From an uncultured Erysipelotrichaceae bacterium (GTDB taxonomy: Bacteria; Bacillota_I; Bacilli_A; RFN20; CAG-826): DNA of 64,000 bases. The stretch spans positions 1 through 64,000 of the forward strand of contig CADCLU010000004.1 in the NCBI GenBank assembly GCA_902802355.1, given 5' to 3'. The first letter of the stretch is position 1; each line of letters starts with the position of its first letter. The notes beneath the pieces were generated by a model. It did no database searches. It worked only from the letters and a program-made list of their open reading frames with translations, and was not told the DNA's origin. This document shows positions 1 to 64,000 of this stretch, piece after piece. The position numbers were made by a program, and so were the translations under genes.

Positions 1-135
1 GATCCGAAGAAGTTCTTAGAACTCAATGGTTCCTTCCCAACGAGAAAAGCGAAAAAAGCCGCCTCAATCATTCTTGACGGAAGCGGCTCATTAGACGAGT
101 TGTATAAACAATTGGATCACTTTGCTCTCTTCTGA
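1..135 (+). CDS. C-terminal end of an unidentified protein (partial)
   Basis: An open frame runs from the first base of the window to a TGA at 133-135 and encodes 44 residues that look protein-like (charged, with FPTRKAKK and a final LDELYKQL-type helix). The start lies outside the window. The last 19 bases overlap the 3' end of dnaI on the opposite strand, so the two genes converge. I do not recognise the family, and a segment this short cannot be assigned a function. Confidence 0.5.
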   Translation, partial: DPKKFLELNGSFPTRKAKKAASIILDGSGSLDELYKQLDHFALF

Positions 136-1006
136 GAGACGGTTTCGATACCCACTTCGAGAGTGACGACTTTCTCGATGTTCTTTTCGATTAGACTGCT
201 GACTCTCCCGCCCTGAATATAACCTTTGAAAAGGGAATAGAGTTGTTTAATCTCTTCAAGGCTGTATTGGCTTGTGAAATATGTTCTTAAACCTGCCCTG
301 CTTCTTTCAGAAAGGAGAGGGAGAAGAATCTGATCACGGATATATTCGTTTTTGAATTCACTTCCGAAATCATCAATGACCATGGTTCCAGGGTCATGAT
401 TTTGTCAAATTCCTTACGGTTAGTGTTTGCAAGGGATCTAAGTTCGTCGAAACGCTTAGCACAGTTAATAAAACAAACGGTTTCACCGTCTGCAGCTAAA
501 CCATTTAGGACCGCAGCAAGATAATACGATTTGCCCGAGTTTGCCTCGCCTTTTACATAGACCCACGGTTTGACACAATCTTTCATAAAGGTCTTCGCTA
601 AAGCAGTCTTGAGTTTCTTATACCTCTCACCCTTGACAGATTTGCCATTCAGATCGGCCCATTCTTCAGGGAAATCCTTATAGATGTAGTTCTTCTCAAG
701 GGCCTCTTTTCTCTTTGTCTCTTCGTTTGGTCCAAGAACATAGGAAAGCTTGCCAGAGTCATCAATGCAAAGTTTCATCGTCATGCCTGGGTATGGCGCT
801 TCAAGCTTATGACGAGGATCTTCCTCTGCCGCTCTCTGATCGAGATAGGTGGCTAAAAGAGGGAGGTAATTGGAGATTTCCGAATCATCGATGTCGAGGG
901 CATGAAGGTCGTTCATGAGTCGACGATCACAAAGAATCTCATCAAGGAGGCCAGTTTCCTTTTTAGCTTCCTTTATTTCTTTCGTATCTTTCACAAACGT
1001 TTCCAT
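117..1006 (-). CDS. dnaI: DnaI-type helicase loader, interrupted by a -1 frameshift
   Basis: This is the AAA+ loader that delivers the replicative helicase DnaC to DNA with DnaB and DnaD. The first frame (1006 down to about 385) carries the N-terminal domain and Walker A (GEANSGKS). The second frame (383 down to 117) carries Walker B (VIDDFGSE), sensor 1 (TYFTSQYS) and the C-terminus. Joined, they give about 296 residues, close to the Bacillus protein (311). The junction lies at 380-390, where CCATGG must be read one base back or a base is missing. I see no slippery heptamer there. The cysteine/histidine zinc ligands of the Bacillus N-terminal domain are not evident. The gene starts two bases after dnaB, so both form one operon. 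An assembly error or a recent mutation is more likely than true loss, because the rest of the sequence is intact. Confidence 0.85.
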
Positions 1007-1008
1007 AC

Positions 1009-2301
1009 TTACTTCCTGCTTCTGTTCTTCATCATCATCTCGAACTCTTCGTCATCGATTTCCTCTTCTTCGAGCTCATCCACCACTTCGGATGGTTTGA
1101 CTTCCTGCTGAGGTTTCTCTTCGACTGGCTTCTTTTCTTCCTTCTTCTTGCCATTACGCTTAGCATGGCCACCTAAGAAGTTAAGGGTATCAAGGGCATT
1201 GGTGATGCCGGCTCTAACGAGAGACGCGCCAAGTTTGGTGACATAAGCGCTAGAAAGGGCGTTTTCCTGAACTCCAAGGACGTAGAAGATGAGGGCGTTA
1301 GCGACATTCTCTGGGACACCCATATCGACGACAAGGGTCTGAATGAGTTTGACGTCGCTTGGGGCAGGTTTGTTGCCACGCTGAAGCTTGGTGAGGAATT
1401 CGAGGGTGGACATGTTGTCCATCATACGGATGACTTTCGCTGTTGGAGCGTCGCCATGGATCTCACTGCTCGTCTGTTTGATCTTCTCCTTATGGAGATA
1501 TTCGTATTTGGCGTTTTGCATCGCCAGCTCATTTAGATTATCGAAGTCCACTCGAGAGCCGATGATGTTCCTTGGGTGATATGAATCAGCGACGAATGAG
1601 GCCATTGCAGACTCTTCGTAGTTATATAACGCAGCGATTCTGGCGATACGTTTTACTTCGTCTCTTGTGATATAAGCTGGTTTGATGGTTGGGTTCACGT
1701 TGCTAAGCGCAGCGATGAAGGCGTTGTTATCAAAACCAAGCTGAAGGGTGCCGAAGACTCTTTCTCCGGTCTTAGGACCACTTTGGATGATGGAGGCGTT
1801 TCCGATATTGAGATGGAAGACATCGACGAAACGCTCACTGACGTTCTCGAATCCTTCATCGATGGTGTTCGTCTTGTACTTCCTCGAGATCTTCTGGCAC
1901 TCCTCTTCGCTAAGGAAGCTTCTTAAGGTGCCATATAAGAGCTCATTGCTGAAGAACTGGGCTGGGGTTCTTGGAGCCATGATGGAATAGAGATATAAGT
2001 GCCTTTTGCCAAGGATTTTGTGGTATGTGGCCACTAAACCGACGGCTTCGAGGTAAGAGAGCGCGCTTTCGAGTTCGCCGCTGGAGAGTCTGTACTTTGA
2101 GAGGAACTCGGAATGAGGTTTCTGGACACTTGCTTCCTCGGCGATGAATGCGAAATAAATGCTCACGTTCTTGATGCCGATGATCGGGGCATAAAGATCG
2201 AGGGCGTACTCGTAATCGTTGTTAGAGATAAGACTCGTTTTTCGTATCTCAAAGATATCGCTGGGGCTAAGTGTGGCTTTCATGTTGCTCAATCTTACCA
2301 T
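1009..2301 (-). CDS. dnaB: Replication initiation/membrane attachment protein DnaB (DnaB/DnaD family)
   Basis: This is a helicase co-loader of the Bacillus type, acting with DnaD and DnaI at oriC and at restarting forks. The protein has 430 residues. Near residue 35 it has the family signature ALDLYAPIIG, then a stretch MAPRTPAQFFSNELL typical of the DDBH1 region, a second DDBH2-like helical region (residues about 290-380) and a highly acidic/basic C-terminal tail. The start at 2301 has a purine-rich AAGAAG close by. An in-frame ATG at 2283 is a real alternative, because TGGTAAGAT, an extended -10 match, ends 8 bases before it and would give a leaderless message. dnaI follows directly. DnaA boxes lie in the upstream intergenic region. 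Confidence 0.9.
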   Translation of the reverse strand: MVRLSNMKATLSPSDIFEIRKTSLISNNDYEYALDLYAPIIGIKNVSIYFAFIAEEASVQKPHSEFLSKYRLSSGELESALSYLEAVGLVATYHKILGKRHLYLYSIMAPRTPAQFFSNELLYGTLRSFLSEEECQKISRKYKTNTIDEGFENVSERFVDVFHLNIGNASIIQSGPKTGERVFGTLQLGFDNNAFIAALSNVNPTIKPAYITRDEVKRIARIAALYNYEESAMASFVADSYHPRNIIGSRVDFDNLNELAMQNAKYEYLHKEKIKQTSSEIHGDAPTAKVIRMMDNMSTLEFLTKLQRGNKPAPSDVKLIQTLVVDMGVPENVANALIFYVLGVQENALSSAYVTKLGASLVRAGITNALDTLNFLGGHAKRNGKKKEEKKPVEEKPQQEVKPSEVVDELEEEEIDDEEFEMMMKNRSRK

Positions 2302-2355
2302 TTTCTTCTTTGTCGAAAAAGGGCATTTTCTCGATTATTTCTAACTTTTTGGGAG

Positions 2356-2453
2356 TTATCCACATTGGGGTGAAACGCTAAAAATCACACATGGACTAGG
2401 GATTATAAACTTCTAAACTTTGCCAAACTGAGTTATCCACATTTTTATCCCCA
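2356..2453 (+). promoter_or_regulatory. DnaA box cluster between dnaB and pfkA
   Basis: Two perfect DnaA boxes (TTATCCACA) lie at 2356-2364 and 2433-2441 in the same orientation, and a one-mismatch copy (TTATCCCCA) at 2445-2453. They sit in the AT-rich divergent intergenic region upstream of dnaB-dnaI and pfkA. This is what a DnaA-controlled replication operon would show. With only three boxes and no dnaA or dnaN nearby, it is more likely a transcriptional control or DnaA titration site than an origin. Confidence 0.65.
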
Positions 2454-2545
2454 ATTTTACTTGGTGAATGGCCCTACCTTTTATATAGATAAAAAATCTT
2501 CATTTTTGTCCTTCGAAAAACCTAACGAATTGAAAATATATGTAA

Positions 2546-2551
2546 TATAAT
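2546..2551 (+). promoter_or_regulatory. pfkA promoter -10 element
   Basis: A perfect TATAAT lies 23 bases upstream of the pfkA ATG. No good -35 is found at 16-18 bases spacing. The predicted transcript has a leader of about 17 bases that contains the GGAG ribosome binding site at 2563-2566. Confidence 0.55.
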
Positions 2552-2559
2552 CGTTGTGA

Positions 2560-3540
<981 letters not shown>

Positions 3541-3545
3541 AGTTC

Positions 3546-3573
3546 AAAGGGGATGCCAGTCATCTCCTTTTTT
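3546..3573 (+). terminator. Intrinsic terminator after pfkA
   Basis: AAAGGGGATG (3546-3555) pairs with CATCTCCTTT (3561-3570), with one G-U wobble, around the loop CCAGT, and a T-run follows. Confidence 0.75.
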
Positions 3574-3633
3574 GTTGGTTTGACTTTGCCCATCTATTTT
3601 CTTATATTGGATTTCAATACAAGGAGTAGGGAC

Positions 3634-4911
3634 ATGGTATTCAAATTTATTATTTGCTGTTTAATTGGGCTTTGTGCCTCCAAAACATTTGTCGCAACTG
3701 AAGATCCCAAAATAGACGCTTTTTCGAGTGGAATCAGTCTGAAAAACGAAATTATTTCTGAAGATAATAGAACTATTTTGTCATATGAAGACGTTCTAGG
3801 TTTCTATTACCAAAAGGTGTTAGAAAAATCAGAAAAAGTTTTTACTTACGAGGACTTCAGAGATGGCTATTACTCAGATGAAAACAACCTTGGCTTTTTT
3901 GAATATGCGGACACATTCTGTTCTGAACCTTTGTTCGCAAACAACAACGGTACCGCTCAAGACAGTTTAAGGAGCACCGAAAAAGAAAAAGAACCAGATA
4001 GGTCAAGCGGGGATGACGATTACGTTCTTTCTGATGATTATTACAGCATAACCCCAACGAGCGAATTCACAAGAAGACCATATAATCTAGCGTTTTCTTA
4101 CTCATCAATAAAGAAAGGCGACCTTGTTTTTGAGAGCAATCCATTATTTGGAATTGGGCATATAGGGATCATAATCAACAAATACAAAAACAGCCAATCC
4201 TATGGCACGTACATACAAACCGTTGAAGCCTTTAACAGCGGTGTAAAATACGCTTTCCTAGATGACTTAAGAATCATCGAAAAACAGGTTTTAGTGTTGA
4301 GGGTAGTCGGTTATACCTCAACCAAAGCAAACGGCGCATGCGCATTTGCCGAAAACCAAATGGGCGCTTCATACGGAGACCCTACGGTACATACATGGCA
4401 AACAGATAACTCCGATCATTGGTTTTGCTCAGAATTAGTTTATGCGGCTTGGTATAGGCAAGATATCAACATCTTAGAAATATATGATGAAAACAATCAT
4501 GTCGTCTTGCCTTATCATTGTTGGCCAATCGATATATATAACAGTTTTAATACTACCGAATTGAATATCGATCGATACGAGTATCTAAGCGTCAGCTTGG
4601 TTGGCAAAGATTGGAACAAGTGGGCCGTCCAAATAACAAATGAATCTTCCGAGGAGGTCCATGTTTATGTCAACCGGAAGATGTGTTTTGGAAACGATGC
4701 CATAAATTGGACAAGCCTAAATGATTTGGTTAGTTTTTATATGGATCCAAACGAATCTTTCAATTTCTACATAGAAACCAATTGGTTTGCAACTCACATC
4801 GCGCTTTGTTTTGTTGTTGGCCAAATCAGATTCCTCACTTACGGCTGGGAACTAACGCAAACCGGCAACACTTTCTCGTTACTAACCGGCAACGTTACAA
4901 TGAAAGCCTAA
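3634..4911 (+). CDS. Secreted NlpC/P60-like (YiiX/C92-type) cysteine hydrolase
   Basis: The 425-residue protein begins with a signal peptide (VFKFIICCLIGLCASKTFVAT). The middle has the circularly permuted papain fold signature of YiiX/YebB-type proteins: GDLVF, then GIGHIGIII with the catalytic histidine (about residue 185), and later HWFCSELVYAAW with the catalytic cysteine. These families hydrolyse amide or acyl bonds, but the substrate here is unknown. About 100 C-terminal residues look like a beta-rich domain. AGGAG at 3622-3626 sets the start at 3634; an earlier in-frame ATG lies inside the pfkA terminator. The next gene, an ABC transporter, follows after 9 bases, so the two are probably co-expressed. 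Both look AT-richer than pfkA and thrS, which suggests acquisition. Confidence 0.7.
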   Translation: MVFKFIICCLIGLCASKTFVATEDPKIDAFSSGISLKNEIISEDNRTILSYEDVLGFYYQKVLEKSEKVFTYEDFRDGYYSDENNLGFFEYADTFCSEPLFANNNGTAQDSLRSTEKEKEPDRSSGDDDYVLSDDYYSITPTSEFTRRPYNLAFSYSSIKKGDLVFESNPLFGIGHIGIIINKYKNSQSYGTYIQTVEAFNSGVKYAFLDDLRIIEKQVLVLRVVGYTSTKANGACAFAENQMGASYGDPTVHTWQTDNSDHWFCSELVYAAWYRQDINILEIYDENNHVVLPYHCWPIDIYNSFNTTELNIDRYEYLSVSLVGKDWNKWAVQITNESSEEVHVYVNRKMCFGNDAINWTSLNDLVSFYMDPNESFNFYIETNWFATHIALCFVVGQIRFLTYGWELTQTGNTFSLLTGNVTMKA

Positions 4912-4920
4912 TTAAAAACC

Positions 4921-7020
4921 ATGCTCGAAACAAAAAACCTCTGCAAAACCTACCTAAACAAAGGGAAAACCACCGCTGCCCTGAAGAATATTTCGCTTTC
5001 GTTTCCTTCAACATCGCTTATTGTTTTGTCTGGGCAGAGCGGCTCCGGAAAGACAACGCTTTTAAACATTCTTGGAGGGATGGATTTCCCTTCGGATGGA
5101 TCCTGTTCTTTTCGTGGGGCCGAGATTAAACGCAGGCTGGTAGACTCTTATAGAAAAGAAAACATAGGCTTTGTTTTTCAGGATTACAATCTGATCAACG
5201 ACGCCTCGATAAAAAACAATTTGAGAATGGCTTTTGAAATCGATGGCAAAAAACCAAACGACGATATAATGACCGAATATCTCAAACTAGTAGGCCTGCC
5301 CGACGAAAACGAAAGCCTTGAAGAGTTGTTTTTGAAAAAACCCAATGAGCTATCAGGAGGCCAGAGACAAAGAGTTGCTATCGCTCGAGCTTTAATTAAA
5401 AATCCTTCGATATTGTTGTTAGATGAACCGACGGGTTCATTAGACAAAAAGAATTCAATCAACCTTCTCAACCTTCTCAAACAATTATCGAAAAGTCGTC
5501 TTGTTATATTGTCCACCCACGACATAGACGTTGCAAAACCATATGCTGATCGAATCATCTCTCTTAAAAATGGTGAAGTGATTGGGGACGAAACAATCCA
5601 TGTTTCGCAAGAAAAAATAAATTCAGTAAGGGCGGGCAAAGAGAAGCAATCACCTTTATACTCTTTCCTTTGTTCCCTTAAAACCGCTTTGAGAGGGTTG
5701 CTAAAGAATCCTGTGCGCCTTATCAGTTCAATACTTCTTTCGTGTTTGACCTGCGGTGCGTTTGGGGTCGCTCTATCATTAAACGCTGCTGACGAAGGGA
5801 AAGTAGCTATTCGAACGCAATATGAACAAAGCAATAAAGCGTTCTTCTTTGTCAACTCTTCGATGGAATCCGCAAGCAATGGCATAAGTCAGCAGGAATG
5901 CGGTTTTTCATCAGAACAGAAAAAGCTCCTATCAAACTACAATGGCGGCAACGACCCTATCTACTTATGCAAGAGCGGCGTTTCTTATGAACGTTCGTCT
6001 GTTATAGGCCGTTCAGCAAAAAATCATTGCAACCCTTTTGCGAGGTTTTTGTATACCTCCTACGATTATGTGATGGAAATCGACGAGCAGTCTAATAAAG
6101 CTAACAACGTCCTTTCGAGAAGCGACCTTCTGAGCGACCAAACAATGTGCAGGCTTCCCGAAACATACGAAGAAATAGCCATAACCGATATGCAAGCCCA
6201 CTACTTGTTTAAGTATGGCGGTTATGACACTGAAACGAAGGAAAAAGTCTATTTCGATTCGATGGATTCTCTCATCGGTTTTAAGATCGATGGTCTTGCA
6301 ATTACCGGAGTTTTCAAAACCGAAGAGGACATTAATTATTGGCTCCCTATGGATGTTTTTAAAGGTTATGAGCAAGTATATGATTACGAAACAAACGAAA
6401 TGAGACTGGCTGCGGGTTTTTCTCCGGCAAAATACTTGATTGCAAAGCCGGGCTTTGCGAGAGAAAGGGGTAAGAATCCATCCATGGCTATGCTGCGTTT
6501 ATCCGGTAACATAGACAAAGACCTCTCATTAAGATCCTCACTCTCATATGATGTGAATGACACCAATTATTTCTGTTACTACACCGGGAGATACACAGGT
6601 TTTACGAACAAAATCAACGTCATAAGCGAGTTTGCAAGAGTTGTCATTTTTGGCGTCATCACGTGTTTTGTCATCATCGGCATGATTCTATCCCTGAACT
6701 TCTTCCATACAAACATAAAGGAAATGGAGAGGGAATTAGGGATCATGAAAGCGTTAGGTGCGAAGAATTCCTCGACAATCTCGACCGTATTCACCCAAGG
6801 ATCCATCATTGCCGCCATTGAGTTCATATTGTCTTTGATTGTCTGTCTTATCGGAAACCTGATATTCAACCTGAAACTATCCATCTCAATCCTCGAATTA
6901 TCCGCGATTCCGATTTTTGGCATGCTCGCCCTCATCGTTTTGACTATGCTCATCGTCTCTTCGTTCTCATCTTTGAAGGCTTTGACAAAGAAGCCAATCG
7001 ATATCATTGAGAATAAATAA
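4921..7020 (+). CDS. MacB-type ABC transporter, ATPase fused to FtsX-like permease
   Basis: It is a 699-residue fusion. The N-terminal ATPase (residues 1-230) has Walker A GQSGSGKTT, signature LSGGQRQR, Walker B ILLLDEPTGSLD and the H-loop STHD. The first membrane segment follows at about residues 265-285. A large external domain comes next, then three C-terminal membrane segments (about 575-595, 630-650, 662-685) with the FtsX-family stretch ELGIMKALGAKNS. This is the MacB topology, which works by mechanotransmission rather than through a channel, typically in export of peptides, lipoproteins or antibiotics. It sits 9 bases after the secreted hydrolase gene. The substrate is unknown; handling of that protein or of its product is an inference from position. 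Confidence 0.85.
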   Translation: MLETKNLCKTYLNKGKTTAALKNISLSFPSTSLIVLSGQSGSGKTTLLNILGGMDFPSDGSCSFRGAEIKRRLVDSYRKENIGFVFQDYNLINDASIKNNLRMAFEIDGKKPNDDIMTEYLKLVGLPDENESLEELFLKKPNELSGGQRQRVAIARALIKNPSILLLDEPTGSLDKKNSINLLNLLKQLSKSRLVILSTHDIDVAKPYADRIISLKNGEVIGDETIHVSQEKINSVRAGKEKQSPLYSFLCSLKTALRGLLKNPVRLISSILLSCLTCGAFGVALSLNAADEGKVAIRTQYEQSNKAFFFVNSSMESASNGISQQECGFSSEQKKLLSNYNGGNDPIYLCKSGVSYERSSVIGRSAKNHCNPFARFLYTSYDYVMEIDEQSNKANNVLSRSDLLSDQTMCRLPETYEEIAITDMQAHYLFKYGGYDTETKEKVYFDSMDSLIGFKIDGLAITGVFKTEEDINYWLPMDVFKGYEQVYDYETNEMRLAAGFSPAKYLIAKPGFARERGKNPSMAMLRLSGNIDKDLSLRSSLSYDVNDTNYFCYYTGRYTGFTNKINVISEFARVVIFGVITCFVIIGMILSLNFFHTNIKEMERELGIMKALGAKNSSTISTVFTQGSIIAAIEFILSLIVCLIGNLIFNLKLSISILELSAIPIFGMLALIVLTMLIVSSFSSLKALTKKPIDIIENK

Positions 7021-7038
7021 AGAAGAAAATCCTTTTTC

Positions 7039-7066
7039 TTGACAATGGCAACCTCGGTTCTAGAAT
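7039..7066 (+). promoter_or_regulatory. thrS promoter
   Basis: TTGACA (7039-7044), a 16-base spacer and TAGAAT (7061-7066) form a good vegetative promoter that starts transcription just ahead of the T-box leader. Confidence 0.75.
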
Positions 7067-7072
7067 GTCTTT

Positions 7073-7250
7073 AGCGATGACGGAGACACGCTCAAATGCC
7101 TATAGGCATATGGAGTACCACTCCTGAGCCCCTGACGATGAGCCAGGCGTTGCCTATTCGCGTTAAGAGTAGGAAAGTGCACTCAAACGAGTGAAGCAAG
7201 GTGGTACCGCGCGGAAGCGTCCTTAAGAGAATAGGGCGTTTTTTATTTTC
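7073..7250 (+). promoter_or_regulatory. T-box riboswitch (threonine) controlling thrS
   Basis: The leader has the conserved T-box AAGGTGGTACCGCG (7199-7212), whose TGG bulge pairs with the tRNA acceptor end. An intrinsic terminator follows, made of AGCGTCC (7216-7222) and GGGCGT (7234-7239) plus a T-run. Upstream, Stem I contains a GCGATGACGGAGA segment and an ACC triplet at 7117-7119 followed by ACTCCTGAGC, the usual place of the specifier codon. ACC is a threonine codon and agrees with the gene downstream. Uncharged tRNA-Thr would stabilise the antiterminator and switch thrS on. Confidence 0.93.
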
Positions 7251-7271
7251 TCGCCCGGAAAGGTCACTGAT

Positions 7272-9173
7272 ATGAAGATTATCTACGAAGGCAAAGAGAT
7301 CGAGCTCAAAGACGAAGCCAATGGCTTTGATCTAGCCAAAGAAGTCGATGCCGAAAACAAAAACGAAGATGTCGGATATCTCGTCGAAGAGAAGATCCAC
7401 GACATGAGAATGCCTTTACCTGAAGGCAAAGAGATCAAACTCATCAAGAAAGGCTCCAAAGAGGCTTTCGAGATGCTTAACCACAGCACCTCCCACCTCA
7501 TGGCCCAGGCTCTCACCCATTTGTATCCAGGATGCAAATTCGGATTCGGACCTGCTATCGATGAGGGTTATTACTATGACGTCGATTTCGGCGATGCCAA
7601 AGTCACCGAAGAGGACTTCCCTCGCATCGAGGCCGAGATGAAGAAATGCGCCAAAGAGAATAACCCATATGTCCGCAAGGACATCACTGCCGATGAGGCT
7701 CGTGTTGCCTTCAAGAACAACGAATACAAACAAGAACTCATCGATGAACACCAAGATGAGATGCTTACCACCTATCAAAACGGTGACTTCCTTGATTTCT
7801 GCAAAGGCCCACATATCCCTTCCACCGGTTTAATCAAGCACTTCAAGCTTCTTAGCGTCGCCGGCGCTTACTGGAGAGGCGATAGCAAGAACAAACAGCT
7901 CACCCGTATCTATGGCACCTCCTGGTGGAGCGAAGAAGACCTCAAAGAGCATCTTGAGATCTTAGAGAAGAGAAAGGCCAACGATCACCGTAAACTCGGA
8001 CGTGAGCTTGGCTTATTCATGATCACCGATTATGGTCCAGGATTCCCATTCTTCCTTCCAAACGGCATGACCCTTAAGAATGCCCTCATGGATTACTGGA
8101 AGAAGCTCCATATCAAATACGGATATAAGTTCATCGAAACCCCAACCATGCTTTCAAGAGAGCTTTGGGAAAAGAGCGGACATTGGGCTCACTACAAAGA
8201 GAACATGTACACCACCAAGATCGACGAGAAGGATTTCGCCATCAAACCAATGAACTGCCCTGGCGCCATGCTTGTCTACAATAGCGAGATTCACTCCTAC
8301 AAAGATCTTCCTCTCCGCTTAGCGGAGACTGGCCACGTCCACCGTCACGAAGCCAGCGGCGCTCTCAATGGCTTATTCAGAGTCCGTGCCTTCACCCAAG
8401 ACGATAGCCACATCTTCGTCAGACAAGACCAGATCGAGAGCGAAGTCAAAAACATCATGAAGCTCTTCGACGAGGTTTATAGCGTCTTCGGGCTTTCCTA
8501 TAAGATCGTTCTTTCCACCATGCCTGATGACCATATCGGCAGCGAGGAATTCTGGAAGAAATCCGAAGAGGCTTTAGCCGCTGCTTGTGAATCCAGCGGT
8601 CACGAATACTCCATCAATCCAAAAGATGGTGCCTTCTATGGTCCAAAACTCGACTTCAAACTCAAGGACTGTATGGGCAGAACCTGGCAATGCGGCACCA
8701 TCCAGCTTGACGTCAACCTCCCAGAGAGATTCAACTGCTACTACGTTGACCAAAACGGCGAGAAGGTCATGCCTGTCATGCTCCACCGTGTTGTCTTCGG
8801 TTCGATTGAAAGATTCATCGGCATCATCACCGAGAACTTCGGCGGTGCCTTCCCAACCTTCCTTGCCCCAGTTCAAGTGAACCTCCTCCCAGTCAATGGC
8901 GAGGTCCATGGCGAATATGCGAAGAAGCTTTGCGACATCTTGTCCTCCGAAGGCATCAGATGCGAAATCAGCGGGGACAATGAGAAGCTTGGCTACCGCA
9001 TGAGGCAATCGATCGTTAAGAAGATCCCATTCACCCTTGTCCTTGGCGACAAAGAGATGGCCAATAACGAAGTTACTTACCGCGTCTATGGTCAAGAGAA
9101 GCAGATCACCGTCTCCTTCGAAGAATTCAAGAAGATGGTCCACCACTCAATCGAGACCTACGCAAGATACTAG
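7272..9173 (+). CDS. thrS: Threonyl-tRNA synthetase
   Basis: It charges tRNA-Thr. The 633-residue protein has an N-terminal TGS domain (residues 1-60) and the editing domain with HSTSH (H71, H75) and a CKGPH motif. The class II catalytic core carries motif 2 around TGHVHRHEASG and the zinc ligands of the active site, and the C-terminal anticodon-binding domain follows. GGAAAGG about 8 bases upstream supports the ATG at 7272. Expression is set by the T-box. Length and domain order are normal. Confidence 0.97.
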   Translation: MKIIYEGKEIELKDEANGFDLAKEVDAENKNEDVGYLVEEKIHDMRMPLPEGKEIKLIKKGSKEAFEMLNHSTSHLMAQALTHLYPGCKFGFGPAIDEGYYYDVDFGDAKVTEEDFPRIEAEMKKCAKENNPYVRKDITADEARVAFKNNEYKQELIDEHQDEMLTTYQNGDFLDFCKGPHIPSTGLIKHFKLLSVAGAYWRGDSKNKQLTRIYGTSWWSEEDLKEHLEILEKRKANDHRKLGRELGLFMITDYGPGFPFFLPNGMTLKNALMDYWKKLHIKYGYKFIETPTMLSRELWEKSGHWAHYKENMYTTKIDEKDFAIKPMNCPGAMLVYNSEIHSYKDLPLRLAETGHVHRHEASGALNGLFRVRAFTQDDSHIFVRQDQIESEVKNIMKLFDEVYSVFGLSYKIVLSTMPDDHIGSEEFWKKSEEALAAACESSGHEYSINPKDGAFYGPKLDFKLKDCMGRTWQCGTIQLDVNLPERFNCYYVDQNGEKVMPVMLHRVVFGSIERFIGIITENFGGAFPTFLAPVQVNLLPVNGEVHGEYAKKLCDILSSEGIRCEISGDNEKLGYRMRQSIVKKIPFTLVLGDKEMANNEVTYRVYGQEKQITVSFEEFKKMVHHSIETYARY

Positions 9174-9187
9174 TAAGCATTTCAACC

Positions 9188-9214
9188 AAGGAACCTCACA
9201 AGGGGTTCCTTTTT
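9188..9214 (+). terminator. Intrinsic terminator after thrS
   Basis: AAGGAACC (9188-9195) pairs with GGTTCCTT (9204-9211), followed by a T-run. Confidence 0.8.
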
Positions 9215-9223
9215 AATGCTTAA

Positions 9224-9249
9224 TAAAAGAGCCGCATATTTTGCGGCTC
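9224..9249 (-). terminator. Intrinsic terminator after the DUF4926 gene
   Basis: GAGCCGCA (9229-9236) and TGCGGCTC (9242-9249) form a perfect 8-bp stem. Read on the minus strand it is followed by TTTTATT. It separates the accessory block from thrS. Confidence 0.75.
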
Positions 9250-9253
9250 AGTT

Positions 9254-9466
9254 TTAGTTGAGTTTATCAATCTCTTCTTTCGACAATTTCCTGAATTGCG
9301 AAGGCTTCATCGTAACGCAGTCTATTGTTTTGTGATTCTTATCGATGAACTCGATTTCATACGTTTTATCTTCTTCCCAAATCTCAACAACGGCTCCAAT
9401 TGTGCCAACAGGGATTCTGTCGACTTCTTCGACTGAAATTACTGTGTCATATAATTTGATTTCCAT
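9254..9466 (-). CDS. DUF4926-type small protein, probable immunity/antitoxin partner
   Basis: The 70-residue protein matches the DUF4926 pattern: LYDTV near the N-terminus, then VGTIGAVVEIWEEDKTYEIEF and a closing VTMKPSQFRKL. These look like small SH3-like barrel proteins. DUF4926 genes are typically found next to DUF6883 proteins, as here, and the pair is thought to act as toxin and immunity protein. AGGAGG lies 9 bases before the ATG. The gene starts 13 bases after the upstream DUF6883 gene, so they form one transcript with the putative toxin first. The role as antitoxin is inferred from family context. Confidence 0.75.
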   Translation of the reverse strand: MEIKLYDTVISVEEVDRIPVGTIGAVVEIWEEDKTYEIEFIDKNHKTIDCVTMKPSQFRKLSKEEIDKLN

Positions 9467-9479
9467 AGAGTGTTTCCTC

Positions 9480-9980
9480 CTATTTAACGTAGTTTGTGAT
9501 CATTCGCGGTTTGCCGTTCTTCTTATTAACGCCATACACGGCCACAACGTCTGCCGTTCTACCGTTAGTGCCTTTGATGTTTATGATGTACTGATATTTT
9601 ATGTCCCCGTATGTGTTTTTACTAATATTTACCAATTTAGCTTTTCCACTGACGATCGACTCATGAATCTGGTTCTTTAATGAATGATAGTTTTCTTTGG
9701 TAAAACCAAGGACTTTTTCATAAACAACTGCTTTATGTTTTCCAACAGGGTTGTCCTTATCTAGTGAGTATTTGATAAATTTTTCATCTGGGGTTACGGA
9801 TTTTTTGTAATTGGGCATGATTTTGCTCGTTTTCTTATCACCTCCAATCGAAGCGTAATTTGCGAATAAAAGTTCTGACTTAACATATGCGTGGGAACGT
9901 CCGGACGAACCACAACCATATCTTCCATTTGAAGGATCGTATTCTTGCATTTGTCTACCACCACCGAGTTTTACGGGCAT
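9480..9980 (-). CDS. DUF6883-domain protein, probable toxin of a toxin-immunity pair
   Basis: The 166-residue protein has a short N-terminal segment with a GG-x-QMQEYDPSNGRYG motif of the kind seen in phage-head or MuF-associated and polymorphic toxin proteins. A C-terminal DUF6883 domain follows (about residues 60-166: EKFIKYSLDKDNPVGKHKA, VLGFTKEN, GTNGRTADVVAVYGV). No signal peptide or membrane segment is visible. The start at 9980 is preferred because AGAGAGG lies about 8 bases upstream; a start at 10019 has no such site. The DUF4926 gene follows in the same operon. The biochemical activity of DUF6883 is not known to me. The composition is AT-rich compared with its neighbours. Confidence 0.7.
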   Translation of the reverse strand: MPVKLGGGRQMQEYDPSNGRYGCGSSGRSHAYVKSELLFANYASIGGDKKTSKIMPNYKKSVTPDEKFIKYSLDKDNPVGKHKAVVYEKVLGFTKENYHSLKNQIHESIVSGKAKLVNISKNTYGDIKYQYIINIKGTNGRTADVVAVYGVNKKNGKPRMITNYVK

Positions 9981-10068
9981 AAGAGTTACCTCTCTTTCTG
10001 CGTCTTTAGCGCAAAACAATTATGCAAGGGGCGTTCACAGGGCCAAACGACATGGAATTGTAGTTAAG

Positions 10069-10096
10069 TTGATTTAATGTTGAGATGATTTATAAT
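10069..10096 (+). promoter_or_regulatory. Promoter placing transcription start at the ATG of the 10103 gene
   Basis: TTGATT (10069-10074), a 16-base spacer and a perfect TATAAT (10091-10096) end only 6 bases before the ATG at 10103. The expected start of transcription coincides with the A of the ATG, so the message would be leaderless. No Shine-Dalgarno is present. Confidence 0.65.
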
Positions 10097-10102
10097 TTTG
10101 CT

Positions 10103-11278
10103 ATGCAAACAAAATTCGATTTGGGAACATTCCTCAATAAGACTCATCCAAGCAGATTAAAAAACTATTCTCGTGAAGACTTTCTCGATGGTTTGTTTCA
10201 CTCGTTCATAGAAGACAATGCGATTTTAGATAAAAACGGAAACCCATACATTTTTGGAAGAGAACTTGCATCACGGTTGTTCTCAAATAGAGTGGATTTG
10301 CCAAAAACCATTCAAAAAAGGATCAACCAGAAAACGTTCTTCAACGAGAAATATGTCGAAAAGGCAAGAGAAGCTTTTAACAAAGCCCTTGGGGAAACAA
10401 ACATTTTTTCCGCTTGCAACGACCTCTTCAGCATCATTAAAGAAGATAATTCGTTCGAAAAAAGGTACATCGATAAAATCGGATCCTTGATTTCGGAGGA
10501 AAAGTATTATTCATCCTTGTGGTTTATGTTGTGTCTTGCCTCTTTGTCATCAAACAGAAGAGGGATGAGCCCGTCACGCCAACAAGGCAGACCAAGAAAG
10601 ATCAGAATGAGAGAATCATTTTTTTATCTGTCTCAAAAGGAAAAAGAAGAAAGGGCTGAATACTTTATTGGCTTTTTGAAAAACTCTAATAACCATCTAA
10701 TAATGGAGAATCTTAGAGAATTGTTGGAAATCCTTGCGTACTGCCCAGTCAAAATTGCCGAAAAAGACAAACGAACCATTTGTTTTAATTTCTTGAAGAA
10801 CTGGACAAGCGACCAGGGAATAAGCGACAGGGAATCTTTTATCGAATCTTTTGATGATTCAAGAAGAACATTCGTCGATCGAAAACAAAATTTTGATGGT
10901 TGGGAGAAACCGATCAATGAAGCGTATGCTGAACTCATGATAGGCAGAATGAAAAAGACATTCGCAAACGCTAATGAAACCAAAGATTACTCACAGCCGA
11001 GCAAACTATTCTATGATTACTTCTTTGTCGATTCCTTTTTCACTAGTAATGAGTTCTTCTTGAAGGCGTTCCAGAAAAATAATTATTTTTTGCCGAACTA
11101 CAACGAACACATAAATCAAAGCTTGTGGACATATTGCCACAATGTTGCCTCTTTCCTCAAAAAGACAACCTTACAAAGGAGTTTGATTGATTATATTGCC
11201 GACAACAAAGATAGAAATGCAGATAATCCAACTGTTGCTGATAGATGTGACGCCTTAATCGAGAAAGCGTCTAAATAA
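10103..11278 (+). CDS. Protein of unknown function in the accessory block
   Basis: It encodes 391 residues. I do not recognise the family. It is hydrophilic, without signal peptide or membrane segments, and probably helical. Near residue 25 it has SREDFLDGLFHSFIED, then a stretch ending in ASRLF-x2-R-VDLPKTIQ. This loosely resembles the short helix-turn-helix-like N-terminal modules of some Firmicute accessory proteins. Around residues 158-170 lies a basic patch, QQGRPRKIR, similar to an AT-hook core. The start is set at 10103 because the -10 box overlaps an earlier ATG at 10085. It is divergent from the DUF6883/DUF4926 pair with about 120 bases between the starts. AT-richness and position suggest horizontal acquisition. 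Confidence 0.8.
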   Translation: MQTKFDLGTFLNKTHPSRLKNYSREDFLDGLFHSFIEDNAILDKNGNPYIFGRELASRLFSNRVDLPKTIQKRINQKTFFNEKYVEKAREAFNKALGETNIFSACNDLFSIIKEDNSFEKRYIDKIGSLISEEKYYSSLWFMLCLASLSSNRRGMSPSRQQGRPRKIRMRESFFYLSQKEKEERAEYFIGFLKNSNNHLIMENLRELLEILAYCPVKIAEKDKRTICFNFLKNWTSDQGISDRESFIESFDDSRRTFVDRKQNFDGWEKPINEAYAELMIGRMKKTFANANETKDYSQPSKLFYDYFFVDSFFTSNEFFLKAFQKNNYFLPNYNEHINQSLWTYCHNVASFLKKTTLQRSLIDYIADNKDRNADNPTVADRCDALIEKASK

Positions 11279-11307
11279 ACGTAGAAAACCCGTAATAAAT
11301 GAAAAAG

Positions 11308-11338
11308 GAGCGGGATTTGCCGCTCATTTTTGATTTTT
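11308..11338 (+). terminator. Intrinsic terminator between the 10103 gene and ogt (probably bidirectional)
   Basis: GAGCGG (11308-11313) pairs with CCGCTC (11320-11325), followed by ATTTTTGATTTTT. On the minus strand the same stem is followed by CTTTTTC, so it can also end ogt transcripts. Confidence 0.7.
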
Positions 11339-11344
11339 AGTTAC

Positions 11345-11845
11345 TTAGATTTTTGGGTCCATCGTCATGGAATTCTTTTCCATGTTGGCCTTCTCGAAGG
11401 CGAGGATCTTTCTCTTGAGTTCCACTCCTCCGACATATGAGCCAAGGTTACCGGTCTTCTGGATGACTCTGTGGCATGGGACGAAGACTGGGAGAGGGTT
11501 CTTACTGAGGACGAGTGCGACCTGTTTCTCAGCGTTAGGTTCCCCTATCGCTTCGGCGACTTCCTGATAAGTGCGGGTCTCAGCGTACGGGATTGTCATA
11601 ACGTACTCATAGACCTTCTTATCGAACTCGGTTCCGCCGAACCAGAGAGGGTTGTCGAATGATAAGCGCTGGCCGAAGAAGAACTGGTTGAGGGCGATGA
11701 TGCCATCATATAACGCAACGGTCTCCTCATTGACTGCGCCGATAGGATCGACGGCGCCAAAGAGCAAGCCCACGATATATTTGCCTTGGGTGACGATGGT
11801 AACATCGCCAATTGGGGTGTCATATACTGCGTAATGATTTGCCAT
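11345..11845 (-). CDS. ogt: Methylated-DNA--protein-cysteine methyltransferase
   Basis: It repairs O6-alkylguanine by moving the alkyl group to its own cysteine in a suicide reaction. The 166-residue protein has the N-terminal RNase H-like domain and the C-terminal DNA-binding domain with the active site FVPCHRVI (C124), followed by GNLGSYVGG. In most homologues the recognition helix reads ARAVG with the arginine finger that flips the base; here the segment is AEKQVAL, so lysine (K107) replaces arginine. The active cysteine is kept, so this is not an alkyltransferase-like (Atl) protein. GGAGAGG precedes the ATG, and a TATAAT lies further upstream. It is monocistronic. Confidence 0.93.
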   Translation of the reverse strand: MANHYAVYDTPIGDVTIVTQGKYIVGLLFGAVDPIGAVNEETVALYDGIIALNQFFFGQRLSFDNPLWFGGTEFDKKVYEYVMTIPYAETRTYQEVAEAIGEPNAEKQVALVLSKNPLPVFVPCHRVIQKTGNLGSYVGGVELKRKILAFEKANMEKNSMTMDPKI

Positions 11846-12043
11846 TTCTTCCTCTCCTTGTTATGGGAACTAATTATACGAATTATTTTTCGCTTTTCTA
11901 GAGAAACGCTTTAACCAGAAAAACTATTACAATTTCACTATAACTGAAATTATGGTGTACGTTTTTATTAATTGGTTCCTGTTATTATTTTTTCATACCT
12001 TTTGTACAAAAACAATTACCCTGCACCGATTTTAATTTCCCTA

Positions 12044-12071
12044 TTGATTTCTACGCGTATACGAGGATAAT
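12044..12071 (+). promoter_or_regulatory. Promoter of the infC-rpmI-rplT operon
   Basis: TTGATT (12044-12049), a 16-base spacer and GATAAT (12066-12071) fit a vegetative promoter. Transcription would begin near 12078, just before the L20 leader. The rest of the gap after ogt (11846-12043) is AT-rich and holds a 7-bp inverted repeat, AATTTCA/TGAAATT (11931-11951), with no known role. Confidence 0.6.
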
Positions 12072-12078
12072 ATCCCTT

Positions 12079-12220
12079 GTCGATAAAGTAGAAAGCAGTT
12101 CGCCATGAACTCGCCAGACTCCCAAAGGGAATTGGCAAAGGCTACGGAGAGATCGAAAGATCACTAACGAAGCGCGTGGCGAAGTGCCACGCTATTTTAT
12201 TGCCTAAGGAGGAAAAACTT
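12079..12220 (+). promoter_or_regulatory. Ribosomal protein L20-type autoregulatory leader with attenuator
   Basis: This leader precedes infC-rpmI-rplT. It contains a GATC-GAAA-GATC hairpin with a GNRA loop (12151-12162) and then a perfect stem, GCGTGGC (12174-12180) with GCCACGC (12186-12192), followed by TATTTTATT. The latter is an intrinsic attenuator placed just before the infC ribosome binding site. In Bacillus, L20 binds such a leader (a mimic of its 23S rRNA site) and causes premature termination. Position and the attenuator are visible in the sequence. The L20-binding fold itself is inferred. Confidence 0.7.
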
Positions 12221-12802
12221 ATCCCACACTTCAATCCAAACGATCGTCGCCGCCCTGAAAAGCGATTCGACCCCATCAATGAGCACATCCGTTACCCAGA
12301 GGTCCTTGTCATCGGACCAAACGGTGAACAGTTAGGCGTGATGAGCTCACAAAACGCGAACAAACTCGCGATGAGCTATGACCTTGACTTATTCTGCGTC
12401 GCTCCGAATGCGAAGCCTCCGGTTTGCAAGATCCTCAACTATGGGAAATACCGCTTCGAGCAGCAAAAGCAGCAGAAAGCCTCTAAGAAGAATCAGAAAA
12501 CCACTGAGACCAAAGAGGTTCAGTTGACTCCGGTCATTGGACAGCACGACCTTGAGACCAAGGCGCGCAAAGCCCGCGAATTCATCGAGAACGGCAACAA
12601 AGTCAATTGCTGTGTCTACTTCCGCGGACGCCAGCTCTCCCACAAGGAAGTTGGTGAGGATGTCATGAATAGGTTCCTTGCCCTCCTCGAAGACGTCTCT
12701 TCCATCGACAAAGCGCCATTCTGGGAAGAGAAACGCTACACAGTTATCTTGGCGCCATCCAAAAAGAAACAGGAGAAGAAAAATGCCGAAAATGAAAACT
12801 AA
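12221..12802 (+). CDS. infC: Translation initiation factor IF-3, probable AUC start codon
   Basis: IF-3 keeps the 30S subunit free and checks start codon choice. The protein has the N-terminal domain (INEHIRYPEVLVIGPNGEQLG), the KPPVCKILNYGKY linker start and the C-terminal domain (GQHDLETKARKAREF, VYFRGRQLSH). There is no ATG at the expected position. AAGGAGG at 12206-12212 is followed after exactly 8 bases by ATC at 12221, in frame, giving 193 residues. Rare start codons such as AUU or AUC in infC are a known device by which IF-3 represses its own synthesis. An upstream in-frame ATG at 12176 lies inside the attenuator stem. The 3' end overlaps rpmI by 20 bases. Confidence 0.93.
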   Translation: MPHFNPNDRRRPEKRFDPINEHIRYPEVLVIGPNGEQLGVMSSQNANKLAMSYDLDLFCVAPNAKPPVCKILNYGKYRFEQQKQQKASKKNQKTTETKEVQLTPVIGQHDLETKARKAREFIENGNKVNCCVYFRGRQLSHKEVGEDVMNRFLALLEDVSSIDKAPFWEEKRYTVILAPSKKKQEKKNAENEN

Positions 12803-12980
12803 GAAGGGTCTGGCCAAACGCGTCAGATTCAGCGCTTCCGGTAAAGTGAAAGTGCACCACTCCAACATGGGACACCTTGCCCCACGCAAGAGCCGCAAGC
12901 AGAGGAAGCACCTTGCTATGCCAAATTACCTCAGCAAGCAAGACGAGAGAAGAGTCACCGATATGATGGTGATCAAGTAA
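12783..12980 (+). CDS. rpmI: 50S ribosomal protein L35
   Basis: The 65-residue basic protein begins MPKMKTKKGLAKR and continues with the L35 pattern SGKVK and RKSRKQRKHL. The start at 12783 has AGGAG at 12771-12775, inside the end of infC, so the two genes overlap by 20 bases and are probably translationally coupled. rplT follows after 16 bases. This is the classic infC-rpmI-rplT order. Confidence 0.95.
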   Translation: MPKMKTKKGLAKRVRFSASGKVKVHHSNMGHLAPRKSRKQRKHLAMPNYLSKQDERRVTDMMVIK

Positions 12981-12996
12981 TTAAGGAGATATCACC

Positions 12997-13374
12997 ATGG
13001 CAAGAGTTAAAAACAGCGTTGCGACCCATGCTCGTCGCAAGAAGATTTTAAAAGCTGCTTCCGGCTACAGAGGCTCCAAGCACCTTTTATTCAAGACCGC
13101 TAAGGAACAGGTCCTTCGTGGTTACAACTACGCTTTCGTCAGCCGCAAAGATCGTAAGAGCGACTTCCGTAAGCTCTGGATCAAGCGTATCAACGCCGGC
13201 TGCCGTCAGTATGACCTCAGCTACAGCAAGTTCATGAACGGCCTTACCAAGGCTGGCATCATCAGCAAGACTGGTGAGGGCCTCAACCGTAAGATGCTCT
13301 CTGAGCTCGCCATCAGCGATCCAAAAGCCTTCGGCGAACTCGTCAAGACCGCCAAGAAGGCCTTAGAGAAATAA
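12997..13374 (+). CDS. rplT: 50S ribosomal protein L20
   Basis: L20 binds 23S rRNA early in 50S assembly and in Bacillus also represses its own operon through the leader upstream of infC. The protein has 125 residues, with the N-terminal extension [20 protein letters not shown] and the conserved [19 protein letters not shown] sits well placed before the ATG. It is the last gene of the operon. Confidence 0.97.
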
Positions 13375-13395
13375 GCAAACTTCTTCTAAATAAAT

Positions 13396-13423
13396 AACCG
13401 CCCAGGAAACTGAGCGGTTTTTT
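13396..13423 (+). terminator. Intrinsic terminator after rplT
   Basis: ACCGC-C-CAG pairs with CTG-A-GCGGT around the GAAA tetraloop, followed by TTTTTT. Confidence 0.75.
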
Positions 13424-13424
13424 A

Positions 13425-14606
13425 TTATTTGTTTTCGAAGTCCACTTCTTCACCATCTTTGATCATGATGGCGTTCACATTCTCGACGCATTCATCGAGA
13501 AGGGTTTTCCAATCGAAGAGGCTTTCGTAGTATTCGCATTCGGAGATCTTCGGTCTCGTTTTTGGTTTCTTCGGTTTGAAGATGGTGCAGCAATCCTCGT
13601 ATGGGCGGATGGAGATATCGTAAGTCTCTATTTCCTGAGAGAGCTTGATGATATCAAGTTTGTCGGTTACCGCGAGAGGGCGGATGACTGGGAAGCTTGT
13701 GACATTATTGATCGTGACCATGCTGTCGAGGGTTTGGGAAGCGACCTGGCCAATTGATTCGCCAGAGGCGATACCCACGCAGTTATGACGGCGGGCCACT
13801 CTTTCGGCGATGCGGTACATCATCCTTCTCATGATGGTGATGCAGTATGGCTCAGCGACGTATTGGTAGATGGCAAGCTGAAGCTTGGTGAATGGGACGA
13901 TATTGAGTTTGACGCTTTCTTGATAGACGTTAAGTTTCTTGACGATATCCTTGAGCTTATCTAAGACGGCATCGGAAGTATATGGCGGTGCGGCGAAGTG
14001 GATGCATTCGATCTTGATTCCGCGTCTAAGCATCATGTAGGCAGCGACTGGGGAATCAATTCCACCGCTAAGCATCATCATGACTTTGCCGTTCATTCCA
14101 AGCGGATATCCTCCTGCACCCATGTAGGTATGGCTAGAAAGATATATGGCGTCTTTCCTGACATCCACATTGAGGGTGATGTCTGGATTATGGACATCGA
14201 CCTTTAAGTCGGTGTTCTTAAGGATCTGTCCTCCGAGGACACGGCTTAACTCTAGGCTTTGGAGAGGATATGTTTTGTCTCCTCTCTTGGTATTCACTTT
14301 GAAGGTCTTGCCTTCTTCGAGTTTGATTAAAGACAATGCGTCCTCTTTGAGTTTCTCGATATCCCTATCACTCTTGTAAACAAGAGAGATACGCTGGATA
14401 CCGCTCACCTTCTGAAGACGGGAGATGATTGGCATTGGGTCGCCTTCGAATCTCACATAGGTATGATCGTGATCGAAAGTCGTGACCGCGTTCATGCCCT
14501 TTAAGGCGTGACGGATATTCTTATTTAGTTCTCTGACGAACATCTTGCGGTTCTCACCTTTGGTGGAGAGCTCGCCATAATGGATCATTAAGGAATCGTA
14601 GTTCAT
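13425..14606 (-). CDS. thiI: tRNA 4-thiouridine sulfurtransferase ThiI
   Basis: ThiI adenylates U8 of tRNA and inserts sulfur, and in some species also donates sulfur to thiazole synthesis. The 393-residue protein has an NFLD/THUMP N-terminal region (THUMP about residues 60-165), the PP-loop SGGIDSP near residue 180, and a C-terminal DCCTIF that matches the position of the persulfide-relay cysteine. There is no rhodanese domain, as in Bacillus. It overlaps the cysteine desulfurase gene by 4 bases (ATGA), which is its sulfur donor. No thiamin synthesis genes are seen in the window, so tRNA thiolation is the likely role. Confidence 0.95.
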   Translation of the reverse strand: MNYDSLMIHYGELSTKGENRKMFVRELNKNIRHALKGMNAVTTFDHDHTYVRFEGDPMPIISRLQKVSGIQRISLVYKSDRDIEKLKEDALSLIKLEEGKTFKVNTKRGDKTYPLQSLELSRVLGGQILKNTDLKVDVHNPDITLNVDVRKDAIYLSSHTYMGAGGYPLGMNGKVMMMLSGGIDSPVAAYMMLRRGIKIECIHFAAPPYTSDAVLDKLKDIVKKLNVYQESVKLNIVPFTKLQLAIYQYVAEPYCITIMRRMMYRIAERVARRHNCVGIASGESIGQVASQTLDSMVTINNVTSFPVIRPLAVTDKLDIIKLSQEIETYDISIRPYEDCCTIFKPKKPKTRPKISECEYYESLFDWKTLLDECVENVNAIMIKDGEEVDFENK

Positions 14607-15733
14607 CTGTTGATGACTCCTTCTAGTACTTCTTTGAACGCTAGGACGAAGGTTTTGGCTTCTTCAAGCGTGTTTCTTTTTGAGAATGAGAGACGGATAG
14701 AGTTACGGGCGTCTCCTTCGCTTTTTCCCATTGCGGTCAATACCTCTGAGATAGGCTCGCCTTTGCTGTTACAGGCAGAGACGCTAGAGACGTAGATTCC
14801 TTTCTCACTAAGAGCCTCAAGAACGACTGAGGCTTTCTTGTTTATGAGAGAGAAATTGAGGACGTATGGAGAAGCGTCTATTGGTGAATTGAAGCGGATT
14901 TCGCTGGGGATATTGAGGTTTTGACGGAGATATTCAGAGATTTCTTTGACGTGCTTGAGATTCGACTCATAACCCTTTAAAGCCTCTTTGACGACATAGG
15001 CTTGGGTCATGACGGCTGGGACGTTCACGGTACCACTACGGAAGCCGAATTCCTGTCCACCGCCATCACTAAGAGGAGCGAACTTTATCTTGTTCAAATA
15101 GATGAGAGCGCCATCACCTCTAAGGCCTCCAATCTTATGGGAGCTATAGGTGAAGAGATCGAGTTTGGAATATGGGACTTTGACCTTGCCGATGGCTTGG
15201 GTGAGGTCACTATGGAAGAAGGCTTTCGGGAACTTATGGGTGAGGTCCGCTAGAGCGGAGAGATCATTAACGGCACCGGTCTCATTGTTCACTCCCATGA
15301 TGGAGACGAGGATGGTGTCTTTATCTAGTGCCTTTTCTAAAGAAAGAGGATCGACTTTGCCTTCTTCGGTAACTGGGAGATAGACGACTTCAAAGCCTTC
15401 CTTCTCAAGCTCTTTGAAAGCGTTTGTGACAGAAGGATGCTCCACTGAGGAAGTGATGAGTTTCTTGCCTCTATTCTTGTAGAAATGGGCGATGCCTTTG
15501 ATGGCGAGGTTATTACCTTCGGTAGCGCCGCTATTGAAGATGAGAGAATGGGTTTTGGCTAAGCCAAAAGACTCAAGGATGCTTGCTCTTGCTTTCTCAA
15601 GCTCCCTATCTGCCTGACGGCCAAGACCGTGCGTTGAAGAGGAGTTGCCAGGGAAATCCTTAACAGCTTTGAGATAGAAAGACAAAGCCTCTTCGAGAGG
15701 GGCCGTTGTGGCGGCGTTATCGAAATAGATCAT
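14603..15733 (-). CDS. Cysteine desulfurase (NifS/NifZ-like) feeding ThiI
   Basis: It is a PLP enzyme that takes sulfur from cysteine as a persulfide. The 376-residue protein has the N-terminal YFDNAATT, SVEHPS near residue 97, the PLP lysine in SSHKIGGLRG (about residue 198), and the catalytic cysteine in SACNSKGEPI (about residue 320). It overlaps ezrA upstream and thiI downstream by 4 bases each. The ezrA-nifZ-thiI order is the Bacillus arrangement, in which this desulfurase is dedicated to tRNA thiolation. Confidence 0.92.
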   Translation of the reverse strand: MIYFDNAATTAPLEEALSFYLKAVKDFPGNSSSTHGLGRQADRELEKARASILESFGLAKTHSLIFNSGATEGNNLAIKGIAHFYKNRGKKLITSSVEHPSVTNAFKELEKEGFEVVYLPVTEEGKVDPLSLEKALDKDTILVSIMGVNNETGAVNDLSALADLTHKFPKAFFHSDLTQAIGKVKVPYSKLDLFTYSSHKIGGLRGDGALIYLNKIKFAPLSDGGGQEFGFRSGTVNVPAVMTQAYVVKEALKGYESNLKHVKEISEYLRQNLNIPSEIRFNSPIDASPYVLNFSLINKKASVVLEALSEKGIYVSSVSACNSKGEPISEVLTAMGKSEGDARNSIRLSFSKRNTLEEAKTFVLAFKEVLEGVINR

Positions 15734-17460
15734 TTGCGGCGGAAAAGACGTTCGGAGTTGCCTCCGTTGATGGTTTTGGCGATGGCTTCGGCTTCGGTGA
15801 AGTGACCATCTAAGAAGAGGGTCTCAGCTTGGGAGAGGGTAGCGTTGTTGCTGCTATCGCTAGAACGGTATCTATTGGCGTGGACCACCGCTTCTTCGGC
15901 GTTCTTAAGAGATTCCTTATCGCTCTTAAGGGAGTTAAGGAGATAATCTCCTTTCTCACTGAGCTCGTTATAAGCGGCATCGACTTTCTTGACGTCGATT
16001 GGGGTGGATTTGAGGGTGGTGTAAAGAGTGCCGATTAACTCAAAGGCTTCTTCGAAGAGAGGAGAATACTTCTCAGTCATGGATGGGAGATTCATGTATC
16101 TCACTTCCGCTTCGGCATCCTTGATGGACTCATTGTAGGTTGAGAGGGCTTTGGCGGCTTTCTCGCAGTCGACCTTGAGGGAACGGAGATAGGCCTGGAA
16201 GTCGTTGATGTGATCGCTGGCTTCTTTGGATTGTTCCTTAAGGGCGTTCATCCTGCTTAACAGGATGGTGAATGGCTGCTTGGTACCGCTATGGATGAAG
16301 GTATCAAGGCTACGCTTAGAGGCGGCTGCGCTATTGATGTAACCCTGGATCTCATTGAGCTTGGCCTCATCTTCCTCATCGAGAAGGTAGATGGACTTGA
16401 TCTTTGGGAGAGCGTGCACGAGGTTGAGGTAGTTGTTCTGAATCTCGGTCTCATTGCTTGAGGCTTTGAAGCTCTCGGCTTCGAAGATGCTTCTGGCGTG
16501 GATTTCCTCTTCGAATTGCTCCTGATATTTGTCGATGCGGGCTCTCATGGAGTCGAACTTCTCCTGAACTCCTTGGATATTGAGGGTCTTAACCTGGGTG
16601 ACGATGGCGTCAAGCTCCGCTTCCATATCAGGGATGGTCTTCTTGAGCATGATGTGGTTAAGAGGATATCCATCCTTGATCATCTGCTCATAACGGACGG
16701 ATAAGGAATTGATCTTGTCCGGTAAGAGGTTGGTGATCTGGATGCAGATATCAGGAAGGGATTTGATGATGGAACGGACCTTGTTGACGACTGGAGCGAT
16801 TTTGTTCTTGTAGATCGATTCCGCTTCTTCATATCTCGCGTTCTCAATATGGGCATCGGCCTCATCAAGGAGATCGCTGACCTTCTTGAAAAGGAGGTCA
16901 AAGGAAGAGGTAAGAATCGAAAGGTCTGAGGATTTGAGATAGAACTCCTGCTTGACCTGACGGAAGGATTCTTTGCAGCGGAGCGATAAGGAGGAGACAT
17001 TCTCCTCGACAGCGAACTTGTCTTTGAGGCCTTTGTAGAGGGCTTCGACTTTCTCTTCGTATTCCCCTATCGTCTTTTTGGCCGATGGGAGATAGTTCTT
17101 AAGTTCCTTGTAACGTCTATCGGTGAAAAGGTCTTTGACGGAGTTTGAGGTGGCTTGGGCAAGAGAGTCCATGGAGTCACGGACGTTTTTGAAGTTGTTT
17201 GACCAGTTGGCGTATTCCTCGACATAGACGAGGTTCATCGTGGAGATGGTCTCAAGTCTTCTGATGTAAGCAAGGACGTCGCCGAAGAGAAGGGCGTGTT
17301 CCCTTTCGAAACGGCTGCAAAGATCTCTCGCTTGCCTCTTGAGGCTAAGTTTCGAGAAGACGGAGAAATAAAGCAAAACGCCTACGCCCGCTAATGCGAG
17401 GACGCTGACGATGATAATAGTGACGATAGCATCGGTCGGGAGTGCATCAAAAACAGTCAT
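15730..17460 (-). CDS. ezrA: Septation ring formation regulator EzrA
   Basis: EzrA is a membrane-anchored spectrin-like protein that binds FtsZ, prevents extra Z-rings and helps recruit wall synthesis to the septum. The 576-residue protein has one N-terminal membrane segment (about residues 10-30: AIVTIIIVSVLALAGVGVLL) followed by long helical repeats through to the C-terminus. The start at 17460 has GAAGG 7 bases upstream; earlier in-frame ATGs lack a site. It is co-transcribed with the desulfurase and thiI. Its presence indicates FtsZ-based division. Confidence 0.9.
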   Translation of the reverse strand: MTVFDALPTDAIVTIIIVSVLALAGVGVLLYFSVFSKLSLKRQARDLCSRFEREHALLFGDVLAYIRRLETISTMNLVYVEEYANWSNNFKNVRDSMDSLAQATSNSVKDLFTDRRYKELKNYLPSAKKTIGEYEEKVEALYKGLKDKFAVEENVSSLSLRCKESFRQVKQEFYLKSSDLSILTSSFDLLFKKVSDLLDEADAHIENARYEEAESIYKNKIAPVVNKVRSIIKSLPDICIQITNLLPDKINSLSVRYEQMIKDGYPLNHIMLKKTIPDMEAELDAIVTQVKTLNIQGVQEKFDSMRARIDKYQEQFEEEIHARSIFEAESFKASSNETEIQNNYLNLVHALPKIKSIYLLDEEDEAKLNEIQGYINSAAASKRSLDTFIHSGTKQPFTILLSRMNALKEQSKEASDHINDFQAYLRSLKVDCEKAAKALSTYNESIKDAEAEVRYMNLPSMTEKYSPLFEEAFELIGTLYTTLKSTPIDVKKVDAAYNELSEKGDYLLNSLKSDKESLKNAEEAVVHANRYRSSDSSNNATLSQAETLFLDGHFTEAEAIAKTINGGNSERLFRRK

Positions 17461-17542
17461 AAACATACCTTCGCCCATAAGTGTAGCACGCTTGTCGCGC
17501 ATATACGATACACGTATTGAGGGAATTTTTTAGGTCAAAATG

Positions 17543-17571
17543 TTGACAAGCGCCCTTTCTGTTACTATAGT
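17543..17571 (+). promoter_or_regulatory. rpsD promoter
   Basis: A perfect TTGACA (17543-17548), a 17-base spacer and TATAGT (17566-17571) make the strongest consensus promoter in the window. Confidence 0.85.
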
Positions 17572-17577
17572 AACCCT

Positions 17578-17715
17578 TGCGTGAGCTAGCAGGTTGTTAT
17601 GCTTCCGCCTGACGTCATTCGATAAATTGAAGTAAGGACGTGCTACCGTCACTGAAAGTGAATGACACCCGGGAAGCGGAAATAACCCTCCAATCTTGTT
17701 CCCGCAAAGAAAGGA
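17578..17715 (+). promoter_or_regulatory. S4-type autoregulatory leader of rpsD
   Basis: The leader is about 150 bases long. A segment GGTTGTTATGCTTCC (17592-17606) can pair with GGGAAGCGGAAATAACC near 17671-17687, closing a large structured domain that also holds a small GTCACT/AGTGA hairpin. Bacillus rpsD carries a structured leader to which S4 binds to repress its own synthesis. Long-range pairing and position fit; the S4-binding pseudoknot is inferred. Confidence 0.6.
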
Positions 17716-17725
17716 GACATTAAAT

Positions 17726-18331
17726 ATGTCCAAATACGTCGGTTCCAAATGGAAACAGTCCCGTCATCTCAATTTTTCTCTTTTAGAGACCGGTGACGAA
17801 CTCAAAAAGAGAGCCTATGGCCCAGGTCAGCACGGCCAAGACAGAAAGAGAAAGCCATCCGAGTACGGCGCTCAGTTAGCTGAGAAGCAGAAACTCAGAG
17901 AGCTCTACAACATCAACGAGAGACAGTTCCGCCGCCTCTTCCTCATCGCTAAGAAAGAAAAGACCGTTACCGGTTTAGCCTTCTTCCGTATCCTTGAGAG
18001 CAGACTCGACAACTTAGTCTACCGTATGGGCTTCTCCCGCACCCGTGCCGGTGCCCGTCAGCTTGTCAACCACGGCCACATCAAGGTCAATGGCAAGAAA
18101 GTCGACATCGCTTCCTATCTCTGCAATGTCGGTGACGTCATCACCCTTAAAGAAGAATCCCCACTCAAGGTCGTCAAAGAGTCCTTCGAGGGCAAGCCAA
18201 CCGTCCCAGCCTATGTCACTGTCGACGCTGAGAAATTCGCTGGCACCTTCGCCCGTCTTCCAGAGCGTAACGAGCTTCCAAAAGACATCAACGAAGCGAT
18301 GATCATCGAGTACTACAACAGACTTCTATAA
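17726..18331 (+). CDS. rpsD: 30S ribosomal protein S4
   Basis: S4 nucleates 30S assembly. The protein has 201 residues and starts MSKYVGSKWKQSR, with YGPGQHGQ, the conserved LRELYNINERQFRRLF and the RNA-binding S4 domain (LESRLDNLVYRMGF, RQLVNHGHIKVNGKKVDI). It lacks the N-terminal zinc cysteines (C-minus form). AAAGGAG precedes the ATG at 17726. It is monocistronic, between its leader and a terminator. Confidence 0.97.
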   Translation: MSKYVGSKWKQSRHLNFSLLETGDELKKRAYGPGQHGQDRKRKPSEYGAQLAEKQKLRELYNINERQFRRLFLIAKKEKTVTGLAFFRILESRLDNLVYRMGFSRTRAGARQLVNHGHIKVNGKKVDIASYLCNVGDVITLKEESPLKVVKESFEGKPTVPAYVTVDAEKFAGTFARLPERNELPKDINEAMIIEYYNRLL

Positions 18332-18349
18332 TCCGCTTAGAAATGTAGC

Positions 18350-18380
18350 AAAAGCGATCCTCAAATGGGTCGCTTTTTTC
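18350..18380 (+). terminator. Intrinsic terminator after rpsD
   Basis: AAAAGCGATCC (18350-18360) pairs with GGGTCGCTTTT (18367-18377) around TCAAAT, then a T-run. Confidence 0.8.
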
Positions 18381-18424
18381 TTGGTCTCCCCTACTCAAAT
18401 AATGAAGATTTGCTGGAGATATTA

Positions 18425-18452
18425 TAAAAAAGCCCCGCGTTTTGCAGGGCTT
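18425..18452 (-). terminator. Intrinsic terminator after the 18469 lipoprotein gene
   Basis: AAGCCCCGC (18430-18438) and GCAGGGCTT (18444-18452) form a stem with one wobble pair. On the minus strand it is followed by TTTTTTAT. Confidence 0.75.
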
Positions 18453-18468
18453 ATTTTGTATGAGCAGG

Positions 18469-19812
18469 TTATTCGCTTTCTTCTGGAAGAGACTCAGTGA
18501 GAGGCTCGGAGGAAGTTGGCTCAGAAGAGATTGGTTCTTCAACTACTTCCTCTTCAACAGGCAATTCCTGAGTCACATAAGTATCGAATGAAGGATATGT
18601 GATGGAAATGCTATTGTCGAAGGTGAAGGTCGTGGTTTGGCTCATCTGGATGGTTGAGAGTCCGAGTTTGGTATCACCGGCTGCAAGTTCTTCATCATCA
18701 AGGATGCCTTCCTGGACTTTGGTCTCATCCGCGGTCGCATTGAGAGTCATGCTCATGGTTCTGAGAGAATCGACGGTATAGCCGAAATGCATCTCGAAGT
18801 CGAAGGATGTGAAATAGTCAGCGGTAATTCCATCGGTATCTGAGACATCGACTGGAAGACTATCGGTTAAGCCGCCGACAAGGGAACCTGCCGTGTCGGT
18901 GATGTCGGAAGTGCCTCCAATGAGAACGCTTGGATCGCTAGTCTTGATGGACATGTCATAGATGGTCTCGCCAAGGACTTTGGATGAGGTGGTTGTGATT
19001 TCGGCACCGCCCTGCCAGAGGGACTGGATAACTGAATCGACAACGCCTGGGAGCAAGCTTGGGAGATAAGCGCTGATGAGCATCATGTATGACTGCGCGG
19101 TGCTATCGAGCTCATATTTGCCTTTATGCTGGAACTCGATATCGCTCGAATCGCCAGAGGCGGACATCGCAGCGGAGAAAGCCAAATCGGCTAAGGCCGA
19201 TAAGCCTGTGCATTCCTGGCCATTCTCATCAAGAAAATCCCAATACATCGTGTTGTTCGTGTAGTAGAGATTCATATCCTGGTTGATGAGGTTTTGAGCA
19301 GGAAGGGCGGATCCGGCCATTGAAAGTGATCCAGCGACAAGGGAAAGGTTATTGAGGTTGAAGCGCATGCCGGTGAGACCTAAGAGAGTGCTCTTAGTGA
19401 CTTCGAGGGTCTCTTTTTCGGCTTGGAGAACGATGTTATTGGTTGAGCCTTTGACCAAATTGAAGTTTGGAGCGGTTCCTAAAACGGTGTAGGAAGAAAG
19501 ACCAAGCTGAAGACTTGGCTGATTCATCTCCATTCTCATGCCGTTTTTCTTGAGAGATTCTTCGACAGCATTCTGAAGGATGGATGTGTTGTAATCACCT
19601 TTGCCAGAAGATTCTTCTGGAGTGCTGGTTCCACCGATCTCGGAAGAAACACCGATCGAGACATCTGGTGCAGAGGCATCAAGCGAGGTAATGGATTCTT
19701 CGGAGGTGGTCGCTGGCTCAGAAGTCACTCCTGGGACAACATCGTTGCACGAGGTCAAAACAAGCAATGCGCTTGCTGAGATGAGGAATTTGAATGGGAT
19801 TCCTTTTTTCAT
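18469..19812 (-). CDS. Lipoprotein of unknown function
   Basis: The 447-residue protein has a lipoprotein signal with lipobox LTSC (C22), so it is predicted to be anchored to the outer face of the membrane. The first 75 residues after the cysteine and the last 35 are low-complexity and rich in Ser, Thr, Glu and Pro, like flexible spacers. The middle looks like a beta-rich soluble domain with repeated Ser/Thr/Leu patches and no catalytic motif I recognise. It follows tyrS on the same strand after 24 bases, with AGGAGGCC before its ATG, and a terminator ends it. Similar Ser/Glu-rich lipoproteins are common in this kind of genome. No function can be assigned. Confidence 0.85.
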   Translation of the reverse strand: MKKGIPFKFLISASALLVLTSCNDVVPGVTSEPATTSEESITSLDASAPDVSIGVSSEIGGTSTPEESSGKGDYNTSILQNAVEESLKKNGMRMEMNQPSLQLGLSSYTVLGTAPNFNLVKGSTNNIVLQAEKETLEVTKSTLLGLTGMRFNLNNLSLVAGSLSMAGSALPAQNLINQDMNLYYTNNTMYWDFLDENGQECTGLSALADLAFSAAMSASGDSSDIEFQHKGKYELDSTAQSYMMLISAYLPSLLPGVVDSVIQSLWQGGAEITTTSSKVLGETIYDMSIKTSDPSVLIGGTSDITDTAGSLVGGLTDSLPVDVSDTDGITADYFTSFDFEMHFGYTVDSLRTMSMTLNATADETKVQEGILDDEELAAGDTKLGLSTIQMSQTTTFTFDNSISITYPSFDTYVTQELPVEEEVVEEPISSEPTSSEPLTESLPEESE

Positions 19813-19836
19813 AACTGGGCCTCCTTTTCTAATTCT

Positions 19837-21087
19837 TTAGAATTCGCCTAAATAGTAATTCTTCTTTCCGCGCCTTACAATCAAGTATTTTCCTGCCATG
19901 GCGTCGGAGATTGTGTAGTTCTTATTCGCATCAGTGACTTTTTCGCCATTGATGGAGACGCTGTTCTGGGTGATGAAGGTACGGGCCTCGGTCTTCGATT
20001 TGGCAGCGCCAAGGAGGACGAGAAGGTCAACGAGGTTGATTTCCTCTGGGAGCTTCATCTTGAGGGAGCCAAGGATCTCTTCGATCTGGCTGGCGGTGAG
20101 GTTCTGGACCGCACCGGTGAAGAGAACGCTAGACATATTGACTGCTTCATCGGCGGCATCTTTGCCGTGGATGTCCTTGACGACTTCGTAGGCGAGTTTC
20201 TTCTGAGCGACACGCATGCCAAGATTGGCAAGATGCTCACGGATGACGTCTTCGATTTCGTCATGGCTTAAGAAGGTGAATACCTTAAGGTACTTGACGG
20301 CATCATCATCGGTGGTGTTGATGAAGTACTGATAGAGCTGATATGGGGAAGTGAGATTGCGGTCAAGGAAGAGAGCGCCTTTCTCGGATTTGCCAAACTT
20401 CTTGCCATCAGCTCTGGTGATTAAGTGAGCAGTCATGACTTCCGCTTCAGCCTCATCGCCATCGAGCTTTCTGATGAGCTCTAAGCCAGAGGTGAGGTTC
20501 CCCCACTGGTCGTTTCCGCCAATCTGGATGGAAGCGCCTTCGGTCTTGCGGAGGTGATAGAAGTCAACGGACTGGAGAATCTGATATGAGAACTCGGTGA
20601 AGGAGATGCCTGCTTCAAGACGAGAAGAGACGATTTCCTTTGAGAGCATGTAGTTGACCGAGAAGAACTTTCCGTAATCACGGAGGAAGTCGAGCATGCT
20701 CATCTTGCCAAGCCAATCGTAGTTATTCACGATCATGCCTTTGTCTGGGTCGGAAAGATCGATGAATCTTTCAAGCTGCTGTCTGATCGATTCGGTGTTG
20801 GCCTTGAGAACTTCCATGGACTGGAGGTTTCTTTCCTTCGATTTGCCAGATGGGTCTCCGATCATGCCGGTGGCACCGCCGACGAGAGCGATGATCTTGT
20901 GGCCGGCTTTCTGGAGTCTCTTGAGAATCGAGATCATGACGTAGTTGCCAACGTGCATAGAAGCGGCGCTTGGATCGAAGCCGCAATAGATAGTGGTTTT
21001 CTTTGATAAGAGTTTGCGGACGTTTTCTTCGTTCGAGTATTGTTCAATGAGTCCGCGGTAATTGAGATCGTCAACAATGTTTTCCAT
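19837..21087 (-). CDS. tyrS: Tyrosyl-tRNA synthetase
   Basis: It charges tRNA-Tyr. The 416-residue protein is class I with the HIGH variant HVGN (about residue 46) in GFDPSAASMHVGN, the tyrosine-binding QILQSVDFYHL and GGNDQWGN, the KMSKS variant KFGKS, and a C-terminal S4 RNA-binding domain. AGGA lies before the ATG and a TAGAAT -10 upstream. Unlike thrS, the leader shows no T-box. Confidence 0.96.
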   Translation of the reverse strand: MENIVDDLNYRGLIEQYSNEENVRKLLSKKTTIYCGFDPSAASMHVGNYVMISILKRLQKAGHKIIALVGGATGMIGDPSGKSKERNLQSMEVLKANTESIRQQLERFIDLSDPDKGMIVNNYDWLGKMSMLDFLRDYGKFFSVNYMLSKEIVSSRLEAGISFTEFSYQILQSVDFYHLRKTEGASIQIGGNDQWGNLTSGLELIRKLDGDEAEAEVMTAHLITRADGKKFGKSEKGALFLDRNLTSPYQLYQYFINTTDDDAVKYLKVFTFLSHDEIEDVIREHLANLGMRVAQKKLAYEVVKDIHGKDAADEAVNMSSVLFTGAVQNLTASQIEEILGSLKMKLPEEINLVDLLVLLGAAKSKTEARTFITQNSVSINGEKVTDANKNYTISDAMAGKYLIVRRGKKNYYLGEF

Positions 21088-21263
21088 TAGTTATTCCTCA
21101 CGTGTTTATTCTACTCGAATAAAAAGTTATTTGTAGCAATAATGACCGAATATCCTAAAAACATTCGGATGTTTTGAAAAATATGTCGGTTTTGCAAGGG
21201 ATTTTACAAAAAGCCGGGAAATCGGTATCGCAGTACCTATTAGCGCGTCCGTGAGCGTAGTAT

Positions 21264-21292
21264 TTGACAACGACCAATTTGAGAATTAATTT
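21264..21292 (+). promoter_or_regulatory. Possible promoter of the EAL gene
   Basis: A perfect TTGACA (21264-21269) stands 17 bases before TAATTT (21287-21292), a weak -10. Transcription would start at about 21299, one base before the ATG. The -10 match is poor, so this is tentative. Confidence 0.35.
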
Positions 21293-21299
21293 TTAGGTA

Positions 21300-23264
21300 A
21301 TGTTTACGAAGTTAAATATCAACGTCGGTCTTTGTTTTGGCGCCTTTGTTGTCGCCTTATTTTGCGTCGTAGCAGCTTCAAGAAAGAACCTTAATAGGCT
21401 TCAGCACCGCACCTTCTTATATATCTCGATCAGCTGCGCTGCAGCTCCTTTGTTCTCACTCATAGCCGATGTTCTCATGACCTTCTGCACGGTTGAGAAT
21501 AATATCGCCTGGCTCTTAATACTCCTTAAGGTCCTTTTCTTCCTCTTCCACTCATTCCTCGCTCCGACATATGCGTTATATGTCTTATCCCTTAATGGCA
21601 CCATCGTCGGACGTAAGAAACGCCTTTGGTTCATCTACTGGATCCCTGCGATGATCGTTGAGCTCTTCAACATCATCAACGCTTTCTTACCTAGCGATAT
21701 CAGACCTCTTTATACATACACCGTGACCGCAGATGGCATGTATGCGTATGAGCGTGGACCGGCCGCTTTTGTCTTCTATGTCGTCGCCCTTGTCTATGCC
21801 GCTTATGGTATCTTCGCCTTCATCAGAAACATCAAGGCCATGACCACCAGGAAGATCTTCAGCATGTCCTTCTTCGTCGCACTCATCTTCATTGGCATCG
21901 CCATTCAGCTCATCAACAAAGACGTGAGGGTCGAGGCCTTCGCCGAATCCATTTCCATCCTTAGCTTCCTTGTCATCCTCGAAAGCGACAAGGAATCGAT
22001 CAACCGCGACACAGGGCTATATAACGATATCGCCTTCTATGAAGACAACGCCACCGCTATGGCCGCTAAGCGTCATTACACGATCATCACGGTCAAAGCC
22101 CCTGACTATCTCCAATATCTCGAGATGCTTGGAAAGGCGAGCTACACCGGAATCGAGATCGAAATCGCAAAGTATTTGACTTCGGTATACAAGCCTCAGC
22201 TCACCTACTATCTCGCAAGCGGTTCCTTTGGAATCATGGTTTTTGGCGATGATGAGGAACTCGTTGACCAAATCGTCGAGAAGCTTGATGCCAGATTCAA
22301 AGAACCTTGGGGACATGGTGATGTTGAAATCTCGCCAAACTGGGTTATCACCGTGGCTAAGGTCCCTGAGGATATTGAGGACCCAAGTCAGCTCCACTAC
22401 CTCTTACTCGGAAGAAACGCCAAAGCCGATCAAAAAGTCACTCTCCGTAAGAGCGCTTCCCTTCAGTTCATCAAACGCAGAAGCATGATCGAAGGCGCGA
22501 TTGCCAGAGGTCTCAGAGACAATAACTTCAAGCTCTATTACCAGCCTATCTGGGATGCCAAACGCAATAGAATCGTCTCTGCTGAAGCACTTCTCCGACT
22601 CATCGATCCAGAACTCGGATTCATCGGCCCGGATGAGTTCATCCCTGTTGCCGAAGAGAATGGCACAATCATTGACCTCGGACACTGGGTTTTTGAAGAA
22701 GCGTGCCGATTTGCCAGGAATAATGACGTTCAGAACCTCGGAATCGAATGGCTTGAAATCAACCTTTCCATCTATCAGCTTCCAGAAAAAGACTTAGCAG
22801 GAAGATTCTTGGAAATCGCTCACAGGTATAACATCCCACCATCATTCCTTAACATTGAGATCACGGAGACCGCCGATGCGGATAATGATACTGAGCTTCT
22901 TGGCTGTATCCAGAATCTCATGAAGGTCGGATTCCCTCTCTCTCTTGATGATTACGGAACCGGTTATTCGAACCTCACCCGTCTTATCCAAAGCAAATAC
23001 AAGAACATCAAGCTAGACCGTTCCCTCCTCCTTTCCGCTGAGGAAGGCGAGATTGGAAAATCCGTCTTATCAAGCATCTATAAAACGATTAGTTCCCTCT
23101 CCTTCCACACCATCCAGGAAGGCGTCGAGACCGAAGAACAGAAGAACCTTATCCTCTCCTTTGGAGCCAACATGATACAAGGCTTCCTCTTCTCTAAGCC
23201 TATCCCAGAAAAAGACTTCGTCGAATACGTTATGAAGTTCAACAACATTCACTACATTGCCTAA
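21300..23264 (+). CDS. Membrane-bound EAL-domain cyclic-di-GMP phosphodiesterase
   Basis: The 654-residue protein has about seven N-terminal membrane segments (residues 8-225), a degenerate GGDEF domain (about 235-395, where the signature is replaced by ASGSFGIM) and a complete EAL domain (about 400-650). The EAL catalytic set is present: EALLRL, the Asn of EINLS, EITE, DDYGTGYS, KLDRS, EGVET and QGFLF. It is therefore predicted to hydrolyse c-di-GMP to pGpG. The 7TM part probably senses a membrane or external signal. The region before the ATG shows no proper Shine-Dalgarno. A terminator follows. No diguanylate cyclase is seen in the window. Confidence 0.9.
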   Translation: MFTKLNINVGLCFGAFVVALFCVVAASRKNLNRLQHRTFLYISISCAAAPLFSLIADVLMTFCTVENNIAWLLILLKVLFFLFHSFLAPTYALYVLSLNGTIVGRKKRLWFIYWIPAMIVELFNIINAFLPSDIRPLYTYTVTADGMYAYERGPAAFVFYVVALVYAAYGIFAFIRNIKAMTTRKIFSMSFFVALIFIGIAIQLINKDVRVEAFAESISILSFLVILESDKESINRDTGLYNDIAFYEDNATAMAAKRHYTIITVKAPDYLQYLEMLGKASYTGIEIEIAKYLTSVYKPQLTYYLASGSFGIMVFGDDEELVDQIVEKLDARFKEPWGHGDVEISPNWVITVAKVPEDIEDPSQLHYLLLGRNAKADQKVTLRKSASLQFIKRRSMIEGAIARGLRDNNFKLYYQPIWDAKRNRIVSAEALLRLIDPELGFIGPDEFIPVAEENGTIIDLGHWVFEEACRFARNNDVQNLGIEWLEINLSIYQLPEKDLAGRFLEIAHRYNIPPSFLNIEITETADADNDTELLGCIQNLMKVGFPLSLDDYGTGYSNLTRLIQSKYKNIKLDRSLLLSAEEGEIGKSVLSSIYKTISSLSFHTIQEGVETEEQKNLILSFGANMIQGFLFSKPIPEKDFVEYVMKFNNIHYIA

Positions 23265-23276
23265 GCAAACATGAAA

Positions 23277-23303
23277 AAAAGACCTCGTGATTGAGGTCTT
23301 TTT
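23277..23303 (+). terminator. Terminator between the EAL gene and lacI-type gene (bidirectional)
   Basis: AAAAGACCTC (23277-23286) pairs with GAGGTCTTTT (23293-23302) around GTGATT. T-runs follow on both strands, serving the two convergent genes. Confidence 0.8.
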
Positions 23304-23316
23304 GTTTTGCGTTTTG

Positions 23317-24318
23317 TTATCTCTTGATGGTGCTAGAACGCTCATTAACAAGAGGTTCGAAGCGGTAGCTCTTATCGACGAGGTCGTTGTTGATGAGGTC
23401 GATAAGCATATACATGGAACGCTGTCCCACTTCTTGCATGTTGATATGGAGAGCGGTGATCGATGGACGGAGGATGTTGGCGTATTTGGTTCCGACAAGA
23501 GAGACGATCTCAACGTCCTCTGGGACCTTTAAGCCAACGTCGGTAGCGGCGTTCTCGATAGCGGCAGCGATGGAGTCACGATAAGCGATGAAATAGCCTT
23601 TCTTGTTGTTCTGGAAGTATTCATAGAAATCGTGGTATGTGCGGGTGTAGGAATCGTCGCAGTTGATGACGTTGTACTTCTGACCGATTCTCTCATGGGT
23701 CTCTCTGAAGGCTTTCTCGTTTCTAGAAAGGAGGCGGCCACCGTCGTGGACGTGGACGAAGGTCATCTGCTTGTCTCCGCCTTTCTTGTAATAGGACTCA
23801 ATGAATTTGGAGAGGACATCCTCATATGAGAAGAGGATTGAACCAACCTTATCGCCGATGATCTTCTTATTGATGACGATGGTTGGGACGCTGTAGGAAT
23901 TGATCTTCATGACATCCTCGGCATCGAGCTCATCATCAAAGATGATAGCGCCGTCGACGTGGGAGGTGATGACTTTCTCAATCATGGAAAGAGCCTCTTC
24001 ACGGCTGTGGGATGTGGTGAAGAGGGAAAGGACAAAGCCCTTTGTCTTCGCGACATCGGAAATGCCAGCGAGAAGGTTAGAGATATAGACGTAGTTGGCG
24101 TTAGGGATGATGACGCCGATGTTGGTTGATTTGTTTGTGGCAAGAGCCTGGGCGAGGCCGCTTGGTTTATATCCAAGGCGTTTGATGGTCTCTTCGACAT
24201 TGAGACGGGTGGCCTCAGTGACGTTGCCTTGTTTATTGATGACACGGGAGACGGTAGCTAAGGAAACTCCGGCTGCTTGGGCGACTTGATAGATGGTTAC
24301 ACGATCCTTGGTGTTCAT
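23317..24318 (-). CDS. LacI/GalR-family regulator, CcpA-like
   Basis: The 333-residue repressor has the LacI helix-turn-helix VTIYQVAQAAGVSLATVSRV, the hinge region ending in LATNKSTNIGVIIP and a periplasmic-binding-protein-like core. The N-terminal 65 residues resemble CcpA more than sugar-specific LacI members, so a global carbon role is possible, but the HPr contact residues cannot be judged here. GGAGGAAAG precedes the ATG. A perfect 16-bp palindrome at 24370-24385, about 50 bases upstream of the start, is a likely operator and suggests autoregulation. The gene stands alone without adjacent sugar genes, which also favours a global regulator. Confidence 0.88.
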   Translation of the reverse strand: MNTKDRVTIYQVAQAAGVSLATVSRVINKQGNVTEATRLNVEETIKRLGYKPSGLAQALATNKSTNIGVIIPNANYVYISNLLAGISDVAKTKGFVLSLFTTSHSREEALSMIEKVITSHVDGAIIFDDELDAEDVMKINSYSVPTIVINKKIIGDKVGSILFSYEDVLSKFIESYYKKGGDKQMTFVHVHDGGRLLSRNEKAFRETHERIGQKYNVINCDDSYTRTYHDFYEYFQNNKKGYFIAYRDSIAAAIENAATDVGLKVPEDVEIVSLVGTKYANILRPSITALHINMQEVGQRSMYMLIDLINNDLVDKSYRFEPLVNERSSTIKR

Positions 24319-24369
24319 GTTCTTTCCTCCAGGACAACCTCATTCTAAAAAGAAAAAAGATTTAACACA

Positions 24370-24385
24370 ATGAAAATATTTTCAT
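24370..24385. promoter_or_regulatory. Palindromic operator candidate upstream of the LacI-type gene
   Basis: ATGAAAATATTTTCAT is a perfect 16-bp palindrome, the size and symmetry expected for a LacI-family operator, although the centre is TA rather than the more usual CG. A half-site-like GTGTTTTCAAAG lies 15 bases further upstream. It sits in the promoter region of the repressor gene itself. Confidence 0.5.
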
Positions 24386-24542
24386 AAACACGTCAAAGTG
24401 TTTTCAAAGTAGGAAAAATATCGGTCATTACTATGTAATATAATTTCGGTAATGTATTCTCGACTTATTTCGTCTTCATAATATACCTGTTTAAACTTTG
24501 ATTTTTTGTAGACAATTTTCAAGTTAATTTCATGTATTTACA

Positions 24543-24569
24543 TAAGAAAAGCGGGGACATAATCCCCGC
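24543..24569 (-). terminator. Intrinsic terminator after ytpR
   Basis: GCGGGGA (24551-24557) and TCCCCGC (24563-24569) form a GC-rich stem. On the minus strand it is followed by TTTTCTTATG. Confidence 0.7.
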
Positions 24570-24587
24570 CTTAACTTGCTTTTATCT

Positions 24588-25193
24588 TTAACGGACGAAG
24601 AAGTCCTCGCCATCCTTGAAGGAAGGATCCTCATCAAGGAGGAAAGCGTCTTTCTCAGAACCTTCGAGTCTAAGCTCGACTGGGCTAAGGACTTTGACGT
24701 CGTTGTTGATGTTCTTGATGACGGCTCTGTGATACATGTTCCCGTCATAAAGGATTGTTCCATCAAGCGCCACCACAACCATCGAGCCTTCTTTGATCCC
24801 TTTGAGGCTAGAGACGGTCTCGTAGGTCTTATCGCCACACTGAAGTTTGAGGATAAGGGCTTTCTCATCAAGAGGGTGCTCCTCGGTCGAAAGGACCTTG
24901 GCAACTCTATATCCGGAATCCTTGACCTCTGGGAGAGGGACTAAGCCTTCTCTCTCAAGGAGAGAGTTGACCACTTCAAGGAGTTTGCTGTCTGGGACGA
25001 AGATGACTCCGTTGGCTTTGATCTTCATCACATCGTCGATATGGAAGATGTTATAGCCGACGAGCTTGTTGTCCTCGCCATATAAAGCGACAACGTTGTT
25101 ATGGGTTTCGCTCTTAAGGACTCTGGCCTCAGGTTCGATGACGACGATGAGGACGTCTTTGATGGCTTGGTGATTGTAGAAAAGTCTATACAT
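24588..25193 (-). CDS. ytpR: YtpR-family tRNA-binding domain protein
   Basis: The 201-residue protein has an N-terminal DUF4479-type domain (FYNHQAIKDVLIVVI, GYNIFH) and a C-terminal EMAP/OB-fold tRNA-binding domain (about residues 90-195: YRVAKVLSTEEHPLDEKALI, GSMVVVALDGTI). The same OB domain is found in PheT and MetG. YtpR is thought to bind tRNA or structured nucleic acid, but its cellular role is unsettled. AAGGAG precedes the ATG. It is the last gene of the coaX-ECF-pepV-trmB-ytpR run. The trmB-ytpR neighbourhood is known from Bacillus. Confidence 0.85.
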   Translation of the reverse strand: MYRLFYNHQAIKDVLIVVIEPEARVLKSETHNNVVALYGEDNKLVGYNIFHIDDVMKIKANGVIFVPDSKLLEVVNSLLEREGLVPLPEVKDSGYRVAKVLSTEEHPLDEKALILKLQCGDKTYETVSSLKGIKEGSMVVVALDGTILYDGNMYHRAVIKNINNDVKVLSPVELRLEGSEKDAFLLDEDPSFKDGEDFFVR

Positions 25194-25204
25194 AGGTCTT
25201 CTCC

Positions 25205-25822
25205 TTACTTCTTATATATTAAGCGATAGATCGGTTTGCCTTCGCTTCTGAAGTTCCTCTCATATTCGCTCATGGCGTCATTTTCCTCGTCAAAAACGTA
25301 ATCTTTTTCGTCAACGAGGTTGATAAAGGCGGTTCCTTCCACTTCTTCTTTGGTGAATTCGTAGAGACCTTCATTATCGGTCTTCTGACGGAGCTCCCCT
25401 CCTTTTTCAAGAAGCGAGAGATAAGTCTCTAAACGAGGTTTGGCGGTGAGCCTTCTTTTGGAATGTCTCTTCTTTGGCCAAGGGTCAGAGAAATTGAGGT
25501 AAATCGTCTTGAAGCCTTCCTTAGGAAGCTCAGGAGCGACTTTGTCGAAATCCTGATAGACGATCTTAACGTTCGTTAGTTCTTTCTCGACAATCTTCTT
25601 CGCGAGAGTGCCCAAGGATGATACATCTCTTTCAACAGCGAGGTAATGGTTCTCTGGATGACGCTCAGCAAGAGAGACGATGAAGTCTCCTTTGCCGGAA
25701 CCTATCTCAAGGTAGAGAGGCGCGCTTTCAAAGAAAGTCTTATCCTCGAAAGGAAGAGACAAAGTTATTTCCTCATGCTCTTCGATGAATGGAAGAGCCC
25801 ATTTTTTGAAACGAGATCTCAC
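25205..25822 (-). CDS. trmB: tRNA (guanine-N7-)-methyltransferase
   Basis: It methylates G46 of tRNA using SAM. The 205-residue protein has the SAM loop LEIGSGKGDFI, AVERD at the end of strand 2, the catalytic stretch YLNFSDPWPKKRHSKRRL and a C-terminal acidic/aromatic end. Translation starts with GTG at 25822, overlapping the pepV stop by 4 bases (GTGA), so the two are translationally coupled. ytpR follows after 11 bases. Confidence 0.95.
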   Translation of the reverse strand: MRSRFKKWALPFIEEHEEITLSLPFEDKTFFESAPLYLEIGSGKGDFIVSLAERHPENHYLAVERDVSSLGTLAKKIVEKELTNVKIVYQDFDKVAPELPKEGFKTIYLNFSDPWPKKRHSKRRLTAKPRLETYLSLLEKGGELRQKTDNEGLYEFTKEEVEGTAFINLVDEKDYVFDEENDAMSEYERNFRSEGKPIYRLIYKK

Positions 25823-27174
25823 TTAGCGGTTCCTAATGCGTAGATCGCCCTGGCGTAGATGGCGATGTCTTTGATGAAGTCTTCGATGTAGATGTATTCG
25901 TCTGGCGAATGCATGTTGCCTGGGTGCTTTGGCCACTCTGCACCAAAAGCGACGGTGTTAGGCGCTTCTTTGGCATAGGTTCCTCCGCCGATGGCGAGAG
26001 GTTTGGCAAAGAGTTTGTGGGCGCCTTTCTTGTAGGCTTTCATGAGAGTGCTCACGAGAGTGGACTTCTTATCATAGATAAGCATCTTGCTTTCGCTCTT
26101 CTTGGTGAGCTCTAAGCCAGTAGCCTCGCCGAACTTGGCGATGAGCTCTTCTGGCTTTGCTTCCTCACCGAAGCGGAAGTCGATGGTGAAGTTAAGGTTC
26201 TTTCCGTCGTAGTTGACGATGCCATAGTTATAAGTGGCTTCGCCAAGCTCTTTGGACATGTTATATCCGCCGAAGGATTTGCCATGGCAGTCTTTCATGG
26301 CTTTGGCAGCTTTGGAAAGGACTTCGAGCTTGTAGAAATCTCCAAGGGCTTCGAAGCAAGAGACCATAGCGTTCTCACCGAGCTCTGGGGTGGAAGCGTG
26401 GGCTGTCTTACCAGAGAATCTGACCATTAATAATGCAGAATTGTCAGTGATTTCGCATTTGATGGCCTTCTCTTTGAGATATTTGACGAACTTTGGATCT
26501 GGTTTCAAGGTGACGAGCACGTAATCGCAGACGGCATTACGGACGACACCGCCGTTCATGGCAATGACCGGTCCTAATTCGCCTTCGTAGTGGGCGTCAT
26601 AGTACTGGATGCCCTTCTCAGCATAGATAAGAGGCCAATTGGCGTCTGGTGTGAAGCCGAATCTTGGGGCCTCTCCTTTGTATTCGTTGAAATAGTAGTC
26701 TAAGCAGGATGAGCCACGTTCCTCATCGCCACCACTGACGATCTTGACGCGGTAGCCTTTGAGCATTCCTTCGTCCTGAAGGAGCTTAACGGCATAAAGG
26801 GCGGCAAGAAGAGGTCCCTTGTCATCGCAAGCGCCTCTGCCATAGATGACGCCGTCTTTGATCTCGGCGCCGAAAGGCTTGAAGTTCCATTTTCCGCTCA
26901 CAGGGACGACATCGCTATGGCCGTAGATGCCAACAAGCGGTCCTTCCTCTCCGACGGTGATCTCGGTGCAATAGCCATCGATGACTTTGCTCTTCCAACC
27001 GAAGTTGGAACCCATCTTGGCGAAATACTCTAAGGCTTTCTTGACGCCTAAGCCATAAGGCGCACCCTCACCAATCGTGGTCTCGTCATAGACGCTGTTG
27101 ATGCGGATGAAGTTCTGAAGGGCTTTGACGGCCCCAAGTTCATAAGCTTTTGCTAATTTGTCGAAATTCGGCAT
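25819..27174 (-). CDS. pepV: Dipeptidase PepV (M20 family)
   Basis: It is a zinc dipeptidase that releases amino acids from dipeptides in the cytoplasm. The 451-residue protein shows the metal ligands in GHSDVVPVSGKW (His and the nearby Asp), GRGACDDKGPLLAA and GGDEERGS, plus the lid domain and the C-terminal His region (KHPGNMHSPDEY). The length matches the Lactobacillus and Bacillus enzymes. Its ATG overlaps the stop of the ECF gene by one base (TAATG), and trmB starts inside its stop. Confidence 0.94.
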   Translation of the reverse strand: MPNFDKLAKAYELGAVKALQNFIRINSVYDETTIGEGAPYGLGVKKALEYFAKMGSNFGWKSKVIDGYCTEITVGEEGPLVGIYGHSDVVPVSGKWNFKPFGAEIKDGVIYGRGACDDKGPLLAALYAVKLLQDEGMLKGYRVKIVSGGDEERGSSCLDYYFNEYKGEAPRFGFTPDANWPLIYAEKGIQYYDAHYEGELGPVIAMNGGVVRNAVCDYVLVTLKPDPKFVKYLKEKAIKCEITDNSALLMVRFSGKTAHASTPELGENAMVSCFEALGDFYKLEVLSKAAKAMKDCHGKSFGGYNMSKELGEATYNYGIVNYDGKNLNFTIDFRFGEEAKPEELIAKFGEATGLELTKKSESKMLIYDKKSTLVSTLMKAYKKGAHKLFAKPLAIGGGTYAKEAPNTVAFGAEWPKHPGNMHSPDEYIYIEDFIKDIAIYARAIYALGTAK

Positions 27175-27803
27175 TACTCTTTCTCTTCCTCTCTATCGCC
27201 GCTTCTGAATCTCTTTGCGACGAACATCGTTGCCTTGCCGACTACTGGGGTAATGATGCCGGCTAAGATTGCCTCTCCTAACATGCCAATCGAAATAATG
27301 ACAATTGCTCCTACGACCACTCCTTCCAAGATTTCACCAGAGCCAGCAAAGATTCCGATGGTAATCCCTGGGAAGAAAACGAAGAGCGATCCAAACACAA
27401 ACACCGTATGCATAACGGTAAAGGCGAAGGAGAGCAAACCCACAATAAGTGGGTTCCCGTATAGTTTAGAATTTTTGTGCAGCAAGTCAAAGAACAAACC
27501 GCTCAAATATCCGAATAGGGCTCTTGGAAGGACGCTGATCCATGGCCAGACGAATAAAGGATCAAGAGCGCCAGTAGGAGCGATGATGGCTTTGAGCATC
27601 GAGCAGACGCCCATGGCAACACCAAGGACAAGGCCTTTTCTCCAGCCAAACAGATAGGCTCCGAGAACGACCGGTAAGTGAAGAAGGGTGAAGCTGACAA
27701 CTGAATTGATGGCTATCATTCCAACCATTGGAACAAAGGTCATGACTGCGATGATACCGACGAAAATCGCGTCGATGGCGATATCTTTAACTGTAATTTT
27801 CAT
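27174..27803 (-). CDS. ECF transporter S component, probably pantothenate-specific
   Basis: The 209-residue membrane protein has about six hydrophobic segments and the S-component arrangement: an N-terminal MKITVKDIAIDAIFVGIIAVMTF, a FTLLHLPVVLGAYLFG loop-helix with conserved His/Pro, and PRALFGYLSG. S components bind a vitamin and use a shared EcfA/A'/T module, which is not in this window. The gene lies 5 bases after coaX, the pantothenate kinase, so pantothenate is the likely ligand. This assignment rests on context. Confidence 0.8.
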   Translation of the reverse strand: MKITVKDIAIDAIFVGIIAVMTFVPMVGMIAINSVVSFTLLHLPVVLGAYLFGWRKGLVLGVAMGVCSMLKAIIAPTGALDPLFVWPWISVLPRALFGYLSGLFFDLLHKNSKLYGNPLIVGLLSFAFTVMHTVFVFGSLFVFFPGITIGIFAGSGEILEGVVVGAIVIISIGMLGEAILAGIITPVVGKATMFVAKRFRSGDREEEKE

Positions 27804-27808
27804 TTTGA

Positions 27809-28573
27809 TTATTTCCTGTTCTTAAGATTGATTGCGTATAGTCCTTCCATGAGAAGGTCTTTGTCGTAGATGAACTCTGGGAGTTCGTCTTTCACGTATT
27901 CGGCATTGCCGCCCGTGAGGATTTTGGTGAGCTTATGGCCCACTGCTTTTTCATATGCTTCAGCGAAACCGCGGACCTGATAAATGGTGCCGTTGATGAT
28001 TCCGCTTGCCATACAATCCACAGTGTTTTTGCCGTAGATTTTTGCTTTTTTCGAGAGCGAAATCTCTGGCAAAGCCGCTGTCCCATTAGAGAGAGCGTCA
28101 AGCGAAAGCTTCATTCCAGGAGCGATCGCGAGGCCTGAATAAGCGCCATCCTCATCGATAAGAAGATATTTGCTCGCGGTGCCTAAGTCGGCAATGAATA
28201 GCGAGTTCCCATATCTCTCTTTGCCTCCCACCGCATCAGCGATGAGATCGGCGCCGACCTCGGATGGGTTATCGACGCGCATCATGAGCCCGTTCTTAAG
28301 TCCAGGGCCAATAACCTTAGTCTTCACGTTAAATAGTTTTTGGCTGAGGTTAGTAAGAATCGTCCCAATTGAAGGGACAACCGATGAAATGATTACTTCA
28401 TCGATTTCGCTTAGTTCGATTTCGAGGGATTTGAACATCAAAAGAAGGCGAGCACGGGTTTCGTCCTCGCTGCGTTTGGTGTCACTATCCATCAAATAGG
28501 AATTAAGCAGTTTGTCATCGGCGAAAAAGCCGAAGTCTGTCAGGGTGTTCCCGACGTCAATTGCAAGTAACAT
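27809..28573 (-). CDS. coaX: Type III pantothenate kinase
   Basis: It phosphorylates pantothenate, the first step of coenzyme A synthesis. It is of the ASKHA fold and unrelated to the CoaA type. The 254-residue protein has the phosphate loop AIDVGNTLTDFG, GADLIADAVGG with the catalytic aspartate, the ADLGTASK loop and GLAIAPG. GGAGAC precedes the ATG. The ECF S component follows within 5 bases, giving uptake and trapping of pantothenate in one operon. Confidence 0.95.
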   Translation of the reverse strand: MLLAIDVGNTLTDFGFFADDKLLNSYLMDSDTKRSEDETRARLLLMFKSLEIELSEIDEVIISSVVPSIGTILTNLSQKLFNVKTKVIGPGLKNGLMMRVDNPSEVGADLIADAVGGKERYGNSLFIADLGTASKYLLIDEDGAYSGLAIAPGMKLSLDALSNGTAALPEISLSKKAKIYGKNTVDCMASGIINGTIYQVRGFAEAYEKAVGHKLTKILTGGNAEYVKDELPEFIYDKDLLMEGLYAINLKNRK

Positions 28574-28647
28574 TTGGTCTGTCTCCGCTCCGCTCCAACC
28601 TTGTTGGTAGCGGGCAGCAACATTCTATAACAAGCGTCACCTCAATG

Positions 28648-28959
28648 TCACGGAAAATGGCGTATAGCTTTGATAAGTTTTGCTTTCTCTTTCTTTAGGG
28701 CACGGAGGTTGTTCTGAACTCTTTTTCTTTGTTCATAGTCCTCCACCGCTTTTTTGGCTTTAGGCGAACCGATAGGCCCAACATATTCAGAGACGATTTT
28801 GTCCCCTTCCCTTCTCTTTCGATAACAATAGACCTTCGATTTTAGGCGTTGTTCAAATAAGTAACCTTTGGGTAGGGATGCCAAAAGGGTCTCATATGAG
28901 GCGATGTTCCTCTGAATCCTTTCAAGTTCTTCCTTCAGAACATTTTCTAAAACCGACAT
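28648..28959 (-). CDS. Small charged protein of unknown function
   Basis: The 103-residue protein is basic and mostly helical: MSVLENVLKEELERIQRN, then LPKGYLFEQRLKSKVYCYRK with an aromatic pair, YVGPIGSPKAK and a long Lys/Arg-rich helix. The pattern recalls short Firmicute proteins often annotated DUF6788-like (a predicted coiled coil with an embedded beta hairpin), whose function is unknown. The start at 28959 has AAGGAAG upstream. An ATG at 29001 directly follows a TACAAT -10 box and is unlikely to be transcribed. It stands alone between coaX and leuS. Confidence 0.65.
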   Translation of the reverse strand: MSVLENVLKEELERIQRNIASYETLLASLPKGYLFEQRLKSKVYCYRKRREGDKIVSEYVGPIGSPKAKKAVEDYEQRKRVQNNLRALKKEKAKLIKAIRHFP

Positions 28960-29020
28960 TTTCTTCCTTCGAAAATATGCTACTTTCTGTCTACTTGACA
29001 TAATTGTAGTATATCCAAAC

Positions 29021-29062
29021 CAAAAAAGAAAACCCGTAGTTCGACTTGCGAATCCACGGGTT
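29021..29062 (-). terminator. Intrinsic terminator after leuS
   Basis: AACCCGT (29031-29037) pairs with ACGGGTT (29056-29062). On the minus strand a TTTTCTTTTTT run follows. Confidence 0.7.
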
Positions 29063-29067
29063 AGTTA

Positions 29068-31473
29068 TTAAGCAACGACGATGTTGAGGATTCTTCCTGG
29101 GACGTAGATGATCTTTTTGATCTCGTGTCCAGCTAAGAAGGATTGAACTTTCGCCGACTCATTGGCTTTAGCCATGACCTCATCCTGAGTGGCTTCTTTA
29201 GAAACCTCAATGACGTCACGCATCTTGCCGTTGACGGAGACGGCTAATTTGACGGTCGTGAGAGTGATGGCCTTCTCATCGTAGGTCGGCCATTTCTCAT
29301 AGGCGATCGACTCCTTGTGGCCAAGGAGAGACCACATCTCCTCACCGGCGAATGGGCAAACGCAGGAGAAGAGTTTGACGAAGCCTTCTAAGTAGGATTT
29401 GTAGAGGCTTTTCGCTTTATAGCAGTCATTGACGAAGACCATCATCTGGCTGATCGCGGTATTGAAATCGAGATTCTCGAAGTCGGTGCTCACCTTCTTC
29501 ACGAGGAAGTTATATGAGTAATCGAGCTCATGGGAGTTCTCTTCCGAGATCATCTTGGTGTATGGTTCTTCGCTTACGAGACGGAAGGCCCTTTCGATGA
29601 AACGGGTCGCGCCGTTAAGGGATTCGGTTGACCATGGCTTCATCTCATTAAGAGGTCCGGCGAACATCTCGAAGAGACGTAAGGAATCAGCACCGTTGCT
29701 ATTAACGATATCGTCAGGGTTGACGACGTTGCCACGGGACTTGGACATCTTCTCGCCGTTGGCGCCAAGGATCATACCCTGGTGATAGAGTTTCTGGAAT
29801 GGCTCTTTGCATTTGACGATGCCAATGTCATAGAGGAACTTATGCCAGAAACGGGCATAGAGAAGATGGAGGACGGCGTGCTCTTGTCCACCGACATAGA
29901 TGTCGACTGGGAGCCAGTGCTCAATGAGCTCTGGATCGGCCATCGCCTTATCGTTCTGTGGATCGATATAGCGGATGTAGTACCATGAGGAACCCGCCCA
30001 CTGTGGCATGGTGTTGGTCTCACGGAGATATTCTTTGCCATCGATGGTTGGCTTTAACCAAGCGTCTGGGGCTTTCGAAAGAGGAGGTTTGCCATCTTTG
30101 GTTGGCTGATAGTCATCAAGCTCAGGAAGGACGAGAGGAAGCTGATCCTCTGGGATTGGGAATTCCTTGCCATCCTTGTCCTGCATCATTGGGATCGGTT
30201 CGCCCCAATAACGCTGTCTGGAGAAAATCCAGTCACGAAGTTTGTAATTGACGACTTCTTTGCCCGCGCCAAGCTCAACGAGCTTCTTGGTGATGGCGGC
30301 TTTCGCTTCGGCGATCATCATGCCATTAGCGAACTCACTATTCATATGTGGGGCATCATCAACCATAGCCTCTTTGGAGATATCTCCTTCAAGGACCTGG
30401 ATGATTGGGAGGTTGTGTTTCTTTGCGAAAGCGTAGTCTCTCGTATCATGGGCAGGAACGGCCATGACGGCACCGGTTCCATAGGAACCAAGGACGTAAT
30501 CGGCGACATAGATCGGGATGGATTTGCCATTTATTGGGTTGATGGCGGTCGCACCAAGATAAACACCGGTCTTCTCTTTCTCAAGAGAGGTTCTCATGAG
30601 GTCGCTCTTCTTAGCGGCATCATTAACGTATTTCTCCACCGCTTCTTTTTGCTCAGGGCTCACAAGCTCTTTGACGAGAGGGTGCTCTGGGGCAAGGCAG
30701 CAATAGGTGCAGCCGAAGAGGGTGTCGACACGGGTAGTGAAGACATCGAAGTAAGTATCTTTGCCTTCGATATTGAAACGGATCTGAACGCCGGTTGAGC
30801 GGCCGATCCAGTTGCGTTGCATCTCAAGGGTGCTCTTTGGCCAATCTAAGCCTTCGAGGTCTTTCTCAAGGCGATCGGCATAAGCGGTGATCTTGAGGAT
30901 CCATTGGCGCATTGGCATACGGATGACTGGGAAGCCACCGCGCTCAGACTTGCCATCGATGACCTCTTCGTTGGCGAGGACGGTGCCAAGCTCCGGGCAA
31001 TAGTTGACTGGGATGTCATCGACATAGGCCAAGTCGTGTTTGTACATCTGGAGGAAGATCCACTGGGTCCACTTGTAGAAAGATGGGTCGATGGTGGCGA
31101 TTTCCTTGCTCCAGTCATAGGAAAGACCTAAGGTCTTGATCTGCTCTTTGAAATGGGCGATGTTCTTGCGGGTGAATCCCTCTGGGTGCTCGTTGTTCTT
31201 GATGGCGAATTGCTCAGCAGGAAGTCCGAAAGCGTCCCAACCCATCGGGTGAAGGACGTTAAAGCCCTGCATCCTCTTCATTCTGCAAAGGATGTCGGTG
31301 GCGGTATAACCCTCTGGATGTCCGACGTGAAGTCCTTGTCCGGATGGATAAGGGAACATGTCGAGGGCGTAGTATTTTGGTTTTGAGAAATCATGGACGT
31401 CACATTTGAAGGTTTCGTGCTCGTCCCAGTATCTGGCCCATTTCTTCTCAATGGAGCCATGGTCGTATGACAT
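29068..31473 (-). CDS. leuS: Leucyl-tRNA synthetase
   Basis: It charges tRNA-Leu. The 801-residue class I enzyme has the HIGH-region [16 protein letters not shown], the CP1 editing domain (about residues 220-410, with the [12 protein letters not shown]-type motif), the KMSKS loop [10 protein letters not shown] and the anticodon-binding C-terminus. The start at 31473 is chosen because GGGAGGA lies 7 bases upstream. It is downstream of glgA with a 14-base gap and appears to belong to the glycogen transcript. No T-box is visible. Confidence 0.96.
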
Positions 31474-31487
31474 AAGTAGTCCTCCCA

Positions 31488-32918
31488 CTATGAAGCGAGA
31501 GAATGGTAGATCTTGAGGTACTCGTTAGCGGAATTCTTCCAGCTGTGGTCGCACTTCATCGCATTCTTCACGCAAGTCCAGAAAGCTTTCTTGTCTTCGA
31601 AGAGCTCTCTAGATAGACCCACGGCATAGCCGAGGCCTGAATCATTATAATCATTGAAACCGATTCCGTCAGCCACTTTCAGGTTGTCTTTGTTGTAACC
31701 AACAACCGTATCGGCAAGACCGCCGGTATAACGGACGATCGGAAGGGTGCCATAGCGCTTGGCGATCATCTGCGAGATTCCGCATGGCTCGAAGAGGCTT
31801 GGCATGAGGAAATAGTCGCATCCGGCATAGATCTTGTGGGCGATCGCATCGTTGTAGCCGATGTAGATGCCGCAGGTATCCGGGAAGTCGCGCCTAAGGG
31901 CTTCGCACTTCTGCTCAAGCTCGTATTCACCTGAGCCAAGAATGAGAAGGGAGGCTCCTCTAGCAAGGGCTTCTCTCATGTTGTTGATCATGATATCGAT
32001 GCCTTTTTGCCAAGAGAGGCGAGAGACGATGCCATAGACTGGCCCGCCCCTATTCGTGATATGGAAGAAATCGAGGAGATCTTTCTGGTTGGCTTTCTTG
32101 CCTTCTTTCACGGTTTCAACGTCAAAATTCCTTGCAATTCCTTTGTCTTTTGAAGGATCCCACTCCTCTACATCGATGCCATTAGCGATGCCAGTGAAGT
32201 CATAGCGTCTAAGCTCAAGGTCTCTATCTAAGCCCTGGCCGTGCTCGAAAGTGAGAAGCTCATTTCTATGGGTTGGGGAAACGGTTGTGATCTTGTCGGC
32301 GAAGACGATGCCGGCTTTGAGGGTACTTACTAGTCCATCAAGACGAACCTTGCCAGTGTCATAAAGCTCGTCTCGGAGATTAAAGAAATCGTTAAGGAAG
32401 AAACGGTCAAGGAAACCCTTGAAAGCTGGGTTATGAATGGTGAGAACGCTCTTCATTCCTTTGTAGAATGGGTCGGCTGGCCTTTCCTCTTTGAGGAGGC
32501 AAGGGACCATGGCGGTTTGCCAATCGTGGACATGGACGATGTCCGCTTTAAACTTAAGGTGCTTGAGAGCGGCTTTGGCGGCTAAAGCGAAATAGGCGAA
32601 TCTCTCACCGTCATCGTCATAGCCATAAAGGTGGTCGCGGTAGAAATAGGCGTCGTTCTCTACAAAGTAGAATTTCACGCCGTCCACTGCCGTTTCGTAT
32701 AAAGTGGTGTCCTGTTGTCTCCAAGACATCTTGACGACATAAGAACCCTTCTTCGTGACCTTGATGTTTTTTCTTTTGATCACGCCATGATAAGGGAGAA
32801 GGACGATGACCTCGTTGCCTTCTTTGACGAGTTCTTTGCTTAGAGCAAAGACAACATCAGCTAAGCCACCGGATTTACAAAAGGGGTTGCTTTCGCTGGC
32901 CAGCATTGCGATTCTCAT
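31488..32918 (-). CDS. glgA: Glycogen synthase (ADP-glucose type)
   Basis: It extends alpha-1,4-glucan chains from ADP-glucose. The 476-residue GT5 enzyme has the ADP-glucose site KSGGLADV near the N-terminus, [19 protein letters not shown], the GT-B C-terminal domain VSRLSWQKG and the catalytic [14 protein letters not shown]. Its ATG overlaps the glgD stop by 4 bases, with AAGGAG before it. It follows glgC and glgD, which supply the substrate. Confidence 0.96.
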
Positions 32919-34039
32919 ACTTTCGCTCCTTGTTTGACGTAGATGACGTCCTCTTTGTCGCCTTGGATCTTATGGCGAGGCGCAACGGCGCTGTACTTAT
33001 CGATGACGACGTCGCTAAGAGCGCTGCCCTCGTTGATGATGCAGTTGCTAAGGACGATGGAACGGGTGACCTTGGCGCCTTTCTTGACCTTGACGCCACG
33101 GCAGATGATGGAATCCTTGACGGTTCCTTCGATGACGCAGCCATTGGAGATGAAGCTATTGGTGACCTCGCTTTCGGTGCCATAGATGGCTGGAGGGGTA
33201 TCGTGCGTACGGGTGTAGATAGGCCAGTCTCTGTTGAAGAGGGTTTCATATGGCTTTCTGTTAAGAAGCTCGAAAGAGTACTCGACGTAATGGGCAAGGC
33301 TGTCGAATCTTCTGGCATAGCCATTGAATGGCACACAATGGATCTTGGTTGGGATGAAATCGTTGGTGGCAATACCTTTGAGGTATTCGGCAATGCCCCA
33401 AGAGGAATCGACGCGGTTGCTGTGGTCGATCATCTCGACTAAGGTCTTGCGGTTGATGATCCAGATCTGGAGGGAGACTTTGGCTTTCTTGACATCGCCT
33501 TTGTTTTTATGGACGTCTTTGAGGTAGCCATTCTCATCGATATCGAGGACATCGGCACCGATGAACTCTTTGTTGGCGTCATCGATCTCTTTGTAGACGA
33601 TGGTGATTTCCTCCATCCTCTTCTGATGCTCTTCGATGAATGGGCGGAGGTCGATGGAAGCAACGATCTCAGGGGCTTCGAAAACAAGTAAGTTCGCATT
33701 GGATTCATAGAGGACCCAATCGTTCTCTTTGATGTTATTGATGTCAGTGTTGTAGGCAGGGTTGAGGATACCTTTCTCGTTATAGAAGATGGTGTCTCTT
33801 CCGGTCTTGGTGTTATTGACCCAGGACATCATGTTTCCCATGTGTTTAAGCAGGGAACGCTGGTGATTTTTGACTAAAACGTTGACGTTTTGGATGCCGG
33901 AATTGGTGAAATTCGACATCGCGAAATCCATGAAAGCGTACCTGCCTAAGAAGGAGGTTGAGGCTAATGGACGGTTGGAGGTGAGCTCGCCAAGCTCTGG
34001 GGAGTTATGGCAATTGAGAAGGGCAATAATCTTGTTCAT
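32915..34039 (-). CDS. glgD: Glucose-1-phosphate adenylyltransferase, regulatory subunit GlgD
   Basis: GlgD is the non-catalytic or weakly catalytic partner of GlgC in Bacillota and modulates its activity. The 374-residue protein keeps the nucleotidyltransferase fold and the C-terminal left-handed beta-helix (from about residue 275: SEVTNSFISNGCVIEGTVKDS). The N-terminal pyrophosphorylase signature GG-x-GTRL is replaced by LNCHNSPELGELT, as is typical for GlgD. It lies directly after glgC (1-base gap) and overlaps glgA. Confidence 0.93.
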   Translation of the reverse strand: MNKIIALLNCHNSPELGELTSNRPLASTSFLGRYAFMDFAMSNFTNSGIQNVNVLVKNHQRSLLKHMGNMMSWVNNTKTGRDTIFYNEKGILNPAYNTDINNIKENDWVLYESNANLLVFEAPEIVASIDLRPFIEEHQKRMEEITIVYKEIDDANKEFIGADVLDIDENGYLKDVHKNKGDVKKAKVSLQIWIINRKTLVEMIDHSNRVDSSWGIAEYLKGIATNDFIPTKIHCVPFNGYARRFDSLAHYVEYSFELLNRKPYETLFNRDWPIYTRTHDTPPAIYGTESEVTNSFISNGCVIEGTVKDSIICRGVKVKKGAKVTRSIVLSNCIINEGSALSDVVIDKYSAVAPRHKIQGDKEDVIYVKQGAKV

Positions 34040-34040
34040 C

Positions 34041-35177
34041 TTATCTACCTGCCTTTTCGTTAACGATCAAAGCGATGCCGTCTTTCTCGACATTCACTTT
34101 CTCACCTTTTTCGATGAGGGTATTCGGACCGATGATGGCATCGGTTACTTCTGCGTTGCAGTCAATGAAGGCGCCGTTCATGACGACGGAGTTTGTGACC
34201 TTCGCGCCTTCTTCGATGATGACGTCACCCGAGATGACGCTATGGTTGACCTCGCCAAGGATGATGGAACCCTGGTTGATGAGGGAATCTTTGACTTTGG
34301 CGGTCTTGCCGATGAATTGCGGGGTGCCATGGATGTCTTCGCTAAGAATTTTATTCTTACCTTGGACGGTATAGATATTGATATCTGGGTCTCCGGAAAG
34401 GAGAAGGTCCATGTTCGCCTGATGGAGGGAGGCGATGGTTCCGACGTCTTTCCAGTATCCGCTATAGGTATAGGCGACGAGTTTCCTCTTATCCTTGAGC
34501 ATCGTTGGGATGATGTTCTTGCCGAAGTCGTGGTCGCTGTCTTCTAACTTATGATCTTTGATCAAATAATCGCGGAGGGTGCTATAGGTGAAGATATAGA
34601 TACCCATCGAAGCGAGGTTGCTGATAGGTTTCTTCGGTTTCTCGACGAACTGGACGATGTTGTCCTTCTCGTCAGTGACGAGGATGCCAAAGCGGGAAGC
34701 CTCTTCCATTGGGACTGGGTAGACGCTGATGGTGCAGTCGGCGCCGTTCTCAATGTGCTTCTGAAGCATCTCGTTATAGGTGCAGCTGTAAATATGGTCG
34801 CCTGAAAGGATGAGGACGTACTTTGGATTGACTCTTTCAAGCCAGTCGAGGTTCTCGTAAATGGCGTCTGCGGTGCCAGCGTACCAGCTTGATCCTTCCT
34901 CGGTCTGCTTTGGGGTGAGGACTGATGTGACGCTTCTGACGCCGTTAAGGCCCCACTTCTCGCCGTTGCCGACGTAAGTGTTGAGTTCGCTCGACTCGTA
35001 CTGGGTGAGTACGCTCACGGCATTGATACCGCTATGGGCGCAATTTGAAAGCGGAAAGTCGATGATTCTGTATTTTCCGCCGTAGCTGACAGCAGGTTTC
35101 GCCACCTTCTTGGTCAACGCCTGAAGACGGGTGCCTTTTCCGCCAGCGAGAATCATCGCAGCTAATGTGGTGCTCAT
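34041..35177 (-). CDS. glgC: Glucose-1-phosphate adenylyltransferase, catalytic subunit GlgC
   Basis: It makes ADP-glucose from glucose 1-phosphate and ATP, the first committed step of glycogen synthesis. The 378-residue protein has the signature AMILAGGKGTRLQALT, KPAVSYGGKYRIIDF, WYAGTADAIYEN and LSGDHIY, and a C-terminal beta-helix. GGAGGG before the ATG at 35177 fixes the start; an upstream in-frame ATG lacks a site. It is the first gene of glgC-glgD-glgA-leuS. A branching enzyme and phosphorylase are not in the window. An AT-rich inverted repeat, AATATAT/ATATATT (35209-35226), lies in its promoter region. Confidence 0.95.
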   Translation of the reverse strand: MSTTLAAMILAGGKGTRLQALTKKVAKPAVSYGGKYRIIDFPLSNCAHSGINAVSVLTQYESSELNTYVGNGEKWGLNGVRSVTSVLTPKQTEEGSSWYAGTADAIYENLDWLERVNPKYVLILSGDHIYSCTYNEMLQKHIENGADCTISVYPVPMEEASRFGILVTDEKDNIVQFVEKPKKPISNLASMGIYIFTYSTLRDYLIKDHKLEDSDHDFGKNIIPTMLKDKRKLVAYTYSGYWKDVGTIASLHQANMDLLLSGDPDINIYTVQGKNKILSEDIHGTPQFIGKTAKVKDSLINQGSIILGEVNHSVISGDVIIEEGAKVTNSVVMNGAFIDCNAEVTDAIIGPNTLIEKGEKVNVEKDGIALIVNEKAGR

Positions 35178-35278
35178 ATGTTCCCTCCGAACAATGTTTG
35201 TTGTTAGGAATATATTAACATATATTGACCGCTTCATGAGGGGCAAATGCGATAAAAATTCTCAAACTGAGAAAAAGT

Positions 35279-35307
35279 TTGCCATACGTTAGTATAGGTG
35301 GTATATT
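35279..35307 (+). promoter_or_regulatory. rpmB promoter
   Basis: TTGCCA (35279-35284), a 17-base spacer and TATATT (35302-35307) precede rpmB by 35 bases. Confidence 0.65.
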
Positions 35308-35342
35308 TTAATCCGCGATTTCTCGCAGCAGAGGTGAAAACT

Positions 35343-35552
35343 ATGTCAAGAAAATGCCCAATTACCGGTAAAGGCCCAATGAGCGGCAACAACAGATCCC
35401 ATTCCGTCAGAGCGACCCGTCGTCGTTGGAATGTCAATATCCAGACCTACAAAGTCAACATCAATGGCAAGATGGTCGAGGTTAAGATGTCCGCTCGCGC
35501 TTATCGCACTCTCAACAAGTCGATCAAGGCCAAAGAAGAAAAGGCTGAATAG
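35343..35552 (+). CDS. rpmB: 50S ribosomal protein L28
   Basis: The 69-residue basic protein begins MSRKCPITGKGPMSGNNRSHS and contains the conserved RRRWNVNIQ. Only a single cysteine of the zinc-binding set is present, so it is a C-minus form. AGAGGTGA precedes the ATG. It converges with the rpe-side genes, the same position it has next to rpe-thiN in Bacillus. Confidence 0.96.
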   Translation: MSRKCPITGKGPMSGNNRSHSVRATRRRWNVNIQTYKVNINGKMVEVKMSARAYRTLNKSIKAKEEKAE

Positions 35553-35574
35553 TTTTTACCGATTATTGATTATC

Positions 35575-35604
35575 AAAAAGGCCCTGCAAAACGGGCCTTT
35601 TTTT
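35575..35604 (+). terminator. Intrinsic terminator after rpmB
   Basis: AAGGCCC pairs with GGGCCTT around TGCAAAAC, followed by a run of T. It probably also serves the converging 35611 gene. Confidence 0.8.
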
Positions 35605-35610
35605 GTTGTT

Positions 35611-36312
35611 TTAATATCCAATCATTAGGTAATTGCAAAGGGCGGTGAGGATGTAAGAAAGCACCCCGAGGAAGATGACGATCCACTCGCTGAAGGCCAG
35701 GACGAATGGCTTAGGTCTCTTTAAGGATGAGGCTCCATCCTCGTCCACCACTTTCTCGAGCTTCGCCCAAGTCTTGAGACGAGGGTTAACGAGGATGATG
35801 GCGACCGCCAAGGCGATCACGAACATGACGATTGAGAGAACGAAGACAAGTGTTTCGAGTTTACGTCCCCTGCTCAGATTGATGAAGATAATGCCATTTA
35901 TTGAAGTAAGAAGGATAAGGGTCAATCCCATGACGAAGAAACGTCCGAGATGGGATTTCTCTAAAGAGGCGGTCAGCTTATGAATCCTCAGATTGAAGAA
36001 AGCGTACGCCAAAGATAGGAAAGCGGAAATGATAAGAAGACCGGTTATCGTTGGAGCGTAATCGTAGAAATTGATGAACATCGAGACGTTCGTAAGAAGA
36101 GACAAAAGGAAATAACCGGCAAGGAAAATGAGAGCGTAGTTCTTAATGCCCTTCTTCGGCATCATCTCATAAGGAAAATCAGTGAGGATGCTGAACATCC
36201 TCTTTCTATCATCCTTAAGGGCGGCCTGAAACTGACCTGATCCTAATAGAAAATACAATAGAAAAATGGCAGGAGGCGCGAAAAGGGCTATCTGAGCTAA
36301 CTCAATAATCAT
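35611..36312 (-). CDS. Multi-pass membrane protein of unknown function
   Basis: The 233-residue protein has about six hydrophobic segments (near residues 5-22, 60-80, 88-108, 125-145, 152-173 and 208-230). A short charged loop lies after the first, and another (VVDEDGASSLKRPKP) before the last. No transporter signature is recognisable. Its start overlaps the end of rpe by 4 bases, so it is part of the rlmN-prpC-prkC-rpe transcript. It occupies the place of thiN in Bacillus but is unrelated. Confidence 0.75.
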   Translation of the reverse strand: MIIELAQIALFAPPAIFLLYFLLGSGQFQAALKDDRKRMFSILTDFPYEMMPKKGIKNYALIFLAGYFLLSLLTNVSMFINFYDYAPTITGLLIISAFLSLAYAFFNLRIHKLTASLEKSHLGRFFVMGLTLILLTSINGIIFINLSRGRKLETLVFVLSIVMFVIALAVAIILVNPRLKTWAKLEKVVDEDGASSLKRPKPFVLAFSEWIVIFLGVLSYILTALCNYLMIGY

Positions 36313-36983
36313 TTATTAAGGATTTTGGCGGCTCTGATCTCCGGTGTCTCAGCGCCGAATAAATACGTTCCGGTGACAAGGATGTCCGCACCGGCTCTGA
36401 TGGACTCCGGTCCGGTGATGTCGTTGATGCCTCCATCGACTTGGAGGAGGGCTTTTGAGCCATGGGCTTTGATCATCGCTTTGACGTCACGGATTCTTTC
36501 GTAGGTCTCAGGGATGAATTTCTGTCCGCCCCAACCTGGTTCGACACACATGACGAGGACCAGTTCGACGTCGTTGATGTATGGAAGGAGAGCGTTCGTC
36601 GAAGTGTGTGGCTTGATGGCAAGACCGACATAAGCGCCGCCTTCGCGGATCTTTCTGATGGTCTCCCTAACCTCTTTCTCGCTTGGGCAAGCCTCAATAT
36701 GGAAAGTGATGATGTCGGAGCCAGCCTTGATGAAGTCATCGACCATCTCCCAAGGCTTCTCGATCATGATGTGGGTATCGTTAAGCATGTTGTGCTTATC
36801 ATGGACGTCTTTGACAAAGTCAACCCCAAAGGATTCGTTCTTGACGAACTTGCCATCCATGACATCGATGTGGATGAGTGGCGCGCCGATCGATTCGGCT
36901 CCTTTCATACCTTCCCTGATGTGGAAAGGCGTGCAAGCCAATAATGATGGCGAGAGGCATGGGGTTTTGACTACGAGTGCCAT
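36309..36983 (-). CDS. rpe: Ribulose-phosphate 3-epimerase
   Basis: It interconverts ribulose 5-phosphate and xylulose 5-phosphate in the pentose phosphate pathway. The 224-residue TIM barrel has LSPSLLA at the start, the metal-site IHIDVMDGKFV, HIMIEKPW, VEPGWGGQKF and the phosphate-binding QVDGGI and ADILVTGTYLF. The start at 36983 gives the normal N-terminus and lies one base after the prkC stop. In Bacillus rsgA separates prkC and rpe; here it is absent. Confidence 0.95.
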   Translation of the reverse strand: MALVVKTPCLSPSLLACTPFHIREGMKGAESIGAPLIHIDVMDGKFVKNESFGVDFVKDVHDKHNMLNDTHIMIEKPWEMVDDFIKAGSDIITFHIEACPSEKEVRETIRKIREGGAYVGLAIKPHTSTNALLPYINDVELVLVMCVEPGWGGQKFIPETYERIRDVKAMIKAHGSKALLQVDGGINDITGPESIRAGADILVTGTYLFGAETPEIRAAKILNK

Positions 36984-36984
36984 A

Positions 36985-37863
36985 CTACTTAAAACCGAAG
37001 AGTCTTGATAAGAGTCCCTTCTTCTCCTTGAAATTGTCTTTGTCTGCGAAGGCCTTGAGGATATCCTCACGCATTAGGAACGCGTTGGCGTATCTCTCTT
37101 CAGGCCTCTTTCGGCAGGCTTTGACGATGATTTTATCGAGCGACTTCGGGATAGAAGCAAGATACTTGCTTGGCTCCGGGAAGTGCTTTTTGATCTGAGC
37201 GATTGCGACGTCTTCTGGGGTGGCTCCATCAAACGGGATGGTGCCAGTAAGGATTTCGAAGAAGATGATGCCCATGGAGTAGATGTCGCTTGCGACATTG
37301 GCAGGCTCACCCATGAGAATCTCTGGGGCGCAGTAATAGACGGTTCCGGTGATCGCGTCTCCGGTCGCTTTCTCCCCTATTTTGCTAGAGATTCCGAAGT
37401 CAGTGATCTTGACGCTGCCATCTGGAAGGTAGAAAAGGTTATCTGGTTTTAGGTCTCTATGAAGGAGTCCGTGCTCATGGATGTAGGAGACGCCTTCAGT
37501 TAACTGAAGCATGACTTGGCAGGCTTCTTGCGGTGAGAGGTTATGACCGCTGACGAGGTTGAGCTTATCGCGAAGGGTTCTGCCGTCGACATACTCGTTG
37601 GCCATGTATGGTCTGCCGTCCACAACGCCATGTCCGAAGACCTTGACGATGTTAGGGTTGTTAAGTGATGCGCTAGCGATGCATTCATGCTCAAAACGTT
37701 CGACGTTTTTCGGATTATCCATCATGTCTTCGCGCATGATCTTGAGGGCGACTGTCTTATGGAGGGCAACATCAAAAGCCTCATAGACATCGGCCATGCC
37801 GCCATGGGCGATTCTCCCCGTCACTCTGTAACGGTTATCTATCTTTTCACCAATCTCAATCAT
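36985..37863 (-). CDS. prkC: Hanks-type Ser/Thr protein kinase lacking PASTA and membrane segments
   Basis: The 292-residue protein consists almost only of the kinase domain: glycine loop GRIAHGGMADVYEA, VALKIM with the ATP lysine, HRDLKPDN catalytic loop, DFGISS, GTVYYCAPE and DIYSMGIIFFEILTG. After about residue 270 there is only a short basic tail (KEKKGLLSRLFGFK). PrkC normally continues with a membrane segment and extracellular PASTA repeats that sense peptidoglycan; none are present, so this form is soluble. The start at 37863 overlaps the prpC stop by 8 bases; prpC encodes the cognate phosphatase. The symbol rests on position and kinase type. Confidence 0.88.
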   Translation of the reverse strand: MIEIGEKIDNRYRVTGRIAHGGMADVYEAFDVALHKTVALKIMREDMMDNPKNVERFEHECIASASLNNPNIVKVFGHGVVDGRPYMANEYVDGRTLRDKLNLVSGHNLSPQEACQVMLQLTEGVSYIHEHGLLHRDLKPDNLFYLPDGSVKITDFGISSKIGEKATGDAITGTVYYCAPEILMGEPANVASDIYSMGIIFFEILTGTIPFDGATPEDVAIAQIKKHFPEPSKYLASIPKSLDKIIVKACRKRPEERYANAFLMREDILKAFADKDNFKEKKGLLSRLFGFK

Positions 37864-38605
37864 TTGAAATGCACTCCCAGAGGGCGACGGCGATGTTGTC
37901 GCTTCCCCCATTGCTATTTGCGATCGCTATAAGCGAATCGGCTTTCTGATCGCACCTTTCATCGGTGCTAAGGATGTTCGCCATCTCATCAAGCGGTACC
38001 TGGTTGTATAAGCCATCCGAGCAGCAAAGGATGGTCTCCCCTTGATACTCGAACTCATTGAAGGCAAGGCTGAGCGAAGGGAAGATGCCTAAGGCATTCA
38101 TGAGAACGTGCCTGTCAGGATGCGACAAGGCTTCCTCTTCGGAGATCTTCCCAGTCGAGACAAGGAAGTTCACGTATGTCTGGTCTTCGGTAAGCTGTTT
38201 GAGCTTATTTCTCTTTATGAGCATGTAGCAACGGCTGTCACCGATGCAGCAGGTATAAAGGGTGTTGTCGCTGATAAGAGCACAGACAAGCGTGGTTCCC
38301 ATGCCTTTGGCATCAGGGTTGTTCTCCGCGTATTCGTAGATGAGCGAATTGGCTTTCTTGGCCACTTTGGTGAACCAGCTTCTGTTGGTGGCCACGAAGT
38401 GGTGTTTTCTCTTATGACGGAAAGCGTCGACGAGGGTTTCGATGGCGATTTGCGAAGCAAGATCACCTTTCTTGGCGCCGCCCATGCCATCGCAGACGAC
38501 GAGGAAGACCTCGCCATTGGCGTTCATGGCGACCTGGGCTTTGTCATCGTTATGGGTTCTGACTTTGCCGATATCCGTTTTGAAAGCGTATGAACCGTGT
38601 CTCAT
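37856..38605 (-). CDS. prpC: PP2C-family protein phosphatase
   Basis: It reverses phosphorylation by the adjacent kinase. The 249-residue protein has the PPM motifs: RTHNDDKA near the N-terminus, VCDGMGG, CCIGDSR, LCCSDGL and GGSDNIAV, whose aspartates bind two Mn/Mg ions. AGGTAGGA precedes the ATG. It lies between rlmN (2-base gap) and prkC (8-base overlap), as in Bacillus. Confidence 0.94.
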   Translation of the reverse strand: MRHGSYAFKTDIGKVRTHNDDKAQVAMNANGEVFLVVCDGMGGAKKGDLASQIAIETLVDAFRHKRKHHFVATNRSWFTKVAKKANSLIYEYAENNPDAKGMGTTLVCALISDNTLYTCCIGDSRCYMLIKRNKLKQLTEDQTYVNFLVSTGKISEEEALSHPDRHVLMNALGIFPSLSLAFNEFEYQGETILCCSDGLYNQVPLDEMANILSTDERCDQKADSLIAIANSNGGSDNIAVALWECISND

Positions 38606-38607
38606 TG

Positions 38608-39654
38608 TTAGTTCCTACCTTTCACGTATTTGGCTCTGAGCTGGCCACATGCCGCGTCGATACCAGTGCCCCACTCCTTACGGACGGTGCAGTTGATGCC
38701 ATGGTTATTGAGATAGACCGAGAAGGCTTTGGTGTCTTTGTCGAGCGATCTCTCATATGGTTTCTCTTTGACTGGGTTAAGCGGGATGAGGTTGACGTAG
38801 CAAAGGATGCCACGGAGAAGCTCCGAGAGTTCCTTCGCACATTCAAGGGTGTCGTTGACGCCTTTGATGAGGATGTATTCGAAGGTGACGCGACGTCCGC
38901 TTTTCTCAATGTACTCTTTGACGGCATCGAGAAGGACATCCATCTTGTAGGCCTTCGATATTGGCATGAGTTCGTTTCTGATCTTGTCGTTTGGAGCGTG
39001 AAGCGAGATAGCAAGATTAACCTGGATGCCTTCATCGCCATAGCGTTTGATGCCTGGGACGAGACCGCAGGTGCTGACGGTGATGTGTCTAGCGCCGATC
39101 GCTAAGCCTTTGGCTTCGTTCATGATGTGGATGAAGCTAGAGACGTTGTCGTAGTTGTCGAATGGCTCACCGGTTCCCATGACGACGATGTGGGAAACGT
39201 TCTCCCCTTCTTCGAAGAGGATCTTATTCATGACCATGACCTGGCCAGTCATTTCGGCTGAGGTGAGGTTCCTTTCCCTCTTGAGGAGTCCAGAGGCACA
39301 GAAAGCGCAGCCCATGGAACAGCCGATTTGGGAGGAAACGCAGATGGCGTTGCCATAGTCATAACGCATGAGGACGCATTCGACTTTGGCTCCGTCTTCC
39401 ATTTCGACAAGGAGTTTGATTGTGCCGTCAGTCGCCACTTGTTTCGTGAAAATCCTTGGCAAATCAAGGCTATATTCCTCTTTCAGGACATCACGAAAAG
39501 ATTTGGAGATGTCGGTCATCGAATCGAAATCCGTCACTTTCTTGACGTAGATCCATTGATAAAGCTGAGTGGCGCGATATTTCTTCTCGCCTCTAGCGAT
39601 CATCTCCTCTTCAAGGGCTTTAAGGGTATATCCAAAGAGGTTCTTTTTCGGCAT
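38608..39654 (-). CDS. rlmN: Dual-specificity rRNA/tRNA adenine-C2 methyltransferase RlmN
   Basis: This radical SAM enzyme makes m2A2503 in 23S rRNA and m2A37 in some tRNAs. The 348-residue protein has the CSMGCAFC cluster motif, GMGEP-like MGTGEP, the STCGLVPGI segment and the C-terminal catalytic cysteine in DAACGQLR that forms the methyl-bearing adduct. The start has only a weak site and lies just after the stop of the RsmB-like gene. Order and length are normal. Confidence 0.95.
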   Translation of the reverse strand: MPKKNLFGYTLKALEEEMIARGEKKYRATQLYQWIYVKKVTDFDSMTDISKSFRDVLKEEYSLDLPRIFTKQVATDGTIKLLVEMEDGAKVECVLMRYDYGNAICVSSQIGCSMGCAFCASGLLKRERNLTSAEMTGQVMVMNKILFEEGENVSHIVVMGTGEPFDNYDNVSSFIHIMNEAKGLAIGARHITVSTCGLVPGIKRYGDEGIQVNLAISLHAPNDKIRNELMPISKAYKMDVLLDAVKEYIEKSGRRVTFEYILIKGVNDTLECAKELSELLRGILCYVNLIPLNPVKEKPYERSLDKDTKAFSVYLNNHGINCTVRKEWGTGIDAACGQLRAKYVKGRN

Positions 39655-39655
39655 T

Positions 39656-40996
39656 TTATTCTTTTGGTGAGGCAGTGAGTAAGTTGGTTGGGGCGTCGGC
39701 TAAGGAAGCGATGTCGCCGACAGGGGCTTCTGCTTTAGCAGCGATGGTATCCTTAACGAGGACGGCGTAGTAGAGAGCAGTAGCCTTTTCTTCGAAAGGC
39801 ATGTTCTGCTCTTCTTTGATGAGATGGAACTCTTTGTGGTTGGCTAAGAAGTCGTTGATGGTCTTGTTGCCTTCCTTCTTGCTGATTGTGTAAACGCAGT
39901 AGATGAGGGTTCCTTTCTCAGCGACGAACTTGGAGCATCCTTCGAGGACGGCTTTCTCTTGGGCGAAAAGGGCGTCCATCTCTTCCTTCTTGAAGTGAAG
40001 GAGGTAGTCTGGGTAATCGCGGATGAGATCGAAGTTCGAACTATTCGGAGCGGCGATGACGAGATCTTGTGGACGGGAGATTGCGGCTTCCATGGAATCA
40101 GGCTCGGCACCGAAGAAATTGATGTTCTTGTAGCCGGCGGTCTTGATCATGCGGGCGACGTCGGTGTAATTGTCGGTATTTGGGCAACCGAGGTTAAGAC
40201 CGATCTTGTCCTGATAGGTTTCGATGATCTCTTTGAAAAGAGATGAATCGGCGTTGGCGTTATAGATGAAGGCCTCTTTTGGCTCCTCGATCTTGTATTC
40301 GTCGAGCATGGCTTTGGTGGCCATTCTCTCAGCGAAGACGGCGCCTTGCTTGAATAGGTCTAATTTGCGAAGCGGGGTCTTTCCGCCATAAAGGAGGATG
40401 CCTTCCACTGGGGATTTGACAAAGTCAGGGCTGCTGTTGAGCACCTCTTCCACTGGCACCATCGAGGTACGAACGCGGACGCTGGAGGTGTTTTGCCTGG
40501 CATTGGCCTTGAGGATACGGTAGGTCTGGCCATATCCGAAATGCTGCCAGATCTTGAGAACCCACTCTGGGGTGTTGTATCTAAGCGAGAGATATTTGTT
40601 CGAAGTCTTTGGGAATTCGGCCGGGATGAATTCGTTTGGGGTTTCCGCCTTGGCGAAAAGTGGCTCGAGTTTGGCCATCTTCTCCTCACCGATCTTCTCG
40701 AGAAGTTCCTTCTTCATATCCTCAGCAGGGATACGCTTGAAGAAGTAGATGTCGGCAAGGGTGAGCTTGATCCACATCTTCTCCTCTTCGGTGAGACCTT
40801 CGATTTTGGCTTCCTCGACAAGGTGCGTGAAAAGCAAGTGATGGCGAAGCTCGCATCCGACGAGTCCAGCGACAGATCCTCTCAAAGGACGGATGGATTG
40901 ATCGGCTTGGAAAAGCTTCCTGAGAGCCTCGTTGAACTGGACATCATTCACAAGGATGTCGTTGAGGACCTTTTGGGCTAAATCAAATTCTTGCAT
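39656..40996 (-). CDS. RsmB-like protein with a degenerate, probably inactive methyltransferase domain
   Basis: The 446-residue protein sits exactly where rsmB (16S rRNA m5C967 methyltransferase) lies between priA and rlmN in Bacillus. It has the matching architecture: a NusB-like helical N-terminal domain (residues 1-115), a linker and a Rossmann-type domain (about 195-425). The SAM loop APGGKT is replaced by NANADSS (247-252). The APCS motif is APNS with Asn318 in place of cysteine, and the YxTC motif is YCVYT with Tyr369 in place of the second cysteine. Everything else aligns, including KGTLIY. It is therefore probably a non-catalytic descendant kept for RNA or ribosome binding. GGGAGGAAAG precedes the ATG. 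It ends in an Ala/Pro-rich tail. Confidence 0.75.
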   Translation of the reverse strand: MQEFDLAQKVLNDILVNDVQFNEALRKLFQADQSIRPLRGSVAGLVGCELRHHLLFTHLVEEAKIEGLTEEEKMWIKLTLADIYFFKRIPAEDMKKELLEKIGEEKMAKLEPLFAKAETPNEFIPAEFPKTSNKYLSLRYNTPEWVLKIWQHFGYGQTYRILKANARQNTSSVRVRTSMVPVEEVLNSSPDFVKSPVEGILLYGGKTPLRKLDLFKQGAVFAERMATKAMLDEYKIEEPKEAFIYNANADSSLFKEIIETYQDKIGLNLGCPNTDNYTDVARMIKTAGYKNINFFGAEPDSMEAAISRPQDLVIAAPNSSNFDLIRDYPDYLLHFKKEEMDALFAQEKAVLEGCSKFVAEKGTLIYCVYTISKKEGNKTINDFLANHKEFHLIKEEQNMPFEEKATALYYAVLVKDTIAAKAEAPVGDIASLADAPTNLLTASPKE

Positions 40997-41011
40997 GTCT
41001 TTCCTCCCAAA

Positions 41012-41590
41012 TTAATGTTGGTGTTTATGTCCATGATGGTGGCAACAGCATTCACCATCGTGACAGCAATCTTCGTCTTTCTTGGCGTCTAGTGCTTCGA
41101 GTTCTTCCTCGTGGCCTGCAAAGACATCGCCAAGATAGATCTGTTCCTCATCGTCGATGTCGAGATCGGCACGGTCGAGAGGATTAGCTTCATCGCCATA
41201 TTCTTCCTCGTCATCGTAAGGCATCGCTTCTTCGGCGAGATTGCTTCTTTCGATGAAACGAGGGTAGCTTTCATTAACGTGTTCGTAGTGGTGTTCCTCT
41301 TCGAAATAAGAGAAGGTCACACTGAGGTTAATTGTGAAATCCGTGAAGGTTTTGATGAGATAATCGACGACTTTGCTCTCAAGAACAGCGTACTTCTTCG
41401 GGGCACGGACGATGATTTCCGTTTGCCAGGAAGTCTGCTCGACGCCTTTATGGAAAATCATGCTGTTTGGGGAGTAGAAGACAATCTCCTCCTCATCGCA
41501 TTCGAAAAGGCTCGCTAAATTTTCAGTGTTCTTCCTTGAGTAGGTGCCGACGACGAACTGGTCAAGGCCTAAGACAGAGATGACAATCAT
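41012..41590 (-). CDS. DUF1904-like protein with acidic linker and Cys/His-rich tail
   Basis: The 192-residue protein has an N-terminal part (1-110) resembling DUF1904, a tautomerase-like alpha/beta fold (LASLFECDEEEIVFYSP, a WQTEIIV strand, FSYFEEEHHYEH near the end). A strongly acidic segment follows (about 120-165) and then a final 18-residue tail with five cysteines and seven histidines (CCHDGECCCHHHGHKHQH), which must be able to bind metal. No function is known to me. AGAGGA precedes the ATG and a TATAAT lies at 41613-41618. It heads the stretch leading into the RsmB-like gene. Confidence 0.65.
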   Translation of the reverse strand: MIVISVLGLDQFVVGTYSRKNTENLASLFECDEEEIVFYSPNSMIFHKGVEQTSWQTEIIVRAPKKYAVLESKVVDYLIKTFTDFTINLSVTFSYFEEEHHYEHVNESYPRFIERSNLAEEAMPYDDEEEYGDEANPLDRADLDIDDEEQIYLGDVFAGHEEELEALDAKKDEDCCHDGECCCHHHGHKHQH

Positions 41591-41618
41591 ATAATTCCTC
41601 TAATAGGAGGAAATTATA
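41591..41618 (-). promoter_or_regulatory. Promoter with inverted repeat before the DUF1904-like gene
   Basis: The TATAAT -10 (minus strand, 41613-41618) is part of an imperfect inverted repeat, ATAATTCCTC / GGAGGAAATTAT (41591-41618), that runs from the start codon to the -10 box and includes the ribosome binding site. It could be an operator. Confidence 0.45.
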
Positions 41619-41653
41619 ACATGGAAATAGTCCAAAGGGTTATTCCAAATCGA

Positions 41654-43858
41654 TTAATAATCGAGAGGATCGACGTTTACGGAGATGTCTACACCGGCTA
41701 AAGAGGAGAATCTCTGGAGCAATTGCCTGAGATACGAATCGATGCTTTCCCTCTTCTTGAACTTGAGGAGAAGGACGCGTTTATGCTTGCCGTTGTTCAT
41801 TGAGTAGAACGGGGTGATTGGGCCTAAGACATTGAGATTCTCGATTCCTAAACCAAGGATCTCTTTCTTGAAATCCATTGAGGATTCCACTGCTTTCTCT
41901 TCTTTAGAAGAGGAGAATTCGAGAAGGATGCAGTTCCAGTATGGAGGATACTCGGTGATTCTTCTTTGTTGCATCTCACGGAGGTAGAACGCGCCATAGT
42001 CTTGTGACGCTCCGTTTTTGATCGCGTAATGGTCTGGGTTGTAGGTTTGGATCATTGCCTCCCCTACCCTCTTGGAACGACCGCTTCTACCAACCGCCTG
42101 AGCGATGAGCTGGAAGGTTCTTTCTGAGGCACGGTAAGTTGGTAAACTTAAACCGATATCGGCAAGGACGACTGCGGAGAGGGTGACATTAGGGAAATCG
42201 TGCCCCTTCGCGATCATCTGGGTTCCGACTAAGATATCGTATTTTCCATCCTTGAATTCATGGAGGATTTTCTCGACGTTTTTGGAGACTTTCCCGATGT
42301 CGCTGTCCATACGGGCCACCTTCGCTTCAGGGAAAAGATCCTGGAGTTCTTTGACGACTCTTTCGGTACCATAGCCCACTCTTCTTAGACGTGTATTGCC
42401 ACAGCTTGGGCAGTGCTCTGGATATTTCTCGACATAGCCACAGTGATGGCACTTAAGCATTGAGTCTTCTTGATGGAAAGTGAGGTTGCCGCCGCAGTTA
42501 GGGCAAGTGAAAATATGTCCGCATTTTGGACATTCGATTCCTGTCCAATAGCCACGTCTATTGATGAGCAAAAGAGCCTGCTCGCCTTTATCGAGCTTCT
42601 CTTTAATTTTGGCTATGAGAGGAGCACTCAGTTTCTCTGAATTCTTGCTGAAAACCTTGCGGTCTCTAAGGTCGATTATCTCGGTGTGAGGCAAAGCCTT
42701 TTCGTTGATACGGTGAGGCATTGAGGCATACCCATAAACACCTTTATCTGCTCTCGCTTTCGATTCAAGAGTTGGGGTTGCGCTTCCTAAAAGGACTTTG
42801 CAGCCTTCGATCTCGCCTCTCATGATGGCGACTTCCCTGGCGTGGTAATACGGAGAGTTGTCTTGTTTATATGATTCGACATGCTCCTCATCAAGAATGA
42901 TGAGGCCGATGTTCTTGAGTGGGGCGAAGACGGCACTTCTAGCACCGACGACGATCGAGGCATCTCCCCTGGCGATACGTCTATATTCGTCATATCTTTC
43001 AGCTGGGGTGAGCTCACTATGAAGGATGGCGACCTTTGGTCCGAATCTGCGGCTGAAATATTCCACCATCGCTGGGGTGAGGTTGATCTCTGGCACGAGC
43101 ATGAGGACGGATTTGCCTTCCTCAAGGACCTTCTCGCTTAAGCGAAGATAGACTTCGGTCTTTCCTGAACCGGTGACACCTTCAAGGAGGACGACTCCTT
43201 TGTCACTATTTCTGATATCGTCGAAAGCCTTCCTTTGCTCTAAGGACATCTCATGAGGCTCTTCTCTTTCCTCAGGCCTGATATGGAACCTCTCTTTTTC
43301 TTTGAGGACGATCTTCACTCGACCTTTCTCAAGAAGCTTTTTGAGGATGGCGATGCTTCCGCACTCCTTCTTGAGGATTGGGGTATTCGAAGCAATGAGA
43401 CGAAGCATCTCAATCTGTTTATCAGTGAGATCGTTTTCATCATTTTTGACTAGTTCGACCCACTGCTCATATGCGATCTTTGGGCCACGTAATGCAGAGG
43501 TTTTTGGAGATAGCGATAATGGCAACATCGCCTGCAAAACCCCAATGAATGGTGCCAAATAGTACTGCGAAACCTTGTTGGCGAGCTCCATCATTTGGTC
43601 ATCGACAAGAGGCTCTTCATCGATGATGTCGTAGTCATGAATTTCTTTAAAAGCGTACCCGTTTTCTTCTTCGAGTTCTTTGATGGTTTTCTTCGTGTCT
43701 CTGACTGCAAGAACGAAACCCATGACGGCTTCTTGGGCGCCGAAAGAGATCCTCACCCTGAAGCGAGGCTCGATTCTTTTGCCACCGCGATAGACATACG
43801 AAAAAGTGCGGTCCAAAGACCTTTTCCCGTATTCAGTCAGAACGTCGATAATCTTCAT
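41654..43858 (-). CDS. priA: Primosomal protein N' (replication restart helicase PriA)
   Basis: PriA restarts collapsed replication forks. The 734-residue protein has an N-terminal 3'-DNA-binding domain, Walker A GVTGSGKTEVY, the DEEH box, the zinc-binding insertion with paired cysteines (CPKCGHIFTCPNCGG, CHHCGY, CPSCGN) and helicase motifs V-VI (QAVGRSGR). The ATG at 43858 has no Shine-Dalgarno. Instead TGTTAGAAT, an extended -10, ends 7 bases before it, so the message is probably leaderless. gmk lies just upstream. Confidence 0.96.
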   Translation of the reverse strand: MKIIDVLTEYGKRSLDRTFSYVYRGGKRIEPRFRVRISFGAQEAVMGFVLAVRDTKKTIKELEEENGYAFKEIHDYDIIDEEPLVDDQMMELANKVSQYYLAPFIGVLQAMLPLSLSPKTSALRGPKIAYEQWVELVKNDENDLTDKQIEMLRLIASNTPILKKECGSIAILKKLLEKGRVKIVLKEKERFHIRPEEREEPHEMSLEQRKAFDDIRNSDKGVVLLEGVTGSGKTEVYLRLSEKVLEEGKSVLMLVPEINLTPAMVEYFSRRFGPKVAILHSELTPAERYDEYRRIARGDASIVVGARSAVFAPLKNIGLIILDEEHVESYKQDNSPYYHAREVAIMRGEIEGCKVLLGSATPTLESKARADKGVYGYASMPHRINEKALPHTEIIDLRDRKVFSKNSEKLSAPLIAKIKEKLDKGEQALLLINRRGYWTGIECPKCGHIFTCPNCGGNLTFHQEDSMLKCHHCGYVEKYPEHCPSCGNTRLRRVGYGTERVVKELQDLFPEAKVARMDSDIGKVSKNVEKILHEFKDGKYDILVGTQMIAKGHDFPNVTLSAVVLADIGLSLPTYRASERTFQLIAQAVGRSGRSKRVGEAMIQTYNPDHYAIKNGASQDYGAFYLREMQQRRITEYPPYWNCILLEFSSSKEEKAVESSMDFKKEILGLGIENLNVLGPITPFYSMNNGKHKRVLLLKFKKRESIDSYLRQLLQRFSSLAGVDISVNVDPLDY

Positions 43859-43865
43859 TAACGAT

Positions 43866-43874
43866 ATTCTAACA
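43866..43874 (-). promoter_or_regulatory. Extended -10 promoter of priA (leaderless layout)
   Basis: On the minus strand TGTTAGAAT (TGn plus TAGAAT at 43866-43871) is followed by 7 bases and the priA ATG. Confidence 0.6.
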
Positions 43875-43885
43875 AAAAAGAGGCT

Positions 43886-44464
43886 CTATAGAGCCCCTAA
43901 TTCTTTGCGAATTATCTTTTTGACCTCATCGGCGCACCTGTCGAGGGTGTCGTTGATGACGTTATACATGTAATTGCCCTTCTGAGCGATCTCATCCCTG
44001 GCCTGCTTGAGCCTCATCTGGATGGTGTCGTCATTCTCGGTGCAGCGTCCCCTGATTCTCTTCTCAAGCTCCTCATATGATGGAGGGAGAAGGAAGATGG
44101 TCACGACACCTTGCTGGCCTTTGACTTTGCTAAGGACCTGGGTAGCACCGTGGACATCGATCTCAAGAACTACGTTCTCACCTTTGTTACGGTGTTCCTC
44201 GATTGGGGCTAACGGAGTTCCATAGGAATGTCCGACGTAACGGTTATATTCAAGGAGTTTGCCTTCCTCGATGAGCTTATCGAATTCATCTTGGCTGATG
44301 AAATAATACTCGCGTCCATGCATCTCCCCTTCTCTTTTTTGGCGGGTGGTCACGGACACGGAGAAAAAGAGATTTAGATCCTTATCTTCCATCACTTTCT
44401 GGCGGATGGTGCCTTTGCCGACCCCGGAAGGTCCGCTCATGATGATTAAGAGTCCCTTTTTCAT
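43886..44464 (-). CDS. gmk: Guanylate kinase
   Basis: It phosphorylates GMP to GDP. The 192-residue protein has the P-loop SGPSGVGKGT, the GMP-binding SVTTRQKREGEMHGREYYF and the lid region RIRGRCTEND. The start at 44464 fits the family. No Shine-Dalgarno is present, and a strong promoter (TTGTAA-17-TATAAT) ends only 9 bases upstream, so the transcript has at most about 3 bases of leader. It is divergent from rqcH and upstream of priA, as in Bacillus (gmk-rpoZ-coaBC-priA) but without the two genes in between. Confidence 0.95.
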   Translation of the reverse strand: MKKGLLIIMSGPSGVGKGTIRQKVMEDKDLNLFFSVSVTTRQKREGEMHGREYYFISQDEFDKLIEEGKLLEYNRYVGHSYGTPLAPIEEHRNKGENVVLEIDVHGATQVLSKVKGQQGVVTIFLLPPSYEELEKRIRGRCTENDDTIQMRLKQARDEIAQKGNYMYNVINDTLDRCADEVKKIIRKELGAL

Positions 44465-44473
44465 GTTTGCAAA

Positions 44474-44502
44474 ATTATAGGACCCTTGTCTTTTTTTTAC
44501 AA
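44474..44502 (-). promoter_or_regulatory. gmk promoter (leaderless layout)
   Basis: On the minus strand TTGTAA (44497-44502), a 17-base spacer and a perfect TATAAT (44474-44479) end 9 bases before the gmk ATG. Confidence 0.7.
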
Positions 44503-44588
44503 CAGAATATAGCATGGCATCGAAAGTGATTTGAGAATCACCATCTTTACAATTATTGGTTACGATGACCGCTCTCGAATTACGCGAT

Positions 44589-44599
44589 TATGCTACAAT
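44589..44599 (+). promoter_or_regulatory. Extended -10 promoter of rqcH (leaderless layout)
   Basis: TATGCTACAAT is a full extended -10 (TATG-n-TACAAT, hexamer 44594-44599) and ends 9 bases before the ATG at 44609. There is no convincing -35 and no Shine-Dalgarno. Confidence 0.6.
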
Positions 44600-44608
44600 A
44601 ATGGTCGC

Positions 44609-46027
44609 ATGAAAGCCTTAAGCAAGAGTGACCTCGAAATATACGCTTCCTACCTCTCTAAGAACTTAGAAGGAAAGCATCTCTCTAGCCCTATCCTTTA
44701 TACCGAGAAGGCCTTCTTTTTTAGGCTGAGCGGAAAAGACGGCTCAAGGTTTTCGATTGTCCTCGATGAGGAATGCCCGAGAGTCTATATCGCTAGCGAA
44801 GGTATTGGCGCCACAAGCGTAAGCTCCCACTTCTTCGATCAGCTTAAGAAAGAGCTCGTGAATCCTTATATCGAGAAGGTGTCCGCCTTTGGCGACGACA
44901 GAATTCTTAAGTTATCTCTTCTGACCATTAATAGCGTTTTCAAAGAAGAACCGCGTAACCTCTATATCGAACTATTTCCTCATCATCCAAACCTTGTTGT
45001 CACTGATGGCGAGAACAAGATCGTCCTTTGCTACAAGACCAGCCATGCGGATGACGATAGACCTCTCCTCAAAGGAATAATCTACGAGGCTCCTAAAAAG
45101 AATAAATTCACTGCAAAACCTTCCTCTTTTGACCCAAAAGCCTTTGAGAATGAGTGTTATTTAGCTGAAGAGGTTTTATCGAGCAAGAGAAAGAACGACC
45201 GCTTCTCCTATCTCTTCAGAGCGTTGAAGAACAGGAAGAAACTCCTTGAGAGAAAGCTTGTCTCACTTGATAAAGACATCGCCGAAGCAAATGGCCATCT
45301 CGACGATGGAAGATTCGGCGATGCGATTTATATGTCGATGGACTCCATCCCTCCGAAGGCGTCATCTTTCGTCTACGAAGGAGAAGAAATCAAACTCGAT
45401 CCTTCTAGAAGTGCAGCCGAGAATGCGAACGCCTATTATAAGCGTGCGAAGAAAGCCAAGATGACTCTTAAACAGGTCGACATTAGCAAAGAGAAAGCCT
45501 CCAAAGAACTCGAAGAGATCACTTCTTCCCTTACTCAGCTCGAACATGCCGATGAAGCAGGACTTGAGATGATGGCTAAGGAACTTGATATGGCGATTGC
45601 CAATCAGGCGAAGAAGAAAGGGGCTCATGAATGGAGAGGTTTATCCGTCTCTTCTCTCCCCTACTGTGTAGAGTATGAAGGAACGAAGATCCTTTATGGC
45701 AAAACCTCAAAGCAGAACGATTGTCTGACCTTCCTCTTTGAGACCGCAAAAGACCATCTCTGGTTCCATGTTATGGGTAACAGCGGCTCCCACGTCATCA
45801 TCAAGAAAGACGATCCAACCGAAGAAGAGATTAATCTCGCTGCATCAATCGCTCTCCTTAACTCCAAGCAGGAGGAAGGCGAGGTCATGATGGCCTATAG
45901 AAAAGACGTCAGAAAAGGTTCCGTCCCTGGACAGGCTGTTGTCAAAACCTTCAAGACACTCAGACTCAACTCTCTTAACAAAAATGCCAAAAAGTTGTTA
46001 AATGACGCCAAGAGATACAACTTCTAA
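44609..46027 (+). CDS. rqcH: Ribosome quality control protein RqcH (NFACT family)
   Basis: RqcH binds stalled 50S-peptidyl-tRNA complexes and adds C-terminal alanine tails that mark the nascent chain for degradation. The 472-residue protein has the NFACT-N domain with the functional Asp-Arg pair in FGDDRILKL, the YIELFPHHPNLVV segment, helix-hairpin-helix and coiled-coil regions (about 205-340) and the NFACT-R domain (DHLWFHVMGNSGSHVIIKKDDP at about 405). It is shorter than the Bacillus protein (about 570). The ATG at 44609 is preceded by an extended -10 at leaderless distance. Confidence 0.92.
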   Translation: MKALSKSDLEIYASYLSKNLEGKHLSSPILYTEKAFFFRLSGKDGSRFSIVLDEECPRVYIASEGIGATSVSSHFFDQLKKELVNPYIEKVSAFGDDRILKLSLLTINSVFKEEPRNLYIELFPHHPNLVVTDGENKIVLCYKTSHADDDRPLLKGIIYEAPKKNKFTAKPSSFDPKAFENECYLAEEVLSSKRKNDRFSYLFRALKNRKKLLERKLVSLDKDIAEANGHLDDGRFGDAIYMSMDSIPPKASSFVYEGEEIKLDPSRSAAENANAYYKRAKKAKMTLKQVDISKEKASKELEEITSSLTQLEHADEAGLEMMAKELDMAIANQAKKKGAHEWRGLSVSSLPYCVEYEGTKILYGKTSKQNDCLTFLFETAKDHLWFHVMGNSGSHVIIKKDDPTEEEINLAASIALLNSKQEEGEVMMAYRKDVRKGSVPGQAVVKTFKTLRLNSLNKNAKKLLNDAKRYNF

Positions 46028-46040
46028 TTCCAAAAAACCT

Positions 46041-46904
46041 ATGCAAAAACCGATTAAATTCTTCCTTAGTTTGCTTTGCCTACCAGGACTTTGCTCTTGC
46101 CAATTGGACGAAGCTTTTGACGATCATCCAAACGCAATGGAAGTCATGATGTCTAACAGCATTCAAGATTTCGACAACGATTCCACTTCTCTCCGCTCAA
46201 TAGCAGAACCAGAGTCTGCCGAAGAGATAATCTACCGCGCCGAGCATGGCGAGAACGTCCTCTTTGCTTTCTCACAGGAGGACTGCTCATCCTGCGAGAG
46301 TTTCATGAAGAACGTTGGGAAACGCCTCTGGGAAACGAAATACAGGATTTCCTTGATCGGCAAAGGGATAAAAGAAGAGGCAGCGAAGATTTCAAAGTAC
46401 GTCGTCGATAATGAATTAGAAAGAATGCTTGCTCACCCAATAAGCGGAGGCACCCCTTCCCTATACATAATGAACAACGAGAAAATCGTCGAACTCGTAT
46501 ACGGATCAAATAAAGATGACGACAAGATCGTTGCCACCGCTTTAAAGGAATATGTCAAAGGCGGCAATGTGTATCACTCTGATGTCAGCGGTTGGCACTC
46601 ATCGTTTTTGAAACACGATACCCTCATAGAAGGACCAACCTACGTCTTAAGCGAAGCGTCGAAAGACGATTTCTATACGAATGTTTTCCCAACCGTTTCA
46701 AAAAGCGACAAAAAGTTCAACGTCATTGGAGTCAAATCTTACGATGAGAATTCTTCTGGCCTCAATATGTTACGCGGATACACAGGCACGAATGACCTCG
46801 AAGGAAAGCTTCTCTACGTCGATCTTGCCGATAAAAGCACCATCACCATCATCGATGATGCCCAGTCATATCTAAAAGAGAACTACGTTAGTTCTTCTCT
46901 CTAA
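46041..46904 (+). CDS. Thioredoxin-like lipoprotein
   Basis: The 287-residue protein has a lipoprotein signal (FFLSLLCLPGLCSC, C20 as lipid-bearing cysteine). After a 45-residue spacer comes a thioredoxin-like fold with a CSSC redox motif in FSQEDCSSCESF, a cis-proline segment GGTPSLYI and a GSNKDDD loop. A second part of about 120 residues follows that I do not recognise. It is likely an extracellular, membrane-anchored thiol-disulfide protein. It starts 13 bases after the rqcH stop without a clear ribosome binding site, so read-through from rqcH is likely. Its 3' end overlaps the convergent ATP-grasp gene by 17 bases. Confidence 0.75.
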   Translation: MQKPIKFFLSLLCLPGLCSCQLDEAFDDHPNAMEVMMSNSIQDFDNDSTSLRSIAEPESAEEIIYRAEHGENVLFAFSQEDCSSCESFMKNVGKRLWETKYRISLIGKGIKEEAAKISKYVVDNELERMLAHPISGGTPSLYIMNNEKIVELVYGSNKDDDKIVATALKEYVKGGNVYHSDVSGWHSSFLKHDTLIEGPTYVLSEASKDDFYTNVFPTVSKSDKKFNVIGVKSYDENSSGLNMLRGYTGTNDLEGKLLYVDLADKSTITIIDDAQSYLKENYVSSSL

Positions 46905-48081
46905 CCTTCTTATCGAACTCGAGGCCATCCTCGAGTTTTTTCCATTTTGAGTAGATGAAATAGTCACCCATCGCATCGGCGTATCCTTTAGGATATGAGC
47001 CTTCCATGCAGATGTGTTCTTCGTATTTCTCCTTGAGTTCTTCAAGGTTATTTTTATAGCTGAGTTTGTTCTTTCTCGAAGAAGCGAGAGCGTAGTATTT
47101 CTCTAGCTTCATATCCTGACGGTTCTCGTTATAGGCGATGACGTCAGCGTAGATCTCATAGCAAGAGACTGAGTTAGCAAAGTTAATTAAATCTGGGGTA
47201 TTTCCTCCAGCCGGTCTCATATTGCACTCAAGACCATAGATGCCGTTTTCGGTGACGAAGAACTCGATATGGAAGAACCTCTTCTTGATGCCGAATGATT
47301 TGATGACCTTCTTGCCCATCTCATCGAATTCTTTGATGTCGAAGAGCTTGGATGGAAGGGAGATTGGGTTGTTGTAATAGCAATCGTCTTCGTTGTACTG
47401 CACCATCTCAGCGGTAGGCGTATCAAAGATATCGGTCGTGGAGAAGACCACTTCACTGTCGTTGTCGCAGATGCCGTCATAGGAGACGATCGTGCCTTTG
47501 ATGTATTCCTCCATGATGTAGGTCTCAGGGAGTTTTTTGGCTAAGAACTTATCGAGAGCGGCTTCATCTTCGAGCTTATAGGAATCTGTAGCGCCGACAC
47601 CGACGTTAGGCTTCACGAAAAGAGGCCATCCGACTTTGGAGGCGAATTCCTTAGCTTTAGCTAAATCATCTGGTCCATTGACCAAGATGTAGCGCATCGT
47701 CTTGACTCCAGCATCCTGGAAGCAGGCTTTCATTGCGCTTTTGGCTTTGATCTTGAGCATGTCTCCCGGGAGGAAACCGTTCTCGACCATCATGTCTTTA
47801 CGGAGTCTAGCATCCTCTTGGAGCCACCACTCATTGTTGCTCTCGAGATAATCGATCGGGCCGTAGTTCTTTTCGTAGTAACGGCAGACGTCGAGCATAT
47901 TGCTATAGACCGACATATCATGGACTTGCATGTACTCGGTCAAGTTGGCTTTGAGAGATTCGTTTAATGAAGAATATGGAGCGTCTCCGATGCCTAAAAC
48001 CCTAATTCCTCTTTTGTTGAGAGATTCCACGAAATGGTAATAGCAATCAGGGAAGTTCGGAGAAATGAAAATGAAGTTCAT
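46888..48081 (-). CDS. ATP-grasp family ligase
   Basis: The 397-residue protein has the ATP-grasp layout: an N-terminal Rossmann-like domain (FIFISPNFPDCYYHF, GIGDAPY), the central nucleotide-binding part (GWPLFVKPNVGVGATDSYKL, YIMEEYIKGTIVSYDGI) and the metal-binding FHIEFFVTENGIYGLECNMRPAGG with the Glu and Asn ligands. Such carboxylate-amine ligases form amide or peptide bonds; the substrate cannot be told. No Shine-Dalgarno is present, and TACAAT (minus strand, 48088-48093) ends 6 bases before the ATG, giving a leaderless layout. It lies between atpC and the converging lipoprotein gene. Confidence 0.87.
   Translation of the reverse strand: MNFIFISPNFPDCYYHFVESLNKRGIRVLGIGDAPYSSLNESLKANLTEYMQVHDMSVYSNMLDVCRYYEKNYGPIDYLESNNEWWLQEDARLRKDMMVENGFLPGDMLKIKAKSAMKACFQDAGVKTMRYILVNGPDDLAKAKEFASKVGWPLFVKPNVGVGATDSYKLEDEAALDKFLAKKLPETYIMEEYIKGTIVSYDGICDNDSEVVFSTTDIFDTPTAEMVQYNEDDCYYNNPISLPSKLFDIKEFDEMGKKVIKSFGIKKRFFHIEFFVTENGIYGLECNMRPAGGNTPDLINFANSVSCYEIYADVIAYNENRQDMKLEKYYALASSRKNKLSYKNNLEELKEKYEEHICMEGSYPKGYADAMGDYFIYSKWKKLEDGLEFDKKVREKN
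46916..46941 (+). terminator. Intrinsic terminator of the lipoprotein gene, inside the ATP-grasp coding region
   Basis: AACTCGAGG (46916-46924) and CCTCGAGTT (46929-46937) form a perfect 9-bp stem with a CCAT loop and six T. It lies within the last codons of the ATP-grasp gene on the other strand. Confidence 0.75.
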
Positions 48082-48087
48082 GAGACC

Positions 48088-48093
48088 ATTGTA
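48088..48093 (-). promoter_or_regulatory. -10 element of the ATP-grasp gene (leaderless layout)
   Basis: TACAAT on the minus strand is followed by GGTCTC and the ATG at 48081. No clear -35 is found upstream. Confidence 0.5.
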
Positions 48094-48157
48094 AAAGAAA
48101 AAAATACGATTTCTTTATGAAACCTCTTACATTGAAAAAATATTTGTTTTGCGGGGG

Positions 48158-48510
48158 TTATTGCTTGAGTTTGGCGGAGGCGACTTTGACGTCTTCCTCG
48201 TCTTTGTTGATGGTAAGAGGGCGACCCTTAATGAGCTCAAGGGCCTCTTCTTCGGAATCCGCTTCAAGGGCGGTTTCGCTAAGCACGATGATCTTGTCAT
48301 CAGGTTTGACTTCCACTGCCCCATGCCACAAGGCAAAGAAGCGGCTCTTGCCGAAAGACGTGATCTTAGCCACGCCCGTAGGCTTAAGCTCGCCGACGAC
48401 AGGCGTATATCCCCTCATGATGCCCATAGGGCCTCTCGTGGTTGGGAGATAAAGCTCGTCGCACTCGCCTTCAAAGGCGATTCCATTTGGGGTGAGGATG
48501 AGAAGTTCCA

Positions 48511-48511
<1 letters not shown>
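48158..48511 (-). CDS. atpC: ATP synthase epsilon subunit
   Basis: It is the central-stalk subunit linking gamma to the c-ring, and can inhibit ATP hydrolysis. The 117-residue protein has the N-terminal beta-sandwich (LLILTPNGIAFEGECDELYLPT, GYTPVV) and a short C-terminal helical part. It is shorter than the usual 130-140 residues, so the inhibitory helix is reduced. It is the last gene of the operon and overlaps the atpD stop by one base. Confidence 0.92.
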
Positions 48512-49944
<1,433 letters not shown>

Positions 49945-50805
49945 TTATTCGTGGGCATTTGCCCCTCCCACCACCTCGGTGATTTCCTGGGTGATGGCGT
50001 TTTGTCTTGCTTTGTTGTATTCGATGTTGAGTTTCTCGAGTAACTCATCAGCGTTGTCGTTAGCGTTATCCATGGCCGTTCTTCTAGAGGCTTGCTCGCT
50101 TAACTCGCTTTCAAGCAATCTGCCATATAGCACGCTGGTGAGGTAATCAGGCATGAGCGAATGGATAAGGTCCCTAGGGCTCTCGTCGAAGATCGGAGGG
50201 CAGAAGGATTCGTTCTTCCATTTCTTCGGAGTGATTTGGACGGGGAGGAACTGGAAGGTTAACGGGGTGAAGGTTATCGAGTTGATGTAATGGGTGAAGA
50301 TGATGCAGATGTTCTTGTACTTCTCTTTGTTGAATTCATCTTTGAGTTTGAGGCAGAAAGAACGGAGCTTTTCCATATCGAGATCAAGGTCCGCTTCCAT
50401 AAAATCCCTGACAATATTGAGGTATTTTTCGTTTCTCTCGTAGTGATGGATGGCTTTGTTGCCAATCGGAACGATGTAGTCGGTTGGCTTGATTATCGAG
50501 TCTGCGTATTTGAAGAGATTGCTATTATAGGCACCGCATAAACCCATGTTCGAAGAGATGACGATGTAGAGGGTTGGGAGGTCGCCTTTGTTGAGACAGC
50601 CGTAGTGAGACATCGTCTCTTTGTCGTGGCTGAAAAGCATCGCCATAAGGTTCTGGTATTCTTCGATGTAGAAGTTGCTCTTCTCGAAGGCATCCTTAAG
50701 ACGTTTGGTCTTGACCGTGGCGATGAGCTCCATCGCTTTGGTCGTCTTCTCCGTCCCTTGGATGGCTAAGATCCTATGTTTGGTTTTGCTTAATGAGCCA
50801 GGCAT
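49945..50805 (-). CDS. atpG: ATP synthase gamma subunit
   Basis: It forms the rotating central shaft. The 286-residue protein begins with the helix KTKHRILAIQGTEKTTKAMELIATVKTKR and ends with the matching C-terminal helix (RRTAMDNANDNADELLEKL, ITQEITEVVGGA). The central part contains SSNMGLCGAYN. It starts 2 bases after the atpA stop. Confidence 0.95.
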   Translation of the reverse strand: MPGSLSKTKHRILAIQGTEKTTKAMELIATVKTKRLKDAFEKSNFYIEEYQNLMAMLFSHDKETMSHYGCLNKGDLPTLYIVISSNMGLCGAYNSNLFKYADSIIKPTDYIVPIGNKAIHHYERNEKYLNIVRDFMEADLDLDMEKLRSFCLKLKDEFNKEKYKNICIIFTHYINSITFTPLTFQFLPVQITPKKWKNESFCPPIFDESPRDLIHSLMPDYLTSVLYGRLLESELSEQASRRTAMDNANDNADELLEKLNIEYNKARQNAITQEITEVVGGANAHE

Positions 50806-50807
50806 TC

Positions 50808-52334
50808 TTACTTAGTCACTTCCTTTTTGAGTTTGTAGATTGACTTGTATTCCTTGATGGCGGCAATGAGTCTCTCATTGAGTTCGTCACTAAAGGCTTT
50901 CTTTTCATTTAATTCGTCGATGATTTCCTTATGGGAATCCTCAATGTAGGTGTACATCTCGGAAAGGAATGGGTTGACCTCTGGGAGAGGGAGGTCATCG
51001 AGGAATTTCTTATTGACCGCGAAGAGTTCGATGATCTCGCGGATCATGTTCATTGGGGCCCAGTTGACCTGCTTGAGGGCTTCGGTGACGACCGCACCAT
51101 GGGTGAGGATGCGCTTGGTCTCGGCATCGAGGTCGCTTCCGAACTGGGAGAAGCTCAAATTCTCACGGTAGTTAGCAAGCTCGATCTTTAAGGATGAGGC
51201 GACTTGCTTCATGGCTTTGATCTGGGCGGAGCTACCAACACGGCTGACAGAAAGACCGGAATCAACAGCAGGACGCTGGCCGGAAGCAAAGAAATCGCTC
51301 ACGAGGAAGATCTGTCCGTCGGTGATGGAGATGATGTTCGTCGGGATGTAGGCGCTGATATCGCCAGCCTGGGTCTCGACGATTGGGAGAGCGGTGATTG
51401 AGCCACCGCCGTAATCTTTCGAGAGTTTACAAGCTCTCTCAAGAAGTCTGCTATGGAGATAGAAGATGTCGCCTGGATAAGCTTCACGGCCTGGGGCTCT
51501 TCTTAAAAGAAGAGAAAGGGCACGATAGGCGACAGCGTGCTTACTTAAATCGTCGAAGACGATGAGGACGTCCTCACCGTTTTCCATCCACTCCTCAGCC
51601 ATGGCCATGCCCGCGAACGGGGCGACGTATTGCTGAGGCGCTGGCTCGGAGGCGCTGGCGTTAATGACCGTAACGTAATCGAAGCAGCCTCTTTGTTTGA
51701 GCTTGGCGACGATTCCGGCGACGGTAGAGTTCTTCTGACCGATCGCGACATAGACGCACTTAACGTTCTTGCCTTTTTGATTCACGATGGTGTCGATGGC
51801 AATGGAGGTCTTGCCAGTCTGACGGTCACCGATGATGAGCTCACGCTGACCACGGCCGATCGGAATCATGGAATCGATGGCTTTGATGCCCGTTTCGAGA
51901 GGGGTATTGACGGATTTTCTCGTCATGACGCCAGGAGCGATTCTCTCAATTGGGCGCGTTTTTGCATAGGATATTGGTCCCGCTTCGTCTAAAGGAAGAC
52001 CAAGAGGAGAGACGACTCTTCCAAGTAATCCATCCCCTACTGGGACCTCAACTACTTTGTGGGTGCGCTTGACGGTATCGCCCTCTTTGATCTGCCTGTC
52101 GCTGCCTAAAAGGACGGCGCCGACATCATCGAGGTTGAGGTTCATGACCATGCCATAGACGTCGTTAGGGAAAAGAAGAAGCTCACCGAGCATGGCGTTC
52201 TTAAGGCCATAGATTGTCGCAATGCCATCGCCGACTGCGATGACGGTGCCTACGTCGCTGCTCTCGACAAGGTTCTCATATCCCTTGATCTGCTCCTTGA
52301 TGAGAGCGCTTATCTCACTGGGGTTTAGTTTCAT
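50808..52334 (-). CDS. atpA: ATP synthase alpha subunit
   Basis: It is the non-catalytic nucleotide-binding F1 subunit. The 508-residue protein has the N-terminal [11 protein letters not shown], Walker [34 protein letters not shown] and [21 protein letters not shown]. It overlaps the atpH stop by 4 bases. Confidence 0.97.
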
Positions 52335-52882
52335 ATCTTTCCTCCGTCTGTTTTGAGAAGGGTGCTGCGTAAACGCTCAACCTTCCCAAGGATGGTCCCG
52401 TCAAAGACTTTGTCATCCACATATACTTTCACGCCGCCGATAAGACGATGGTCGACGTGGTTCTCGAGCTCCACTTTGGAACCAAGGCGGTCCCCGATGG
52501 ATTTCTCGATCTTTTTGATTTCTGATTCGGTGAGTTTCTCCGCCGAATAGACGATTCCTTCCTTTATTCCGGAATAATCGTTAGCGAGTTTGTTGAACGA
52601 TGAGGCGATGATCTCGAAATGGATGATCTCGTGCTTCATCATGAGGAGCTTAAGGAAAGCCGGAATCTCTTTGTTCTCATAATCCCCGAAGAGTTTGTCG
52701 ACGAGGTTGTTAAGGGATTCCTCTGGAAGCGAGTACGAAGCAAGCGTTTCCAAAAGCTCAGGGTTTTCCCTGAAAAGGCTTAGAACCTTCTTCATTTCCT
52801 TTTGGAAAGAAGGGACTTTCTTCACCTCTAGTGCCAGCTCATAAAGGCCGGCTGCGTATGCGTTTGCTTCCGCTCCCCTCAT
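52331..52882 (-). CDS. atpH: ATP synthase delta subunit
   Basis: It connects the peripheral stalk to the top of F1. The 183-residue protein has the N-terminal six-helix domain ([21 protein letters not shown]) and the conserved C-terminal strand region ([35 protein letters not shown]). It lies between atpF and atpA. Confidence 0.94.
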
Positions 52883-52891
52883 TTATTCTCC

Positions 52892-53440
52892 TTATTCGTC
52901 CACGCTGTCGACGAATTCATCGACGAGCTTGGCATTATCCTCTTTGTTCACTTCACGGCCAAGGACGGCTTTAGAGGCATCGAGGGCGACATTGACGATT
53001 TCCTCTCTGATGGCGCGCTTAGATTTCTCTTCGGCCTGAGCGATAGCCTCATCGGCCGCTCTCTGGCGGGCCTCGGCTTGCTCGTTGGCGTTCTTGATGA
53101 TGCCCTCGGCACTGACTTCGGCGTCGCTTTTGGCTTTGGAAATGATTTCCCCTGCCTCTTTACGGGCCTCGGAGATCATCTTGTCGCTTTCGGCGACTTT
53201 CTTCTCGTACATGGCTTTCGAAGTCTCGCTGTCGCGGATGTTCTTCTCCACGTAGTTCTTTCTGGCGTCGAGGTATTTCTTAACCGGTTTGTAGGCGATT
53301 TTGTAAAGGAACACGAAAAGGACGATTAACGCGAGAAGGTTGATGAGCAAGCTCCAGAAGTTTGGAAAAAGCTTGTTCAAGAAGTCCTCAGCGGTAAAGG
53401 GAGGTGCAGAATCGTATACTTTGATTCCTAATCCGTTCAT
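52892..53440 (-). CDS. atpF: ATP synthase b subunit
   Basis: It forms the peripheral stalk. The 182-residue protein has one membrane segment (about residues 28-50: FWSLLINLLALIVLFVFL), then the YKPVKKYLDARK motif and a long charged coiled coil (about 60-160). It follows atpE by 17 bases. Confidence 0.94.
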   Translation of the reverse strand: MNGLGIKVYDSAPPFTAEDFLNKLFPNFWSLLINLLALIVLFVFLYKIAYKPVKKYLDARKNYVEKNIRDSETSKAMYEKKVAESDKMISEARKEAGEIISKAKSDAEVSAEGIIKNANEQAEARQRAADEAIAQAEEKSKRAIREEIVNVALDASKAVLGREVNKEDNAKLVDEFVDSVDE

Positions 53441-53457
53441 CCTTATAGGTCCTTCGA

Positions 53458-53709
53458 TTACATGCCTGCGTTAAGAGCTGGAAGACCCATCAAGAAGATG
53501 ATGAGAATGGCGACGACAAGGGCGTAGATGGCGGTTGACTCGTCAAGAGCGACCGCGACGATCATGTTGCTGCGGAGCTTGCCAGCCATTTCTGGGTTTC
53601 TGACCATGCCGTCGATTGAGTGGCAGCAGATGAGGCCTTCACCGATGGCGGAGAGGCAGCCCATGCCGACTGCGATGGCGGCTGCGATTGCGCATAAACC
53701 TGCATTCAT
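53458..53709 (-). CDS. atpE: ATP synthase c subunit with two-carboxylate, Na+-type site
   Basis: It forms the membrane rotor ring. The 83-residue hairpin has helix 1 with GMGCLSAIGEG, the polar RNPE loop and helix 2 with DESTAIY. The ion-binding glutamate is E57, with S58 and Y62 beside it, matching the ES-x3-Y pattern of Na+-binding rings (E65, S66, Y70 in Ilyobacter). In helix 1 the position of the Na+ ligand Q32 is a glutamate (E24). Such a pair of carboxylates was described for the Na+-driven enzyme of Fusobacterium nucleatum. Na+ coupling is therefore predicted. CAGAAAGG-like spacing upstream is ordinary, with AGGAGG before the ATG. Confidence 0.94.
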   Translation of the reverse strand: MNAGLCAIAAAIAVGMGCLSAIGEGLICCHSIDGMVRNPEMAGKLRSNMIVAVALDESTAIYALVVAILIIFLMGLPALNAGM

Positions 53710-53740
53710 ATTTTTTTCCTCCTTATATGAATTGGTGTCC

Positions 53741-54634
53741 TTATCCTTCGATCACAAGGGGCCTAGTCTCAGAAGCAGGAAGAACATCTTCCTTCTTTTC
53801 TGGCTCTGGTTCTGGCATCTCTTGCGAGATCCAGATGGCCGAAAGCGATGAGAAGACCAGAGTTTGGATGAACCCTGAGAATAAGGAGAAGTAAGAGTTG
53901 AACACACCGACAGGGCCTGGGGCGAGGAAGATGCTCGTCCAGCCTGGGTTGTTCCAGAACGATGAGGTGCCGATCGTGCCAACGACGCCGAAGGCCTCAA
54001 AGATTCCGCTTGACGCGGAGCTAAGAGCCCACTGCACGAGTCCGACAAGGATCGTACCTGATAAGCAGTTGCCAAATAAACGCATCGTGGTTGAGACGAT
54101 TGGCGCCCACATGGTGATGAGGTTGACAGGGAGGAAGATGAAGATTGGCTCCACGTAACGGTGGAAATAGCCAAGCTTCGAATACTTGATTCCCTGGTAT
54201 TGGATGATCGTGAACATGATGATGGCAAGGCAAAGAGGGCAAGCCAGCCAATCAACTAAGCTCGGAAGTCCGAATAAAGAGATATTGAAAGCGAGGAAAA
54301 GATAAGCAAAGAGGGTCCAGAAATAACCGCCCCAGCCAATATGGTTCTCACCCATATTCGAACCGGCGAAGTTGTTGCACATATCGTAATAGAGCTCAGC
54401 GAAGAACATGATGCCCTTCGGTTTCTGGAGATACTCTTTGTTCTTGAGGGCGATTCTCGCTCTGATGCCCACCACCGTTCCTAAGATCATGAGAACGAGG
54501 ATGACGAAAAGCGAGCTGACAAGAGGTGCGTCTATCGAAGCCCAGCCATCCCAATGGAACATCGATTCCATTTTGTCGTTAAAAGAATGGGATGTTGCGC
54601 TAGTGACTCTATCGTAAACGGCTAAGAGGTTCAC
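53741..54634 (-). CDS. atpB: ATP synthase a subunit
   Basis: It holds the stator half-channels for the ion. The 297-residue protein has several membrane helices, the conserved arginine in STTMRLFGNCLSGTIL on helix 4-5 and the final helix FSLFSGFIQTLVFSSLSAIWIS. The C-terminal tail is Glu/Pro-rich (EPEPEKKED). The start lies 3 bases after the AtpI-like gene. Confidence 0.94.
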   Translation of the reverse strand: MNLLAVYDRVTSATSHSFNDKMESMFHWDGWASIDAPLVSSLFVILVLMILGTVVGIRARIALKNKEYLQKPKGIMFFAELYYDMCNNFAGSNMGENHIGWGGYFWTLFAYLFLAFNISLFGLPSLVDWLACPLCLAIIMFTIIQYQGIKYSKLGYFHRYVEPIFIFLPVNLITMWAPIVSTTMRLFGNCLSGTILVGLVQWALSSASSGIFEAFGVVGTIGTSSFWNNPGWTSIFLAPGPVGVFNSYFSLFSGFIQTLVFSSLSAIWISQEMPEPEPEKKEDVLPASETRPLVIEG

Positions 54635-54637
54635 GTT

Positions 54638-55066
54638 TTATCCTCTCTTAGCCTTTAACTGGCTAATGACAAGGAAGACCTGGACAGGAAGAAGTCCTGC
54701 GAAGGTCGTCCAGAAATTGAACATATCGAATCCGCCGAACCAAGAAGGTACCCAAGTGCAGATGGCGGCGATGACCAAAACGACGATATAGATGAGGAAC
54801 CTTAAGGCGACGAAGATGATGACCCTCGCTGCGCTTGGGTTTGGATTCTCTTCGGTTGGGAGAAGGGCTTCGCTCATCTTGATGATGGTCCAAAAGGAAA
54901 TAATCTCGGCAACCGTGCCAAGCAACCAGCCCATCGGATAGGAGTAACCCTTGTCCTCATAGAAGAAGAAAAATGGGCACATTCCGATGAAGGCCACCAC
55001 ACCTATGACAAGGAGCCAGAAGAGAGATTTCTGATGTTCGTTTAATTTAAGATATTTTTCGACCAT
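54638..55066 (-). CDS. atpI: AtpI-like membrane protein heading the ATP synthase operon
   Basis: The 142-residue protein has four predicted membrane segments (residues about 17-35, 45-65, 85-108 and 118-137) and stands directly before atpB, the place of AtpI, which is thought to assist c-ring assembly or ion handling. Sequence similarity to well-known AtpI is loose, so the name rests on topology and position. A TATACT -10 lies 25 bases before the ATG; the predicted 18-base leader shows no Shine-Dalgarno. Confidence 0.7.
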   Translation of the reverse strand: MVEKYLKLNEHQKSLFWLLVIGVVAFIGMCPFFFFYEDKGYSYPMGWLLGTVAEIISFWTIIKMSEALLPTEENPNPSAARVIIFVALRFLIYIVVLVIAAICTWVPSWFGGFDMFNFWTTFAGLLPVQVFLVISQLKAKRG

Positions 55067-55091
55067 GTTTATGAAAATCGGATATTGGACT

Positions 55092-55097
55092 AGTATA
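55092..55097 (-). promoter_or_regulatory. Putative -10 of the atp operon promoter
   Basis: TATACT on the minus strand lies 25 bases before the AtpI-like ATG. The -35 region (TTTTCC at 17 bases spacing) is weak. Confidence 0.4.
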
Positions 55098-55124
55098 CTT
55101 TACTTCCCTAAAAGGGAAAAAGCC

Positions 55125-55180
55125 ACAAAAAAAGAGAGGCTATTTCTTGGTTTCCTAACTAAGAAATACGACTTCTCTTT
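55125..55180 (-). terminator. Long intrinsic terminator after the DUF5677-like gene
   Basis: An extended hairpin pairs AAAGAGA (55131-55137) with TCTCTTT (55174-55180) and TATTTCTT (55141-55148) with AAGAAATA (55161-55168). A run of seven T follows on the minus strand. It overlaps the stop codon of the gene. Confidence 0.8.
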
Positions 55181-56321
55181 ACTTTTCGTCTTTTTCAGCC
55201 GAGCCTGACTTGACCATTCCATCTAATCTCGCTTTCTCGAATTTGTAGCAAGAGAGGAGTTCGCCATAGTAGAGACTTTGCATCTGAAGGTACTGTTTCT
55301 GCGCTTCTTCAGGGATATTCGCGAAGTAGAGCGTTTTGAAGATCTTCTCTAGACGGAAGAAGGACTCATAGAGATTGAGGATGGTGACGAGGTAGAAATA
55401 GGTCTTGCGGCTATAGATAAGAAGAGGTGAGGAATGGGCGATCTCACTCGACATCTCGTACACTTTCGCGTACTGACGGAGGTTGGCGCATCTTTCGACG
55501 CCGTCGCGGAAATTGAATTTGAAGTCCGGGATTCTTCCAAGCTTCACATCCGGTATGGCGGAGAGCCATCCGTATTCGATGAAACGCTTCATGTCTTTCG
55601 ACTTGAGATCGTTCTCTTTCATGCCTTCTTTGATCTTCACGAAAACCTCATCGGTCTCTTCTTTGGAAGGGAGACCACCACGGAAGGCCACCGCATATTT
55701 CATGTGGTTCACGTAAGCGTCCATGACCGGTTTGCCATAAGACACCAAAACATGGAGGATGCATTCATTCTCGTGGAGGGTTCTCCAAGTGGAAAAGGCC
55801 TCGGTTTCGTAGCCGTTTTCAAGAAGATTGACGATGCACTGGGCCATTGAGAAACCCTTCTTCATGACATCAATGACGAGAGTCTCATTTGGGTTGCCCT
55901 GTGGGTAGCGAGAGAGCATGCCAAGGACGAAATTGAGATAAAGGGTAAGCGTTGAGATCGTTGGGGTGAAACGGTTCGAGAAGTTCTGATTGCGATAGGC
56001 AAGATGCTCGTTCGTGTAATATTTGTCGAGAGTTAAGGAAAGGATGAGCTGCTCATACTTCTCATCTTTGATGAGTTCAGCCTCTTTCTTCTCTGGGTGG
56101 GTGATGAGATAGAAGGAATGCTCATTGACGAGATAAAGAAGAACCTGGAGTGGGTTGAGGTTCATTTTGCTGACGAAAGAAGACTCCTCTTTGATGGCGT
56201 CATCTGACTCTAAGGAGTCAAGGAAGGCCTGATAGAGAAAGTCGAAGTTCAGACTCTTTGGGGCGTGGATAGTCTCAAGGAGCTGGGCGAAGTTTTCTTT
56301 CGTGATCTTGTTCTCAGCCAT
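55179..56321 (-). CDS. DUF5677-like protein of unknown function
   Basis: The 380-residue helical protein contains a stretch (about residues 150-190: KGFSMAQCIVNLLENGYETEAFSTWRTLHENECIL) that fits DUF5677, a family of alpha-helical proteins with a conserved Arg and Glu in this helix and no established role. No membrane segment or signal is seen. Translation begins 6 bases after the addA stop. No Shine-Dalgarno is visible, and a TAGAAT that overlaps the addA stop codon ends 7 bases before the ATG. Confidence 0.7.
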   Translation of the reverse strand: MAENKITKENFAQLLETIHAPKSLNFDFLYQAFLDSLESDDAIKEESSFVSKMNLNPLQVLLYLVNEHSFYLITHPEKKEAELIKDEKYEQLILSLTLDKYYTNEHLAYRNQNFSNRFTPTISTLTLYLNFVLGMLSRYPQGNPNETLVIDVMKKGFSMAQCIVNLLENGYETEAFSTWRTLHENECILHVLVSYGKPVMDAYVNHMKYAVAFRGGLPSKEETDEVFVKIKEGMKENDLKSKDMKRFIEYGWLSAIPDVKLGRIPDFKFNFRDGVERCANLRQYAKVYEMSSEIAHSSPLLIYSRKTYFYLVTILNLYESFFRLEKIFKTLYFANIPEEAQKQYLQMQSLYYGELLSCYKFEKARLDGMVKSGSAEKDEK

Positions 56322-56326
56322 ATGGA

Positions 56327-59300
56327 CTATTCTACTACTTTCAGTACGTTATCCGAAATCGAAAGGAGATATGTTTCGGCTTTTAGCCCGAAAACCTTCT
56401 CGACGTATTGCTTGTAGAGGCCTAGCTGTTTGTCATAGGCTTCATCATCGATGTTCTTCGTTTTGTAATCGACGATGATGGCTTTCTCCCCTGCTTTAAC
56501 AAGAAGAAGGTCGATAGAGCCTTCAAGGTTATTCTCATCATCGATGTACCTATATTCATGGAACTCTTTGTAGCCGTCGAGGTTAGCAAAGATGTCGTGG
56601 TTGAAGAGCGCTTCAATCTTCTTTCTCTCAGAATCGTTAGCAATGAAGGAAGCGTCCTTCTTCTTGAAAGAGACAAGTTCAAGGAGACGGTGCATATGGG
56701 TACCGTATTGGGCAGCGGCCTCATTGATTGGGGCGATGGAGGTTTTGGACGCTCTCTTGTCTTGGATTTCCTGGGCTGGAGAATCTATAGTTCTAAGTTT
56801 TGGTTCTTGGAATGGGGAAAGCTGTCTCATCCTCGCAAACGGAACAGGCTTATCCGTGTTGGCGTCTTTGTGAGCGAAAAGAAGATCCATAGCGTCTTTG
56901 CCCGCAGAGAATAGGAACTGAGTGAAGTTCCTTAACTGAACTGAGACGTTTGTAACCTTTCCATCCTTGTCGGTTTTTTCTTTCGTGAGAATCTTCCTGC
57001 CGACAGTAGGAACTTCAATCATCTTGTAGATATCTCCAGAACCTTTTGGAGAGAGGAAAATGAGTTGGTTCGAGGCACGGGTAAGCTGGACGTAGAAGAG
57101 TCTCATGTATTCGCTTAAGGCCTTTCTCGTTTCCTCTTCTTTGAAGAGCGACTGGAGATAGTTGCCACTATAATCGTCGCTTCTTGTCTTTGGGAGAAGA
57201 AGGCCATATTTCCTTGAGTAGAGATAGAAGCCGCTGGCATCTCCTTTGTTGTATTTGCGGAGATTGTTTGGGCAGTAAACGATAGGGAATTCAAGGCCTT
57301 TTGAAGCGTGAATTGTCATTAGTTTTACTACATTATCCCCAGCAAAATCCCCTTTAATTTCCTGTTTGATGTCATATTTCTTGAGGTTTTCGAAGTACTC
57401 AACATAGCCTCTATAATCCATTCCCATCCTCTCAGCGCTCTCGGCTTCCTCAAGGAATGAGGTGATGGTTTTGAAGTTGGCTTTGACGTTGCCGATTCTC
57501 TTAAGCTTTTCAACGAAGCCATACTTTTCGAAAAGGTAGGAGACCGCCTCATGGACACCCATAGAAAGAAGTTTGTCTTTCTCACTAGACATGGTCTTGA
57601 TGAGATCGTCTTCTTCGTAAGCGCCGCTCTGGAGTTCTTCGATAAGCTTATCGTCGTCTTCCTCAAAGAGATAGCTACGTTTGACAGAGGCATAGCAATG
57701 CTTAGTGGCTGTTTCGTCTGCGCCAATGACAAGCGGCAGTTTCAGAAGCCTTAAGAAGACCATATTGATGCTATCGTCATCAAGTTCGTTTCCGATAGTC
57801 GCTACAAGAGGGATTTTGGCCTCACCGAAGACCTTCTTATAGGTGTTGAACTGACTCTTGGTTGGCATGAGGATGGCGAAATCTCCCCAATCGCATGGTC
57901 TGTTTCCCTGATTCTTGACGATGACTTCGAAGCCGTTTTGTACCTTATCGATGATATCGTTAGCGATCGCTCTTGCTTCGAGTTCGGCCTTTTCTAAATC
58001 TTCTTCTAACTCATAAGAGAGGATGGTCGCTTTGAATCTGTCGTTTGGCGTTTCCCCATAAAGCGCTTTGTTGCCAAACTCCAAAGCTTGTCCATCCGTG
58101 TAATCGACTTCCCCTACTTCTGGGCTCATGATCTTCCCAAAGAGGTCGTTGACGAAATCGATGACCTCAAGGCGTGAACGGAAGTTCTTCTGGAGGTAGA
58201 TGGCATGGCCACCTTCTTCAACACCATACTTGGAAAGCTTCTCCGTGAAGATGTCCGGATTGGCGTTTCTGAAACGGTAGATGGATTGTTTGATGTCTCC
58301 GACCATGAAAACGTTGTCGTGAGATATCTTGCTGATGAACGACTCTTGGATATCGCTCGAATCCTGATATTCATCAACCATGATGAATTTATATTTGTCT
58401 TTGATTTCTTTAAGGATGTCTTCCTCTTCGAGGAGTTTCATGGCCAAGGCGGCGATATCGGAGAAGCCATAGGCGTTCTTCTCCTTCTTGAAAATGGCCA
58501 TTTTCTCATAAACTTCCTTGGCGATATCGATAAGGATGGAAACATATTTCTTTGTTTCAAGAATCCTGGCTCTTTGGCTGGCGGAATCACCGTTTGAAGA
58601 AAGGGAATTAATAACGCCTTTGAACAATTCTTTAGCGATGTCTCTCTTAAGGTTTTCGGTCTCGGTCAGAGGGTCTTTCTTGCTCTTGCTGCCAAAACCA
58701 AGAGGGAATTCCTCACCTTTAATGCAAACGGTTTTGTTGCCTTTTGCTTTGGACAAGAGTTCGAGTTGAAGTCTTTCGTAGAGAGCAGAGTAACTTCCAA
58801 GCCCAAGCCAAGATGATACATATCTGTTGTCTTTGAAGACAAGCTGTGAGTCCCCTTCCAATAAGAAGAAGGCGGCGAGTATGTCATCGTTTAGTTTCTT
58901 ATAGTGTTCCTGTTCAGCGGCATCGAGGTAAGCATCGGTGAAAATCTTCTCTTTCAGTTCATCGAAAAGCTCATTCGCATTCGGAGCGAGTTCGCATAGA
59001 TGGAGGATGCCTTTGATGTAAGTGATGAGTTTATCGTCATCCTTCATCGTGTATTTGCTTACGAGTTCTTCGAAAACCGGATCGCTCCCCTTGTATCTGT
59101 CGGAGAGAGCTTCATCGATCAACTCTCTTTGCTTAATCTGAAGGATTGATTCGTCCGCGATTGTCACATCGGGGTCTATCTCAAGTCTGAAGGCGTACTT
59201 CTTGACGAGTTTGAGGAAGAAAGCGTCGAAGGTCGTTATATCAGCGCATTCGACTTCGCTGGAGAGGTCGTTAAGAATCTCTTTTTTCTGATAGGCCTCG

Positions 59301-59521
59301 AGAAGTTTTTCCCTTGTACGGCTTTTCATTTCAGCCGCGGCTTTGTTCGTGAAGGTGAGGACAAGAAGCTGATCTAAAGATGCACTGCCATCGAGGATGA
59401 GGGATTTGATGCGCTCGGTCAAAACGGCGGTCTTGCCGCTTCCTGCGCCAGCGCTCACAAGGAAGTTGCCTTGTCTTGAGTTAATGGCTTCAAGTTGTGG
59501 TGCGTCAAAATGGACTGCCAT
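56327..59521 (-). CDS. addA: ATP-dependent helicase/nuclease subunit A (AddA)
   Basis: AddA is the UvrD-like helicase and one of the two nucleases of the AddAB complex, which processes double-strand breaks for RecA. The 1064-residue protein has Walker A SAGAGSGKTAVLTER, the VDEYQDSS box, QKNFRSR, THASKGLEFP and, near the C-terminus, the PD-(D/E)xK nuclease with GSIDLLLV and IIVDYKTKN. The start at 59521 has GAGGAG upstream and lies one base from the addB stop. It is slightly shorter than the Bacillus protein (1232). Confidence 0.94.
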   Translation of the reverse strand: MAVHFDAPQLEAINSRQGNFLVSAGAGSGKTAVLTERIKSLILDGSASLDQLLVLTFTNKAAAEMKSRTREKLLEAYQKKEILNDLSSEVECADITTFDAFFLKLVKKYAFRLEIDPDVTIADESILQIKQRELIDEALSDRYKGSDPVFEELVSKYTMKDDDKLITYIKGILHLCELAPNANELFDELKEKIFTDAYLDAAEQEHYKKLNDDILAAFFLLEGDSQLVFKDNRYVSSWLGLGSYSALYERLQLELLSKAKGNKTVCIKGEEFPLGFGSKSKKDPLTETENLKRDIAKELFKGVINSLSSNGDSASQRARILETKKYVSILIDIAKEVYEKMAIFKKEKNAYGFSDIAALAMKLLEEEDILKEIKDKYKFIMVDEYQDSSDIQESFISKISHDNVFMVGDIKQSIYRFRNANPDIFTEKLSKYGVEEGGHAIYLQKNFRSRLEVIDFVNDLFGKIMSPEVGEVDYTDGQALEFGNKALYGETPNDRFKATILSYELEEDLEKAELEARAIANDIIDKVQNGFEVIVKNQGNRPCDWGDFAILMPTKSQFNTYKKVFGEAKIPLVATIGNELDDDSINMVFLRLLKLPLVIGADETATKHCYASVKRSYLFEEDDDKLIEELQSGAYEEDDLIKTMSSEKDKLLSMGVHEAVSYLFEKYGFVEKLKRIGNVKANFKTITSFLEEAESAERMGMDYRGYVEYFENLKKYDIKQEIKGDFAGDNVVKLMTIHASKGLEFPIVYCPNNLRKYNKGDASGFYLYSRKYGLLLPKTRSDDYSGNYLQSLFKEEETRKALSEYMRLFYVQLTRASNQLIFLSPKGSGDIYKMIEVPTVGRKILTKEKTDKDGKVTNVSVQLRNFTQFLFSAGKDAMDLLFAHKDANTDKPVPFARMRQLSPFQEPKLRTIDSPAQEIQDKRASKTSIAPINEAAAQYGTHMHRLLELVSFKKKDASFIANDSERKKIEALFNHDIFANLDGYKEFHEYRYIDDENNLEGSIDLLLVKAGEKAIIVDYKTKNIDDEAYDKQLGLYKQYVEKVFGLKAETYLLSISDNVLKVVE

Positions 59522-59522
59522 A

Positions 59523-62009
59523 TCAGGACTCCTCCTCTTCCTCGTTTTCTTCATCGTCACCATCATCCAAATCCGGATTCATGTTGGGTTTGCTGAGGGT
59601 TTTTGCGACGATTGTGTTTTTGTCGATGAAACAAACATCGTGGAAAGAACAATTCTTACAAGCATCGTGTTTGCTCTTTATGACGGTAGGATTGATTTCA
59701 AATTTTCCTTTCGTGATCGCCTCATCGGATTCACGGATAATTTCCTCTGCTCTTTCTGCTAAGGCATGGAATTCCTCGCTGGTTTTGTTTCTTGGGTATT
59801 CCGACCTTTGGATGAAAGCGTCGACATCCTTTTTGACTTCGCAACCGTCGAAGACCTTGCTTGATCCGCTGGTGAGACCTGGTTCAACTGAGCGGAGCAA
59901 TGGAATGTTGTTGAGATATAGGCCCATGAGCCTTGTTTTGTTTTGGTCTATTTCGTCCATGGTCTTTTTCAACTCTTTCTCACTCTTGGTCAAACCATAA
60001 GCAAGAACAGGCGAGATGAACATGCCAGCGATCTTGGCATTATCGAAATCAGAAGCGTTCTTCTCTAAAGCGAGCGCGTAAAGAGGCAGTTGCAAAGATA
60101 GGCCGGCCTCACTTTGGAAGAGGGCCTCTTCGAACTTTGTTCCACCGCTCTTGTAATCGATGATGAAAGCATATCTATCGCCGGAGTAATCAAAGGTGAT
60201 GATTTTGTCATACCTTCCGTTGATATTCATGCCATCGAGGTTGATGTTGAACTCTCCTTCAGGGAAGTACTTAGGGTTCTTTAGGTTAGCCTCATAACTC
60301 TGTTGGAACTTAAGGGATTTAAGGCAGTATTGACGAAGGTTCTCGATTATGGCTTTTTCCTTTTCCGTGAATGGGACCTTTTCCTCATGGAAGTTGTCAT
60401 TTGGATCTTGGCGCAGGCCTTGTTCGTAAGCGACCGCAAGATCATAGGCTTTATCGAAATCAAAAGATTTCTCGGAGTGGTACATCTCTAAGGTCTTGTG
60501 GAAGATGTTTCCGATCCTTGCAGAGAACTGGGATGGGGAATCATCTAGATGAAGCACGTTATCGAGAAGGTATTTGAATGGGCAAGAACGGTAATTGGTC
60601 AGTTTTGAGGCTGAGTAACTTCTGTTCTTTCCTTTAGCTTTCGTTCCTTTGTAGGAATTGTCGTATTTCCGATACTCATCGAGCTCCGAGACTTTCTCGT
60701 AAGCCGCCCTTCTTTTATCGTCTGTCAAGTAATTGCGATATTCGTCTTCGAGAGCGGCATAAAGGAATCCGCCTTTATCGTGGGCGTACTCATATGGGCC
60801 ATTCTCATCCTCAGCAACAGGAGAATCCACGATGCTCATTCCATATTTATCAACAAAGCCAGAGAGGAAATGATGGCTTTCGAATCCGAGTTCAAAGAAT
60901 GTCAGAAGCTTAAGGCTGTCCCTATGGAGAAGCTGATCGACCCTCTCACTGTCGTTTAAGGACATCTCCTTTGACGACACTAGGCCAATAAGTTCTTTCT
61001 CTTTGTCGCTGAAGAGGCCTGACTCATCTTTCACGGATGGGTATGTGCCCATTGAGAAGTTAAGGCAATATAGATGTCCGTTTGGAGGGCAAACAGGCTC
61101 ATCCAAAACCTGGATGACGTTCTTGCGTTTGACAACATAAGGAGCCTTCTCTTTGGCTATGTCATCGTAAATTGAGAGGGTTTTTGCTGGCTCTTTTTCG
61201 AAAACCACCGCAAATTCGCGGGCAAATCTCTCAATACTGTCCGCATCTTTTGAATCAGGATACTTTTCCCTCATCGAGGTTATTGCTTTTTCGAGGCCCT
61301 CTTCTTCAAAGACTTTCCTGAAGAGTTTGTAGACCGGTTTATCGAAGAGCCTCTCCCTGAGTCTTAGATCGATGGTGAATCCATACATCTTGTTGAACTC
61401 ATTGATGAGAGGGACATAGTCAGATGAAAGACCATAGACATAGATGTTAGAAATCGGTGTTTTTATCACCTCAATGTCATGGGCGATTTTGTTATAAACG
61501 AAATGGAGTTCTTCGTATGGGTCAATGAACTTATTGACCACCTTCTCGCTTGGATCTTTTCGCTCTTCGACCTCATAGTCGGTCTGAAGCATCGCAGGAA
61601 CGTTCTTAAGGTACTCAAAGATGGTTTGGGCTTCGCGGTAATAACCGCTGATGAGGATGTGGGAACCAATGAAGGTTCTTTCTGGATATGCCGTTTTGAA
61701 AAGGAGGTGCTCTTTGATGAGCTCATCTCTCAGATCGGCGTATTTTTTGACTTCCACGCCTTTGTCGAAATTAGGGGCGCAGAAGGCCGCAAGCAAATCT
61801 TTTGCGATTAGGTACTTATAGCCTTTTCCTAAAAGGAAACGCAGCGCCCTATCGTCATAGTTGTAGTCGAAAAGGGCCTTCATCTCCGGAAGGGTCATGA
61901 CAGTCAGGTCAAGATAAGGATTCGCATTCTTCTCACGAAGATAGTATTCCTTCCTCGATGGATGGGCGATGACTATGTTCTTGATGTTTTCGCTGAAAAG
62001 ATAGGGCAT
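59523..62009 (-). CDS. addB: AddB/RexB-type nuclease subunit with Fe-S cluster cysteines
   Basis: The 828-residue partner of AddA has a PD-(D/E)xK nuclease domain near the C-terminus (GNIFHKTLEMYH, then FIIDYKSGG). The cysteines expected for the structural 4Fe-4S cluster are present: one in LTNYRSCPFKYLL and three in CKNCSFHDVC. No Walker A motif is seen in the N-terminal part, as in RexB-type subunits, and the protein is shorter than Bacillus AddB (1166). The C-terminus is a run of acidic residues. It begins directly after the glpK stop and ends next to addA. Confidence 0.87.
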   Translation of the reverse strand: MPYLFSENIKNIVIAHPSRKEYYLREKNANPYLDLTVMTLPEMKALFDYNYDDRALRFLLGKGYKYLIAKDLLAAFCAPNFDKGVEVKKYADLRDELIKEHLLFKTAYPERTFIGSHILISGYYREAQTIFEYLKNVPAMLQTDYEVEERKDPSEKVVNKFIDPYEELHFVYNKIAHDIEVIKTPISNIYVYGLSSDYVPLINEFNKMYGFTIDLRLRERLFDKPVYKLFRKVFEEEGLEKAITSMREKYPDSKDADSIERFAREFAVVFEKEPAKTLSIYDDIAKEKAPYVVKRKNVIQVLDEPVCPPNGHLYCLNFSMGTYPSVKDESGLFSDKEKELIGLVSSKEMSLNDSERVDQLLHRDSLKLLTFFELGFESHHFLSGFVDKYGMSIVDSPVAEDENGPYEYAHDKGGFLYAALEDEYRNYLTDDKRRAAYEKVSELDEYRKYDNSYKGTKAKGKNRSYSASKLTNYRSCPFKYLLDNVLHLDDSPSQFSARIGNIFHKTLEMYHSEKSFDFDKAYDLAVAYEQGLRQDPNDNFHEEKVPFTEKEKAIIENLRQYCLKSLKFQQSYEANLKNPKYFPEGEFNINLDGMNINGRYDKIITFDYSGDRYAFIIDYKSGGTKFEEALFQSEAGLSLQLPLYALALEKNASDFDNAKIAGMFISPVLAYGLTKSEKELKKTMDEIDQNKTRLMGLYLNNIPLLRSVEPGLTSGSSKVFDGCEVKKDVDAFIQRSEYPRNKTSEEFHALAERAEEIIRESDEAITKGKFEINPTVIKSKHDACKNCSFHDVCFIDKNTIVAKTLSKPNMNPDLDDGDDEENEEEEES

Positions 62010-63491
62010 TTAATGTTTCGGTTTGTAGGCTCTCGTCGCCTTAACGGCTTCGACCCAGCCTTCATAGAGGGATTCGGCTTCTGCTTTCTCCATCTTTGGG
62101 GTGTAGCGCTTGGCTTCTTTGTGGCTAGCAAGGATGTCTTTGTAGTCGGTGAAGAAACCGCAGGCAAGTCCAGCGAGGTATCCAGCGCCTAACGCTGTGG
62201 TCTGGATGCATTTTGGAAGTGAGACTTCGCACTGGAGGATGTCACTCTGGAACTGCATGAGGAGGCAGTTGGCGGATGCACCACCATCGACCCTTAAGGT
62301 CTTAAGTGGGAGGCCAGAATCTTTGATCATCGTCTCAAAGACGTCTCTCGACTGATAGGCGATGCTATAGAGGGTGGCTCTAGTGATGTTATGACGATCG
62401 GCTCCACGGGTAAGGCCGAAGATAGCGCCACGGGCATCGTCATCCCAATATGGGGTGCCTAGGCCAACGAAAGCTGGAACTACATAAACGCCATTGGTGT
62501 CTGGCTTTCTTTTCGCATATTCTTCGCACATCGATGAATCTTTGAACCAATCCATCTCATCGCGAAGCCACTGCACTGCCGCTCCGCCAATGAAGACAGA
62601 GCCTTCAAGAGCGTACGTGGTCTTGCCACCGATTCTCCAACCGACTGTGGTAAGAAGGCCGTTCTTGGAGATGATTGGGTTCTCGCCGATGTTCATGAGC
62701 ATGAAGCAACCGGTACCATAGGTATTCTTGCTATCACCTTTGTCGAAACAGCACTGTCCGAAGAGGGCGGCTTGCTGGTCACCGGCGACACCATAGATAT
62801 GGATGTGTCCGCGGAAGAAGCTCGCTTCGCCATAATCGGCTGAGTTATCAAGGACCTTTGGAAGCATGTTCTTGTTGATGCCCCAAATGGCGCATAGCTC
62901 ATCATCCCAGTCCATCGTGAAGATGTTGAAGAGAAGGGTTCTAGAGGCATTGCTGACGTCGGTATAGTGATTGCCTTTGGTCATCTTGTAGATTAGCCAG
63001 GAATCGACGGTGCCAAACATAAGCTCGCCATTGTTCATCTTCTCCTCCGCCCCTGGAACCTTTTCCAAGATGAAGCGGATCTTCGAAGCGCTGAAGTATG
63101 GGTTGATTCTTAAGCCGGTTCTTGAACGGATGAACTCATCCTTGTCCATGTAGCGTTGGCAGATAGGCTGGGTTTGTCTAGACTGCCAAACAATCGCAGG
63201 ATAGATGGCCTTGCCGGTCTTCTTGTCCCAAACGATAGTCGTCTCACGCTGATTGGTGATGCCGAAGCCAGCGACCTGTTCGTAGGTGATGTTGGCTTTG
63301 ATCATAAGCTCGTTGATGACATCGACGGCACTGACCCAAAGCTGATCAGGGTCTTGTTCGACCCAACCTGGCTGAGGATATAGGCAATCAAGAGGGCGCT
63401 GGGCCATCTCGAGTTCTTCGCCTTTGTTGGAGATGAGAATAGCACGAGTCGAGGTCGTGCCTTGATCGATAGCGATTATGTATTTTTCCAT
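62010..63491 (-). CDS. glpK: Glycerol kinase
   Basis: It phosphorylates glycerol to glycerol 3-phosphate for lipid synthesis or glycolysis. The 493-residue protein has the phosphate loop IIAIDQGTTSTRAIL, GWVEQDP, GITNQRETTIVWD, the glycerol-binding residues around GLRINPYFSASK and the GSVFIGGAAVQWLRD segment. No Shine-Dalgarno precedes the ATG at 63491; a perfect TATAAT (63498-63503, minus strand) ends 6 bases before it, giving a leaderless layout. Only addB-addA follow; no glpF or glpD is adjacent. Confidence 0.96.
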   Translation of the reverse strand: MEKYIIAIDQGTTSTRAILISNKGEELEMAQRPLDCLYPQPGWVEQDPDQLWVSAVDVINELMIKANITYEQVAGFGITNQRETTIVWDKKTGKAIYPAIVWQSRQTQPICQRYMDKDEFIRSRTGLRINPYFSASKIRFILEKVPGAEEKMNNGELMFGTVDSWLIYKMTKGNHYTDVSNASRTLLFNIFTMDWDDELCAIWGINKNMLPKVLDNSADYGEASFFRGHIHIYGVAGDQQAALFGQCCFDKGDSKNTYGTGCFMLMNIGENPIISKNGLLTTVGWRIGGKTTYALEGSVFIGGAAVQWLRDEMDWFKDSSMCEEYAKRKPDTNGVYVVPAFVGLGTPYWDDDARGAIFGLTRGADRHNITRATLYSIAYQSRDVFETMIKDSGLPLKTLRVDGGASANCLLMQFQSDILQCEVSLPKCIQTTALGAGYLAGLACGFFTDYKDILASHKEAKRYTPKMEKAEAESLYEGWVEAVKATRAYKPKH

Positions 63492-63497
63492 GCTTAA

Positions 63498-63503
63498 ATT
63501 ATA
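63498..63503 (-). promoter_or_regulatory. -10 element of glpK (leaderless layout)
   Basis: TATAAT on the minus strand, then TTAAGC and the ATG. The expected first transcribed base is the A of the start codon. The -35 region is weak. Confidence 0.6.
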
Positions 63504-63540
63504 GCCCTTTGTGCGAGCGCGTAGAAGAGTGGGCGAAAAG

Positions 63541-63572
63541 AAAAAATCCACGGGGGTTTTGCCGTGGATTTT
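63541..63572 (-). terminator. Intrinsic terminator after the M24 peptidase gene
   Basis: AATCCACGG (63545-63553) and CCGTGGATT (63562-63570) form a perfect stem. On the minus strand it is followed by TTTTTTC. Confidence 0.8.
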
Positions 63573-63581
63573 CGCTTATTT

Positions 63582-64000
63582 TTACTTCTTTAATGGGGCA
63601 AGCCTCATCTCGATGTCGTCAATCTCCTTGACGATATCTTTCGAGAGGACCTCACAGCCGTTTTTGGTGATGAGGAGGTCGTCTTCGATGCGGACGCCGA
63701 TATTCTTCTCGGCGATGTATAAGCCTGGCTCATCGCTGATGATCATGCCTGGCTCGAGCTTGAGTTTCTTATACTCTGGGGAGCAAGGGATCTTGTATGG
63801 GTCGTGGGTATCAAGACCGATGAGATGGCTGACACCGTGGAAGTAATATTTGGATATGTCTTCTTTTTTCTCGATGATGCCGTGTCTAAGGCATTCGCTA
63901 GAGAGATATTCGATGGTCGCATTCTGAAGCTCTTCGATGGTGACGCCTGGCTTGGCGATTGAGGCGATCATCTTATTACAGCCAAGGACGATTCCGTAGA
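63582..64000 (-). CDS. M24-family aminopeptidase (Xaa-Pro type), C-terminal part
   Basis: The open frame continues to the end of the window without a start, so the N-terminal portion is missing. The visible 139 residues hold most of the metal site of the pita-bread fold: the His of FHGVSHLIGLDTHD, the Glu in MIISDEPGLYI and the final Glu in GVRIEDDLLIT. This order and spacing fit Xaa-Pro aminopeptidase or dipeptidase (PepP/PepQ) rather than methionine aminopeptidase. A strong terminator follows. Confidence 0.9.
   Translation of the reverse strand, partial: YGIVLGCNKMIASIAKPGVTIEELQNATIEYLSSECLRHGIIEKKEDISKYYFHGVSHLIGLDTHDPYKIPCSPEYKKLKLEPGMIISDEPGLYIAEKNIGVRIEDDLLITKNGCEVLSKDIVKEIDDIEMRLAPLKK

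Follow-up and report, generated by a model that had tools for sequence, protein, structure and literature searches.

The window, a stretch of 64,000 nucleotides from an uncultured Erysipelotrichaceae bacterium, was found to carry on one strand the genes gmk, priA, orfX, an rsmB homologue stripped of its catalytic motifs (hereafter the dead rsmB), rlmN, prpC, prkC and rpe, in that order (Table 1). The rpe label was assigned from the sequence of the gene and the gene order, without a family scan. The prkC-like kinase (308 aa, 36985-37911, minus strand) adjoined prpC, and no PASTA repeats were seen in it in a Pfam scan. The first-pass annotation had placed the dead gene between priA and rlmN as rsmB in Bacillus. 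That place was confirmed, but orfX was found to intervene between priA and the dead rsmB. The open full-length frame described earlier, for which the strand had not been given, was recovered as a 446-codon ORF starting from ATG on the minus strand. The rsmB-rlmN synteny was seen wherever the flanks of the relatives were long enough, and the gap between the stop codon of the dead rsmB and the start of rlmN ranged from a few to some tens of nucleotides in most of them. Judged from its place and its full-length homology, the window gene is an rsmB orthologue. The genome itself (1.09 Mb, 30 contigs) gave two PF01189 matches, namely the window gene and, on a different contig, an RsmF-like protein with intact motifs, which could in principle make m5C967. 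A co-loss of fmt (formylation) was considered and rejected: the gene occurs elsewhere in the same genome, and 55 of the 61 genomes screened for it carried it.

Table 1. Features of the rsmB locus, in window coordinates.
Feature	Position	Strand	Remarks
rlmN	38608..39654	minus	next gene downstream, 1 nt past the dead rsmB stop
Dead rsmB homologue	39656..40996	minus	446 aa plus stop, ATG start
N-terminal NusB-like part	40607..40996	minus	residues ~1-130, approximate boundary; profile alignment to 1sqf
Ferredoxin-like RsmF/B domain	40331..40606	minus	residues ~131-222, approximate boundary
Rossmann methyltransferase-like domain without SAM site	39746..40330	minus	residues ~223-417
Degenerate SAM loop YNANADSS	40241..40264	minus	residues 245-252; D-x-C-A-A-P-G-x-K in active enzymes
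Degenerate motif IV AAPNSS	40037..40054	minus	residues 315-320; Cys325 gone
Degenerate motif VI YCVY	39890..39901	minus	residues 366-369; Cys375 replaced by Tyr369
orfX, 192 aa	41015..41590	minus	DUF1904/MIF-like fold, acidic linker, His/Cys-rich tail
orfX C-terminal motif IYLGDVF	41120..41140	minus	residues 151-157
priA	41654..43858	minus	upstream landmark

The domain content of the protein was established by profile alignment. A profile of 26 relatives was aligned at positions 6-414 with residues 10-428 of E. coli Fmu/RsmB (1sqf) with an E value of 2.2e-20, and the NusB-like, ferredoxin-like and Rossmann methyltransferase domains were thus recognized in one chain. Nearly all of 1sqf was covered, which bears out the full-length NusB-like plus Rossmann architecture proposed before. 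When the PDB was searched with the single window protein by phmmer, one chain was returned, the Fmu homologue 2yxl (E 3.8e-6). Family models gave matches below their cut-offs: PF22458 matched weakly at residues 143-187 (E 0.013), PF01189 scored 24.6 bits against a cut-off of 27, and the NCBIfam RsmB equivalog NF011494 scored 76.9 bits against 319. The structure model of the dead RsmB was too poor for a surface to be derived from it (pLDDT 54), probably because only nine close sequences were usable, and its fold matches added nothing to the sequence result.

Catalysis by RsmB involves Cys325 of the PCS motif and the nucleophile Cys375 of the TC motif. All three sites named in the first-pass annotation were changed in the window protein. 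The SAM loop, DLCAAPGGK in E. coli RsmB, read YNANADSS, and the column of Cys375 was occupied by Tyr369. The loss of the other cysteine also stood; however, Asn318, suggested earlier as its counterpart, was obtained only with a shifted gap, while MAFFT gave Ser319, and no Cys was present either way. It was concluded that the window RsmB homologue is almost certainly a dead enzyme.

The dead rsmB was found in 35 of the 36 other genomes of the same genus, in two of them as pieces. For a wider comparison, 108 homologues from 41 genera of families f1 (89), f3 (9) and f5 (10) were read, after the removal of a second copy of the window gene (L002), a second copy of L046 (L207), a fragment (L219) and two RsmF-like proteins (L235 and L236). 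The SAM loop was present in none of the 108, and Cys375 in none of the 107 sequences that reach this column (L032 ends before it), where Y (38), P (24), N (14), T (6), D (5) and other residues were found. The short rows L032, L227 and L228 were also left out of the figures given as one per genus. The motif loss is not a matter of chance, since every f1, f3 and f5 homologue read lacked the SAM loop and, where the column was covered, the nucleophile Cys as well. All three motifs were intact in E. coli and in all eight homologues of the order from families f2, f6 and f8. The NF011494 cut-off was exceeded by none of the 265 f1, f3 and f5 genomes and by 8 of the 14 genomes in the other families of the order, these eight belonging to f2, f6, f7 and f8, with 279 genomes in total. 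An f2 genome, G044, scored 301 bits and was partly masked, with its motifs intact; in the four genomes of f4 no RsmB above the cut-off was found. Hence, the motif losses were shared across 41 genera, the intact motifs were confined to other families, and the window copy was not the lone decaying allele that would have spoken against the earlier claim.

A Cys in the Cys325 column was recorded in 6 of the 108 homologues (L171, L174, L190, L193, L203, L210). Nothing else pointed to a surviving enzyme that uses a different cofactor or chemistry, and this was no positive sign of one. The columns of a newly evolved active site should be invariant, whereas the former catalytic columns were variable, and such an enzyme was considered extremely unlikely.

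The history of the loss was followed on a PriA+RlmN tree, as RlmN alone was unresolved as a species tree. In the unrooted tree of 32 loci, a single branch parted the 7 active from the 25 dead loci with an SH-aLRT of 96, and the same branch received 99 in a 26-row set. The tree is consistent with one loss in the common ancestor of f1, f3 and f5, which we regard as likely. Since E. coli and other Bacilli carry an active RsmB, the loss is most naturally placed on the dead side. SAM binding and both catalytic cysteines were lost in the f1/f3/f5 ancestor, and the protein has since been kept as a pseudoenzyme by purifying selection. It was also observed that many genomes of another family of the class, f17, gave weak NF011494 matches, mostly with E values of ~1e-9 to 1e-22, like those of the dead clade; f17 may be another dead-RsmB family.

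The selection on the protein was estimated (NG86) among eight near relatives, where dN/dS was 0.079 for the dead rsmB and 0.034 for rlmN. In six of these eight, where orfX was whole, orfX gave 0.085. By part of the dead gene, the values were 0.099 for the NusB-like, 0.067 for the ferredoxin-like and 0.063 for the methyltransferase-like domain, and 0.102 for the tail. Other groups gave 0.23 to 0.42 for the dead rsmB, mostly at high dS and always above rlmN. The active rsmB of family f8 gave 0.287 against 0.146 for rlmN, from few and near-saturated pairs, so that the ratio between the dead rsmB and rlmN was of the same order as that of the active enzyme. The value of 0.079 indicates that the dead RsmB is very likely under selection. 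The idea that the protein is retained for its NusB domain was not supported, as this domain was the least conserved between genera (identity 0.203 against 0.252 and 0.278) and its dN/dS was the highest of the three domains.

The nature of the retained residues was examined at 52 methyltransferase columns that were near-invariant in nine active proteins. Forty were lost in the dead set, including every SAM and catalytic column, and 12 were kept, each in half or more of the dead genera. The kept columns included P335, D336, G368, Y372, P413 and E381, the last found in 40 of 40 genera. The scaffold was therefore retained and the chemistry was not. Selection rather than decay had been suggested by the first-pass annotation, and the low dN/dS in every part, together with open frames and a kept scaffold in 41 genera, upheld that claim.

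The dead gene was nevertheless found to be absent in places. It was cleanly deleted in lineage g46 (G240, G241, G242 and G244) and in part of lineage g31 (G145, G149, G151, G153 and G165), orfX being followed directly by rlmN in both. Ten deletion loci were read (L237-L246), of which one, a second G241 locus on a contig that ends after orfX, has priA-orfX alone; at the five g31 loci, priA was also gone from that place. No profile match to the dead rsmB was found in g43. Some g43 (f1) and g56 (f3) genomes were seen to encode a protein of ~310 aa resembling an m5C methyltransferase without the N-terminal part. The clean deletions indicate that the role of the dead RsmB is dispensable in some lineages and, occurring in two lineages, count against a vital role.

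Such losses would also fit a slow decay, in which the gene is a relic of a marginal function shed lineage by lineage. The same holds for the identity of the methyltransferase part between genera, 0.278 in the dead set against 0.501 in the active proteins, the two sets being unequal in size and depth. However, a decaying relic does not agree with the low dN/dS among near relatives, the full-length frames in 41 genera or the universal E381, and slow decay was judged improbable. The single nucleotide between the dead rsmB stop and the rlmN start in the window could suggest that the gene, whatever its sequence, is a mere spacer that keeps rlmN translationally coupled. This was largely refuted by dN/dS, as purifying selection acted on the amino acids of every domain. 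Further, orfX joins rlmN directly in the deletion clades, so a spacer is not needed, and we give this explanation hardly any weight.

A place between priA and rsmB was found for orfX only in the dead-RsmB clade. Its profile matched 251 of the 265 f1, f3 and f5 genomes, weakly two of the four f4 genomes and none of the ten genomes of f2, f6, f7 and f8 (for six of these, as deduced from the matches listed); strong matches within the order occurred only in families without an active RsmB. The window orfX scored 17.9 with PF08921 (DUF1904), below the gathering score of 24.1, and 21 of 32 relatives matched with E values no higher than 0.05, the lowest being 6.2e-9. A model of its N-terminal domain, with pLDDT mostly 73-93 and ~50 around residues 41-50, gave 4m1a (DUF1904) as the best Foldseek match (E 1.4e-6), and the domain was assigned to the MIF/DUF1904 fold. 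Proteins of the DUF1904/MIF-tautomerase fold (4m1a, 1u9d) were the best fold matches for this domain; orfX differs from them by its acidic linker, a short conserved C-terminal motif and the lack of a proline after the start Met, which is the catalytic residue of MIF proteins. The IYLGDVF-like motif, defined after inspection of the alignment, was present in 91 of 98 orfX proteins against 0.55% of shuffled tails. The idea that orfX exists in order to bind the dead RsmB was considered but was not supported, since orfX was retained with its C-terminal motif at the g46 and g31 deletion loci. The two genes share a history, and orfX is independent of the dead RsmB.

The target of RsmB lies in helix 31 (h31) of 16S rRNA, which reads G966 C967 A968 A969 C970 in E. 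coli numbering. The h31 pattern requires an assembled, matching 16S gene, and this was available for 50 of 279 genomes in the order and 74 of 296 in the class. Outside the order, the RsmB status was set by the NF011494 cut-off alone, and G481 (310 bits, full length) was counted as active. The window's own genome and 10 other readable genomes of the genus carried C967 U968. Among 48 genomes of the dead clade (f1 and f3; no f5 genome matched the pattern), C967 was present in all 48, followed by U968 in 36 and A968 in 12. All 43 genomes with an active RsmB (two from the order and 41 from the rest of the class) carried C-A, as did G051 of f4. The 21 genomes outside the order without RsmB above the cut-off carried A-U (15), C-U (3), G-U (1) or C-A (2). 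In total, positions 967/968 were not C-A in 55 of the 70 genomes judged to be without active RsmB, and the non-C-A states spanned several families. The association between 967/968 and RsmB status was strong, with relatedness uncorrected.

A strict tracking of RsmB death by the h31 change was rejected, since A968 was kept in 12 of the 48 dead-clade genomes; the change at 968 is thus not required. All dead-clade genomes also form one lineage, so the link does not represent many independent events. C967 is kept even in two genomes of g43, where the profile gave no dead rsmB, and the retention of C967 is therefore no proof of binding. In addition, the 16S gene of the window's genome (L063 ~2424-2460, outside the window) contained, shortly before h31 on its upstream side, 8 extra nucleotides that form a tandem repeat of GGAGCATG. 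The insertion was missing in the four relatives compared and is either real or an error of MAG assembly.

We proposed, tentatively and by analogy, that the dead RsmB could be a SAM-independent assembly factor of helix 31 and 16S rRNA. It would bind the nascent 16S rRNA in the 3' major domain, around helix 31, and, as a folding or assembly factor, transiently shield the H31 loop. Such shielding would prevent misfolding of H30/H31, while the methyl mark itself was abandoned. Without the mark, A968 next to C967 would have become free to change, as A968U in most of the clade. By this account orfX arrived along the same part of the tree, and it may take part in assembly. The analogy comes from the accessible part of a study of the E. 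coli proteins (PMC13004024), in which the joint presence of RsmB and RsmD reduced the binding of an H30 probe to a misfolded class of nascent 3'-domain RNA in vitro, independently of SAM. A swap of the H31 loop mimicked this effect, and transient sequestering of the loop was proposed by the authors (PMC13004024). The retention of an RsmB fold without a SAM site is expected if H31 sequestering alone is under selection. The part in ribosome assembly or RNA binding suggested by the first-pass annotation gains some support from the SAM-independent effect in E. coli and loses some through the clean deletions in g46 and part of g31.

The function may instead have been kept elsewhere, the dead RsmB being a partner or regulator of RlmN or of the RsmF-like enzyme, or acting on another RNA. 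This is possible, if rather doubtful: rlmN directly follows the dead rsmB throughout and an intact RsmF-like paralogue is encoded in the genome, yet RlmN persists in g46 and g31 where the dead gene was deleted. We know of no complex between the dead RsmB and another protein. As for the helix 31 factor, a wider reading was also considered, in which an order-level radiation would have moved from the m5C967 mark to protein-only maturation of helix 31 by a chemistry-stripped RsmB and the nearly simultaneous orfX, the rRNA adapting (A968U) and later lineages being able to lose the dead RsmB but not orfX. We hold this to be fairly unlikely; if true, an rRNA modification would have been replaced for good by orfX.

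A long-standing question, usually approached with catalytic point mutants, is whether rRNA methyltransferases persist for their mark or for the handling of RNA. In this clade, the two seem to have been separated once by nature, and the outcome was kept in 41 sampled genera. The loss of the enzyme was linked to its rRNA target in the clade, and the h31 sequence is a possible predictor of RsmB status. Most descendants of the ancestor of this large group of uncultured Bacilli keep the dead RsmB intact at its old locus, where it may serve as a non-methylating aid to ribosome folding. The searches of the open-licence literature, which misses most subscription papers, gave no account of a dead RsmB in nature.

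Among known systems, the closest is RsmB itself (Fmu/Sun, the 16S m5C967 methyltransferase, 1sqf/1sqg). The domain order is alike and relatives in Bacilli share the place before rlmN, whereas the window protein has no SAM loop, Cys325 or Cys375 and lies far below the family cut-offs. As far as the accessible text goes, E. coli RsmB with RsmD shares the proposed methyl-independent sequestering of H31, but both are also enzymes (PMC13004024), while the window homologue, read from its sequence, has no enzyme activity. The accessible part of the report on Mycoplasma groups describes a reduced lineage of Bacilli that has dispensed with the m5C967 enzyme (PMC4014445); there the gene is absent, whereas the dead protein of f1, f3 and f5 was mostly kept. 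From the sections available, METTL17 is a small-subunit assembly factor with a methyltransferase fold in which the SAM motif is less conserved than the Fe-S residues, but it is mitochondrial, an Fe-S protein and a member of another methyltransferase family (PMC11046306). NSUN4-MTERF4, according to the portion accessible, is similar in that an m5C-family protein has a role in mitochondrial ribosome assembly apart from methylation, although NSUN4 still methylates and its partner is unlike orfX (PMC3916286).

What the first reader, a model, noticed from the sequence alone, without database searches (positions are those of the whole stretch)
53458..53709. ATP synthase c subunit with two membrane carboxylates (E24, E57) and ES-x3-Y: predicted Na+-driven
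E57-S58-x3-Y62 matches the Na+ ligand pattern of c-rings, and E24 stands exactly 33 residues before E57, where Q32 lies in Ilyobacter tartaricus. A Glu pair at these positions was described in Fusobacterium nucleatum as a two-carboxylate Na+ site. This would place a Na+-coupled F-ATPase of that unusual type in a Bacilli/Mollicutes-like organism and tie its energetics to a sodium gradient.
Basis: partly seen in the sequence, partly recalled or inferred. Interest (0 to 1): 0.7.

Follow-up and report, generated by a model that had tools for sequence, protein, structure and literature searches.

The report
Sodium-type ATP synthase, rewired ion channel
A rumen bacterium's ATP synthase rotor carries a complete sodium-binding site with two glutamates, its genome also encodes sodium pumps (one of them beside a gene that could help replace the missing last step of sugar breakdown), and it shares with close relatives an unexplained reshuffling of acidic residues along the ion path.

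Summary
The c subunit is real and correctly read, on the minus strand in a complete F-type atp operon. E24, E57, S58, T59 and Y62 align without gaps with E32, E65, S66, T67 and Y70 of the Fusobacterium nucleatum ring, so the full Na+ side-chain ligand set is present. The second Glu alone proves nothing, because H+ rings share it. The two-Glu site is not peculiar to this organism: 91 of 95 c sequences of its order have it, the rest of the class mostly has Gln. Three things were missed. D56, next to the ion-binding Glu, adds a third acid. The a subunits of a 35-sequence clade lost the His241/Asp245 pair and gained Asp145. In the window's subclade the decarboxylase shares an operon with a PEPCK-like gene and pyruvate kinase is absent, suggesting a Na+-pumping PEP-to-pyruvate route. 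Na+ coupling is likely (about 0.8) but unmeasured. New variant of a known kind.

The parts
53458..53709 (-). atpE, F-type c subunit, 83 aa; E24, E57, S58, T59, Y62 = F. nucleatum E32, E65, S66, T67, Y70; extra acid D56 = position 64
53741..54634 (-). atpB, F-type a subunit (GTG start), 297 aa; R210, N214, Q252 (E. coli numbering) kept; 119=S, 219=T, 241=N, 245=S; new D at 145
54638..55066 (-). MG406/AtpI-like small membrane protein at the head of the operon
   Evidence: NF033688 29.8 bits, below its 40-bit cut-off
52892..53440 (-). atpF, b subunit
   Evidence: TIGR01144
52331..52882 (-). atpH, delta subunit
   Evidence: TIGR01145
50808..52334 (-). atpA, alpha subunit
   Evidence: TIGR00962, 773 bits
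49945..50805 (-). atpG, gamma subunit
   Evidence: TIGR01146
48511..49926 (-). atpD, beta subunit
   Evidence: TIGR01039, 816 bits
48158..48511 (-). atpC, epsilon subunit, 117 aa
   Evidence: TIGR01216 53.5 bits, below its 67-bit cut-off, E 2e-14

Best explanation
This is the rotor subunit of a Na+-coupled F1Fo-ATP synthase. By analogy with F. nucleatum, each site binds one Na+ through E24, E57, S58, the backbone at L55 and a water held by T59, with Y62 locking E57; E24 stays protonated and acts like the Gln of other rings, so Na+ and no proton moves. The Na+ gradient that drives it would come from a Na+-pumping oxaloacetate decarboxylase and from Rnf. In the window's subclade the decarboxylase is encoded with a PEPCK-like enzyme and pyruvate kinase is absent, so PEP could reach pyruvate by PEP + CO2 + ADP to oxaloacetate + ATP, then to pyruvate + CO2 with Na+ export. 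Shown: the ligand residues, the operon, the pumps' genes, the conserved OadB Na+ residues, absence of pyruvate kinase from the assembly. Inferred: Na+ binding, direction of flow, the metabolic route. The extra D56 and the moved acids of subunit a are a lineage-specific change of the ion path whose function is unknown; my guess is a half-channel that conducts Na+ through neutral polar groups and no longer needs a proton relay.
For: Complete Na+ ligand set in gap-free register with 3zk1 and 1yce. Decarboxylase operon L096: PEPCK-like, OadA (NF008985 above cut-off), OadG, biotin carrier, OadB (TIGR01109, 460 bits over 190.6), biotin ligase. OadB matches the solved S. typhimurium OadB (E 8e-107) and keeps the GGADGPTAI and NPxIGxAGVSAVPMAARV loops with Asp203 and Ser382, whose replacement abolished Na+ binding. 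RnfC and RnfD in the window's genome, an rnf C-D-G-E-A run in close relatives. No Proton_antipo_M protein in 26 genus genomes (control: found in 13 of 14 reference genomes); a single PF00137 match in the genome, so no V-type ATPase. E. coli proton-relay residues E219, D119 and H245 (PMC10532555) are T, S and S in the window's a subunit.
Against: No measurement of coupling exists. D64 has no counterpart in any solved ring I know and could shift the site's proton affinity. The Na+-type ligand set is also present in genus members that have neither OAD nor Rnf (G004, G007, G012), so the pumps do not track the site. In relatives with the same c ligand set subunit a keeps His241 and Asp245, so their loss is not required for the Na+ type. 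PPDK is present and could make pyruvate without OAD. The PEPCK call is weak (PF01293 E 8e-11, only one PDB match at E 3e-4), although the GExKKG, P-loop and HDD motifs are there.
Confidence: 0.8

Rival explanations
1. The ring is H+-coupled. The Glu pair binds two protons, one of them permanent, as proposed for S. pneumoniae and M. tuberculosis and consistent with the H+-specific B. pseudomallei N-type ring; the Na+ ligands are an ancestral remnant.
For: Two-carboxylate rings that move H+ exist (PMC3692424 and PMC5376962). The B. pseudomallei ring also has Thr and Tyr at 66 and 70. An added acid next to E57 could raise proton affinity.
Against: The B. pseudomallei ring has Met at position 67; here it is Thr, and T67 with the rest of the set is kept in 75 of 95 order sequences. 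The a subunit lacks the titratable residues of the E. coli proton path, with only a new D145. The recognisable primary pumps of the genome, OAD and Rnf, are of Na+ type or compatible with it.
Confidence: 0.08
2. The ring uses both ions, Na+ at neutral pH and H+ when acidic, as reported for Methanosarcina acetivorans.
For: The F. nucleatum ring is itself H+-selective and uses Na+ only because Na+ is in large excess (PMC3692424). D64 is an extra titratable group. The rumen is Na+-rich and mildly acidic (general knowledge).
Against: The ligand set is that of F. nucleatum, where protons were not co-transported; nothing here shows a lower Na+ preference.
Confidence: 0.1
3. It is a Na+ ring (compatible with the best explanation on that point), but the enzyme mainly runs backwards as an ATP-driven Na+ exporter in a fermenter; the decarboxylase serves other purposes.
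For: Genus members without OAD and Rnf keep the same ligand set, so there the ATPase may be the only primary Na+ pump. A fermenter without a respiratory chain needs one.
Against: In the window's own genome two other Na+ pumps are encoded, which would supply a gradient for synthesis.
Confidence: 0.35

Closest known systems
Fusobacterium nucleatum F-type c11 ring (PDB 3zk1/3zk2, PMC3692424)
   Same: All side-chain Na+ ligands: E32, E65, S66, T67, Y70; two carboxylates; single-hairpin F-type c subunit
   Different: Position 64 is Asp instead of Ala, position 63 Leu instead of Val; glycine motif G-L-A-G-G; different phylum; subunit a of the window's clade lacks the His241/Asp245 pair of its own relatives
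Ilyobacter tartaricus / Propionigenium modestum Na+ F-ATPase (1yce), fed by decarboxylation
   Same: E65, S66, T67, Y70; a Na+ decarboxylase as the likely source of the gradient
   Different: Gln32 there, Glu here; other substrates there, probably PEP-derived oxaloacetate here
Gln32-type c subunits of other lineages of the same class (57 of 64 distinct sequences sampled)
   Same: Same E65, S/T66, Y70 pattern, about half with Thr at 67
   Different: Gln at 32, never Asp at 64 (0 of 64), His241/Asp245 mostly kept in subunit a
PEPCK plus oxaloacetate decarboxylase bypass of pyruvate kinase (PMC3561251; review PMC8100219)
   Same: PEPCK-like and OAD genes together, pyruvate kinase absent
   Different: Here the OAD is the membrane Na+ pump and shares an operon with the PEPCK-like gene; the review calls use of the Na+ pump outside citrate/tartrate fermentation unresolved
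Burkholderia pseudomallei N-type c17 ring (PMC5376962)
   Same: Glu in helix 1, Glu-Thr-x3-Tyr in helix 2
   Different: Met at position 67 and measured H+ specificity; N-type operon

Membership tests
F-type ATP synthase c subunit | Match to the family model and location in a complete atp operon | tested here: met
   TIGR01260 above cut-off; all F1Fo genes adjacent; AlphaFold hairpin pLDDT 94 matching c rings
Na+-type c ring (I. tartaricus ligand set) | Q/E32, E65, S/T66, polar 67, Y70 in one register | tested here: met
   E24, E57, S58, T59, Y62 at constant offset +8 to 1yce and 3zk1
Na+-type c ring (I. tartaricus ligand set) | Na+ protects from DCCD / Na+ stimulates the ATPase | not testable with these tools
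   needs the protein
Two-carboxylate Na+ ring (F. nucleatum type) | Glu at position 32 together with the Na+ ligand set | tested here: met
Two-carboxylate Na+ ring (F. nucleatum type) | Na+ plus a permanent proton seen in the structure; c11 | not testable with these tools
   needs a structure; the altered glycine motif leaves ring size open
Na+-pumping oxaloacetate decarboxylase (in the same genome) | OadB with Asp203 and Ser382, OadA, OadG, biotin carrier | tested here: met
   OadG 31 bits, below its 36-bit cut-off
Rnf complex (in the same genome) | rnfC, D, G, E, A, B | tested here: inconclusive
   rnfC and a cut rnfD on a 3.9 kb contig; no RnfA/E in this assembly; rnfC, D, G, E, A and a short rnfB candidate in close relatives
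V/A-type Na+ ATPase | 16 kDa double-hairpin K subunit | tested here: not met
   one PF00137 match, single hairpin, in the genome

The most novel reading that the evidence does not exclude
In this clade the ion path of Fo has been rebuilt: the titratable His241/Asp245 pair of subunit a was replaced by Asn/Ser, a new Asp145 appeared, and the rotor carries a third carboxylate (D64) beside the ion-binding Glu. Together these would make a Na+-only half-channel without a proton relay, coupled to a glycolysis whose last step is itself a Na+ pump.
Probability: 0.25. Interest if true: 0.75.

Novelty: new variant of a known kind. Interest (0 to 1): 0.5.

Why it matters
What sets the ion choice of an ATP synthase is usually read from the c ring alone. 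Here is a natural set of 35 distinct enzymes in which the c-ring Na+ ligands stay in place while titratable residues of the stator are lost, beside sister lineages that keep them. That makes the role of the half-channel residues in ion choice testable. The PEPCK-OAD operon with pyruvate kinase absent would, if it carries glycolytic flux, be a case of the Na+-pumping decarboxylase serving sugar breakdown, which PMC8100219 names as an open question, and would show how uncultured rumen bacteria of this kind gain energy.

Tried and rejected
Chance or misalignment of E24: rejected, the register is gap-free against both solved Na+ rings and conserved over the order. The HMMER alignments to chloroplast and Spirulina rings place a one-residue gap before E24; order relatives with the intact glycine motif show that this gap is not needed. 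A second rotary ATPase: none. Citrate, malate or PEP-carboxylase origin of oxaloacetate: E. coli citrate lyase, malate dehydrogenase, malic enzyme and PEPC found no counterpart in the genome; this is a weak test for distant homologues; only the PykF query was validated, on relatives' pyruvate kinases (41% identity). I first thought of reading the OAD/pyruvate-kinase exclusion as repeated evolution; the tree puts the OAD genomes in one clade, so it counts as a single event. A table in PMC2359735 looked like a list of Na+ ATPases; it lists V-type ATPases and is not used. The direction of the D64 side chain from a helical wheel is too crude to use. No phage match, as expected.

Full report
What was claimed.

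Observation. The ORF 53458..53709 lies on the minus strand and encodes 83 residues. It sits in a complete F-type operon on that strand, in the order AtpI/MG406-like, a, c, b, delta, alpha, gamma, beta, epsilon (48158 to 55066). The best matches to the solved Na+ rings run at a constant offset of +8 (3zk1 query 4-73 to chain 12-81; 1yce query 6-73 to 14-81). Hence E24, E57, S58, T59 and Y62 are E32, E65, S66, T67 and Y70 of F. nucleatum, and L55 is the backbone ligand V63. All side-chain ligands listed in the crystal structure paper are present (PMC3692424). An AlphaFold model of the hairpin (pLDDT 94, 17-sequence alignment) matches c rings as expected, 3zk1 among them at 36% identity. The genome is a 1.09 Mb metagenome-assembled Bacilli genome (96.6% complete) whose closest public relatives are rumen records.

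What it means. Two points have to be separated. The Glu pair alone is not evidence of Na+: the paper that described it names H+-driven S. pneumoniae and M. tuberculosis with it, and the B. pseudomallei N-type ring with two Glu, Thr at 66 and Tyr at 70 was measured as H+-specific. That ring has Met at position 67. The evidence for Na+ is therefore the full set E32/E65/S66/T67/Y70.

Distribution. In the window's order 91 of 95 distinct c sequences have Glu at 32 and 3 have Asp; in the rest of the class 57 of 64 have Gln and 7 Glu. The two-carboxylate site is thus the ordinary state of the order, where the class mostly has the Gln type. 75 of 95 order sequences have the strict set with T67. Some have Val or Ile at 67 and by the same reasoning would be doubtful Na+ rings.

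A third acid. D56 (position 64, Ala in F. nucleatum) stands next to the ion-binding Glu. It is present in all members of the window's genus examined except one genome (Cys in L009 and its duplicates) and in 44 of 95 order sequences, but in 0 of 64 sequences from the rest of the class. A DNA pattern for D-E-[ST]-T-[AG]-I-Y hit 15 of 392 genomes of the phylum sample, all in the window's order. On the a-subunit tree it needs 6 changes, so it was gained or lost several times. Its function is unknown.

Subunit a. I aligned 156 a subunits with the E. coli one. R210, N214 and Q252 are kept in the window. A described proton path in E. coli runs Glu219, Asp119, His245, Asn214, Gln252 to cAsp61 (PMC10532555); in the window the three titratable positions are T, S and S. 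Most relatives instead have His at 241 (114 of 121) and Asp at 245 (113 of 121). In 35 sequences including the window, 241 is Asn (32) or Gln (3), 245 is never Asp (Ser 26, Gly 3, Thr 3, Ala 2, Asn 1), and 145 is Asp in all 35 where the others mostly have Thr, Ser or Ala. With these three columns left out, the 35 form one clade (SH-aLRT 100, stem 0.57). The change is therefore one historical event, stable since. c-D64 is present throughout that clade apart from the Cys case, but also in other families that keep Asp245, so the two are not strictly linked. I read this as a rewired half-channel; it is compatible with Na+ conduction without a proton relay, but that step is inference.

Na+ pumps. 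PF03977 found an OadB in the window's genome. Its neighbourhood L096 encodes, in one direction, a PEPCK-like protein, OadA, OadG, a biotin carrier, OadB and a biotin ligase. OadB aligns with the solved S. typhimurium protein at E 8e-107 and keeps the loops with Asp203 and Ser382, whose mutation abolished Na+ binding there. RnfC and a cut RnfD lie on a short contig; RnfA/E are missing from the assembly, while close relatives have rnfC, D, G, E, A together. No complex I/Mrp-type protein was found in 26 genus genomes. Pfam scans of 45 of the 136 ORFs with several membrane segments showed secondary transporters (Na+/H+ exchanger, CitMHS/ArsB type, PHO4, TrkH) and P-type ATPase parts but no further primary Na+ or H+ pump.

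Pyruvate kinase. PF00224 is absent from the window's genome and from all 9 genus genomes that have OadB (the window's included); 16 of the 17 without OadB have it (Fisher p 3e-6). Eight of the 9 fall in one clade on the a-subunit tree and the ninth, G023, is not in it, so this is probably one event. The PEPCK-like gene was found in 8 of the 9 and in none of the 17. PPDK is present in 23 of 26 including the window, so the OAD route is not the only way from PEP to pyruvate. E. coli queries found no citrate lyase, malate dehydrogenase, malic enzyme or PEPC (a weak test). A PEPCK/OAD bypass of pyruvate kinase is described for other fermenters (PMC3561251), and whether Na+-OAD works outside citrate and tartrate fermentation is called unclear (PMC8100219).

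Verdict. Na+ coupling is likely (0.8) and now has support from outside the c subunit. The site itself is a known kind. What is new, as far as these searches show, is the lineage-specific third acid, the rewired subunit a, and the metabolic setting. None of it has been measured.

Noticed in passing
L096 7809-9080 (G000 contig C14): A 423 aa protein at the end of the decarboxylase operon: its C-terminal half is a biotin ligase (BirA) and its N-terminal half reads like a BioY biotin transporter, an apparent fusion of biotin uptake and biotin attachment.
   Followed up: partly
G000 genome and 25 genus relatives: Pyruvate kinase is absent from every genome that has the Na+-pumping decarboxylase and present in 16 of 17 that lack it; one genome (G012) lacks both.
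   Followed up: partly
window 53741-54634 and 34 related a subunits: His241/Asp245 of subunit a lost and Asp145 gained on one stem branch.
   Followed up: yes
window 53458-53709 (c helix 1, residues 17-25): Glycine motif is G-L-A-G-G instead of G-G-G-G-G, which may change the number of subunits in the ring.
   Followed up: no
L122, L123, L124, L125, L126, L131: A second kind of F-type c subunit in the order with Val or Ile at position 67; some genomes (G055, G087, G103) carry two different c genes.
   Followed up: no
L276 2657-2980, L280 2027-2389: The gene near rnfA in the place of rnfB encodes only 108 to 121 residues, short for RnfB.
   Followed up: no
L059, L068, L071: Another family of the order carries a double-hairpin K-type subunit (V/A-type ATPase) that the window's genome lacks.
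   Followed up: no
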